This document shows, piece by piece, positions 1 through 41,478 of a stretch of DNA of 41,478 bases. The stretch's first letter is position 1. Every line of letters begins with the position of its first letter. A program made the translations under genes and the position numbers. Source of the stretch: Bacteroidota bacterium (lineage in GTDB: Bacteria; Bacteroidota; Bacteroidia; J057; JAJTIE01); contig JAHBTG010000019.1 in the NCBI GenBank assembly GCA_019638695.1, positions 1-41,478 on the forward strand, written 5' to 3'. Below the pieces are notes generated by a model. That model did not search any database. It had not been told where the DNA came from and saw only the letters and a program-made list of their open reading frames with translations.

Positions 1-603
1 GGTATCAACTGCCTCATCGTGGAGAAAGGCGCCCCCGGCTTTGTGGTAGGCAAGAAAGAAGACAAGCTGGGTATCCGCGGCAGCGATACCACCACGTTAC
101 TGTTCAACGACGTTAAGGTGCCCAAGGAAAACCGTATCGGCGACGACGGCTTCGGCTTCAAGTTTGCCATGAGCACACTGGACGGCGGACGCATAGGCAT
201 TGCCTCCCAGGCCATGGGCATTGCTTCGGGCGCTTTTGAGTTTGCGCTGAAATACAGCCAGGAGCGCAAGGCTTTTGGCAAAGAGATCTTCAAACACCAG
301 GCCATCGCCTTCAAACTGGCCCGGATGGCTACCGACGTGGAAGCCGCCCGCCTGCTCTGCCTCAAGGCTGCCCGGGAGAAGGATTTCGGGATGGCATTCG
401 GCCAGACGGCCAGCATGGCCAAGCTCTACAGCAGCCGCATAGCGGTGGATGTGGCGCGGGAAGCCATACAGGTGCACGGCGGCTATGGCTATGTGAAGGA
501 ATACCACGTGGAACGCCTGTACCGCGATGCCAAGATCACCGAGATCTACGAAGGCACCAGTGAGATCCAGCACATTGTGATCTCCCGCAACCTGGTGAAA
601 TAA
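1..603 (+). CDS. acyl-CoA dehydrogenase, C-terminal part (5' end outside window)
   Basis: The frame is open from base 1, so the gene enters from the left; about 200 C-terminal residues are visible. The enzyme oxidises acyl-CoA to trans-2-enoyl-CoA with FAD and passes electrons to ETF. Visible family features are the middle beta-domain end (RGSDTTTLLFNDVKVP), the helical C-terminal domain with YSQERKAFGK and the flavin/CoA contact region QVHGGYGYVKEYHVERLYRDAK, seen in parts. The motif ITEIYEGTSEIQ carries the Glu that is the catalytic base in short- and medium-chain enzymes. Butyryl-CoA dehydrogenase-like is the closest guess, but chain-length specificity cannot be read here. A terminator hairpin follows the stop, so it is the last gene of its transcript. 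Confidence 0.95.
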   Translation, partial: GINCLIVEKGAPGFVVGKKEDKLGIRGSDTTTLLFNDVKVPKENRIGDDGFGFKFAMSTLDGGRIGIASQAMGIASGAFEFALKYSQERKAFGKEIFKHQAIAFKLARMATDVEAARLLCLKAAREKDFGMAFGQTASMAKLYSSRIAVDVAREAIQVHGGYGYVKEYHVERLYRDAKITEIYEGTSEIQHIVISRNLVK

Positions 604-627
604 TCCGCACGCTTCATTCAACAATCC

Positions 628-658
628 AAGCCGCTCTTTGAAGAGGGCGGCTTTTGTA
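628..658 (+). terminator. intrinsic terminator after acyl-CoA dehydrogenase
   Basis: Arms AAGCCGC (628-634) and GCGGCTT (647-653) pair, with the inner CTCTT/AAGAG extending the stem imperfectly. A short T-rich stretch (CTTTTGT) follows. It sits 25 nt after the stop codon of the acyl-CoA dehydrogenase. Confidence 0.7.
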
Positions 659-708
659 TTCTAGTAAGATGCCGGGTTTTTTCCGGCACCTCAGCCAATT
701 CAAATAAC

Positions 709-1377
709 TTGTATTTTAGGCTATCTGAATGTTTAATCCTTCTTGCCTTGATAGCCAGCATACTTTCCCAAAAACCTCTTGAACCTAAGCAAGCTATTGA
801 CATCCGTAGCCTGAGCTCCGGAGTGCTGAGGCAACTGCAAGCACGGATAAAGGATACGGCTCCCGTATCTGGTTTTATCAGCAAGGAAGAACTGATTATG
901 CTTACAGAAACCCATTTTAATGAGCGCATGCGGCTAGTAATGGGAGAGCTTAGTGAGACAGAACAAGCCTTGCTGCTGAGCCTGCGCACTAACCTGCTAA
1001 CCAAAGGTCCGGACGACCAGGATGAGCCCCTTTCCAGGAGCCAGTGGCTGGCAGACAGAATCAGCCAGTTTGGCGGAAGCTGGACGTTCATCATCAGTTT
1101 CTTATGCTTCATCGTGATATGGATGTTCTCCAATATCTATCTGTTGAGCAAACCTTACGATCCCTATCCTTTCATTCTGCTAAACCTGGTACTGAGTTGT
1201 GTAGCAGCGCTGCAGGCGCCTGTCATTATGATGAGCCAGAACCGGAAAGAAGAGAAAGACCGCCTGCGCAGTATCAATGATTACCAGGTTAACCTGAAAG
1301 CCGAACTGGAGATTCGGGAATTGTATGACAAGCTGGACCGGGTACTGGACACTATATCAAACAAACTGGATCCCTAA
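709..1377 (+). CDS. DUF1003 family membrane protein
   Basis: This is a small inner-membrane protein of unknown function. The DUF1003 core is plain: LADRISQFGGSWTF leads into a first membrane helix (about residues 124-145). DPYPFILLNLVLSC then starts the second helix, which ends in ALQAPVIMMSQNR, and a charged cytoplasmic tail contains DYQVNLKAELEIREL. The N-terminal 110 residues resemble the extra N-terminal region of the longer Bacteroidota members, where AIDIRSLSSG aligns with the usual VSELVSG segment. No ATG lies upstream of the conserved part. The coordinates use TTG 709; TTG 748 is an alternative. The terminator ending at 658 excludes a start further upstream. The next gene begins 24 nt downstream and may be co-transcribed. 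Confidence 0.85.
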   Translation: MYFRLSECLILLALIASILSQKPLEPKQAIDIRSLSSGVLRQLQARIKDTAPVSGFISKEELIMLTETHFNERMRLVMGELSETEQALLLSLRTNLLTKGPDDQDEPLSRSQWLADRISQFGGSWTFIISFLCFIVIWMFSNIYLLSKPYDPYPFILLNLVLSCVAALQAPVIMMSQNRKEEKDRLRSINDYQVNLKAELEIRELYDKLDRVLDTISNKLDP

Positions 1378-1401
1378 TCAGACTAACTTCATATTGATCA
1401 T

Positions 1402-2460
1402 ATGTTTATACTACACCGGACTGTTACCTGCCTGTTCCTTGCCCTGCCTGCCCTACTGTATGCACAAGAAACAACCTTACCTTCCTGGGTGCGCCATGTG
1501 CAGGCCAACCCCAGGGAGCTGCCGCAATATGTACTGGCAGACCCCCTAAGTGCACTGGAGAAAGAAATGAAGCTGATTCCTGCCGGCACCTTTACGATGG
1601 GCAAGGCAGAGGAATCCGTGCCGGACAGGCAGGTAACCGTGGTCGGCTTCTACCTGCAGCAGACGGAGATGAGCGTGCTGCTCTACCGCAGCTACCTGTG
1701 GCGGCTCCTGCAGGACAGCAGTGACGCCGCCTTCTGGGCAGCTTACCCCGATACGGCCTGCTGGAGCAAGGATTTTCCGGTTGGCTATCTGAATCCCCTG
1801 GTAGAGAACTACCTGCAGCACAAGGCCTTCAATGAATACCCCGTTGTGGGTGTGAGCCATGCACAGGCATTGGCCTGCTGCAAGTGGTTTGCGGCGCAAA
1901 TGGAGCAAAAGCAAAAAGCGGTCTACGGAGAGCTGTGGTACAAACACATCCGCATGGGTGGATTTCACCTGCCTACGGAAGCAGAATGGGAATATGCCGC
2001 ACTGGGCGGGCAGGAACGCAGTTTCTACCCCTGGCCGGCCAAGGGCAAAGAGAGTGTCCACTGCACCTATGCAGACAAAGGCAAGGTGCTTTTTGAGGCA
2101 AACTTTCGCCCGGCGAACGGTAATTTCATCCTGGATAATTTTGAATTCACTGCGCCGGTCAAAACCTTCAGACCCAACGGTTACGGACTGCACCAAATGG
2201 CGGGCAATGTGGCCGAATGGTGCGAGGACATGTTCCTGTTGCAGGGAGACCGCCCGGAGGTATATGACCGTCCCTGCAACCGCGATTATGACCTGTATCT
2301 CAGTGCCACTGCACGCGCAAGTACCACTGCCCAGGTGGTGCGCGGCGGCGGATGGGCAGACATTGCAGAACATATGACCGTGAGCTGGCGGCAACGGGAA
2401 TTGCCGGACGCGCAGCATAGTTATATCGGATTCCGCATAGCGGCTATTCGTTTCCGGTAA
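1402..2460 (+). CDS. exported SUMF1/FGE-sulfatase-domain protein (GldJ/GldK-like)
   Basis: The 352-residue protein has a cleavable signal peptide ending near LLYAQ and no lipobox cysteine. The mature part is a formylglycine-generating-enzyme-type fold. It contains MKLIPAGTFTMG (about 53-64), RQVTVVGFYLQQTEMS, YPVVGVSHAQALACCKWF, HLPTEAEWEYAA, NGYGLHQMAGNVAEW and VRGGGWADI, and ends in YIGFRIA. The cysteine pair that true formylglycine-generating enzymes carry just after the GGSW-type motif is missing here (GGGWADIAEHMTVSW). It is therefore probably a structural or binding protein like gliding proteins GldJ/GldK rather than a sulfatase activator. No other gld genes are visible nearby. ATG 1402 fits the signal peptide well. 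Confidence 0.85.
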   Translation: MFILHRTVTCLFLALPALLYAQETTLPSWVRHVQANPRELPQYVLADPLSALEKEMKLIPAGTFTMGKAEESVPDRQVTVVGFYLQQTEMSVLLYRSYLWRLLQDSSDAAFWAAYPDTACWSKDFPVGYLNPLVENYLQHKAFNEYPVVGVSHAQALACCKWFAAQMEQKQKAVYGELWYKHIRMGGFHLPTEAEWEYAALGGQERSFYPWPAKGKESVHCTYADKGKVLFEANFRPANGNFILDNFEFTAPVKTFRPNGYGLHQMAGNVAEWCEDMFLLQGDRPEVYDRPCNRDYDLYLSATARASTTAQVVRGGGWADIAEHMTVSWRQRELPDAQHSYIGFRIAAIRFR

Positions 2461-2496
2461 AGCGGAACGGACAAATGCACTGCGGGAATCTACCGC

Positions 2497-2530
2497 AAAT
2501 AAAAAGCCCCTTCATCGGGGCTTTTTATTT
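2497..2530. terminator. perfect bidirectional terminator
   Basis: Arms 2497-2510 and 2517-2530 are exact reverse complements of 14 bp (AAATAAAAAGCCCC / GGGGCTTTTTATTT) around the loop TTCATC. The GC core is followed by a T-run on both strands. It can therefore stop the SUMF1 transcript from the left and the tRNA transcript from the right. Confidence 0.92.
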
Positions 2531-2607
2531 GGTAGCGCGTACGGGATTCGAACCCGTGTCGCCTCTGTGAAAGAGAGGTGTCCTGGACCTGGCTAGACGA
2601 ACGCGCC
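2530..2607 (-). tRNA. tRNA-Glu (anticodon UUC)
   Basis: Read on the minus strand, the gene folds as a full cloverleaf. The acceptor arm is GGCGCGT/ACGCGCT with a G1-U72 wobble. The D-arm region is TTCGTCTAGCCAGGTCCAGGAC, typical of tRNA-Glu. The anticodon stem CTCT/AGAG holds the loop CTTTCAC, giving anticodon TTC. The T-arm is GGGTTCGAATCCC. The discriminator is A (2533) and the 3' CCA is encoded (2530-2532). The tRNA body is 75 nt without CCA. Confidence 0.97.
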
Positions 2608-2618
2608 AAAAGGGATTG

Positions 2619-2650
2619 CAAAGGTAGCTGATGAAGTGCATACAGGGCAA
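2619..2650 (-). promoter_or_regulatory. promoter of tRNA-Glu
   Basis: On the minus strand TACCTTTG (2619-2626) is an exact Bacteroidota -7 box. A TTG (2648-2650) lies 21 nt upstream as the -33 element. The box ends 11 nt before the tRNA 5' end, as expected for a short precursor leader. Confidence 0.75.
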
Positions 2651-2666
2651 TACCCTTGCTAAAAAA

Positions 2667-2701
2667 TTTGTGCAGGAGAAAATAGGGGTTTCTTACCTTT
2701 A
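2667..2701 (+). promoter_or_regulatory. promoter of the 2706 membrane-protein gene
   Basis: TTTG (2667-2670), a 23-nt spacer and TACCTTTA (2694-2701) match the -33/-7 pattern. The box ends only 4 nt before ATG 2706. Confidence 0.6.
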
Positions 2702-2705
2702 CCAA

Positions 2706-4475
2706 ATGGCCTCTCTCCGCTCCTGGTGGCGCACTGTACAGCAAAAGCCCAGTCAATGGGTCTTAGGAGGGATCTTGCCTGTGCTATTCCTCAGCTCGTT
2801 CCTGACGTATCCTCAAAGACAACCGGAAGGCATCACCGGCTGCATCACCTGGGATACGCAGGGTTACCTGCTCTATCTTACGGGCCTGATCCACTGCGAT
2901 CTGGCACAACATGCCTATGCAGACGACAATCCGTATGCGCGGCACTACCTGCACGCCCAGTCCAATGGCAGCCGGGTCATTCAGTACTGGATGGGCTATG
3001 CGCTGCTAATGGCGCCGGGTTATGCTATCGCCCACCTGGTGGCCTTGTGGACAGATTACCCGGCGAACGGGTTTTCGCCGCCCTACCATATCGCCGTATA
3101 CCTCAGTTGCTGGCTGTACCTGGCGCTGGCCCTCTGGGTACTGCGCCGGGTGCTGCTCACCTATTTCGATGAGCGGGTAACGGCGCTTACCCTGCTATGC
3201 CTGTTGCTGGGCACCAATGTGCTTTTCCTGTCCCTGGGAGGTATTACGCAGGTGCACATTCCCCTGATGCTGCCCATCGCCCTGCTGGCGTGGCAGATAC
3301 CGCGCTGGCACCGTGATCCCACACGCCTGCGCAGCATCAGCCTGGGGGTGGTACTGGGCCTCACCATGCTCACCCGCCCCACGGAAGGTCTTACCGGGGT
3401 GCTGGTACTATTGTTCGGGGTGTCACTGAAGGGAGGCATGGGCACACAGGTCCGCTGGATGTGGCGGCACCGTGCAGCCGCGGGGTGTATAACCGGTGCG
3501 CTGATACTGACCCTGCTGCCGCAGAGCCTTTACTGGTGGCTGGTGGCCGGCAAACCCTGGCTCCACAGTTACGGCGCCCACAACACTTTCCACTGGACCG
3601 CCCCTCACCTGCTCGAGGGCCTCTTCAGCTACCGCAAAGGCTGGTTATTGTATACACCCCTGATGGGGGTGACCTTGCTGGGCATAGGTTTGCTGCGCCA
3701 TACAGGCTGGCAGCTGGCGCTGGCGGTGTATGCGGCGCTTAACCTGTATGTGATCTTCTGCTGGCACATGTGGTGGTACACCTTTGGCGTGGGTATGCGG
3801 GCCGTGGTGCAGATGTATCCCTTACTGGCCCTGGGATTAGCCGCAACCCTGTCATGGATACGCGCCCGCAACCTGTACTGGCGGGGACTGGCGGGCATGC
3901 TTATTGCAGCAGCCATTGGCCTCAATGTCTTCCAGGTGTGGCAGTATTACCACTTTATCCTGCCTAAGGACGGCATCTCCCGGCTCTATTACTGGCAGAC
4001 GTTCGGCCAGACACGTATGGATTACCGGTGGATGAAATACCGCGACCTGGACCAGCGGCATGACGGCCCCTGGGGGGCGCTGGCGGGGAAGCAGACCTTC
4101 GCCGCACCCGGGGAGCTCAGCAGTCCGGCACGGGAATATTCCTCCGTGCTGGCCATACCGGCCGGAAAAGAACCTCTGCAAGGCGGAGACTGGGTACGGG
4201 TGTTGGCCATAACCGAATACACAGACGATGCGTTTGACGATGAGTCCAATGCCCGGCTGGTCACCCAGCTGACGGGCGCACCGGCCACACCACCCCTCTG
4301 GGCGGGGGTGCGCATACAGCCGTCTACCCGGCCGGGGATACGCGACAGCCTGTGGTATGAGGTGCAACTACCCCGGGAAGTACAGCCCGGGGATTCCCTG
4401 AAATTGTATATATGGAACAGGGGCGGCCTGCTGCGCCTGCATAGCCTGGCTATCTTTCGGGTGGAGACAGAATAA
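2706..4475 (+). CDS. polytopic membrane protein, possible GT-C-like glycosyltransferase
   Basis: This is a 589-residue protein of unknown specific function. A first helix near LGGILPVLFLSSFL is followed by an extracytoplasmic loop (WDTQGYLLYLTGLIH, then HAYADDNPYARHY). About nine more hydrophobic segments run to about residue 430, and a soluble C-terminal domain of about 150 residues looks beta-rich. The layout of many helices, an acidic first loop and a C-terminal soluble domain resembles lipid-linked-sugar (GT-C) transferases. No diagnostic motif was recognised, so that is only an inference. The frame is open upstream to ATG 2631, but that start lies beside the tRNA promoter. ATG 2706 follows a promoter directly and is preferred. 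Confidence 0.75.
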   Translation: MASLRSWWRTVQQKPSQWVLGGILPVLFLSSFLTYPQRQPEGITGCITWDTQGYLLYLTGLIHCDLAQHAYADDNPYARHYLHAQSNGSRVIQYWMGYALLMAPGYAIAHLVALWTDYPANGFSPPYHIAVYLSCWLYLALALWVLRRVLLTYFDERVTALTLLCLLLGTNVLFLSLGGITQVHIPLMLPIALLAWQIPRWHRDPTRLRSISLGVVLGLTMLTRPTEGLTGVLVLLFGVSLKGGMGTQVRWMWRHRAAAGCITGALILTLLPQSLYWWLVAGKPWLHSYGAHNTFHWTAPHLLEGLFSYRKGWLLYTPLMGVTLLGIGLLRHTGWQLALAVYAALNLYVIFCWHMWWYTFGVGMRAVVQMYPLLALGLAATLSWIRARNLYWRGLAGMLIAAAIGLNVFQVWQYYHFILPKDGISRLYYWQTFGQTRMDYRWMKYRDLDQRHDGPWGALAGKQTFAAPGELSSPAREYSSVLAIPAGKEPLQGGDWVRVLAITEYTDDAFDDESNARLVTQLTGAPATPPLWAGVRIQPSTRPGIRDSLWYEVQLPREVQPGDSLKLYIWNRGGLLRLHSLAIFRVETE

Positions 4476-4562
4476 ACGCCCGGTATCTTTCTATGGCTTT
4501 GGTACGTATTTTGCAAAAACATCCTGATACCTGTCATTCATTCATTCCAACCCAGCGTAGTT

Positions 4563-5285
4563 ATGCCGTTACTGTTCATGCTCCTGTTACTTGCCGGTCC
4601 GCTATATGCCCAGCAAAAGGTACGCACGTATACCCCGCCCGCCATCAACTGGGCTGCCAGTATGCCCCGGGCACAAGGAGATGTCATCCAGAACATCATC
4701 AAGTTTGACCCCCTGCAGTTGATACACGGGGAATTCGGGCTCCATTATGAGCGGCGGCTCAATGACCAGCTGGGCTGGGAAGTGGGCATGGGAATCACTT
4801 TCCGGGACTATGTATGGCAACTGGGCCGTGAGATAGGCGGCAAAGAGTTCATGGATCCCAAGCGCATAGAAAGTTACACGAACGGTATTGCGCTGCGCAC
4901 GGCCCTGCGGCTTTATCCTGTGGGGAATGCCGATGAGCCGAACCGCTTCTTTATGGGCCTGGGTGTGCAATACAAGACCTATGGCTGGAACACCGTGGTA
5001 GAGAACTACCGCAACCCGTCCTTCCCGCTGGAAGTAGTGGCCAAGGGCACCTTTGAAGAGAGCCGGAAGCTGACAGATATCCAAATCCTGTTTGGTCAGC
5101 AGCACTTCCTCAATACCAATATGATGGTGGAGTATTTTGCCGGCGCCGTGATCCGGTTCCAGCAGCTGCAGGGTGTGAATTTCGATTCCTGGGAAGAGCC
5201 CCGCTCCGGGCTGAACAGTTCCTATGAGGAGAACCACACCGGTCCCAACCTCGTACTGGGCCTGCGCATTGCCTACGGGTTCTAG
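4563..5285 (+). CDS. DUF3575-like outer-membrane beta-barrel protein
   Basis: A hydrophobic signal peptide (MPLLFMLLLLAGPLYAQ) is followed by NIIKFDPLQLIHGEFGLHYE. That is the opening strand pattern of Bacteroidota DUF3575-type barrels, in which a conserved FDPL/FNPL precedes the strands. Alternating amphipathic strands follow, and the protein ends in an aromatic residue (LGLRIAYGF), as outer-membrane barrels do. The mature length of about 220 residues suits an 8-stranded barrel. Cargo or role is unknown. ATG 4563 fits the signal peptide. The stop overlaps the stop of the convergent gene by the palindrome CTAG. Confidence 0.75.
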   Translation: MPLLFMLLLLAGPLYAQQKVRTYTPPAINWAASMPRAQGDVIQNIIKFDPLQLIHGEFGLHYERRLNDQLGWEVGMGITFRDYVWQLGREIGGKEFMDPKRIESYTNGIALRTALRLYPVGNADEPNRFFMGLGVQYKTYGWNTVVENYRNPSFPLEVVAKGTFEESRKLTDIQILFGQQHFLNTNMMVEYFAGAVIRFQQLQGVNFDSWEEPRSGLNSSYEENHTGPNLVLGLRIAYGF

Positions 5286-7228
5286 TGTATACGGCTGGTA
5301 TCAGCCGCAGGATTACGGGCCAGGACAGCCGCCGTTTCTTCATACTGTTTCTCTTCCTGCAATTTGCCTTTGCGGTTATAGAAGTACCACTTCCCCACGC
5401 GCTGCCCTTCCCGGTAGGCGCCCATTTCACGTGTGTTGCCATTGGGGTAATAGCTGCGGTAGCTGCCATGCAGCTTTCCGGCTCTATAGACCACTTTTTC
5501 CTGGGGGGTACCGCTGGGATACAGCACGGTAAAGGCGGTGTCTGCAGTGAACGAAACCTGTTGTTCCCTCAGGTCGGCAGGCGCGCGGTCCTCCCAGGGA
5601 TCAAAGCTCAGGACTATTTTACTCTCAAAATACTGCCCGGCGCCGCCCAACCACAGGCCCAGGCTTGGGAAGCTGCGGAACCAGGGTTCATTCTCCACCC
5701 ACAACTGCCAGGAATCGGCATCCAGCCACTGGCGCATCAGGGGAAAGAGATGCTTCATCTCCGCATAAATGAAGACATTACCCTTGCTGTCCAGCCGGTC
5801 CCGCATCTGGCGAAAAAGGGGATTCCGCTCCAGGGTATTGCGCTGCTCATAGTCGTCTATCCACTGCTCCAGTGCTGCTTCACTTAACGCAAATACCACA
5901 CAGTCATCCACATAAGTGTAATAAGGATACTCAAACCCACTGAGCAGTTTGCCCAGGAAAAGTTTGAAGAACCCTTTTATATGGAGGTAGTTGATCTCAT
6001 ACTTCTTGTAGTTGCGGGTTTTGAACTTGACGGGGCTGCGGCGGCGTATCTGCTTCTCCATCCGCTGCATACCGGCGCGGGCTTCATCAATACTCCGGGT
6101 ATGTATCACCACACAAGGTTCCGGCTTGCCTTCCGGACCAACGGTATGCACCAGTGCGATCTCTCCCCCTATCCAGCTAACAAAATCGCGCTTAAGGTCT
6201 ATGCGAAACCACTTCTCCAGGGATTCCAGCATCTTCAGGTACTCCGTTGCTTCCGGGTTGCCGGAGAAGCGGGCAGTCATGCGCTCATAGAAAGACAGGT
6301 AATCTGCGAACTGGAGGCTGGTATACAACGCCACGCGGTTGGGCACCACTGCCGGGGCGGCCAGCCGGCCATTGCCGCTATGGAGTATATCCACAAAATA
6401 CCCGGGTAAAGAGTCGTGTATATAGGTATAGCCGTTCAGGTGTATCTGGTCGTCCTTCACCTCCAGGTACATACCGGTAAAATCCAGCAGAGCAGAGACA
6501 TCCGTTATAAGTCCCTGCTGCTGGGGGGCAAACAGCGCCAGGAACAGCGGCACACGACTATGGTGGATATAGCAGGTAAGTATGCCTCCCCGGGCGGTCT
6601 TCTCCCGCAGACGGGTCATCCCGGGCAGGCGCTCAAAATAAGGAGTCCGCTGCTGGTCTATAGCTGCATACATGAGTTTGGGAGAATAGCTCAGCGTCAG
6701 CAGGTTGCCCAGTATGGCGATATGCAGGGTGCTGCGTTGCCCGGCGTCATACACCTTCAGGATACGGACATCATGGTACGTCTGGCTGGTAACATTATCC
6801 GTAAAAGTAGCCAGCAGGGGATGCAGGATATCTTCCAGCACCGAGACACTGCTCCCGCTTTTGAGGTCCGCCAGGTAGAGCATATCATAATCTGCCGGGC
6901 CGGTGAGGTGCAGGGACATGGCTATGGGCCGTCCGTCCAGCAAATCTGCCAGCTGCCGGTTGGCCTGTATGAGCGAGTCCAGGGCATTGAGCTCCCGGTT
7001 GGTTTCGGCAAACCAGGGGTGCGTCAGCAGGTGGCGCCAGATGGCCGTCTCCTGCACCCGGCGAAAGCTGCCGACGGGTTCGCTGGTTTCCACGATAAGT
7101 ATCGCGTCTTCCGGGATAGCCGAGAGGGCCGCCAGTTGTGGGGGTTTGTAAAAGAAATAATAATAGACACCCACCCCGGCAGCGCCGAGAAAGACTAGCC
7201 AGAAGAGGGTCTTGAAGAATCGCTTCAT
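5282..7228 (-). CDS. membrane-anchored DUF3352-like protein with C-terminal MORN-type repeats
   Basis: The 648-residue protein has one N-terminal membrane anchor (about residues 4-27, ending YYYFFYKPP). A long extracytoplasmic domain follows with AIPEDAILIVETSEP, IYAEMKHLFPL and SFPSLGLWLGG. This pattern matches Bacteroidota DUF3352-type proteins, whose function is unknown. The last 70 residues hold MORN/YwqK-like units: VVYRAGKLHGSYRSYYPNG, EMGAYREGQRVGKWYFYN and KGKLQEEKQYEE. ATG 7228 follows a -7-like TAATTTG (7234-7240) by 5 nt. It is the downstream member of a same-strand run with hemG and the MFS gene, but probably has its own promoter. Confidence 0.7.
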   Translation of the reverse strand: MKRFFKTLFWLVFLGAAGVGVYYYFFYKPPQLAALSAIPEDAILIVETSEPVGSFRRVQETAIWRHLLTHPWFAETNRELNALDSLIQANRQLADLLDGRPIAMSLHLTGPADYDMLYLADLKSGSSVSVLEDILHPLLATFTDNVTSQTYHDVRILKVYDAGQRSTLHIAILGNLLTLSYSPKLMYAAIDQQRTPYFERLPGMTRLREKTARGGILTCYIHHSRVPLFLALFAPQQQGLITDVSALLDFTGMYLEVKDDQIHLNGYTYIHDSLPGYFVDILHSGNGRLAAPAVVPNRVALYTSLQFADYLSFYERMTARFSGNPEATEYLKMLESLEKWFRIDLKRDFVSWIGGEIALVHTVGPEGKPEPCVVIHTRSIDEARAGMQRMEKQIRRRSPVKFKTRNYKKYEINYLHIKGFFKLFLGKLLSGFEYPYYTYVDDCVVFALSEAALEQWIDDYEQRNTLERNPLFRQMRDRLDSKGNVFIYAEMKHLFPLMRQWLDADSWQLWVENEPWFRSFPSLGLWLGGAGQYFESKIVLSFDPWEDRAPADLREQQVSFTADTAFTVLYPSGTPQEKVVYRAGKLHGSYRSYYPNGNTREMGAYREGQRVGKWYFYNRKGKLQEEKQYEETAAVLARNPAADTSRIH

Positions 7229-7271
7229 AGGAGCAAATTAGCAGAAACGGCAAGTAAGGCGCATAAGAAAA

Positions 7272-8570
7272 TCAGGAAACCTGCAAGCCCCTGGCCCAGT
7301 GTATCGCACCGGCCACGGTATCCGGCACAGAAACCCCGTGGCGGTAATTCCCGGCAAAATGCAGGCCGGGTAGCTGGCGTTCCAGGGTGTCCAGCGCCCC
7401 CTGTACCTGCACATAGCCCAGGTTGTACTGGGGAATGGCGGCCGGGTACCTGACGAGGTGGGCCAGTTCGGGCAGGGCGCTTATCCCCAGCAAGCCGCTG
7501 AGTTCCCGGTGAATGCAAGAGACCAGCTCGGTCTCCGGCAACGCCGCCAGCTCCGGCTGGCGGCTGCCGCCCACAAAACACCCCAGCAATACTTTGCTTT
7601 GCGGCGCCCTGCCCGGGAAAATGGAACTGATAAACTGCACGCCCAGCAAACCGGACGCTTCATCCCCGGGTACCAGGAAGCCAAATCCATCCAGGGGGTG
7701 GCGCACCGCTTCGCGGGTATAACCCAGGGCCAGCAGAGTAACCGGGGCATAGGTCACTTTGGGATACACATGACCCAATGGCAGCCGGGGAGCACTGTGC
7801 AAAGGAGTGGTGACCAGCACATGGTCATGGACGGCTATCTCCCGTCCGTCCGTATCCAGCAGCTGCCATTGCCCGGCCGCAGTATGATCCAGTGCGGCAA
7901 CCGGAGTATCCAAACGTACCGGCAGGGGCAGTTGTGCGGCCAGCCGTACAGGCAGGGTCTGCATGCCTGCCGCAAAGGAATGCGGTTGCCTCCTGGGCAG
8001 TTTGCGGACCGCTTTGAAAAGGCTGCCATGGCGCTGCTCCATCTCTGCCAGGCGCGGGAATGCCTGCTGCACGGAGAGGCGATGGATGTCTCCGGCATAG
8101 ATACCCGACACAAACGCATCAGCCAGAGGCAGGCAGCCGGGACCCAGCCGCCGGGAGACAAAATGGGCAAGGCTTTCTTCTTCCGCAAGCGGAGAGGTGC
8201 GCACCCAGGGTTCGTGCAACAGCCGCCAGCGGGCTGCCAGCGGCAGTATCTTACCGGAAAACAATAAGTTCCGGGGAGAAACGGATCGCAGCCTGCCTTT
8301 GCGCAGCAGGTAGCGTTTGTAGGCGGCAGGCTGTTGCCCGATAAGCGCTTCCGTGAGACCCAGTTCCTCAATAAGCGCTTTCAGCGTGCCCTCTCCGAGG
8401 GCGATGGTAGCCGGTCCTTCTTCGACCAGGTACCCCTGCACCTGCCGGGTGCGGACATTGCCCCCCACATGGTGGCTGCGCTCATACACCTGCACGGTCA
8501 CCCCGCGTTTGGCCAGTTCATAAGCTGCAGACAACCCCGCCAGCCCTGCACCCAGTATGCCGATGTTCAT
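7272..8570 (-). CDS. hemG: protoporphyrinogen/coproporphyrinogen oxidase (FAD)
   Basis: This heme-biosynthesis enzyme oxidises the porphyrinogen ring at a late step. The N-terminal dinucleotide-binding fold GILGAGLAGLSAAYELAKRG, the second FAD contact VQVYERSHHVGGNVRT, the substrate-domain region FVSGIYAGDIHRLSV and the C-terminal FAD motif FAGNYRHGVSVPDTV identify the HemG/HemY family. The length of 432 residues is normal. Whether protoporphyrinogen or coproporphyrinogen is the physiological substrate cannot be decided here. A -7-like TACCTTCG (8575-8582) ends 4 nt before ATG. The other heme genes are not in the window. Confidence 0.92.
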   Translation of the reverse strand: MNIGILGAGLAGLSAAYELAKRGVTVQVYERSHHVGGNVRTRQVQGYLVEEGPATIALGEGTLKALIEELGLTEALIGQQPAAYKRYLLRKGRLRSVSPRNLLFSGKILPLAARWRLLHEPWVRTSPLAEEESLAHFVSRRLGPGCLPLADAFVSGIYAGDIHRLSVQQAFPRLAEMEQRHGSLFKAVRKLPRRQPHSFAAGMQTLPVRLAAQLPLPVRLDTPVAALDHTAAGQWQLLDTDGREIAVHDHVLVTTPLHSAPRLPLGHVYPKVTYAPVTLLALGYTREAVRHPLDGFGFLVPGDEASGLLGVQFISSIFPGRAPQSKVLLGCFVGGSRQPELAALPETELVSCIHRELSGLLGISALPELAHLVRYPAAIPQYNLGYVQVQGALDTLERQLPGLHFAGNYRHGVSVPDTVAGAIHWARGLQVS

Positions 8571-8614
8571 ACCGCGAAGGTACTCAAGCGTTTTGCTCGG
8601 AATACCAGCGAGGG

Positions 8615-9817
8615 CTAGACTTTGCGGATGCGCATGGCGATGGGAATGGCCAGTATGGTAGTGACGGCAGCTATATAACCCACTACTTCATAACGCAAGA
8701 CCTCGCCATGCGGGCCTTCCAGCAGGATGAAACCGGCCAGGCTCACCGCCAGGGCATTGATCAGTTCCCGCACGGCAATATTCACACTCATAAAGCGTCC
8801 GCGCATCTGGGGCTGCACACTCATGGTAATGAGCGACATGCCGGGAATCGTGCGTGCCGAGGAAAATACCATGAACATGGTGGTCACCGCCACGGCCTGC
8901 CACAGCGGCACACGGCCCAGGTGGGTAACCAGCAGCAGTGGTATCACGGTGAGGAAAGCGCCTATGGTGAAGATGCGCACTTCGCCATAGCGGTCTGCCA
9001 ACCGCCCGGCCAGCGGCATAATGAGCATGGTGCTGACGCCCCCCACCAGGTAGACATAGAAGATCTGGGATTTATCAATGCCCACATTGGCTTCATAGCT
9101 TTTGGCAATAAAAGGGATGACCATGAACATGCCCATTACCATCATTCCCATCAGGGCAAAGGCCCACAAGTGGTTTCTGGTGAGGACTACCTCCAGGGTT
9201 TCATCCCACACGCTACGCTCCCGCACGCGGCCCATATGGCTGCGCATAGCGGGCAAGTATTGCCATGCCAGGATAAAGAACGGTACTGAAAGTGCGCCTA
9301 TGAGGTAGAAAGGCATATGCCAGTCAAACTGCACCGCGGCCAGCAACCCCAGCGGCACGCCCAGTGCAGAGGCTATGGAGAAGCTGGACATGACCACACC
9401 TGTGGCGTAACCCCTGCGTTCGCGGGGCACTTCATCTCCCAGGATAGCCAGCGTAGTGCTGCTGATCAGGCCGCCGCAAATGCCGGCCAGCACCCTGAAG
9501 ACCATCATCATCTCATAACTGCTGGCAAAGCCGCAGCCCACCGTGGCTGCAATGAAGCCGGCATAAAAGAACAGCAGGAATTTTTTGCGGTCGAAATTAT
9601 CCGCCACCACCCCGGAAACCAGGCAGGCAATGCCCGCCGCAAACTGGAAGGCGGCCACCAGCATGCCAAATTGTGCATTGGTGATATGCCAGGCCTCCTG
9701 GAACCAGGGAGCCAGCGGCATCATAATGATAAAATCCACTACGTGGGTGAACTGTATAACCGCCAGGATGACGAGCATCATCATCTCTGCCCGCCGGGTG
9801 CGCAAACTCGCTTCCAT
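8615..9817 (-). CDS. MFS transporter, 12-helix drug/sugar exporter type
   Basis: The 400-residue protein shows twelve hydrophobic segments in two halves. The first half contains LAPWFQEAWHITNAQFGML and the loop 2-3 motif GVVADNFDRKKFLL (family form GxxxDRxGRR). The segment RVLAGICGGLISSTTLAILGD is the usual helix 4 signature, and GVPLGLLAAV is the helix 5 antiporter-like motif. The second half has LAGRLADRYGEVRIF. It resembles AraJ/CmlA-type exporters. The substrate is unknown. It is divergent from purC with 94 nt between them. TAAGCTTG (minus strand, 9822-9829) ends 4 nt before its ATG. Confidence 0.88.
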   Translation of the reverse strand: MEASLRTRRAEMMMLVILAVIQFTHVVDFIIMMPLAPWFQEAWHITNAQFGMLVAAFQFAAGIACLVSGVVADNFDRKKFLLFFYAGFIAATVGCGFASSYEMMMVFRVLAGICGGLISSTTLAILGDEVPRERRGYATGVVMSSFSIASALGVPLGLLAAVQFDWHMPFYLIGALSVPFFILAWQYLPAMRSHMGRVRERSVWDETLEVVLTRNHLWAFALMGMMVMGMFMVIPFIAKSYEANVGIDKSQIFYVYLVGGVSTMLIMPLAGRLADRYGEVRIFTIGAFLTVIPLLLVTHLGRVPLWQAVAVTTMFMVFSSARTIPGMSLITMSVQPQMRGRFMSVNIAVRELINALAVSLAGFILLEGPHGEVLRYEVVGYIAAVTTILAIPIAMRIRKV

Positions 9818-9899
9818 GCCACAAGCTTACGGCAATTTTGCAAAAGATTAAGTGCCGTTCATGTAAAGAAATACACAAGCGGCATCCGGCATTTCCATG

Positions 9900-9907
9900 T
9901 AATTTTG
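9900..9907 (+). promoter_or_regulatory. -7 box of purC
   Basis: TAATTTTG is an exact TAnnTTTG match ending 4 nt before ATG 9912. No clear -33 TTG is seen. Transcription would start at or near the start codon. Confidence 0.6.
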
Positions 9908-9911
9908 CCGG

Positions 9912-10868
9912 ATGAACACCTTAGCCGAAACCCGTTTTGATTTCCCCGGTTACAAAGTGCGCCGCTACCAGGGCAAGGTGCGCGATGTTTATGTGATAGA
10001 GGAGCAACTGATGGTTTTTGTGGCTTCTGACCGCATATCGGCATTTGATGTGATCCTGCCGCAGGCCATTCCGCACAAAGGGCAGGTGCTGAACCAGACC
10101 GCCGCTTACTTCCTGCAGGAGACCGAAGACATTTGTCCCAACCACTTTATCACCTCACCGGACCCCAATGTAACGCTGGGGCTGCGCACACAGCCCTACC
10201 CGGTGGAGATGGTGGTGCGCGGCTATCTCTGCGGCCATGCCTGGCGGGTGTACCAGAGCGGAGAACGTATGATCTGCGGGGTGCGCATGCCCGACGGCCT
10301 GCAGGAGAACGATCCTTTCCCGGAGCCGATCATCACCCCCAGCACCAAAAGCCAGGTGGGCCATGACGAGGATATTTCCCGCGACGAGATCCTGAAAAGC
10401 GGGCTGGTGGAACAAGATGATTATCTCAAGCTGGAACACTATACCCTCCAGCTCTACAAACGCGGGACGGAAATGGCCGCACAGCGGGGTCTTATCCTGG
10501 CCGATACCAAGTATGAATTCGGTCACCGCGACTGGGACGTATACCTCATAGACGAGATCCACACGCCGGACAGCAGCCGCTATTTCCTGAAAGACAGTTA
10601 CGACACTGCACGTGCACAAGGGGAACGCCCCCAACAGCTTAGCAAGGAATTTGTGCGGGAGTGGCTGATGGCCAACGGCTTCCAAGGCCAGGAAGGCGCC
10701 ACCCCTCCGGATATGCCACAGGAATTCGTGGAGGAAGTCAGCCGCCGCTATATCCGGCTCTATGAGCAGGTAACGGGCCTGCCGTTCGAACCCCGGCAGA
10801 CCACCCGCTCCCTGGCAGAGGAGGTATATGCGCATACCCTCAAGGCTGTGCGGGATATCCTGGATTAG
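9912..10868 (+). CDS. purC: phosphoribosylaminoimidazole-succinocarboxamide synthase
   Basis: PurC joins CAIR and aspartate with ATP to make SAICAR in purine synthesis. Recognisable elements are the phosphate-binding YQGKVRDVYVIEEQ, VASDRISAFDVILPQAIPHKG, VEMVVRGYLCGHAW, PIITPSTKSQVGHDEDIS, LILADTKYEFG and LIDEIHTPDSSRYF. The last two are the classic SAICAR-synthase signatures. At 318 residues it is the longer form also seen in other Bacteroidota rather than the 237-residue E. coli form. No other purine gene is adjacent. Confidence 0.97.
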   Translation: MNTLAETRFDFPGYKVRRYQGKVRDVYVIEEQLMVFVASDRISAFDVILPQAIPHKGQVLNQTAAYFLQETEDICPNHFITSPDPNVTLGLRTQPYPVEMVVRGYLCGHAWRVYQSGERMICGVRMPDGLQENDPFPEPIITPSTKSQVGHDEDISRDEILKSGLVEQDDYLKLEHYTLQLYKRGTEMAAQRGLILADTKYEFGHRDWDVYLIDEIHTPDSSRYFLKDSYDTARAQGERPQQLSKEFVREWLMANGFQGQEGATPPDMPQEFVEEVSRRYIRLYEQVTGLPFEPRQTTRSLAEEVYAHTLKAVRDILD

Positions 10869-10894
10869 GCTATGAACAGGTTACTACGTGGTAA

Positions 10895-10928
10895 AACATG
10901 TTAAATACATGTGTAGCATTAACATGTT
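10895..10928. repeat. inverted repeat with three ACATGT palindromes, upstream of aguA
   Basis: AACATGTTAA (10895-10904) and TTAACATGTT (10919-10928) are exact reverse complements. A third ACATGT (10907-10912) sits in the loop. No T-run follows, so an operator is more likely than a terminator. It lies 26 nt after purC and 33 nt before aguA. Confidence 0.6.
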
Positions 10929-10961
10929 CTACCCCATAACTGCCATTTCAACTTTCTTACA

Positions 10962-11999
10962 ATGACCCCCACCGACTACCATATGCCCGCCGAATGGGCG
11001 CCGCACTACGCCACCCTGCTGAGCTGGCCCCGCAACCCCGCCACCTGGCCGGGCGATAAGCTGGATAAGGTAGAACAAGTATTTGCAGCGCTGGTAAGCG
11101 CCCTGGCCGGACGGGAGCGGGTACTCATCAATGCCGGGGGCATTGAGGCCCGGGTGTCCGCATTGCTGACACAAGCAGGGATTTCCCCGGATGCCTATAC
11201 CCTGTTGCCCTTCGTCACCAACGACTGCTGGGCACGGGATCACGGTCCTATCGGCGTGGCTCACCGCCCTACCGGGGAGATCGCGCTTACCGACTGGGGG
11301 TACAATGCCTGGGGCGGCAAATACCCGCCTTTTGATGCGGATGACCGTATACCGGCCCAGGTAGCCGGTTACCTGGGATTACCCGTGCTCACCCCGGGCA
11401 TTATCCTGGAAGGCGGCAGTATAGAAGTAGACGGCGCGGGCACCCTGCTCACCACACGTTCCTGCCTGCTGAACCCCAACCGGAACCCCCACCTCGCCCA
11501 GGCAGAGATAGAGGGCTACCTCCGCCAATACCTGGGCGCGGGGCGCATCCTGTGGCTGGAAGACGGTATCATAGGCGACGACACCGATGGCCACATAGAC
11601 GACCTGACCCGGCTGGTGGGTACCGAGCGTATCCTGACCATACTGGAAGGCAATCTCCAGGACGAGAACTACGCCGTCCTGCAAGAGAACTTTGCAGCGC
11701 TGCAAACTTTTACCACGCCTGCCGGTAAACCCTACCGCATAGACACGCTGCCCATGCCTGCCGCCCTGGTAGTGGACGGGGAGCGCCTGCCGGCCAGCTA
11801 TGCCAATTATTACATAGCCAACGGGGCCATCCTGCTGCCCGTGTTCCGGGACCCGAATGACGCTGCTGCCATTCGCCTGCTGGAGGAGGCTTTTCCACAG
11901 CACGAGATCGTGCCTATCGACTGCCGCCACCTGCTGTGGGGACTGGGAGGGCTGCACTGCGTCACCCAGCAGATACCGGCAGGACCCAATCTCCTGTAA
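10962..11999 (+). CDS. aguA: agmatine deiminase family protein
   Basis: The enzyme hydrolyses agmatine to N-carbamoylputrescine and ammonia, the second step of the arginine decarboxylase route to putrescine. The guanidino-group-modifying fold shows MPAEWAPHYATLLSWP, NDCWARDHGPIGV, LEGGSIEVDGAGTLLTT, IIGDDTDGHIDDL with substrate-binding acidic residues and His, and the catalytic cysteine (about residue 333) in GGLHCVTQQ. The ending resembles agmatine deiminases rather than secreted peptidyl-arginine deiminase, and there is no signal peptide. At 345 residues it is full length. aguB is on the same strand but 4 kb downstream. Confidence 0.9.
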   Translation: MTPTDYHMPAEWAPHYATLLSWPRNPATWPGDKLDKVEQVFAALVSALAGRERVLINAGGIEARVSALLTQAGISPDAYTLLPFVTNDCWARDHGPIGVAHRPTGEIALTDWGYNAWGGKYPPFDADDRIPAQVAGYLGLPVLTPGIILEGGSIEVDGAGTLLTTRSCLLNPNRNPHLAQAEIEGYLRQYLGAGRILWLEDGIIGDDTDGHIDDLTRLVGTERILTILEGNLQDENYAVLQENFAALQTFTTPAGKPYRIDTLPMPAALVVDGERLPASYANYYIANGAILLPVFRDPNDAAAIRLLEEAFPQHEIVPIDCRHLLWGLGGLHCVTQQIPAGPNLL

Positions 12000-12032
12000 A
12001 CCTGCTCAATACCTTCCCCACAACCACCGGGT

Positions 12033-12419
12033 TTACTTGCTCATCTTAAGCGCAGGCACCGCCTGCAACCTGCGAAAACAGGCATATGAGGTCAGTAGAA
12101 TGCCCAGTAAAACAAAGGCAAAAATCCAGATTTGAGCAGGGTCCCCTAAGGCAAGGTGCGCTATCATGGCAGAAAGCTCTGTAAACACAAAACCGGCATA
12201 AGCCCATTCTTTTACCCTGGGCGGAACCACAGGCAGTAACAGCGCCAGCACGCCCAGCGCCTTGGCCAAAGCCAGCTCCACGCGGAAGTAATCCGGAAAG
12301 CCCAGGTGCGCAAAAGCCGCCTTCAGCTCGGGATTGGTCAGGTAGCTGAAAGCCGAAAAGGCCATCATAAAACAAAACAGGCCAGTAGTTGCCCAATAGA
12401 CGATTTTCATCTTTTTCAT
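12033..12419 (-). CDS. DoxX-like small membrane protein
   Basis: The protein has 128 residues and four predicted membrane segments: VYWATTGLFCFMMAFSAF, then LALAKALGVLALLLPVVP, FVFTELSAMIAHLALG and IWIFAFVLLGILLTSYA. The charged ALAKALGVLAL and the motif VPPRVKEWAYAGFVF are typical of DoxX-like proteins, whose function in oxidoreduction or solute handling is poorly known. Start ATG 12419 (MKKMK) is preferred; ATG 12437 would add six residues. It is divergent from an HxlR regulator, a common arrangement in which HxlR represses the neighbouring small membrane or redox gene. Confidence 0.8.
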   Translation of the reverse strand: MKKMKIVYWATTGLFCFMMAFSAFSYLTNPELKAAFAHLGFPDYFRVELALAKALGVLALLLPVVPPRVKEWAYAGFVFTELSAMIAHLALGDPAQIWIFAFVLLGILLTSYACFRRLQAVPALKMSK

Positions 12420-12448
12420 AAATAAAGTTCTTAGCATGAAATACCGGA

Positions 12449-12456
12449 CAAAGGTA
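12449..12456 (-). promoter_or_regulatory. -7 box of the DoxX-like gene
   Basis: TACCTTTG on the minus strand is an exact TAnnTTTG. It ends 11 nt before ATG 12437 and 29 nt before ATG 12419. The HxlR operator pair begins 28 nt upstream of it. Confidence 0.6.
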
Positions 12457-12483
12457 TTTTTACTAGGTTTACTATGGTAATGA

Positions 12484-12517
12484 GTTTCCTTTTAGAAACC
12501 GGTTTCCTTAATGAAAC
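12484..12517. promoter_or_regulatory. tandem palindromic operator, probably for HxlR
   Basis: Two 16-bp palindromes, GTTTCCTTTTAGAAAC (12484-12499) and GTTTCCTTAATGAAAC (12502-12517), repeat with 18-bp periodicity. Both have the form GTTTC-N6-GAAAC. They lie in the divergent hxlR/DoxX region, and the second ends 7 nt before ATG 12525. A dimeric winged-helix regulator would suit such sites. Confidence 0.7.
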
Positions 12518-12524
12518 TACCCTG

Positions 12525-12914
12525 ATGAAATCAATGCCCACAGAACCTGTTGCGCTGCAACCCTTGCCCAAAACGGTCCGGGAGTGCACACAAACCTTTT
12601 TGGCCATCCGGGACACCATGGAGCTGCTATCCGGCAAATGGAAAATCCAGATCATTGGTGCGCTCATGCGTAAAAGCCCGCTCCGTTTTATGGATTTGCT
12701 GCGGGAAGTGGATGGCATAGCTGCCAAAATGCTATCCAAGGAACTGCAGGACCTGGAGATCAATCAACTGGTAGCACGCACCGTGCAGGCTACCAAGCCC
12801 ATTACCGTAGAATATGCCATAACCCCCTATGGGCAAACCCTGGAGCGTGTTATACAGGAGATCGTTTCCTGGGGCAGCCTGCACCGCAAACGCATATTCG
12901 AGAAGGCCGATTGA
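12525..12914 (+). CDS. HxlR family winged-helix transcriptional regulator
   Basis: This 129-residue DNA-binding protein follows the family pattern from end to end. The conserved N-terminal Cys is in VRECTQTF. ELLSGKWKIQIIGAL is followed by the helix-turn-helix RFMDLLREVDGIAAKMLSKELQ, seen as RFMDLLREV and GIAAKMLSKEL. Then come LEINQLVARTV, VEYAITPYGQTL and the C-terminal dimer helix EIVSWGSLHRKRI. The frame is open to ATG 12474, but those codons would cover the paired palindromes. ATG 12525 (MKSMPTEP) gives the usual length. It probably represses itself and the divergent DoxX-like gene; the inducing signal is unknown. Confidence 0.92.
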   Translation: MKSMPTEPVALQPLPKTVRECTQTFLAIRDTMELLSGKWKIQIIGALMRKSPLRFMDLLREVDGIAAKMLSKELQDLEINQLVARTVQATKPITVEYAITPYGQTLERVIQEIVSWGSLHRKRIFEKAD

Positions 12915-12948
12915 CGCAGAACAGGGATTTGAAACAAACAAAACGGAA

Positions 12949-12982
12949 CGGGTTGGGGAATGCTGTGGCATTCCCCAACCCG
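12949..12982. terminator. long hairpin between convergent hxlR and ccmB
   Basis: Arms 12949-12963 and 12968-12982 pair perfectly over 15 bp (CGGGTTGGGGAATGC / GCATTCCCCAACCCG) around the loop TGTG. Only short T-stretches follow on either strand (GTTTG on plus, CCGTTTTGTTTG on minus). It sits between two convergent genes, where a bidirectional terminator is expected. Confidence 0.75.
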
Positions 12983-13019
12983 GTTTGAAAAGGGTGTAAC
13001 GGAACCGGAGTTACCTGTC

Positions 13020-13670
13020 TTACTCAGTGTAAATGACAGGATAGAGCACCCAGCTTACCCCGGCAAAGAGCAGGCCAGTGGCCGGGAGCGCCCACAGCTC
13101 CTGGCTGTGCGGCAACCCTGTCAGGATCTTGAGCGCCAGTTGCACCGAAAGCAATAGTACCGGGAGCACCACCGGGAAACTGATCACTGCCATAAGGGTA
13201 TTGCGGTGATTACCGGCGCTGGCTATGGCCGCATTGAGCGTAAGTGTGGCCGCAAAGCCAAAAGCAGAGAGCGGCACCACGTACCAGATACGGTGCAGCG
13301 TAAGAGATGTATCTTCCAGGGGAAGCAAGATAGCGGCCAATACCAGAATGACGCCCTGCAACAGCAGCAGCAATACAAAGTTATAGAGCAGGCGAGCTCC
13401 TAACTGTGCCTGCGGACCGGCCAGTTGATAGCGATACAAATGCAGGCCGGGCGGAGCGGAGAGAAAACCCTTACCAGCCGCCAGTATGGCAGTAAACAGC
13501 ATCATAAGCCATACCAGCACCACCCACAAACTAGTACCGGCGGGGCGGGGCAGGGCCAGTCCGGCGGCAAACACCATCACCCCGGCATAAAAGAAGAGGC
13601 CGTACAAAGCCGACCGCTGGCGAATCTCCAGCTGCCACTCCAGGCGAAGAAGCAGCCACAGGGTGCGTAT
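13020..13670 (-). CDS. ccmB: heme exporter CcmB (start codon unresolved)
   Basis: CcmB is the membrane subunit of the CcmABCD transporter used in cytochrome c maturation. The match is clear: GRxLYYYxLxxPQA corresponds to HLYRYQLAGPQAQLGARLLYN, seen in parts. The diagnostic stretch GNHRNTLMAVISFPVVLPVLL is likewise recognisable in parts, with about six membrane helices. Homology requires residues upstream of the first standard start (TTG 13607): the segment LLLRLEWQLEIRQRSALYG aligns with the usual KExxLEWRQKYALNG. That reading runs back to the in-frame stop of the upstream PBP gene (13701-13703) without ATG, GTG or TTG. The coordinates use ATA 13670 (MRTLWLLL, 216 residues). CTG 13688 is the other candidate. 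It follows the PBP gene directly and has no ccmA or ccmC beside it. Confidence 0.82.
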   Translation of the reverse strand: MRTLWLLLRLEWQLEIRQRSALYGLFFYAGVMVFAAGLALPRPAGTSLWVVLVWLMMLFTAILAAGKGFLSAPPGLHLYRYQLAGPQAQLGARLLYNFVLLLLLQGVILVLAAILLPLEDTSLTLHRIWYVVPLSAFGFAATLTLNAAIASAGNHRNTLMAVISFPVVLPVLLLSVQLALKILTGLPHSQELWALPATGLLFAGVSWVLYPVIYTE

Positions 13671-13700
13671 AGAGAGGGCTGGTCGCAGGGGAAAGAAGGG

Positions 13701-15953
13701 TTAATCCTCAAACTGGTTGCTGGGGCGTTCCGCATCATTGCGGTTGTAGTTGCCGGTTGTGCGTTCCGCCGTTTCCACGCAGCTGCTAGTCATGTTCTTG
13801 GGTGCAGGGAAACCGCGTTTTTCCAGTTTAAGCATAGGATCTGTATAAAGCCTGCGGAGGAATATAGCAATATTGGGCATGGCCATATACCCCCCCTGTC
13901 CATACACGCTGTACTCAGGATAGTGTATGGCCTGGTCGGCATTGCCCACCCAGGTGCCTATAGCCAGGTCCGGCGTGATGCACATGAACCAGGCATCGGT
14001 ATTCTTGTTGGTGGTACCGGTCTTGCCGGCCACTTCCACTTCCCAGGGCACCTTATACTCCGGGCGCAGGTTACCGGCCGTGCCCTGGTCCACCACCGCA
14101 CGCAGGGCTTGCACCATCAGGTAAGCGGTTTCTTCGCTCAGCGCTTCCGTGGTGTTGGGCACAAAGGTTTTGATGACATTGCCGAATTTGTCTTCGATAC
14201 GGGTAACAAATATGGGCTCATGCCACACCCCGCGCCCGGCAATCGTGGCATAGGCGCTGGTCAGCTCCAGGATATTCAGCTCAAATGAGCCCAGCGCCAG
14301 GGACGGCACCGCTTGTATCTCGGAGCGGATACCCATCTTCTGGGCATAACGTACCACCTCGTGGGGCGTCACCTTTTCCGTGATCAGGCGGGCTGTCACG
14401 GTATTGACCGAAAGGGCCAGCGCCCGGCGCAGGGGCATCTTGCCGGGGTACTTGCCATCCGCGTTCTTGGGGTCCCACACCTTGCCGGTGTGCGGGTCTG
14501 TCCATTCCAGGCGCTCCCCGCTCACCTGGGTGCAGGGGGTATATCCGTTATCAAAAGCGGCTGTGTATACGAACGGCTTGAAGGTAGAACCCACCTGGCG
14601 CTTGGTCTTGGCCACGTGGTCATACTTAAAGAACTCCTGGTCCAGGCCCCCTATCCACACCTTGATATGGCCGTTCTCGGGGTTAATGGCTACCATACCG
14701 CTTTCGAGGAACTGTTTGTAGTAGTAGATGCTGTCCAGCGGAGACATGGTGACCTCTATATACCCTTTGTCATTATAGGCATAGAGCTGCATGGGCACCT
14801 TCTCCCGAAAAGCAGCCTCTATCTGGGCTTTGGTATGGCCGGCCGTGAGCATGGTATTGTACCGGGCGCTCTGGCGCATGGCCCTGCGGATGATGGTCGT
14901 GTCCTTTTTCCAGATCTCGTAGCCCTTCATATTCTTGTTGAAGCGCTCCTGCTGCAAACGCATATTCTCCTGCATGGACTGCTCTGCCAGCACCTGCATG
15001 CGGGTGTCCAGCGTGGTATATACCCGCAGGCCGTCGGTATAGATATTGGGGCAGCGGCGCTTGCCGTTGTGGTTGATGGTGACCTCGCATTTATCGCACC
15101 AGTCCTGCAGCCACAGCCGCAGGTGTTCCCGGAAATAAGGCGCCACCCCCCGGTTATGGGCCAGGCGGCCATAGGTCCGCACTCCCAGCGGGAGTTGCTT
15201 GGCGCTGTCTGCCTGCGCCGGGGTGATAATACCCTGGTTCGCCATGAGTTCCAGCACGATATTGCGACGGTTGAGGGCTTTCTTGGGATTTTTGAGCGGA
15301 TTGTATACGCTGGGGCCCTTAAGCATGCCCACCAGCAAGGCTGCCTCATGCAGGCTGAGCTCTGCACAGTTTTTACCAAAGTAAACGTTGGCCGCACTCT
15401 GTATGCCGTAGAGCGTTCCGCCAAAAGGCACCGTATTCAGGTAATGGAGGATGATCTCGTCTTTGGTATAGCGCCGCTCCAGGTATACGGATACGATCAT
15501 CTCCTTGAGCTTGCGGGTGGCGTTGCGGGCCTTGCCCACCTGCTGCTCGTCATACAGGTTACGGGCCAGCTGCATGGTGAGGGTACTGCCCCCCTGTGCA
15601 TCCCCGGTGGCTATTTTACCAAAGGCGCGGAACAGGCCCCAGAGGTCTATACCGCTGTGATGGTAAAAGCGTTTGTCTTCTGTGGCAATAAGGGCATTCT
15701 TGACCACCGGGGGAATCTCGCTCATTTTGGCAAATACCCGGTTCTCATGCCGGTAGAAGGTACCGATAACCTTGCCGTCTGCGGAATAGACCATGGTAGC
15801 CAGGCTGGTATTGGGGTTTTCCAGCTCTTCCAGTCGGGGCATGCTGTCCAGCACCACGATCACGAAAATGATGAATGCCAGCATCAAAACGCCCACTGTG
15901 CTCAGCAGGATGATGCGGAACTTGCGAAAAGCGGGATGGAAGCGTATGGCCAT
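13701..15953 (-). CDS. class A penicillin-binding protein (PBP1A type)
   Basis: This bifunctional peptidoglycan polymerase and cross-linker is anchored by one N-terminal helix (about residues 13-36). The GT51 domain has catalytic Glu92 in ATEDKRFYHHSGID, GGSTLTMQLARNL (121-133) and a second Glu near 159 in VYLERRYTKDE. The transpeptidase domain has the active Ser456 in GSTFK, SVN at 515-517 and KTGTT starting at Lys644. At 750 residues it is full length. The frame is open to ATG 16001, but that lies upstream of the -7 box at 15991-15998. ATG 15953 leaves a leader of about 30 nt and gives a normal cytoplasmic tail (MAIRFHPAFRKFR). ccmB follows immediately. Confidence 0.95.
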   Translation of the reverse strand: MAIRFHPAFRKFRIILLSTVGVLMLAFIIFVIVVLDSMPRLEELENPNTSLATMVYSADGKVIGTFYRHENRVFAKMSEIPPVVKNALIATEDKRFYHHSGIDLWGLFRAFGKIATGDAQGGSTLTMQLARNLYDEQQVGKARNATRKLKEMIVSVYLERRYTKDEIILHYLNTVPFGGTLYGIQSAANVYFGKNCAELSLHEAALLVGMLKGPSVYNPLKNPKKALNRRNIVLELMANQGIITPAQADSAKQLPLGVRTYGRLAHNRGVAPYFREHLRLWLQDWCDKCEVTINHNGKRRCPNIYTDGLRVYTTLDTRMQVLAEQSMQENMRLQQERFNKNMKGYEIWKKDTTIIRRAMRQSARYNTMLTAGHTKAQIEAAFREKVPMQLYAYNDKGYIEVTMSPLDSIYYYKQFLESGMVAINPENGHIKVWIGGLDQEFFKYDHVAKTKRQVGSTFKPFVYTAAFDNGYTPCTQVSGERLEWTDPHTGKVWDPKNADGKYPGKMPLRRALALSVNTVTARLITEKVTPHEVVRYAQKMGIRSEIQAVPSLALGSFELNILELTSAYATIAGRGVWHEPIFVTRIEDKFGNVIKTFVPNTTEALSEETAYLMVQALRAVVDQGTAGNLRPEYKVPWEVEVAGKTGTTNKNTDAWFMCITPDLAIGTWVGNADQAIHYPEYSVYGQGGYMAMPNIAIFLRRLYTDPMLKLEKRGFPAPKNMTSSCVETAERTTGNYNRNDAERPSNQFED

Positions 15954-15990
15954 ACAACGATCCAGGGGAAAGATTCCTGGCAAAAACAGA

Positions 15991-15998
15991 CAAAAGTA
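15991..15998 (-). promoter_or_regulatory. -7 box of the PBP gene
   Basis: TACTTTTG on the minus strand matches TAnnTTTG exactly. It lies 37 nt before ATG 15953 and decides that start over ATG 16001. Confidence 0.65.
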
Positions 15999-16077
15999 CA
16001 AAAACTTAACGCGGGCTTGTGCTAAAGTATGTTAGCTGCCAGCGGCAAGATTGCGCAGAAAGCCGGAAATTGCACAC

Positions 16078-16950
16078 ATGAAAGACCACACTCTGAAACT
16101 GGGCCTGGTACAAATGGCCTGCACGGCCGATATCGCCCGTAACATGCAGCAGGCCTATGCACAGGCAGAGGCCCTGGCCAAACAGGGCGCCCGGCTCATC
16201 TGCCTGCCGGAGCTATACCGGAGCCTGTATTTCTGCCAGACGCTGGACGCCACCCACTTTGCCCTGGCAGAAGCTGCAGACGGGCCCAGCTACCAGCTGT
16301 TCCGTCAGCTGGCCGTGCAATATAAAGTGTCTCTCATCATTCCCATTTTTGAAGAACCTACTGCCGGGCTGTATTTCAACAGCGCAGTGATCATCAACGA
16401 AACCGGGGCGCACCTGGGCACTTACCGCAAACAGCATATCCCGCATGACCCGGGATTTGAAGAGAAATACTATTTCACCCCGGGAGACGGGGGGTACCGG
16501 GTGTGGCGCACGGAAGCTGCAGACTTCGGCACCCTTATTTGCTGGGACCAGTGGTACCCGGAAGCCGCGCGCCTGACGGCCTTGCAAGGGGCACAGATCC
16601 TGTTCTACCCCACCGCCATCGGCTACAGCGCCGGTGAGCCGGCCGAAGAAGGCGCTGCCCAGCTGGACGCCTGGGTGACCGTCCAGCGCAGCCATGCGAT
16701 AGCTAATAATGTATTCGTAGTAGCGGTGAACCGTGTGGGCACGGAAGGCGGCACCCGTTTCTGGGGCAACAGCTTTGTGGCCAACCCGCTGGGCAAGGTA
16801 CTGGCCCATGCGGATGAAACTGAACAGAACCTGCTGGTAGAGATCGACCTGGCAGAGATCCGCTATTACCGCCAGTGGTGGCCTTTCCTGAGAGACCGGC
16901 GCATAGATACCTACGCAGGCATCACCCGCCGCTGGGGGACCGGAGAATAA
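16078..16950 (+). CDS. aguB: N-carbamoylputrescine amidohydrolase (nitrilase superfamily)
   Basis: The enzyme hydrolyses N-carbamoylputrescine to putrescine, CO2 and ammonia, completing the route begun by AguA. The nitrilase-fold triad is visible as Glu45 (ICLPELYRS), Lys118 (TYRKQHIPHDP) and Cys155 (TLICWDQWYPEAAR). HDPGFEEKYYFTPGD and the C-terminal FLRDRRIDTYAGI are typical of AguB. It has 290 residues from ATG 16078. An upstream TTG 16051 would add nine residues without family support. It diverges from the PBP gene and ends 6 nt from the convergent lipoprotein gene. Confidence 0.93.
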   Translation: MKDHTLKLGLVQMACTADIARNMQQAYAQAEALAKQGARLICLPELYRSLYFCQTLDATHFALAEAADGPSYQLFRQLAVQYKVSLIIPIFEEPTAGLYFNSAVIINETGAHLGTYRKQHIPHDPGFEEKYYFTPGDGGYRVWRTEAADFGTLICWDQWYPEAARLTALQGAQILFYPTAIGYSAGEPAEEGAAQLDAWVTVQRSHAIANNVFVVAVNRVGTEGGTRFWGNSFVANPLGKVLAHADETEQNLLVEIDLAEIRYYRQWWPFLRDRRIDTYAGITRRWGTGE

Positions 16951-16956
16951 CCGTTA

Positions 16957-17712
16957 CTAGGGAGTAATCACCACTTTCACGGTAGCTGTGGTCACATTCA
17001 GGGCCTCATCGCTCACCAGGAAGGTGAGGTTATAGTTAGCCGGCAATACATTGGGGAGCGTTACGGTTTCATCGATAGCATCCTGAGTGCCGCTTAGCTC
17101 GGTGGTATAGAGCAGGTTACTGATCAGGTTATCTTCTGTGAATAACCGCACCTGCAATATGTCGAGCGCCTGGTCATCCCGGAAGCTGGCCTGCAAACGC
17201 AGAGTGCTGCCCGCTGTGGTGTGGAGCACCTGGTCCGGGTCCGGACTGATAATGGTGATGGCCGGCGCCGCCAGGTCATTGGGGTTGGTAAAGGTAAACT
17301 CGCGGGTGACTTCGGCCGTCTGGCCGGCTTTGTCCGTGAGGGTCACCCGCAGGCGATACTCCCCGGCAGGGGCGCTGGTGGGCAGGTAAATATCGGCTGT
17401 ATCGCGCACGGCATTGCGGCCGAAGTTGCGCGTGGAGCTGTATTGCCAGATACCGGCGCTAACCGGTTCTATACGATAGCCGATGCTGGCCACTTCACCT
17501 TCGGCATCCGCCTGCACCACTACACGCAGGGTTTGTTCGGCCGCATAGCTCAGCGTGCCTGCAGAAGGAACCAGCAAAACGAGCGTGGGCGCCGCCGGAG
17601 CCGGGGTATCGTCCTCTTTCTTTTTGCAGGAAACCAGCAGCACCAGGCATAGCAGGCCGGTGATACCAGCAGATAAAAAGATAAGCGCATGGCGCTTGCT
17701 GTTTGATGACAT
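16957..17712 (-). CDS. lipoprotein with Ig-like/DUF4625-like domains
   Basis: The 251-residue protein has a lipoprotein signal: SKRHALIFLSAGITGLLC, then LVLLVSC with the modified Cys near residue 29, followed by KKKEDD. The charged stretch after Cys favours outer-membrane export in Bacteroidota. The mature part looks like two beta-sandwich domains: APTLVLLVPSAGTLSY to TREFTFTNPND, and APAITIISPDPDQVLHT to TATVKVVITP. It resembles DUF4625 lipoproteins; ligand and role are unknown. The frame continues upstream antisense to the M32 gene, but ATG 17712 is the only start placing the signal at the N terminus. Confidence 0.78.
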   Translation of the reverse strand: MSSNSKRHALIFLSAGITGLLCLVLLVSCKKKEDDTPAPAAPTLVLLVPSAGTLSYAAEQTLRVVVQADAEGEVASIGYRIEPVSAGIWQYSSTRNFGRNAVRDTADIYLPTSAPAGEYRLRVTLTDKAGQTAEVTREFTFTNPNDLAAPAITIISPDPDQVLHTTAGSTLRLQASFRDDQALDILQVRLFTEDNLISNLLYTTELSGTQDAIDETVTLPNVLPANYNLTFLVSDEALNVTTATVKVVITP

Positions 17713-17744
17713 AGCTTTATGGGCAACAGGACTCTCTCCAGCAT

Positions 17745-17752
17745 CAAAGTTA
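17745..17752 (-). promoter_or_regulatory. -7 box of the lipoprotein gene
   Basis: TAACTTTG on the minus strand is an exact TAnnTTTG match. It lies 32 nt upstream of ATG 17712 and supports that start. Confidence 0.6.
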
Positions 17753-17815
17753 GTGGTTTTTAGACGAGACCAGGCAGAGATTGGATGAGTGGCGGCGGCA
17801 TGCGTATCTTGCGGC

Positions 17816-19315
17816 ATGACGAACCGCTCATTTACCGCCCTGCAAGCCGCCGCTGCACAGGTGCAAGACCTGGCTGCTGCCATGAGTCTGCTCAGCTGGG
17901 ACCAGGAAACGTATATGCCTGCCGGGGCTATTGAGGCCCGCGCAGGGCAACTGGCCACGCTCTCGGGTATCCACCACCGCATGCTGGCTACGGAACTGAT
18001 GCCCCTGGCAGAAGCACTCCTGCAGGAATCCGGGCTAAGCGAGACCGAGCGGCTCAACGTGGAACAGCTGCACCGGCAACTGACTAGGACGCTTAAGCTG
18101 CCGGAAGACCTGGTGCAATCGCTGGCGGCGGCTACCGCACAGGCCCAGCATGCCTGGGAACAGGCCCGGGCCGCCAACAGCTTTGCACAATTTGCCCCTC
18201 ACCTGCAACATATCCTGGAGCTTAAACAGCAGGAAGCCGAGTGTTATGGCTATGCGGCAGAACGGTATGACGCCCTGCTGGATGCTTATGAGCCGGGTAT
18301 GACCGCCGCCCAGCTGGATGTGCTGTTCGGAGACCTGCAGACTGCATTGGTGCCTTTCCTGCAGAAAGTGCAGGGCTGTACACAGGTGGATGACAGCTTC
18401 CTGTACCAGGCCATTCCGCAGGATGCCCAATGGGCCTTTGGACTGGAACTGCTGGACAAACTGGGTTATGACCGCAAGCATGGCCGGCAAGACATTTCTG
18501 CGCATCCGTTCTCCATTGGCATTCATCCCACCGATGTGCGCATTACCACCGTGGTAAAAGAAAAGGACCTCACGGCCATGGTCTACAGTACGATCCACGA
18601 GTTTGGACACGCATATTATGAGCTGGGGCTCCCCGCCGCGTTCCGCGGCCTGCCCCAGGGCGAAGCCTGCTCCCTGAGCATCCACGAAAGCCAGAGCCGC
18701 ATTTGGGAGAACAACCTGGGACGCAGCCTGCCCTTTGTACAGCACTGGCACCGCCGCATGGCCGGCCTCTACCCGGACGGGCTGGCCGGAAAGGACGCTA
18801 CCCAGGTATTCAGGGCGCTTAACCGCATAGCGCCTTCGCCCATCCGCATTTATGCCGATGAGGTGACATATCACCTGCATATCATCCTGCGCTACCGGCT
18901 GGAGCGCCAGCTGGTAGCAGGTACCCTGGCCGTGGCAGACCTGCCCGAAGCCTGGAACAGCACCCTGAAGGAACTGCTGGGTATCGTGCCCGCCAGCGAT
19001 GCCGAAGGGGTATTGCAGGACGTGCACTGGAGTATCGGCGCACTGGGCTATTTCCCCACCTACAGCCTCGGCAGCCTCTATGCGGCACAGTTCTGGGCGC
19101 ATGCCAGCCAGGCAATGCCCGCACTGGAAGCGGATATCGCTGCGGGCAATTACGAGGGCTTCCGGCAGTGGCTGCGCACCCATATCCACAGCCAGGGGCG
19201 GTTGTATGACAGCGAGACCCTGTGCCGCCGCGTGACAGGCGAAGGGCTGAACGCAGAATACTTCTTAAGTTATATCGAGCGCAAATTTGCCACCGTATAT
19301 GACTACCCGTTATAG
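17816..19315 (+). CDS. M32 family metallocarboxypeptidase (carboxypeptidase Taq type)
   Basis: This zinc carboxypeptidase has 499 residues, the usual family length, and no signal peptide, so it is cytoplasmic. The early helix shows LLSWDQETYMPAGA, a family hallmark. HPFSIGIHPTDVRITT precedes the zinc motif HEFGH (about 261-265, in YSTIHEFGHAYYE). The third ligand Glu (about 291) lies in IHESQSRIWEN, and ADEVTYHLHIILRY follows. ATG 17816 is chosen. GTG 17789 would add nine residues upstream of a -7-like TATCTTG (17805-17811) that ends 4 nt before the ATG, with TTG 17781-17783 as -33. It is divergent from the lipoprotein gene. Confidence 0.93.
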   Translation: MTNRSFTALQAAAAQVQDLAAAMSLLSWDQETYMPAGAIEARAGQLATLSGIHHRMLATELMPLAEALLQESGLSETERLNVEQLHRQLTRTLKLPEDLVQSLAAATAQAQHAWEQARAANSFAQFAPHLQHILELKQQEAECYGYAAERYDALLDAYEPGMTAAQLDVLFGDLQTALVPFLQKVQGCTQVDDSFLYQAIPQDAQWAFGLELLDKLGYDRKHGRQDISAHPFSIGIHPTDVRITTVVKEKDLTAMVYSTIHEFGHAYYELGLPAAFRGLPQGEACSLSIHESQSRIWENNLGRSLPFVQHWHRRMAGLYPDGLAGKDATQVFRALNRIAPSPIRIYADEVTYHLHIILRYRLERQLVAGTLAVADLPEAWNSTLKELLGIVPASDAEGVLQDVHWSIGALGYFPTYSLGSLYAAQFWAHASQAMPALEADIAAGNYEGFRQWLRTHIHSQGRLYDSETLCRRVTGEGLNAEYFLSYIERKFATVYDYPL

Positions 19316-19364
19316 TTTCGTGCGTATCATTGCAGTCCGGTAACCCCCTCTCTCTTCACCAGGC

Positions 19365-20027
19365 ATGCCTTTTATCATCCACCTGCTGCTGGGTACATTT
19401 ATCAGCTTTTTTGCGGCCATGCCGCTGGGGCCGGTAAATCTGGCTATCGTGCAAACGGCCATTAACCACGGGCGCTGGCAGGCGGTGCTGGTAGCCGTGG
19501 GCAGTTCACTGGTAGAGCTGATCTACTGCCTCATCTCCGTGTGGGGGATAGACCTGCTGTTCAGTAACCAGCAGGACCAGGACATTACACTGCTGTTCAT
19601 GCAGCTGGTTTCCATTCCCCTCATGTTTACCCTGGGCATTCACAACCTGGTGAAGCGGGTGAAGGAGGATGAAGACGGCGAAAAGGTAAAGCGTTTCAGC
19701 CGCATGGGAGGCATGGCCATGGGCTTCATGCTCAACCTCTTCAACCCCATGCTGCTGCCTTTCTGGATCATGGTGGCGGGCTACCTGCGCAGCCGCAGCT
19801 GGATCAGCGATGACCTCTCTCACCTGGTGACCTATTCCGTAGGTGTGATGCTGGGCACACTCCTGTTGCAAACGCTGGTGGCGCTGTTTGCTTCGCGCAA
19901 ACAGGAGGGCATGAGCCACAGAAGCAAGGTGCGCGTGACGCGGGTGATCGGGTGGCTGTTCATCTCCCTGGGCATGTACCTGATTGTGCAGATGTGCATG
20001 ACGGCTATTGAAAAGGGCTGGATCTAG
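19365..20027 (+). CDS. LysE/RhtB family exporter
   Basis: The 220-residue membrane protein has six hydrophobic segments. The N-terminal helix carries the LysE signature FAAMPLGPVNLAIVQTA, followed by GRWQAVLVAVGSSLVELIYC. A cytoplasmic basic and acidic loop (KRVKEDEDGEKVKRFSR) precedes GFMLNLFNPMLLPFWIMV, the second half-signature with its NP pair. Members export amino acids such as lysine, homoserine or threonine; the substrate here is unknown. It starts 49 nt after the M32 peptidase gene, so the two may share a transcript and link peptide breakdown with amino-acid efflux. Confidence 0.87.
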   Translation: MPFIIHLLLGTFISFFAAMPLGPVNLAIVQTAINHGRWQAVLVAVGSSLVELIYCLISVWGIDLLFSNQQDQDITLLFMQLVSIPLMFTLGIHNLVKRVKEDEDGEKVKRFSRMGGMAMGFMLNLFNPMLLPFWIMVAGYLRSRSWISDDLSHLVTYSVGVMLGTLLLQTLVALFASRKQEGMSHRSKVRVTRVIGWLFISLGMYLIVQMCMTAIEKGWI

Positions 20028-20107
20028 ACAACCGTTCTACCAGCGCCTGCTTCCCTGGGATCCGGAGCTGGTATATCCATAGTTATCGGCCCGGGCGCAG
20101 GTAATCT

Positions 20108-20137
20108 TTTGGTTTCCAACCGTTTCCTGTATATTCG
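20108..20137 (+). promoter_or_regulatory. candidate promoter of the SpoIIE-domain gene
   Basis: TTTG (20108-20111), an 18-nt spacer and TATATTCG (20130-20137, one mismatch to TAnnTTTG) lie 29 nt upstream of TTG 20167. This placement supports the unusual TTG start. Confidence 0.45.
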
Positions 20138-20166
20138 CCCTGTCTGGTACCTAATCGACCGTTTTC

Positions 20167-21975
20167 TTGTCTCTGCAGACCGATACCCACAAGCCCCACA
20201 TCCTGTGTGTGGAGAGTAACCGCACTGAAAAAGAGCGCCTGATGGAGCTGTTACTGCCCTACCAGGATGCCTTTGTCATCCGGGCGGTGAATGACGGCGA
20301 TGAATTGCTCCGGATGCTGGACCGCCTGATCCTGGAGGGCGAATCCATAGGGATGCTGCTGGTAGCCCAGCAACTGTCTGACGGCAAGGGCACGCATTTC
20401 CTGGCCAAATCCTATGAGAAATGGCCGCACAGCCTGTTCATGCTCATTGCAGAACAGCCGGGTACGGTCTCGCTGGAAGACGCCGAGGCAGCTCATATCT
20501 TCCGGGTATTTTACCGCCCGCTGGACAACCTCAGCTTTGGGCTGGGTATGCGCGAAGCCACCAGCTTCTATCTCTACCAGCAGGCGGTTAACCAGAAGGC
20601 CAAGATCCTCACGGAGCTGCACCGCGCTTCCATGAACCTTTCGGGGGAAATTCACCTGGAAAAGCTCCTCCACAAGATGATGCGCATCCTCATAGATAAT
20701 GCCGATGCGCGGCATGGCTACATCATCATGGAGGAGGAGAACGGCAACCTCTATATAGAAGCCAGCGGCGCACAGGGCAGCTATGACACCCGGCTGGAGC
20801 GGGCAGAGATCACGGACTTTAGTCCCGTGTGCCCAGCTATTGTAGACTATGTGCGCAAGACCCGCGAGAACGTCATCCTCAATGATGCGCTGAACGAAGG
20901 GGCCTTTGCTACACACCCCTATGTGCGCAAGAACCTGTGCCGCAGCCTGCTGTGCGCACCTCTTATTTACCAGGGCAAATTGTATGGCATCCTCTACCTG
21001 GAAAACAATGAGAAGACCGACGCCTTCAACAGCGAATCCCTGGAGCTGTTCCGCCTACTGACGGCACCCGCCGCCATCGCCATTCAGAACGCCAAGCTCT
21101 ACTCCCATATGGAGAGCATCGTGGATGAGCGCACGCGCGAGGTCATGGCCCAGAAAGAAGAGATCGAGCGCAGCCACAACCTTATCCGACAGAAGAACGA
21201 CGACATTATCTCCAGTATTAACTACGCACGGCGTATCCAGGATGCCTTCCTGCCCAGTATCCACGGTATCAAGAAGGCATTTGACAACTGTTTTGTGTAT
21301 TACAAACCCAAGGACATCGTCTCCGGGGACTTCTACTGGTTCAGCCGCCGCCTGAGCAAGACCATCATTGCCGCGGCAGACTGCACGGGCCACGGCATTC
21401 CGGGCGCGTTCATGACCATCATGGCCAATACCCTGTTGCGCCAGATCGTGGAGCTGGAGGGTATCTTCAAGCCCGACCAGATCCTGTACCACCTCAACCT
21501 GCGGGTACGGGTGGCCCTGTCCCAGGATACCGAAACCAGCGGCGGCAACCACAACTACCAGAAAGACGGGCTGGACATTGCCCTGCTGCAGATAGACACC
21601 AAACGGCGCAAACTGCAGTTTGCCGGCGCCAACCGCCCCCTGATCATTGTAAAAAAGGACGGCACCGTAGAAGAGCATAAGGGTGATAAGGTAAGCATCG
21701 GGGGGTACCAGGCAGAAGAGCACGTGGAGTATACCACCCACAACTTTGAACTGGACGAGGGAGACACCATTTACCTCTTCAGCGACGGCTATCCGGACCA
21801 GATAGGCGAGAAGGAAGACCGCCGCTTCAAGAGCAAACGCTTCCACACGCTGCTGCAGGAGATCTACAACAAGGATATGGATCACCAGCGCCTGCTGCTG
21901 GATGCCGAGCTGCGCCACTGGCGCGGCGACAATGAACAGACCGATGACATCGTGGTGATCGGCATCCGGTTCTAA
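20167..21975 (+). CDS. pseudo-receiver / GAF / SpoIIE-type PP2C serine phosphatase
   Basis: The 602-residue signalling protein has three parts. Residues 10-125 form a CheY-like fold, but the phospho-acceptor Asp is Ala67 (MLLVAQQLSDGKG), the acidic pocket is reduced to Glu16 and the conserved Lys is Arg117. Residues 150-310 are a GAF domain (LHRASMNLSGEIHLEKLL to PAAIAIQNAKLYSHM). A coiled coil (318-345) leads to the SpoIIE/PP2C domain. Its metal residues are in DIVSGDFYWF, AAADCTGHGIPGAFMT, LFSDGYPDQ and QTDDIVVIG. Such phosphatases usually act on anti-sigma-factor antagonists or related phosphoproteins. The frame begins at TTG 20167; the next ATG (20242) would cut the first strand of the receiver fold. 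Confidence 0.9.
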   Translation: MSLQTDTHKPHILCVESNRTEKERLMELLLPYQDAFVIRAVNDGDELLRMLDRLILEGESIGMLLVAQQLSDGKGTHFLAKSYEKWPHSLFMLIAEQPGTVSLEDAEAAHIFRVFYRPLDNLSFGLGMREATSFYLYQQAVNQKAKILTELHRASMNLSGEIHLEKLLHKMMRILIDNADARHGYIIMEEENGNLYIEASGAQGSYDTRLERAEITDFSPVCPAIVDYVRKTRENVILNDALNEGAFATHPYVRKNLCRSLLCAPLIYQGKLYGILYLENNEKTDAFNSESLELFRLLTAPAAIAIQNAKLYSHMESIVDERTREVMAQKEEIERSHNLIRQKNDDIISSINYARRIQDAFLPSIHGIKKAFDNCFVYYKPKDIVSGDFYWFSRRLSKTIIAAADCTGHGIPGAFMTIMANTLLRQIVELEGIFKPDQILYHLNLRVRVALSQDTETSGGNHNYQKDGLDIALLQIDTKRRKLQFAGANRPLIIVKKDGTVEEHKGDKVSIGGYQAEEHVEYTTHNFELDEGDTIYLFSDGYPDQIGEKEDRRFKSKRFHTLLQEIYNKDMDHQRLLLDAELRHWRGDNEQTDDIVVIGIRF

Positions 21976-22019
21976 GAAAAACCCCCGGTTGGCCCGTCAC
22001 GGAGCAATTCAAATGCCCG

Positions 22020-22027
22020 TATGTTTG
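22020..22027 (+). promoter_or_regulatory. -7 box of ubiD
   Basis: TATGTTTG matches TAnnTTTG exactly and lies 55 nt upstream of ATG 22083. No convincing -33 is seen. Confidence 0.5.
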
Positions 22028-22082
22028 TGGCAGGAAACCCTTTGCCCTCCGTAGGCAGTTATTTCATATCAAATACTCACTC

Positions 22083-23993
22083 ATGGCCTGGAAAAACCTG
22101 CGACACTTTATAGAGGCCCTGGAAGCCGCCGGAGAGCTCAAGCGCATCCGGGAATATGTGAATCCCGAGCTGGAGATCACGGAGATCGTAGACAGGGTAT
22201 CCAAGAACGATGGCCCCGCCCTGCTCTTTGAAAATACGGGTACGGGTTTCCCCCTGCTTATTAACAGCATGGGAAGTAACCGGCGCATGTGTATGGCGCT
22301 AGGCGTCCATAACATGGATGACATTACCCGCGAAATAGAAGCGCTGTTCCATGAGCTCACCGGGCCCAAGGAGGGTTTGATGGACAAACTGAAGATGCTG
22401 CCCAAGCTGGGCAAACTCGCCAGCTGGATGCCCAGGGTAAAGCGCGGCCGGGGCGAGTGCCAGCAGGTGGTGATGACCCACCCGGACATCACTCAACTGC
22501 CTGTGATGAAATGCTGGCCTGCCGACGGCGGCCCTTTCATCACCCTGCCGGTCATTCATACCAAAGACCCCCTCAACGGCGCACGCAACGTGGGGATGTA
22601 CCGCATGCAGGTATTTGAGCCGCAGCTCACCGCCCTGCACTGGCACCTGCACAAGGTAAGCCGCCGCCATTTCAACGAATACCGCAAGCTGGGTAAGCGT
22701 ATGCCCGTGGCCGTGGCGCTGGGTGGAGACCCGGTCTATACCTATGCAGCCACAGCACCCCTGCCCGATGGGATTGACGAGTATATACTGGCCGGATTTA
22801 TCCGCAAAAAAAGGGTGGAACTGGTGCGCTGCCTCACCCAGCCGGAGATAGAAGTCCCTGCGGATGCAGACATTATTATCGAAGGATATGTGGACCCGGA
22901 GGAAGACATGATCTGGGAGGGCCCGTTTGGCGACCATACCGGATATTACAGCCTGCCGGACTGGTACCCGCGTTTCCACATCACGGCCATCACGCACCGC
23001 AAGGACGCTGTCTACCCCAGCACCATAGTGGGCGTGCCGCCGCAGGAGGACGCCTGGATCGGCAAAGCCACCGAGCGCATCTTCCTGGCGCCCATCAAAA
23101 TGACCATGGTGCCGGAGATCATAGACATGCAGCTGCCCATCCACGGGGTGTTCCACAACCTGGCGCTGGTGCAGATAGACAAGACCTTCCCGGGCCAGGC
23201 GCTCAAGGTCATGAACAGCCTCTGGGGGGCAGGCCAGATGATGTTTACCAAGATGATGGTGGTGACCGACCAGCACGCGCAGATGAAGGACTACCTGCAA
23301 CTGGCCCAATACATCAGCCGCCATTTTGACCCGGCACGGGACCTGGTCATCTCACAGGGACCCACAGACGTGCTGGACCATTCCTGCTCCAGCATGGCTT
23401 TCGGCGGTAAGCTGGGACTGGACGGCACCGCCAAGTTCCCCGAAGAGTTGGGTACCGGCGAAAGTCACCCCCATGACACTGCCGATGTACGCATAGACCT
23501 CTCTGCCCTGCAAAAGGACCACCCGGAACTGGTGGCACTCAACAGTGATCTGCTCCGCCACAATGTGAGCCTGGTCGTGGCTACGCTGCGCAAGACCCGC
23601 AAAGGAGAGGTGAAGGAACTGAGCCGTGCACTGCTGGCCCGACCGGAGTTTGCCCGGGTGAAAGTGCTTATCTGGCTGGATGCTGAGAATCCCGTGGAAG
23701 ATATGCAGGACAACCTCTGGCGCTTCAGCAACAACACGGACGTGAAACGCGACAGCCTTATCCTGGAGGCTACGCAACCGGGCGAGGTCAATCACTTGGT
23801 GCTGGACGGCACCCGCAAGACGCAGGCACTGGACGGCTTCACCCGCGACTGGCCCAATATCCTTGTTTCGCTGCCGGAGACCATCGCGCATGTCGATACT
23901 CTCTGGCCCAAATTGGGACTGGGAGACTTCCTCCCCAGCCCCAGCCTCAAATACCAGAGCCAGATGTATGGCATGGAAGCGGTAGCGGAGTAG
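22083..23993 (+). CDS. ubiD: UbiD family decarboxylase (prenylated-FMN dependent)
   Basis: The family decarboxylates aromatic or unsaturated acids using prenylated FMN. In Bacteroidota a member of this kind serves menaquinone synthesis. The protein is full length at 636 residues. It has MAWKNLRHFIEALEAAGEL, FENTGTGFPLLINSMGS, the prFMN/metal-binding ARNVGMYRMQVF, LHWHLHKVSRRHF, ALGGDPVYTYAATAPLP and IWEGPFGDHTGYYSLPDWYP, which carries catalytic Glu/Asp residues. The C-terminal DVLDHSCSSMAFGGKLGLDGTAK is typical of this subgroup. The prFMN synthase UbiX partner is not in the window. Its exact substrate is inferred, not shown. Confidence 0.92.
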   Translation: MAWKNLRHFIEALEAAGELKRIREYVNPELEITEIVDRVSKNDGPALLFENTGTGFPLLINSMGSNRRMCMALGVHNMDDITREIEALFHELTGPKEGLMDKLKMLPKLGKLASWMPRVKRGRGECQQVVMTHPDITQLPVMKCWPADGGPFITLPVIHTKDPLNGARNVGMYRMQVFEPQLTALHWHLHKVSRRHFNEYRKLGKRMPVAVALGGDPVYTYAATAPLPDGIDEYILAGFIRKKRVELVRCLTQPEIEVPADADIIIEGYVDPEEDMIWEGPFGDHTGYYSLPDWYPRFHITAITHRKDAVYPSTIVGVPPQEDAWIGKATERIFLAPIKMTMVPEIIDMQLPIHGVFHNLALVQIDKTFPGQALKVMNSLWGAGQMMFTKMMVVTDQHAQMKDYLQLAQYISRHFDPARDLVISQGPTDVLDHSCSSMAFGGKLGLDGTAKFPEELGTGESHPHDTADVRIDLSALQKDHPELVALNSDLLRHNVSLVVATLRKTRKGEVKELSRALLARPEFARVKVLIWLDAENPVEDMQDNLWRFSNNTDVKRDSLILEATQPGEVNHLVLDGTRKTQALDGFTRDWPNILVSLPETIAHVDTLWPKLGLGDFLPSPSLKYQSQMYGMEAVAE

Positions 23994-24120
23994 GGAACCG
24001 CCCCGGTATCCTCCTTCCTCAGTGCGTCACCCCTCAGCTTGTCTCAGGGTCCCATTGCCATTCCTGCAAGAAAGTGAGGAGGCCGAAAGCCACAGAGAGT
24101 GATGAAGATTCCCAGGTGGT

Positions 24121-24128
24121 TATCTTTG
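24121..24128 (+). promoter_or_regulatory. -7 box of the sodium:solute symporter gene
   Basis: TATCTTTG is an exact TAnnTTTG match, 57 nt upstream of ATG 24186. A 10-bp direct repeat GAAGATTCCC flanks it (24104-24113 and 24152-24161). Confidence 0.5.
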
Positions 24129-24185
24129 CCCGTATAAATCCGCTCATGGGGGAAGATTCCCCTCTTCCGAAAAGCCGTATACTCC

Positions 24186-25583
24186 ATGCTCGCCACCGGT
24201 ATCCTGCTCTACTGCCTGCTAACGCTGGGGCTGGGATTATGGGCGGCACGGCGGGTCAAGGGTATCGGGGATTTCCTGGTGGCGGGGCGGCGGCTGCCGC
24301 TGCACATTACCACCGCAGCCTTGTTTGCCACGTGGTTTGGCAGCGAAACGCTGCTGGGCGCTAGTGAGGCGTTTGCCAAAGAGGGATTGCGGGGTACCAT
24401 AGAAGACCCTATAGGGGCGGCGCTATGCCTGATACTGCTGGGACTGTTCGTAGCCAGGCCCTTGTACGGCATGGGACTTTACACCTTCGGGGATTATTAC
24501 CGGGTAAAATACGGCCCCCGGGCAGAGTGGCTGGGCAGTATACTCCTGGTAGTCAGCTACCTGGGCTGGATAGCGGGCCAAATGCTGGCCATAGGCATTG
24601 TAGCGGAAATCGCTATGGGGATTCCCAAAGAATGGGGCATTGTACTGGGCAGCCTGCTGGTCATGACCTATACGCGGCAAGGGGGCATGTGGAGCGTCTC
24701 TATCCTGGATACGGTGCAAAACACCGTGATCATCGCCGGACTGCTGGGTTTGTTATGGCTGGCCGCCCAAACGTATCCGCTGGAACAACTGACCGGCCAT
24801 TTGCCGGCAGAGCAGCTGGCGTTCTTACCGGAAAAAGGCACGGTGTCTTTCTGGAACTGGCTGGCACTCTGGATAGCTGTGGGCTGGGGCAGCCTGCCGC
24901 AGCAGGATGTCTTCCAGCGGGTGATGAGTGCACGTTCTGTGCGGGTGGCGGTATGGAGCAGCCTCCTGGCCGGACTGCTGTACCTGGTGCTGGGTTTTAT
25001 TCCAGTGGTGGTATCGGCAGCTGTCCTGCGCTATCAACCGGAGCTGGTAGGGGCGGATGCGCAATACGCCTTACCGGCCTTTGTGCAGGCACATGCGCCA
25101 TTCTGGTTGCAGCTGCTATTCCTGGGGGCGCTGCTCAGCGCCATTATGAGCACGGCCAGCGGAGCTATCCTGGCCCCGGCAGCTATCCTGAGCGAGAACC
25201 TGCTCAAACACCTGCGTCCCGGGTGGTTCAGCAGTCCGAAAAAAGAACTGGCGGTTACCCGAGGCAGCGTAGTAGGCATTACCCTGCTTTGCCTGGCCAT
25301 TGGTTTGCTGAGCGAGAGCATACATGCACTGGTGGTGGAAAGCAGCGTGATCAGCCTGGTCAGCCTGTTTGTGCCTATGGTGGCGGTACTATGGCAGCCC
25401 AAGGGATATGAGGGAGCCGCACTGGCCAGCATGATCTGCGGACTGACCGCCTGGCTATTAGCCTCGTGGGCCGAGACGGCGTTAAGTCCGGCCCTGTGGG
25501 GATTGGGCGCCAGTGCAACAGGATACATAGCAGGAGCCGTTTTCCTGAAGTACCTGTCCAGGAAACGCCCTATAAGTAGTTGA
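24186..25583 (+). CDS. sodium:solute symporter (SSS family)
   Basis: The 465-residue protein has about thirteen hydrophobic segments in the SSS order. The N-terminal GIGDFLVAGRRLPLHITTAALFATWFG is the family signature around the first sodium site, seen as GDFLVAGRRLP and LFATWFGSETLLGAS. GLYTFGDYYRVKYGPRAEWL and VMTYTRQGGMWSVSILDTVQ (family YTxxGGxxAVxxTDxxQ) follow. GSLPQQDVFQRVMSAR and AIMSTASGAILAPAAI (second sodium-site helix) complete the match. The transported solute is unknown; such proteins take up proline, pantothenate, sugars or acids. It ends 15 nt from convergent carB. Confidence 0.9.
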   Translation: MLATGILLYCLLTLGLGLWAARRVKGIGDFLVAGRRLPLHITTAALFATWFGSETLLGASEAFAKEGLRGTIEDPIGAALCLILLGLFVARPLYGMGLYTFGDYYRVKYGPRAEWLGSILLVVSYLGWIAGQMLAIGIVAEIAMGIPKEWGIVLGSLLVMTYTRQGGMWSVSILDTVQNTVIIAGLLGLLWLAAQTYPLEQLTGHLPAEQLAFLPEKGTVSFWNWLALWIAVGWGSLPQQDVFQRVMSARSVRVAVWSSLLAGLLYLVLGFIPVVVSAAVLRYQPELVGADAQYALPAFVQAHAPFWLQLLFLGALLSAIMSTASGAILAPAAILSENLLKHLRPGWFSSPKKELAVTRGSVVGITLLCLAIGLLSESIHALVVESSVISLVSLFVPMVAVLWQPKGYEGAALASMICGLTAWLLASWAETALSPALWGLGASATGYIAGAVFLKYLSRKRPISS

Positions 25584-25598
25584 CCACTAACCGGTTAA

Positions 25599-28412
25599 CT
25601 ATCGGCTCAGGTACAGGTTCCGCTCCCGCCATGTTTTGAGGAAGTAGGGATCCTGCAGGTTCTCAATAAAGCGGATCTCCTCGCCGGTACTCTTCATCTC
25701 CGGACCCAGTTCCTTGTTCACTTTCGGGAATTTATTGAAGCTGAAGACCGGCACTTTGATGGCATAGCCGTGTTTGACGGGGTTGATATCAAAATCCTTG
25801 AGGGTGTGTGTGCCCAGCATGACCTTGGTTGCATAGTTCAGGTAAGAGACCTGCCATGCCTTGCAGATAAAGGGCATGGAGCGGCTGGCACGGGGGTTGG
25901 CCTCTATCACATACACCTGGTCTTTATGGATGGCAAACTGCACATTGATAAGACCTTTGACCTCCAGGGCCAGGGCTATTTTGCGCACATATGCCTGCAT
26001 CAATTCAATATGCACCTGCCCCAGGCTAAAGGGAGGCAGTACCGCGGTGGAATCCCCGCTGTGGATACCTGCGGGTTCAATATGCTCCATGACACCCATG
26101 ATCTGCACCTCCCTGCCGTCGCACAGGGCGTCCACTTCGGCTTCAATGGCCCCTTCGAGGAAACGGTCTATGAGCACATGGTTGCCGGGCAGTTCCTTGA
26201 GCACCTTGAGCACATGGCCCTCCAGTTCTTCATCATTGATGACGATGCGCATACGCTGGCCGCCCAGCACATAACTGGGGCGCACCAGCACGGGATAGCC
26301 GATGTCTTTGACCAGGTTGAGTGCATCCTGCGCATTATGCGCCACGCCAAACTCCGGGTAAGGAATGTCCTGTTCCTTGAGCAGGGTGGAGAAACGGCCG
26401 CGGTCCTCGGCCAGGTCTATGCTGTCAAAGCTGCTGCCCAGGATACGGATACCGTTCTTGTGGAGCTTTTCGGCCAGCTTGAGGGCCGTCTGGCCACCCA
26501 GCTGCACGATCACCCCTTCGGGCTTCTCATGCTCTATGATATCTATCACATGCTCCCAGAATACCGGCTCAAAGTAGAGCTTGTCCGCCATGTCAAAGTC
26601 GGTAGACACGGTCTCCGGGTTGCAGTTGATCATGATGGCCTCATACCCGGCTTCCTTGGCGGCCAGCAGGCCGTGCACGCAGCAGTAATCAAACTCTATG
26701 CCCTGGCCAATACGGTTGGGACCGCTGCCCAGGATCACCACTTTCTTTTTGTCTGAGACGATGCTCTCATTCTCACCCTCAAACGTGCTGTAGTAATAAG
26801 GAGTACGGGCCTCAAATTCCGCGGCGCAGGTATCCACCAGCTTGTAGGTGCGCACAATACCCAGTTCCATGCGGCGCGCGCGCACCTGACTTTCCAGGCA
26901 ACCGGTAAGGTGGGCGATCTGGCGGTCTGCAAAACCCTGCTGCTTGGCACGGCGGAGAAGCTCGGGCGTCAGGGTTTCCAGTGTCTGCTGTTCCAGCCGG
27001 CGCTCCGTGTCGCAGATCTGCTCTATCTGGTCCAGGAACCAGGGGTCTATCTGAGTGGTCTTGAGCACCGTATCCATACTGATGCCGGCACGCAGGGCAT
27101 CGTGTATATGAAAGAGGCGGTTGGCATTGGGGTTCTCCAGGCTTTCCAGGAGGCGCTCGGTGTTTTTCTGCTCACGGCCGTCGGCGCCCAGGCCGTTACG
27201 TTTGATCTCCAGGCTCTGGCAGGCTTTCTGCAAACTTTCTGCAAAACTGCGGCCTATGCCCATGACCTCGCCCACACTCTTCATCGTGAGGCCCAGGCGG
27301 CGGCTGGCCCCGGCAAACTTGTCAAAGTTCCAGCGGGGAATCTTGGTGACCACATAGTCTATGCTGGGCTCAAAACAAGCCGAAGTAGTGCCCGTGATCT
27401 GGTTGGGCAGTTCATCCAGGGTATAGCCGATAGCCAGCAGGGCAGCTATTTTGGCAATAGGATAGCCTGTGGCCTTGGAAGCCAGCGCAGAGCTGCGGCT
27501 GACACGGGGGTTGATCTCGATTACCACCAGCTCGTGGGTTTCGGGCTCCAGGGCAAACTGGATGTTGCAGCCGCCGGCAAAGGTGCCGATGGCGTCCATC
27601 ACCCGGATAGCCTGGTTGCGCATCTCCTGGTAGGCCGTATCGGGTAACGTGAGAGCCGGGGCTACCGTCACACTGTCCCCGGTGTGGATGCCGCAGGGAT
27701 CAAAGTTCTCTATGGTGCAAATGACAATGAAGTTACCGGCGCTGTCTCTCAGCAGTTCCAGTTCATATTCCTTCCAGCCGAAGATACTCTGTTCAATGAG
27801 CACCTCATGAACGGGGCTGCTTTCCAGGCCGTGGCGCAGGGCGGCGTCAAAATCTTCCTTGCGCTTGACAAACCCGCCGCCGGTACCTCCCAGCGTAAAG
27901 GAGCTGCGCAGCACCAGCGGGAAGCCGATCTCCTGGGCGGCCTCCTTACCTTCCAGGAAACTGCGGGCTATGCGGGACTGAGGGGTTTGGATACCCAGGG
28001 TAGCCATCAGCTGGCGGAATATATCGCGGTCTTCCGCGTTGGTAATGGCGGCCAGGTCCACGCCTATGATGCGCACATTGTATTTCTGCCAGATGCCCAG
28101 GCGGTCGCACTCCATGCACAGGTTCAGGGCCGTCTGGCCGCCCATAGTGGGCAGCACCGCGTCTATCTGCTCCTCCTGCAGGATCTTTTCTATGCTCTCG
28201 GTAGTCAGCGGCCACAGATAAACTTTATCCGCCGTCATGGGGTCCGTCATGATAGTGGCGGGGTTGCTGTTGATCAGCGATACCTTTATCCCCTGCTCGC
28301 GCAGGGCGCGGGATGCCTGGGTACCGGAATAATCGAATTCGCAAGCCTGACCGATGATAATGGGACCGCTCCCGATGATGAGGACGGAGCGCAGAGAGGT
28401 ATCCTTGGGCAT
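25599..28412 (-). CDS. carB: carbamoyl-phosphate synthase large subunit, short form
   Basis: CarB makes carbamoyl phosphate from bicarbonate, ATP and glutamine-derived ammonia for pyrimidine and arginine synthesis. Both ATP-grasp halves are present. The first half has SVLIIGSGPIIIGQACEFDY, the usual INSNPATIMTDP and EINPRVSRSSALASKATGYP. The second half has VVILGSGPNRIGQGIEFDY, NCNPETVSTDFD and VIEANPRASRSMPFICKA. The protein ends at residue 937, just after the second synthase domain (LQDPYFLKTWRERNLYLSR). The roughly 130-residue MGS-like allosteric domain of the 1073-residue E. coli enzyme is therefore absent. ATG 28412 is chosen because the -7 box lies between it and ATG 28436. carA is not in the window. 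Confidence 0.96.
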   Translation of the reverse strand: MPKDTSLRSVLIIGSGPIIIGQACEFDYSGTQASRALREQGIKVSLINSNPATIMTDPMTADKVYLWPLTTESIEKILQEEQIDAVLPTMGGQTALNLCMECDRLGIWQKYNVRIIGVDLAAITNAEDRDIFRQLMATLGIQTPQSRIARSFLEGKEAAQEIGFPLVLRSSFTLGGTGGGFVKRKEDFDAALRHGLESSPVHEVLIEQSIFGWKEYELELLRDSAGNFIVICTIENFDPCGIHTGDSVTVAPALTLPDTAYQEMRNQAIRVMDAIGTFAGGCNIQFALEPETHELVVIEINPRVSRSSALASKATGYPIAKIAALLAIGYTLDELPNQITGTTSACFEPSIDYVVTKIPRWNFDKFAGASRRLGLTMKSVGEVMGIGRSFAESLQKACQSLEIKRNGLGADGREQKNTERLLESLENPNANRLFHIHDALRAGISMDTVLKTTQIDPWFLDQIEQICDTERRLEQQTLETLTPELLRRAKQQGFADRQIAHLTGCLESQVRARRMELGIVRTYKLVDTCAAEFEARTPYYYSTFEGENESIVSDKKKVVILGSGPNRIGQGIEFDYCCVHGLLAAKEAGYEAIMINCNPETVSTDFDMADKLYFEPVFWEHVIDIIEHEKPEGVIVQLGGQTALKLAEKLHKNGIRILGSSFDSIDLAEDRGRFSTLLKEQDIPYPEFGVAHNAQDALNLVKDIGYPVLVRPSYVLGGQRMRIVINDEELEGHVLKVLKELPGNHVLIDRFLEGAIEAEVDALCDGREVQIMGVMEHIEPAGIHSGDSTAVLPPFSLGQVHIELMQAYVRKIALALEVKGLINVQFAIHKDQVYVIEANPRASRSMPFICKAWQVSYLNYATKVMLGTHTLKDFDINPVKHGYAIKVPVFSFNKFPKVNKELGPEMKSTGEEIRFIENLQDPYFLKTWRERNLYLSR

Positions 28413-28420
28413 AACGAGCG

Positions 28421-28428
28421 CAAAGATA
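28421..28428 (-). promoter_or_regulatory. -7 box of carB
   Basis: TATCTTTG on the minus strand is an exact TAnnTTTG match ending 8 nt before ATG 28412. It rules out the longer start at 28436. The remaining 200 nt up to 28635 hold GC-rich imperfect hairpins and no supported gene. Confidence 0.6.
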
Positions 28429-28634
28429 CTACACAAACGGGCAGCATCCAGCCGCCTGCAACAAGTCTTGGTCCGGGAAAACAGGACCGGGGCTCACGGC
28501 CGGGAAGCGCCGGCACCTCACCAGGAGGAAATGAGCGAATCCCCGCTTTTTAGGATGAACGGAAACCCGTTCTCTGCGAAAAATGATATTTTGCCGTTCA
28601 TTTTCCTATAATCAGCCTTCTATTTCCCTATCGT

Positions 28635-29792
28635 ATGCAAAAGAAAACCCTGTTTATCGGGCTGTTCCTGCTCACAGGCCTGTTTGCCTGGGCACAGCCG
28701 CTCACCAATAAGAAGGATAGCAAATATGCCTTCAGCGTGGTAAAAGACGTGGAAAAGACCGATGTCAAGAACCAGCACCGCACCGGTACCTGCTGGAGCT
28801 TCTCCGGCCTGTCTTTTTTCGAAAGTGAGATCATGCGCATGGGCAAGGGCAAACATTCCCTGAGCCAGATGTATATCGTGCGCCACACCTACCAGGACAA
28901 AGCCGACCGCTTTGTGCGCTGGAACGGCCATATCAACTTCAGTGCCGGCGGCGCTTTCCATGATGTGTCGTATGTGATTAAGAACTACGGTATCGTACCC
29001 TTTGAGGTATACAACGGCCTGAACTATGGCGAAACCAAGCACATGCACGGGGAACTGGACAAAGTGACCAAAGCCTATGTGGACGCTGTGGTCTCCAACC
29101 CCAACCGCCGCTTGTCCACCGCCTGGAAAACCGGCTACAACGGCATACTGGATGCCTACCTGGGTGCTGTGCCCCAGAAATTTACCTACCAGGGCAAAGA
29201 ATACACCCCCAAAACTTATGCCCAGAGCCTGGGTATTAACCCAGACGATTATATTGAGCTGACCAGCTACAGCCACCAGCCTTATTATGAGAGCTTTGTG
29301 CTCGAAGTGCCGGACAACTGGCTGCACGGCCGTGTGTACAATGTACCCCTGGAAGACCTGAAGCGTATTGCTTTCCACGCCCTGGACAACAATTACTCCA
29401 TCGGCTGGGCTGCCGACGTGGGAGAGACCGGGTTCTCCTGGAAGAACGGGCTGGCGCTGATGCCCAAGAAAAGCTGGGACGAGATGAGCAAAGAGGAGAA
29501 AGAAGAAGTATGGAACAGCCCTGTAGCCCAGGCCACCATTACGCCCGAAATGCGTCAGGAAGCATATGACCGCTATGAGACTACCGACGACCACGGGATG
29601 CACATCACCGGCTATGTAAAAGACCAGAACGGCGACCGCTACTTTATTGTCAAGAACAGCTGGGGATCGGACAGCAACGAATGCGACGGATACCTGTACG
29701 CATCAGAGCCCTATTTCCTCTACAAGACTATGGACATCATGATCCACAAAGACGCGCTGCCCAAAGACATCCGCAAGAAACTGGGGCTGTAA
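28635..29792 (+). CDS. exported C1 family cysteine peptidase (bleomycin-hydrolase-like, C1B)
   Basis: The 385-residue protein has a signal peptide (MQKKTLFIGLFLLTGLFAWAQ). The papain-like residues are the Cys in NQHRTGTCWSFSGLSFFESE, the His in DDHGMHITGYVKD and the Asn in YFIVKNSWGSDSNECDGY. The segment between these, with HINFSAGGAFHDVSYVIKNYG and the insertion around YGETKHMHGELD, is that of C1B aminopeptidase C or bleomycin hydrolases. Those are usually cytoplasmic, so this is the exported variant common in Bacteroidota. It probably cleaves peptides in the periplasm. A strong terminator follows. Confidence 0.92.
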   Translation: MQKKTLFIGLFLLTGLFAWAQPLTNKKDSKYAFSVVKDVEKTDVKNQHRTGTCWSFSGLSFFESEIMRMGKGKHSLSQMYIVRHTYQDKADRFVRWNGHINFSAGGAFHDVSYVIKNYGIVPFEVYNGLNYGETKHMHGELDKVTKAYVDAVVSNPNRRLSTAWKTGYNGILDAYLGAVPQKFTYQGKEYTPKTYAQSLGINPDDYIELTSYSHQPYYESFVLEVPDNWLHGRVYNVPLEDLKRIAFHALDNNYSIGWAADVGETGFSWKNGLALMPKKSWDEMSKEEKEEVWNSPVAQATITPEMRQEAYDRYETTDDHGMHITGYVKDQNGDRYFIVKNSWGSDSNECDGYLYASEPYFLYKTMDIMIHKDALPKDIRKKLGL

Positions 29793-29814
29793 GCCGGTAC
29801 TTGCTTTCCCGAAG

Positions 29815-29853
29815 ATACCCCCTGGGGCCACGTGCTTCAGGGGGTATTTTTTT
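29815..29853 (+). terminator. intrinsic terminator after the C1 peptidase gene
   Basis: ATACCCCCTG (29815-29824) pairs exactly with CAGGGGGTAT (29838-29847) across a 13-nt loop, followed by a run of T. It starts 22 nt after the stop codon. Confidence 0.9.
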
Positions 29854-29955
29854 GAGAAATCTCTGTTTGTACACATAGCAACCAAACGGGATAAGCGTTT
29901 CTTTTTGCAACGAAAAGCCCTTGATTTTTTAGGGTGACAACAAATCCCTCCGGGT

Positions 29956-29988
29956 TTTGTAAACAAGGCGCATTTTTCTGGATATTTG
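29956..29988 (+). promoter_or_regulatory. promoter of the aminotransferase gene
   Basis: TTTG (29956-29959), a 21-nt spacer and GATATTTG (29981-29988, one mismatch to TAnnTTTG) lie 43 nt before ATG 30032. The AT-rich stretch 29860-29950 holds only weak hairpins. Confidence 0.55.
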
Positions 29989-30031
29989 CCACAGAAAATA
30001 CACTATCGCCTTTCTCCCTAGATTAACGGTT

Positions 30032-31333
30032 ATGTCTGAAACGTCCGAACTCCGCACCCGCAAGGTACAGGTGAGCCTGATGGCCTATAACCTGGTTGCC
30101 AGCGAGATCCTGACCATCTCCGGTCAGATCAACGAACTGAAGGCCCAGGGCAAACGCATAGCCAACTTCACGGTAGGAGATTTTGCCAAAGGCGAGTTCC
30201 GCATTCCCGACGCGCTGACCGACCTCATCATTCAACAATACCGCGAAGGCAACACCAATTACCCGCCCAGCAGCGGCGAAATGCCGTTACGCCAGAGTGT
30301 GGCCGATTTCTGCCGCAATCGGCTGGAACTGGACTACAGCACCAACCAGATCCTGATCGCCGGCGGCAGTCGTCCGCTCATCTACGGTACCTATGTGACC
30401 ATTGTAGACCCGGGCGACCTGGTACTGTATGGCGTGCCCTCCTGGAATAACAACCACTACTGCCACCTGGTCAATGCGTTTCCCCGCCAGATAGACCTCA
30501 AGCGGGAGAACAACTTCCTCCCTACGGCCACGGAGATCAAGGAGTATATCGGCAAAGCAGTGCTCATTGCCCTGAACAGCCCCTGCAATCCCACCGGTAC
30601 CATGTTCACGGCGCAGCAACTGGCAGATATCTGCGACCTGGTACTGGAAGAGAACCAGCAGCGGGAACGCCGGGGCGCCAAACCGGTATACCTCATGTAT
30701 GACCAGATGTACTACCTCATGGCCTTTAACGGACGGCAACATGTGCACCCTGTGGGTGTGCGGCCGGAGATGAAGGAATACACCATCTACATAGACGGCA
30801 TCAGCAAATACCTGGGCGCCACAGGGGTGCGCGTGGGCTGGGCTATGGGTCCCGAGGTGGTGATGAAACGCATGAGCGGTGTGCTGGGCCACATAGGCGC
30901 CTGGTCTCCCAAACCCGAACAGCTGGCTACCGCCGCTTTCCTGCAGATGGACAGCAGCCTGGACCAGTACCTGAGCGGGCTCAACCAGAAAATAGAAACC
31001 CGCCTGCAACGCATACACCATGCCGTGCAGCAATGGAAAGCTGCCGGCCTGCCCGTAGACAGCATAGAACCCCAGGGCGGGCTCTACCTGAGTGTGCTCT
31101 TCAACATCAAGGGATACAATGCCCCGGACGGGGAAATCCTGAGCAGCGCAGACAAGATGCGCAAGTACCTGCTTACAGAAGCGGGTGTAGCGGTGGTGCC
31201 CTACGAAGCCTTTGGCGACAAGGAAAACGAAGGCTGGTGCCGCATCTCTGTGGGAGGCGTTTCCGATGAAGACATTACGTTTGCACTGGAAAGCCTGCCC
31301 ACTGCACTGAAGAAACTCAAGTGGAGTAAATAA
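30032..31333 (+). CDS. class I/II aminotransferase (aspartate aminotransferase-like, PLP)
   Basis: The protein has 433 residues and is cytoplasmic. The fold type I PLP enzyme shows GNTNYPPSSGEMPLRQSVADF (the usual Y-xx-xxG-LR pattern), ILIAGGSRPLIYGTYV, LNSPCNPTG with Asn187, VYLMYDQMYY with Asp224, and the Schiff-base Lys259 in YIDGISKYLGATGVRVGW. GWCRISVGG carries the Arg that binds the substrate carboxylate. Compared with standard AspC it is somewhat longer, with an N-terminal extension and an insertion after the NPTG motif. The amino-acid substrate cannot be assigned. It has its own promoter and is followed by the ABC exporter gene 113 nt downstream. Confidence 0.9.
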   Translation: MSETSELRTRKVQVSLMAYNLVASEILTISGQINELKAQGKRIANFTVGDFAKGEFRIPDALTDLIIQQYREGNTNYPPSSGEMPLRQSVADFCRNRLELDYSTNQILIAGGSRPLIYGTYVTIVDPGDLVLYGVPSWNNNHYCHLVNAFPRQIDLKRENNFLPTATEIKEYIGKAVLIALNSPCNPTGTMFTAQQLADICDLVLEENQQRERRGAKPVYLMYDQMYYLMAFNGRQHVHPVGVRPEMKEYTIYIDGISKYLGATGVRVGWAMGPEVVMKRMSGVLGHIGAWSPKPEQLATAAFLQMDSSLDQYLSGLNQKIETRLQRIHHAVQQWKAAGLPVDSIEPQGGLYLSVLFNIKGYNAPDGEILSSADKMRKYLLTEAGVAVVPYEAFGDKENEGWCRISVGGVSDEDITFALESLPTALKKLKWSK

Positions 31334-31446
31334 AACGCACATACCGCTCCGGTCATTCCGGGCGTTGTATTTAACAAGGAATTTCGTTCGCTTATCGAAC
31401 GGAAAAGCTTTCTTTTGTGTAATCAATCCTTGTAGTTACACTTATT

Positions 31447-33249
31447 TTGTCCGGCGCCACCACACATACTCAAAAAGGACCGCAACGCCACTATAGCACG
31501 AATACTATTGTGCGCAGGCTCATGGGGTATATAAGACCCTACCGCTGGCTGTTCATCTCTTGCCTTGTTCTCACCCTGCTACAGAGCATCCTGGGCCCCA
31601 TGAAGCCCCTGCTCATGCAGCGTATACTGGACGGACCGGTAGCCAACGGAGACCTTTCTCTCCTGCACCAGGGCATCTGGCTGTTGCTGGCAGCCACGCT
31701 GTTGCACGTCTTCAGCATGTACCTGCAGATACAACTGACCAACCTGCTGGGCCAGCGCATTATCAATGACCTGAGACAGCAAGTCTTCCGGCACCTGGTG
31801 GGCCTGAAATCCCAGTATTTTGACAAAACCCCGGTAGGCGCCCTGCAAACACGGGCCATCAGCGATACACAAACGCTCAGCACGGTATTCAGCTCCACGT
31901 TCGTCACCATTGTAGGAGAAATCATGCAGCTGGGTGTCATCGTAGGCATCATGTTTTACTACAACTGGCGCCTTACGCTGGTCGTCCTGTCTGTAATGCC
32001 GCTCATCATCCTCTCCACCTGGCTGTTCAAGCGCTTTGTGGAAGGCGCTTTCCGGCGGGTGCGCAAATACGTCAGCCTGCTCAACAGCTTCACGCAGGAG
32101 CATATCACCGGGATGACGGTTACCCAGCTATACAACCGCCAGGAACGCGAACGCGAAGCTTTTGATGAACTGAACACCCTCCACCGCAAAGCTCACCTGG
32201 ACACCGTGCTGGCCTACAGCATCTTCTTCCCCGTGGTAGAGATCCTCACGGCCCTGGGCACGGCCTTGCTGGTATGGTATGGCATGGGTGCCGCTATGGA
32301 GGGCTTCACCTCTTTTGGAGAGCTCACGGCATTCATCATGTTCATCAACATGTTCTTCCGCCCCATCCGCCAGCTGGCAGACCAGTTCAACACACTGCAG
32401 ATGGGGGTGGTGAGTGCCGAACGGGTGTTCACCGTGCTGGATACTGAGGAGCACATCGCCAACGCCCCAAAGCCCGGGGTGGATGCACAGAGGATCTGGA
32501 CGGATCCGCATATCGTATTCAAGGACGTGCACTTTGCCTACAATACCGATGAGCCCGTCCTGCGCGGCGTAAGCTTTGAAGTGAAACCCGGCAGCGTGAC
32601 GGCCATTGTGGGCGCCACCGGTTCCGGCAAAAGTACAGCTATCGGATTGCTCATGCGACTGTATGAGCGGAACAGCGGAGAGATACGGGTGGCCGGTGAG
32701 GATGTGCGGGACTATGACCTGTATGCCCTGCGCCGCAGCATGGGCCTGGTATTGCAGGATGTCTTCCTGTTCTCGGACAGTCTCTTTGAAAACATACGCC
32801 TGCATAACCCCCAGATAACCCGTGCCCAGATCATGGACGCCGTGGCCCGGGCGGGGGCAGACCGGTTTATCGAGCGCCTGCCCGGCGGCCTGGATTACCG
32901 GGTGGGAGAGCGGGGCAGCAACCTGAGCACCGGCCAGCGGCAGCTGATCAGCTGCCTGCGGGTGATGGTACACAACCCCGCTATCTTGCTGTTGGACGAG
33001 GCCACGGCCAATATTGACAGTGAACTGGAACACCTGATTCAGCAGGCGCTCAATACCCTGCTGCAAAACCGCACCAGCCTGGTGGTGGCGCACCGCCTAA
33101 GCACCATACAACATGCCGACCAGATCCTGACCATGCGCAAGGGCGAGATCATTGAACGGGGCACACATGCCGAACTGCTGAAGCAGGACGGCTATTACCG
33201 CAAGCTCTTCCTGCTGCAACACGGCACCGCGCTCCCTGCGGGGGCCTGA
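31447..33249 (+). CDS. ABC exporter, fused membrane and ATPase domains (MsbA-like)
   Basis: This homodimer-type exporter has 600 residues. Six membrane helices lie between about 32 and 310. The ATPase domain has Walker A GATGSGKST (389-397), Q-loop VLQDVFLF, signature LSTGQ (493-497, a variant of LSGGQ), Walker B AILLLDE and the switch His in VAHRLSTIQHAD. Family members flip lipids or drugs; the substrate here is unknown. The start is uncertain. TTG 31447 gives the usual length before helix 1, while TATTTTG at 31443-31449 looks like a -7 box and would favour ATG 31522 or GTG 31510. The GT2 gene follows closely, so a joint role in envelope lipids or glycans is possible. Confidence 0.93.
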   Translation: MSGATTHTQKGPQRHYSTNTIVRRLMGYIRPYRWLFISCLVLTLLQSILGPMKPLLMQRILDGPVANGDLSLLHQGIWLLLAATLLHVFSMYLQIQLTNLLGQRIINDLRQQVFRHLVGLKSQYFDKTPVGALQTRAISDTQTLSTVFSSTFVTIVGEIMQLGVIVGIMFYYNWRLTLVVLSVMPLIILSTWLFKRFVEGAFRRVRKYVSLLNSFTQEHITGMTVTQLYNRQEREREAFDELNTLHRKAHLDTVLAYSIFFPVVEILTALGTALLVWYGMGAAMEGFTSFGELTAFIMFINMFFRPIRQLADQFNTLQMGVVSAERVFTVLDTEEHIANAPKPGVDAQRIWTDPHIVFKDVHFAYNTDEPVLRGVSFEVKPGSVTAIVGATGSGKSTAIGLLMRLYERNSGEIRVAGEDVRDYDLYALRRSMGLVLQDVFLFSDSLFENIRLHNPQITRAQIMDAVARAGADRFIERLPGGLDYRVGERGSNLSTGQRQLISCLRVMVHNPAILLLDEATANIDSELEHLIQQALNTLLQNRTSLVVAHRLSTIQHADQILTMRKGEIIERGTHAELLKQDGYYRKLFLLQHGTALPAGA

Positions 33250-33265
33250 GTGTGCGGATATGTCC

Positions 33266-33273
33266 TATATTTG
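33266..33273 (+). promoter_or_regulatory. -7 box of the GT2 gene
   Basis: TATATTTG, an exact TAnnTTTG, ends 6 nt before ATG 33280. This gives the gene a possible own promoter despite being only 30 nt behind the ABC exporter. Confidence 0.55.
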
Positions 33274-33279
33274 GGCAGA

Positions 33280-34014
33280 ATGTCTGCTAACGCACTGGTC
33301 ATTATACCTACCTACAACGAGATAGAGAATATCTCGCAGATGGTGCCTACCGTAATGGCCCTGCCCAGCAGCTTCGATCTGCTGATCGTAGACGACGGTT
33401 CCCCTGACGGCACGGCCCAGGCGGTGCGCCGGTTAATGGCGCAATACCCCGGCAGGGTATTCCTGGAAGAACGGTCCGGCAAACAAGGACTGGGAACTGC
33501 CTACCTGCATGGCTTTCGCTGGGGACTGGCCCGGGACTACACCTGGCTGTTTGAGATGGATGCGGACTTCAGCCATAACCCGGCAGACCTGGAACGCTTG
33601 CTGGACGCCTGCCGGGAGCAGGGATATGACATGTCCATAGGCAGCCGTTATGTGAACGGCGTTAATGTGGTGAACTGGCCTATGGGACGGGTACTTATGA
33701 GTTACTTTGCCAGCGTCTACGTGCGGCTCATCACGGGCATGCCCTTCCGCGATGCCACTGCCGGGTTCAAGTGTTACCATCGGCAGGTGCTGAAAGCCAT
33801 CCTGGCAGAGCCGGTGAAATTCGTGGGTTATGCCTTTCAGATAGAAATGAAATTCAAGGCATGGCAGCAGGGCTTCCGCATTACCGAAGTCCCCATCATT
33901 TTTACCGAGCGGGTGGCCGGCGCCAGTAAAATGACCAGCGGCATTGTGCAGGAAGCCATCTGGGGCGTCATCTGGCTCACCGTGCGCGGCTGGTTCCAGA
34001 AGAACAACCGGTAG
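33280..34014 (+). CDS. polyprenol monophosphomannose synthase-like glycosyltransferase (GT2)
   Basis: The 244-residue enzyme lacks membrane helices, like bacterial and yeast-class Dpm1 catalytic domains. The GT2 signature is LVIIPTYNEIENI, LLIVDDGSPDGTAQAV, then KQGLGTAYLHGFRWGL and FEMDADFSHNP (the DxD-like metal site). IGSRYVNGVNVVNWP and DATAGFKCYHRQVL are typical of dolichol- or polyprenol-phosphate mannosyltransferases. It likely moves mannose or glucose from a nucleotide sugar to a polyprenyl phosphate carrier. The frame is open to GTG 33250, but ATG 33280 gives the conserved N terminus and follows a -7 box. It ends 5 nt from the convergent XRE gene. Confidence 0.9.
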   Translation: MSANALVIIPTYNEIENISQMVPTVMALPSSFDLLIVDDGSPDGTAQAVRRLMAQYPGRVFLEERSGKQGLGTAYLHGFRWGLARDYTWLFEMDADFSHNPADLERLLDACREQGYDMSIGSRYVNGVNVVNWPMGRVLMSYFASVYVRLITGMPFRDATAGFKCYHRQVLKAILAEPVKFVGYAFQIEMKFKAWQQGFRITEVPIIFTERVAGASKMTSGIVQEAIWGVIWLTVRGWFQKNNR

Positions 34015-34019
34015 ACTAC

Positions 34020-34433
34020 TTACTGCCCGCTACCGGCTTCCAGCTGAGCAAGCTTCTCCTCCAGTAACTTTATCAGGCGGGTTTTGTCCTGCAGCTGCTC
34101 TTTTTGTAGTGCGAGCTTTCGCTTACACCCCTGTACTTCGCGCTCCAGCTGGACAATACGGGCCGAAGAGGCAAGCTCATCCTGGAAAGCGTAGCGATGC
34201 GGGGCGGCGGCGGGTTCCACAATAGCTGACGGAAGCGCATTGGCAACGACCTGGAAGAAATTATACTCCAGCACCATCGATATGCTCCAGAGCAGCTCGG
34301 TGTCCAGCGAGTTCCGCTCAAAGATCGAATAGGCCACAGCCCGGCTGCGGTTGATGGCTTGTGCAAACTCGGTGACAGACATCCTCTTCTCCTGCACACG
34401 TGCCTGAATGTGATCCCCTATTCTATACAACAT
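34020..34433 (-). CDS. small XRE/helix-turn-helix-like regulator with C-terminal coiled coil
   Basis: The 137-residue protein begins IGDHIQARVQEKRMSVTEFAQAINRSRAVAYSIF, seen in parts. This is a helix-turn-helix of the type found in small Bacteroidota proteins, in which TELLWSISMVLEYNFF closes the domain (about residues 5-62). Residues 95-132 form a heptad-rich coiled coil (ARIVQLEREVQGCKRKLAL onward), suggesting dimers. The targets are unknown. The gene is divergent from the PEGA-like lipoprotein gene across 199 nt that carries an AT-rich promoter and an inverted repeat, so control of that neighbour or of itself is likely. Confidence 0.75.
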   Translation of the reverse strand: MLYRIGDHIQARVQEKRMSVTEFAQAINRSRAVAYSIFERNSLDTELLWSISMVLEYNFFQVVANALPSAIVEPAAAPHRYAFQDELASSARIVQLEREVQGCKRKLALQKEQLQDKTRLIKLLEEKLAQLEAGSGQ

Positions 34434-34495
34434 GTGTCTAATATGACAAGATCTGGGGCGTCGTATAGATGAGCGGTGATTTGAAAAACAGTACG

Positions 34496-34528
34496 TTTGT
34501 ATTTATTTATAATACATTTGTATCTTTA
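34496..34528 (+). promoter_or_regulatory. promoter of the PEGA-like lipoprotein gene
   Basis: TTTG (34496-34499), a 21-nt spacer and TATCTTTA (34521-34528) form a good -33/-7 pair in an AT-rich block. Transcription would start near 34535, leaving a leader of about 100 nt. TCGTATA (34461-34467) and TATACGA (34527-34533) form an inverted repeat whose right half overlaps the -7 end. Confidence 0.6.
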
Positions 34529-34632
34529 TACGATACTTCTCAATAGCTTTACACAACATACTGACGCACAGGGTAAAGGAAGGCTTTGCCTGTACCAGCA
34601 CACACAACTTTAACTCCTAACTCATCATACCC

Positions 34633-35019
34633 ATGCTGAAAACCCTTTTACTGCTACTTACAGCCATTCTTTTTACCGGTTGTGCCACTATCCTTTCGGG
34701 CAATCGCAACGCAATACATGTAAAGAACGGCACCCCCGCCAACGCCAAAGTCTACTACAATGGCAACTACATAGGCACCGCACCGTGTAAGGTCAGAGCA
34801 GACAAACAGTGCAAGCCCCAGACAGACTGCCATATAGAGATCAGGGCCACGGGCTATGAACCGCAACGGGTGAAGATACACCGCAAGCTGTCTTATGGCT
34901 GGCTCTTTGCAGATGTAGTATGCGGCGTAGTCATCCCGCTGGCGGTAGACTTTGGCACCAGCGCCATTTACAAACCACGGCCCAATAAAGTATGGTATAA
35001 CCTGGAGCCTAAGCCATAA
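34633..35019 (+). CDS. small lipoprotein with PEGA-like domain
   Basis: The 128-residue protein has a lipobox (ILFTGC, Cys17) followed directly by ATILSGNRNAIHV, the start seen in a widespread family of PEGA-like lipoproteins. The middle part (PANAKVYYNGNYIGTAPCKV) is the PEGA turn, in which a surface carbohydrate-binding-like beta unit presents NGxxxGxxP. IRATGYEPQRVKIHR follows, and a hydrophobic end (FADVVCGVVIPLAVDFGT) may insert in the membrane. Function is unknown. It is transcribed from its own AT-rich promoter and is divergent from the small XRE regulator. Confidence 0.78.
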   Translation: MLKTLLLLLTAILFTGCATILSGNRNAIHVKNGTPANAKVYYNGNYIGTAPCKVRADKQCKPQTDCHIEIRATGYEPQRVKIHRKLSYGWLFADVVCGVVIPLAVDFGTSAIYKPRPNKVWYNLEPKP

Positions 35020-35025
35020 GTCGGG

Positions 35026-35433
35026 TCATTCCCGCTCATTCAGCACCCACACTTCTTCTCCCCGCAGCTCAGCCTTCAGGCGGTGCAGGGGTTCGGTAGG
35101 TTTGCCTGCAAGGACCTTGCCTTGGGCATCAAACCGGCCTTTGTGGCAAGGGCACACAAAAACTTGCTCCTGTACTTTCCAGCGCACGGTACATTGCTTG
35201 TGTGTGCAGGTAAGGTCCAGGCACAACAACCCCTGTGCCGTCTGGCGCACATGGATGCGGGCATCGTTAAAATCGGTCTCCAGATAACCTTGCTGGGTAA
35301 GGCTTGCCCGGCTCCCGGCAAGCACCTCGCTGTCTTCGAGCAAGGAGCAGCCTGCCAGTGTGGCCAAAGGCACAGCTGCCAGTGCACGCAATACGGTGCG
35401 GCGGTCACAACTTTCGGGCGAGGGGGCTTCCAT
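35026..35433 (-). CDS. Rieske 2Fe-2S protein, probable Tat-exported lipoprotein
   Basis: The 135-residue electron-transfer protein has the two cluster motifs C76-T-H78 (DLTCTHKQC) and C94-PC-H97 (FVCPCHKGRFD), followed by GKPTEPLHRLK. The N terminus contains DRRTVLRALAAVPLATLAGC. That is a twin-arginine start with a lipobox Cys29, so the folded cluster domain is probably exported by Tat and lipid-anchored. Start ATG 35433 follows a -7 box by 5 nt; the open frame to 35478 lies upstream of that box. No cytochrome b partner is nearby, so its redox partner is unknown. Confidence 0.85.
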   Translation of the reverse strand: MEAPSPESCDRRTVLRALAAVPLATLAGCSLLEDSEVLAGSRASLTQQGYLETDFNDARIHVRQTAQGLLCLDLTCTHKQCTVRWKVQEQVFVCPCHKGRFDAQGKVLAGKPTEPLHRLKAELRGEEVWVLNERE

Positions 35434-35438
35434 CTGGC

Positions 35439-35446
35439 CAAAAATA
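35439..35446 (-). promoter_or_regulatory. -7 box of the Rieske gene
   Basis: TATTTTTG on the minus strand is an exact TAnnTTTG match ending 5 nt before ATG 35433. Confidence 0.55.
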
Positions 35447-35481
35447 CAAAGGCTTTGCAGGCAAGCCGCCAGGGTCACCTG

Positions 35482-36561
35482 CTATTCCAGGTAAAAAGGG
35501 ACGAGCTCCTGCCGCCGGCCATTGAGAATCACCTGCACAAAATGCTCCCCGGGATAATGCTTGCGGGTGGTAAAATCGCGCAAGGGCCGCCCTATCTGCC
35601 AGACACCCGACTGACCGGCATCCAGCGAAGTCTGGGTGATCTGGAACACCTTGGGACTGAGGCTGCCGTTGGCCTTGCGGTAATGCACCGCATACTCCAG
35701 GCGCAGGGGCACTGGCATGTCGCCCGCATTCTCTACTTCCACCACGATGCGCAGGGTATCGCCTATCCGCAAATGCTGGTGGCTGAGCTCGCAGGAAACC
35801 AGGCGGAGAGCCGCCTGCTCGCCGTGGCCCACGATAGCCAGCGCTTCCGGGTCCCCCTTCTTCAGCAGGGTACGCAGGGCATGGCGCAGCAAGGCATCCG
35901 TTGGCGCATGCACTCCCCACCAGTTCTGGGCCAGTTGTTTAAGGAGCGCCGGGTGGTCTTTGCCAATATCATTAAGGTTATTGGCCACAGAGCGGCGCAC
36001 ATACTCGCTGTCATCTGCCCGCAGTGTTTCCAGTATGGGCAGAATAGGGGCAGGGTCTGCTTTGAGACCGGGAACCGCTTTACCCCAGGGCAAACGCGGA
36101 CGGCAGCCCTCGCTGGCCAGCCGCCGCACATGCGGGTTGGCATGCCGGGCCCACTGGTGCAGGTATTCCCAGGTCTGCGGGTATCGGGCCAGGAAAGGGC
36201 GCAGGGCAAATTCCGCACTGCTACCCTCAGTATAACGCGCCAAGGCAGGCAGGCTCTCTTCGGGCCGCTCCAGCCCATGACGGGCCACAAAGGCGGGGAT
36301 GGCAATGTGCACAAACCCACGGACCTGCGCCTGCATACCGTCTATCACTTTCAACTGCTCGGTATAATCCCCGGGAATCCAATGCGCCAGGGCATCTGCC
36401 AGGTGGTCCACCCGCTGCATAAGGCTGAGCTCCGGCCAGCGGGCATCCTGCACCCAGGCCACAAAACCGGCAGCGTCAAACCGGGGCCGGACTTGTCGGA
36501 GCAGGCGGGCATAGTGTTCCACCACTTCCGGACTGTACATCTCTTTCAGGGGTTCTGCCAT
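35482..36561 (-). CDS. alkC: AlkC-type DNA alkylation repair glycosylase
   Basis: This DNA glycosylase of the HEAT-like-repeat class removes 3-methyladenine-type lesions. The protein has 359 residues. An all-helical part (1-245) carries the hallmarks HANPHVRRLASEGCRPRLPWG and DSEYVRRSVANNLNDIGKDHP, seen as HVRRLASEGCRPRLPW and VRRSVANNLNDIGKDHP. A C-terminal beta domain (about 255-359: LRLVSCELSHQHLRIGDTL onward, ending GRRQELVPFYLE) matches the Ig-like domain known from AlkC. The alkC symbol rather than alkD rests on that domain. The Rieske gene starts 48 nt downstream. A TAATTTG (36569-36575) lies 7 nt before the ATG. Confidence 0.88.
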   Translation of the reverse strand: MAEPLKEMYSPEVVEHYARLLRQVRPRFDAAGFVAWVQDARWPELSLMQRVDHLADALAHWIPGDYTEQLKVIDGMQAQVRGFVHIAIPAFVARHGLERPEESLPALARYTEGSSAEFALRPFLARYPQTWEYLHQWARHANPHVRRLASEGCRPRLPWGKAVPGLKADPAPILPILETLRADDSEYVRRSVANNLNDIGKDHPALLKQLAQNWWGVHAPTDALLRHALRTLLKKGDPEALAIVGHGEQAALRLVSCELSHQHLRIGDTLRIVVEVENAGDMPVPLRLEYAVHYRKANGSLSPKVFQITQTSLDAGQSGVWQIGRPLRDFTTRKHYPGEHFVQVILNGRRQELVPFYLE

Positions 36562-36607
36562 AGCCGGGCAAATTAGGGGATGGATTACCGTTTGTAAAGC
36601 CTTTCGG

Positions 36608-36636
36608 TTGCAAGGACGGGGAATGCTCTATATTTG
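36608..36636 (+). promoter_or_regulatory. promoter of the CPBP gene
   Basis: TTG (36608-36610), an 18-nt spacer and TATATTTG (36629-36636, exact) make one of the clearest promoters in the window. The box ends 5 nt before ATG 36642. Confidence 0.7.
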
Positions 36637-36641
36637 GACGC

Positions 36642-37580
36642 ATGTATCCGCTCAAATACCCCGCCGGGAGTCCTTTTGGCCGCGCCAGCTTCACGCCCAC
36701 CACCGTGCTGTTCTTCAGCGTGGGCATGATGCTCCTGCTCCAGCAACTGGTACTTCCCCTGGCAGGATTTGCACTGCTGGAAGCCGTCAGCAGCCTGCCT
36801 GTGCGGGAAATGGCGCTGGGCAAGGTTGCCTTTACCCCGGAGGGCGCAGCCCTGGTCAAAAGTTACCTGGCCATTACCCACCTCATCGTATTCGGATTAC
36901 TCAGCTGGGTCATGGCGCGCGCCACCGGAGATGCACCCGGCACCCTGGGCCTGAGAAGAGGATACCATCCCTGGCTCATTCCTGCGGGACTGATCCTGGT
37001 GTTTTTGGCCCTGCCGGGCCTGCAGTTCACGGTCATCTCTGCCGAGCAATTTTCACTGCCCACAGGATTTGAAGCACTGGAAGAAGCCTTCAGAGAAATA
37101 GAGATCAATGCGAGAAAAGTCCTCAAAAGCCTGCTAAAAGACGACCTGCCCACCAACCTGGTGGTGGTGGCCCTTTTGCCTGCCGTGCTGGAAGAATTCT
37201 TTTTCCGGGGGTTGCTGCAAAACACCTGCAAACGCATGATGGGTCCGCATGCAGCGATCTGGCTCACGGCCTTTATTTTCAGTTGTATACACTTCCAGAT
37301 CCTGGGGTTCTTCTACCGCATGTTGCTGGGCGCCCTGTTCGGCTACCTGTACCACTGGAGCGGCAGCATATGGCCTGCTGTAGCAGGTCACCTGCTGAAC
37401 AACAGCCTGGGCGTGCTGGCCTTTTACGGGATAGCCCACTGGGGATGGGACGAGCAGCTGGCAGATGATAGTATATCCCTGCCTATCGCGGCCCTGGTCT
37501 CATCCCTGGTACTGAGCGTGCTGGGGTTATATTTTTACCGCAAATGGGCACTTAGATCACGCATACCGGATGAATCGTAA
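36642..37580 (+). CDS. CPBP family intramembrane metalloprotease
   Basis: The 312-residue protein has about eight hydrophobic segments. The CPBP/Rce1 catalytic motifs are complete: EEFFFRG (Glu184, Glu185, Arg189), FSCIHFQ with His217, and HLLNN with His250 and Asn254. A cytoplasmic linker (EALEEAFREIEINARKVLKSLL, in parts) precedes the first motif. Members cleave prenylated or membrane proteins or protect against bacteriocins; the substrate here is unknown. Its last 11 nt overlap cdsA in another frame, so the two are co-transcribed and probably coupled in translation. Confidence 0.92.
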   Translation: MYPLKYPAGSPFGRASFTPTTVLFFSVGMMLLLQQLVLPLAGFALLEAVSSLPVREMALGKVAFTPEGAALVKSYLAITHLIVFGLLSWVMARATGDAPGTLGLRRGYHPWLIPAGLILVFLALPGLQFTVISAEQFSLPTGFEALEEAFREIEINARKVLKSLLKDDLPTNLVVVALLPAVLEEFFFRGLLQNTCKRMMGPHAAIWLTAFIFSCIHFQILGFFYRMLLGALFGYLYHWSGSIWPAVAGHLLNNSLGVLAFYGIAHWGWDEQLADDSISLPIAALVSSLVLSVLGLYFYRKWALRSRIPDES

Positions 37581-38205
37581 CCTGCAACAACGGCTGCTCA
37601 CGGCCCTGGTGGGCGGCACCCTGTTCCTGGGCATGCTGTGGTACAGCTATGGCACGCTGGTGGCGCTGGTCAGCCTGCTGCTGGTGGGTTGCTGCTGGGA
37701 ATGGGCGCGTATGCGTCCGGGCAGCTGGCTGATCCCCGGTTTTGTGCTCATCCTGGCAGGATGGTGCAGCATGGTGTGGATCGCCCGCCCGGCACCGGAA
37801 TGGTCTCCCTACCCCGCTATGGCGCCGCTGCTGCTGGTATGGACACAGGATACGTTTGCCTTCTTTGGCGGCAAGTTGCTGGGGCGTCACAAGCTCTGGC
37901 CCAGCGTGAGCCCGGGCAAAACCTGGGAGGGCATGCTGGTGGGGCTGGTATTCACTACGGCACTGGCGGTTTGGCTGGGGGCGTACCCTCTGTGGAAATT
38001 ACCCCGGCCGGCATGGGCGGCGGGCCTGCTGATGGGTCTGGTTGCCGTGGGAGGAGATTTGCTGGAGAGTGCCGCTAAAAGACGTGCCGGGGTGAAAGAC
38101 AGTGGAAACCTGTTGCCGGGCCACGGCGGTTTGCTGGATCGTTTTGATGCGCTGCTGCCCGTGCTGGCAGTATATGCTGCATGGGTAAGCATTTCCGGCC
38201 TGTAG
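37570..38205 (+). CDS. cdsA: phosphatidate cytidylyltransferase, short form
   Basis: CdsA makes CDP-diacylglycerol from phosphatidate and CTP, the entry point to phospholipids. The signature is unmistakable: SVSPGKTWEGML, then GDLLESAAKRRAGVKDSGN and LLPGHGGLLDRFDALLP (about 162-193), which carry the metal-binding Asp residues. At 211 residues it is shorter than the usual 260-290 because N-terminal membrane helices are fewer; about six remain. ATG 37570 overlaps the CPBP gene by 11 nt, so a longer start is possible only inside that gene. Confidence 0.94.
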   Translation: MNRNLQQRLLTALVGGTLFLGMLWYSYGTLVALVSLLLVGCCWEWARMRPGSWLIPGFVLILAGWCSMVWIARPAPEWSPYPAMAPLLLVWTQDTFAFFGGKLLGRHKLWPSVSPGKTWEGMLVGLVFTTALAVWLGAYPLWKLPRPAWAAGLLMGLVAVGGDLLESAAKRRAGVKDSGNLLPGHGGLLDRFDALLPVLAVYAAWVSISGL

Positions 38206-38246
38206 CTACAAATTCTTCAGAAGAAGACACATCTGCTTGTATCTAT

Positions 38247-38268
38247 TGCGATAAATTAGTATATCGCA
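38247..38268. repeat. inverted repeat upstream of the tail-fiber-like gene
   Basis: TGCGATA (38247-38253) and TATCGCA (38262-38268) are exact reverse complements with 8 nt between. The right half overlaps a possible -7 element TATATCGC, and TTG at 38238-38240 lies 20 nt upstream of it, so the repeat could be an operator. Confidence 0.45.
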
Positions 38269-38290
38269 TATAAATTACGCAGTATTTACT

Positions 38291-39616
38291 ATGCTACACT
38301 GTCTCCGCCTGCTTGTTCTTTGCGCTTTCCTTTTTGGCCACAGTCTCACGACACAGGGCCAGAATTTCGGTATAGGGCAACCGGTACCGGTGAGTAAACT
38401 GGATGTGAACGGCAACCTCACGGTAGGCGCCGGGTACAGCGGGACACAAGCCGCCCCAGCCAATGGAGCATTGATAGAAGGCAGGGTGGGCATAGGTACT
38501 GCCACCCCCAATGCCAACGCTCAGCTGGACATCAGCAGCACCACACGCGGTTTGCTGGCACCGCGCATGACCTCCGCCCAACGCAATACCCTGGGCGGAA
38601 GCATGGCCCTGGCAGATGCCGCCATGCTGGTCTATGATACCAATGAAAACGCATATTACTTCTGGGACGGCGTACAATGGGAACAGGTAGGCGCCGATAC
38701 CCTCTGGGATAAGAACGGCAATGATCTCTTCCCACAGGATCTGAACGCCAGGGTCGGTATCGGAACCGCAGCGCCCAACTCCCATGCCGTTCTGGACATT
38801 GCCGCTACAGACAAAGGCGTCATGGGACCGCGCATGACTTCTGCGCAACGCACGGCTTTTGGCACGGTACTGGGTAGTACAGAAGAATCCATGCTGGTCT
38901 ATGACACGGACGAAAGCACCTACTTCTACTGGGACGGCACCCAATGGAGCCCCATAGGTGCGGATACTATCTGGACCAAAGTCAATAACCATGTACAACT
39001 GGTAGCCGCAGGAGACAGCGTAGGCATCGGCACCGGTACACCTGCCAGCAAGCTGGCTGTAAACGGCGGGGTAAGCATTGGCACCGGGTACGCCGCCCTG
39101 CACGCCGCCCCGGCCAACGGGTTACTGGTGGAGGGACGTATAGGTGTGGGAACCCCCACCCCCAGCGCCAAAGCCATCATGGAGCTCAGCAGTACGGACC
39201 TGGGATTCCTGCCCCCGCGCATGACCACTGCACAACGAAACACCCTGCAAAGCGCTGCCAACCCGGCGGATGCCGGCATGCTGGTGTATGACACGCAGGA
39301 AGAAAAATATTTCTACTGGGACGGAGACCAGTGGCGCGACTTTGTGGGTTTCCGCAGCAATATCAGCGGTATCGTGCGGCTGGACTGGAACTGGGGTGTA
39401 CTAGGAGCGCCTATCCGTGTGGAACTGACAGGGACTACCTCCATACTGGGTATTGCTCCCGGTGCAGCTGTAATAGTGACCCCCAAAGCTGACCTGGGTG
39501 ATAACCGTATTTTGTACGGAGCCATGCAGGGTTCCGACTCCGTTGTTTTCTACTGCAGAGGATTTGCAGGAGGAGGCGCTACCAACCTGAACGTTACGTA
39601 TATCTTCATCTACTAA
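38291..39616 (+). CDS. exported tail-fiber-like repeat protein
   Basis: The 441-residue protein has a signal peptide (MLHCLRLLVLCAFLFGHS). It consists largely of repeats typical of Bacteroidota surface proteins that resemble phage tail fibers. A 75-residue unit occurs at about 65-140, 154-229 and 283-351. Each runs R-V/I-G-I/V-GT-xP, LDISS, PRMTSAQRNTL, MLVYDT and FYWDGxQW. A shorter unit, SKLDVNGNLTVGAGY to APANGALIEG, occurs at 35-64 and 253-282. The C-terminal 80 residues are a separate beta-rich domain (GIVRLDWNWGVLGAP to NVTYIFIY). Function is unknown; adhesion or surface structure is plausible. The TPR gene follows 27 nt downstream. Confidence 0.8.
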   Translation: MLHCLRLLVLCAFLFGHSLTTQGQNFGIGQPVPVSKLDVNGNLTVGAGYSGTQAAPANGALIEGRVGIGTATPNANAQLDISSTTRGLLAPRMTSAQRNTLGGSMALADAAMLVYDTNENAYYFWDGVQWEQVGADTLWDKNGNDLFPQDLNARVGIGTAAPNSHAVLDIAATDKGVMGPRMTSAQRTAFGTVLGSTEESMLVYDTDESTYFYWDGTQWSPIGADTIWTKVNNHVQLVAAGDSVGIGTGTPASKLAVNGGVSIGTGYAALHAAPANGLLVEGRIGVGTPTPSAKAIMELSSTDLGFLPPRMTTAQRNTLQSAANPADAGMLVYDTQEEKYFYWDGDQWRDFVGFRSNISGIVRLDWNWGVLGAPIRVELTGTTSILGIAPGAAVIVTPKADLGDNRILYGAMQGSDSVVFYCRGFAGGGATNLNVTYIFIY

Positions 39617-39643
39617 TCCCGGTATCACCACGTGGGCTCCTGC

Positions 39644-40411
39644 ATGCGTTTCCTTATCTGTCTGTTAATACTATCCGGCAAGCTATTTGCGCAGGATGGC
39701 AACCTGAACGAAGCCAAAATGGAGATTACGCCCGAGACCTTGCGCAAGCATGGAACGGTTACCTATATGGAATCTCCCAAAGGAGCGCTGCCCAATACTG
39801 TGGCAGCAGGCGGCTCTTACCTGGCACACTACCGCATGGCGCGGGAACTGCAGGACTGGCCCGCAGCCAGCCAGGCGCTGATCGCCTACCTGACCGCCCA
39901 GCCGATGGCGCTGCCTTACCAGGATACCCTGCTGGAAGTCTATACACTGGGCGGACAGTGGAACAGTGCTGCCTTGCTGGCCAGGCGCATACTGATGCAG
40001 CAACCGCTGAACCAGTATGCACTGGAGAAACTGGCGTTTGCTTATGAAAACCTGCAACTGACCGTACCTGCACTGGCAGCCTACAAGAGACTGTATGAAC
40101 AATCCTTCCGGCCCAGCCATCTCTATTATGTGGCCAACCTGCAATACCGGCTGCAACAAGCAGACAGCAGCCTGATCTCGCTGAACGAAGTACTGCAGCA
40201 CCCGGCCACAGCGCGCACTACCCTGAGTTTGTCCGTATCCGCCCAGCAGGTAGAAGAGATTCCGCTGGCAGCGGCAGCGCATAACCTGCGGGGTTATATC
40301 TGGCAGCAGCAGGGCAAAACTGCAGACGCCCGCAAAGCCTATGAAGAAGCGCTGCGCCTAGCCCCCCATTTCTCACTGGCACAGGGCAACCTGTCCCTGC
40401 TCAAAAAGTAG
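39644..40411 (+). CDS. exported TPR-repeat protein
   Basis: The 255-residue protein has a signal peptide (MRFLICLLILSGKLFAQ). Several tetratricopeptide-like helical pairs cover most of the rest, for example ALEKLAFAYENLQLTVPALAAYKRLYE (in parts), ANLQYRLQQADSSLISLNEVL and AAHNLRGYIWQQQGKTADARKAYEEALRLAPH. The last one is a canonical TPR. It probably binds a partner protein in the periplasm, possibly its upstream neighbour. ATG 39644 is chosen because GTG 39632 would put polar residues ahead of the signal. The 3' end overlaps convergent xseA by 11 nt. Confidence 0.8.
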   Translation: MRFLICLLILSGKLFAQDGNLNEAKMEITPETLRKHGTVTYMESPKGALPNTVAAGGSYLAHYRMARELQDWPAASQALIAYLTAQPMALPYQDTLLEVYTLGGQWNSAALLARRILMQQPLNQYALEKLAFAYENLQLTVPALAAYKRLYEQSFRPSHLYYVANLQYRLQQADSSLISLNEVLQHPATARTTLSLSVSAQQVEEIPLAAAAHNLRGYIWQQQGKTADARKAYEEALRLAPHFSLAQGNLSLLKK

Positions 40412-41478
40412 AAGGATCTTCTACCCCCTCCACCCGGCCGACGGTACTATGCACCGTTCCGTCAGGTAACAGGGTTTCCAGTGTATCCCCGGCCTTTAGC
40501 TGCTGTATGGAACGGAGACGCCTGCCCTGGCGCAACGTAAGGCTATAGCCCTGAGCCAGCATACCGCGCACATCATGCTGCTGCAGGTCCAGCCGCATTT
40601 CCTGCAAGTCCAGCTTCTCCCGGTGAAGCCGCCGGGACATGACAGCATAGATATCCGACCGGAGCCGACCCAGTTGCAGGCGGGCTTTCTGCACGGGTTG
40701 AGAAAGCGCCCAGGTCATGCGTTCGGTCATATCGTCCAGGTACTGGTGCTCATCGCGGAGACGGCGCAGGAAAAGATGACGCAGGGTCTCGCCATACTCC
40801 TGCAAGCGCATCAGCAGCTGGTCACGCTCAGGAGTGGCCAGTTCGGCAGCAGCAGTGGGCGTGGGCGCACGCACATCCGCCACAAAGTCTGCTATGGTAA
40901 AATCCGTTTCATGCCCCACGGCAGAGATCACAGGTACCGGTGCCTGGTAAATAGTATAGGCCAGTCCTTCATCATTAAAGCACCAGAGATCTTCCATACT
41001 CCCCCCACCGCGGGCCAATATGGCCACATCTACGCCCGGCAACCGGTCCAGCGCCTCAAATGCCTGCAACAAAGAAGGGACGGCTCCCGGACCCTGTACC
41101 TGTGCAGGGATCACACTCACCCTCAACGCCGGATACCGCCGCTGCAGGGTATGGAGGATATCCTGGATCACGGCACCGGTAGGGCTGGTGATAACAGCCA
41201 GGTGACGCGGCATATGCGGGAGCGGCCGCTTGTGGTCTGTGTCAAAAATACCCTCCAGCGCCAGTTTTTCCTTAAGGGCCAGGAATTGCTGGTAGAGGTC
41301 CCCCGCACCCAGGGGCTTCAGGCTGCGCACCTGGAGTTGGTAAGTGCCGCGCGGGGGGTACACCGTGAGGCTACCCGTGGCCCTTACCTGTTCTCCTTCC
41401 CGGAAAGCGAACCGGCCGCTGAAGCTGGAAGCAAACTGCACGCAGGTGATCTGAGCGCCTTCATCCTTGAGCGAAAAA
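40401..41478 (-). CDS. xseA: exodeoxyribonuclease VII large subunit (5' end outside window)
   Basis: XseA with XseB degrades single-stranded DNA. The frame stays open to the right edge (…FSLKDEGAQITCVQF), which is the end of the N-terminal OB-fold, so the start lies outside. The nuclease domain is complete in signature: LAVITSPTGAVIQDIL, VDVAILARGGGSMEDLW, CFNDEGLAYTIY, PVISAVGHETDFTIADFVAD and RAPTPTAAAELATP. A long coiled coil follows (about 205-285 of the visible part), then a C-terminal beta unit (YSLTLRQGRRLRSI, DTLETLLPDGTVHSTV). About 359 residues are visible. xseB is not upstream within the window. Confidence 0.96.
   Translation of the reverse strand, partial: FSLKDEGAQITCVQFASSFSGRFAFREGEQVRATGSLTVYPPRGTYQLQVRSLKPLGAGDLYQQFLALKEKLALEGIFDTDHKRPLPHMPRHLAVITSPTGAVIQDILHTLQRRYPALRVSVIPAQVQGPGAVPSLLQAFEALDRLPGVDVAILARGGGSMEDLWCFNDEGLAYTIYQAPVPVISAVGHETDFTIADFVADVRAPTPTAAAELATPERDQLLMRLQEYGETLRHLFLRRLRDEHQYLDDMTERMTWALSQPVQKARLQLGRLRSDIYAVMSRRLHREKLDLQEMRLDLQQHDVRGMLAQGYSLTLRQGRRLRSIQQLKAGDTLETLLPDGTVHSTVGRVEGVEDPSTF
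40403..40424 (-). terminator. hairpin overlapping the 3' end of xseA
   Basis: GTAGAAG (40408-40414) and CTTCTAC (40418-40424) pair exactly around GAT. Read on the minus strand the stem is followed by TTTTT (40407-40403) that runs into the xseA stop codon. It could be a weak terminator encoded inside the last codons. Confidence 0.45.

Follow-up and report, generated by a model that had tools for sequence, protein, structure and literature searches.

An otherwise intact ccmB gene in a Bacteroidota genome has probably lost its standard start codon through a point change, either real or in the assembled consensus, a reading to which we give a probability of about 0.6. The gene lies in the window (the whole stretch of DNA analysed here, 41,478 nucleotides), which is one whole contig of a genome assembly of 2.94 Mb in 146 contigs, its completeness rated at 95.9%. 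We infer the point change, its recency and the low expression that would follow from it; the missing start itself, the constraint on the segment ahead of TTG 13607, the standard starts of relatives and the isolation of the case in a sample of the genome are read from the sequence data.

Results

The ccmB frame and its missing start

On the reverse strand of the window the ccmB frame follows the gene of a penicillin-binding protein (PBP) in the same phase, and the sequence directly after the PBP TAA (13703-13701) is PFFPLRPALSIRTLWLLLRLEWQLEIRQRSALYG... Reading this frame gives 31 codons between the PBP stop and TTG 13607 with not one ATG, GTG or TTG among them, which confirms the original prediction of such an absence. 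TTG 13607, where the listed open-reading frame begins (13020-13607, 195 aa), is the first of these codons, and past it the frame stays open until its stop codon at 13020. Near-cognate codons that lie in frame within the 31 codons include CTG 13688, ATA 13670 and CTG 13661, 13655, 13643 and 13631 (Table 1); the first two, residues 5 and 11 of the frame, would give products of 222 and 216 aa, and the lengths and coordinates given earlier for them are correct.

Table 1 Features of the ccmB region of the window, and two other broken genes of the source genome
Feature	Position	Strand	Basis or remark
ccmB open frame, 226 codons past the PBP stop, then a stop codon	13020..13700	-	Sequence and homology
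ccmB stretch of 31 codons without ATG, GTG or TTG	13608..13700	-	Sequence; coding by conservation
TTG, first standard start of the ccmB frame, within the conserved region	13605..13607	-	Sequence, conservation
ATA at residue 11, candidate for the lost start or for a near-cognate one; poor context	13668..13670	-	Sequence, context model
TCT codon, residue 10, aligns with the G001 ATG and the relatives' commonest start	13671..13673	-	Alignment
CTG at residue 5, near-cognate start candidate in an ordinary context, 12 nt beyond the PBP TAA	13686..13688	-	Sequence, context model
Penicillin-binding protein gene (Transgly and Transpeptidase), stop TAA 13701-13703	13701..15953	-	ATG 15953 is the chosen start
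M16 peptidase gene, in-frame TGA	L146:1556-1558, source-genome contig C65	-	Scan and Pfam domains
Hybrid histidine kinase gene, frameshift	L135 near 14410, source-genome contig C1 near 94410	+	Scan and domains

Conservation indicates that the stretch without a standard start is coding, beyond what chance would give. Against the CcmB of G001, the one same-family genome compared (the analysis covered 2 genomes of the family and 22 of the order), residues 12-31, all of them upstream of TTG 13607, are identical at 13 of 20 positions and residues 32-226 at 83 of 193. The first of these values shows the open stretch to be more than chance and, set against 1 of 6 at residues 6-11, places the beginning of constraint directly past ATA 13670; the family-conserved segment that had been claimed upstream of TTG 13607 is borne out by it. 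Identity with G001 by codon position (0.535/0.662/0.362 over 213 codons) has the pattern expected of a protein gene, and E25, which sits in the segment ahead of TTG 13607, is invariant in all 29 alignment rows. A frame error between 13668 and 13608 was ruled out, as R12-T13-L14 and the residues onward match G001 in the present frame. Of two contig-collection scans for close relatives, the one with the CcmB query gave none, and the one with the PBP query (80 loci kept of 150) gave a best match 36% identical.

Identity of the gene and other System I genes

Homology identifies the gene as ccmB. Searched singly, the window protein had no CcmB hit at E-values up to 1 in either Pfam or NCBIfam. Its alignment with 28 relatives, all accepted as CcmB homologues, runs from end to end, and PF03379 matches 28 of the resulting 29 rows, row 1 (the window protein) being the row without a family. 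The CcmB match in G001 has an E-value of 4.9e-46 and those in 48 further genomes range from 2e-29 to 1e-10. Used as a profile, the alignment retrieves solved structures of E. coli CcmB (7f02_B, E 1.2e-5), and since profile position 13 falls at residue 3 of the E. coli chain, that protein would start near query residue 11. A PF03379 search of the whole source genome at E 0.001 gave no match, and the G001 CcmB scores 20 bits against the same model, below its 24.9 cut-off.

On another contig of the source genome (C115) CcmE adjoins a PF01578 protein of CcmF size (1046-codon frame), and the genome has three cytochrome c domain matches. CcmC was not found in the source assembly with either the family model or the G001 CcmC protein as query, and a single match to the latter (E 0.09, 597-codon frame) was judged chance from its alignment. 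The source genome has CcmE and a CcmF-size protein yet no CcmC that we found, either through an assembly gap or through real loss; a single PF01578 match also occurs in 6 of the 22 genomes of the order. The ccmA model TIGR01189 is above cut-off in none of these 22 genomes, and CcmA is therefore not identifiable. As a separate observation, the source genome holds 78 matches to a T9SS sorting-tail model, one that also matches in 2 of 14 control genomes; such a number suggests membership of Bacteroidota.

Start codons in relatives

Among the 49 other genomes with a CcmB match, 36 ccmB loci were read; all 36 have a standard start and a non-standard one was seen in none. ATG, GTG or TTG stands at query residues 5-13 in 33 of the 36 loci, and at residues 8-11 in 28 of those 33, the start residues being extrapolated gap-free from the start of the BLAST alignment; at L159, where a gap shifts the number, the ATG is at the usual place by eye. 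The commonest position, G001 included, is residue 10, which is TCT 13673 here, one codon upstream of ATA, and L014 is the only locus read that starts at residue 11. Some starts lie further upstream: L004 has them at residues 5 and 6, several residues ahead of the commonest position, and in L162 and L163 (two genomes of one genus) a TTG is the first codon past the upstream stop, ~14 residues ahead of the usual start. L006 was left out of alignment A1 because its aligned region has an in-frame stop just before the TTG, and was kept in the start counts.

The original expectation of an ATG in relatives at the position of 13670 is thus upheld for standard starts nearby and, L014 apart, fails for the exact codon, while the case that would have told against a missing start, a relative truly starting at the position of TTG 13607 (residue 32), was needed for none of the 36 loci. 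With standard starts in every relative locus read, a conserved rare start codon is not supported.

Context of the candidate initiation codons

We scored initiation contexts from -20 to +15, start codon excluded, using four training sets (76 to 321 starts) with leave-one-out scoring for true starts. The context of ATA 13670 is in the lowest 1-2% (at or below a fraction of 0.009-0.023 of genuine starts), and the context model, which is weak, does not favour this codon. For CTG 13688, a fraction of 0.49-0.71 of true starts score no higher and 0.019-0.064 of random positions score as high; the values against genuine starts are 0.40-0.45 for TCT 13673, 0.38-0.42 for CTG 13661 and 0.068-0.101 for TTG 13607. 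As CTG 13661 and the non-start TCT 13673 are also ordinary, the model does not single out CTG 13688. The 30 nt upstream of ATA 13670 contain 2 A, where 63 genes average 7.4, and an A at -3 is absent from both ATA 13670 and CTG 13688; in F. johnsoniae, by the accessible part of that study, adenine at -3 aids initiation and Shine-Dalgarno motifs are absent (PMC6847099). No inverted repeat of at least 12 was found in 13550-13800, and the start region does not stand out in its folding (z -0.45 in the window, +0.56 in G001). Context and distance from the PBP stop make CTG 13688 a better near-cognate candidate than ATA 13670.

The upstream PBP gene

In G001 a PBP gene likewise precedes ccmB, and there the PBP TGA and the ccmB ATG share one base (TGATG, L180 6730-6745, - strand), which makes the cell-wall gene and the haem-export gene a textbook coupled pair. 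The two PBPs are 69% identical over the stretch compared, that of the window ending eight residues earlier in the alignment, and in the window the PBP stop lies in the ccmB frame, with CTG 13688 12 nt and ATA 13670 30 nt past it. The arrangement in G001 makes coupling of ccmB to the PBP gene plausible. In E. coli, according to the part of the source available, reinitiation tolerates very short distances only, with a small set of genes around +10 nt; a distance of ~20 nt almost abolishes coupling, and at +38 nt the loss is 80-90% in two gene pairs and complete in a third (PMC10666635).

Other lesions in the source genome

A codon-model scan of 506,102 bases of the source genome (36 stretches and the window, a 17% sample with 346 closed genes) ranked ccmB first of the 346 for coding signal ahead of the first NTG (score 5.23); in a first version of the scan it was third of 342, and the two places above it went to shadow ORFs lying antisense to longer frames. 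The missing start is isolated, both in this genome sample and among the relatives. Lineage-wide use of rare starts was considered and rejected, since in most of the sampled genes a standard start is present and hardly any coding signal precedes it. The runner-up of the scan is an M16 peptidase gene cut between its Peptidase_M16 and Peptidase_M16_C domains, and a frameshift scan gave a hybrid histidine kinase whose frame shifts between its HisKA and HATPase_c domains. These make at least two other broken genes, picked by eye from the best 30 of 89 and the best 20 of 53 candidates, and with them the assembly carries other base-level lesions.

In a control sample of G001 (400 kb, 288 closed genes) two entries outscore the ccmB of the window, L199 at 12.98 (84 codons) and L186 at 6.24, the latter by reading an ordinary gene with its ATG after a chance stretch. 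Because of these two entries the coding-signal measure alone is no proof, and homology carries the case. Among the top 10 + 10 listed in-frame stops read in the G001 stretches there was no confirmed lesion, a weak control as most were read without a homology check.

Discussion

A damaged start fits these observations better than a rare one, because the relatives' loci are standard throughout, the defect is isolated in the genome sample and two other genes of the assembly are broken. Of the two readings offered by the original prediction, damage is therefore the better fit; a rare start shared by the family finds no backing, and the coupling invoked for it is plausible from G001. A point change at or beside codons 10-11 (13668-13673) would have removed the standard start. 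The change would be genuine and recent in the strain sampled, or else an error introduced in the consensus. In the simplest history the lost start would be what is now ATA; this one-base history would also need a one-codon length change relative to G001, because the commonest start in relatives falls at TCT 13673, not at ATA. That displacement tells against a lost start, as does the poor context of ATA, which is odd for a codon that was a start until recently, and ATA 13670 is not clearly the site. A frame free of further damage would also suit a gene still in use, and the coding-signal measure, being exceeded twice in G001, is unspecific. If the change is real, CcmB may be made at a low level from a near-cognate CUG at 13688, close behind the terminating PBP ribosome, or from AUA at 13670, or not at all. 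Residual translation of this kind is possible because near-cognate starts are known in bacteria and, by the part of the report available, a natural ATG>ATA change in the start codon of E. coli rpoS lowers the protein (PMC12864459).

The chief alternative, improbable as a whole yet the strongest of its kind, is that ribosomes leaving the PBP gene start again at CTG 13688 and make small amounts of the 222-residue CcmB. The ordinary context, the one-base overlap in G001, the upstream starts of L004, L162 and L163 and the position 12 nt past the PBP stop, near the E. coli set around +10 nt, all agree with it, and excess CcmB is described as harmful in the accessible part of one source (PMC11868835); against it stand the lack of any non-standard start in the relatives read, the near absence of conservation at residues 6-11 and the equally ordinary contexts of CTG 13661 and TCT 13673. 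We find it distinctly less probable that ATA 13670 is a working AUA start for the 216-residue protein. Constraint with G001 does begin at residue 12, right after this codon, and S. aureus has functional AUA starts in infC, ccpN and citZ (PMC13009471, in part); the context, however, is among the poorest, the upstream 30 nt are short of A, the distance of 30 nt exceeds that at which coupling is almost abolished in E. coli, and the sequence read has no counterpart of the strong Shine-Dalgarno motif of S. aureus cvfC1, in a phylum that lacks such motifs (PMC6847099). Slightly more doubtful still is a more far-reaching proposal, that the lineage has swapped a coupled ccmB start for a CUG 12 nt behind the PBP stop and so keeps a haem translocase that is reported to be harmful in excess at a low level, tied to termination of a cell-wall gene, although the phylum does not initiate by Shine-Dalgarno motifs.

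Two further readings keep standard signals and change the protein. Translation from TTG 13607, the first standard start in frame, would yield a truncated 195-residue CcmB and is very unlikely: it would discard the most conserved N-terminal part, E25 included, from a codon of poor context, and in each of the relatives read a standard start is present further upstream. Least credible of all is read-through of the PBP stop into a PBP-CcmB fusion. The two frames are indeed in the same phase across TAA 13701-13703, but in G001 PBP and ccmB occupy different frames, the first closed by its own stop and the second opened by its own start, and the C terminus of a PBP should be periplasmic and the N terminus of CcmB cytoplasmic. 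A lost start, in the strain or in the consensus, remains our preferred reading.

If the cause is a base error or a recent mutation, gene callers would start CcmB at TTG 13607, 21-27 residues short, and the N-terminal segment that is conserved best would be missing from the shortened call. Should the codon be real and in use, the locus would offer a natural test of how near-cognate initiation works unaided by a Shine-Dalgarno motif, and of whether a start codon can keep a haem translocase scarce.

Among known systems, the protein resembles the CcmB of the CcmABCD haem-handling complex (PF03379, TIGR01190) in its end-to-end alignment with relatives and its structure-profile match; unlike known CcmB it matches neither model alone, and its gene follows a PBP gene. 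Termination-reinitiation occurs at short overlaps (PMC10666635, as far as the source was available), and G001 has such a 1-nt stop/start overlap whereas the window has none. The AUA and AUU starts of S. aureus (infC, ccpN, citZ and cvfC1) are described in the available portion of one paper (PMC13009471): there, as in the window, a full-length frame is present, with ATA near the expected start here, and the non-canonical sites reach ~10% of what the AUG reporter gives in poor medium and, for ccpN, up to 30% in rich medium. The non-canonical starts of cvfC1 and ccpN are conserved, however, and cvfC1 has a very strong extended Shine-Dalgarno motif (same source), whereas at the ccmB of the window neither conservation nor such a motif was seen. 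The closest parallel in kind may be the E. coli rpoS start mutation (PMC12864459, again from the accessible text), which shares with ccmB an isolated non-standard codon, an intact gene and standard relatives; for rpoS there is a known parent allele and a measured protein level, whereas the ccmB of the window is known from sequence alone.
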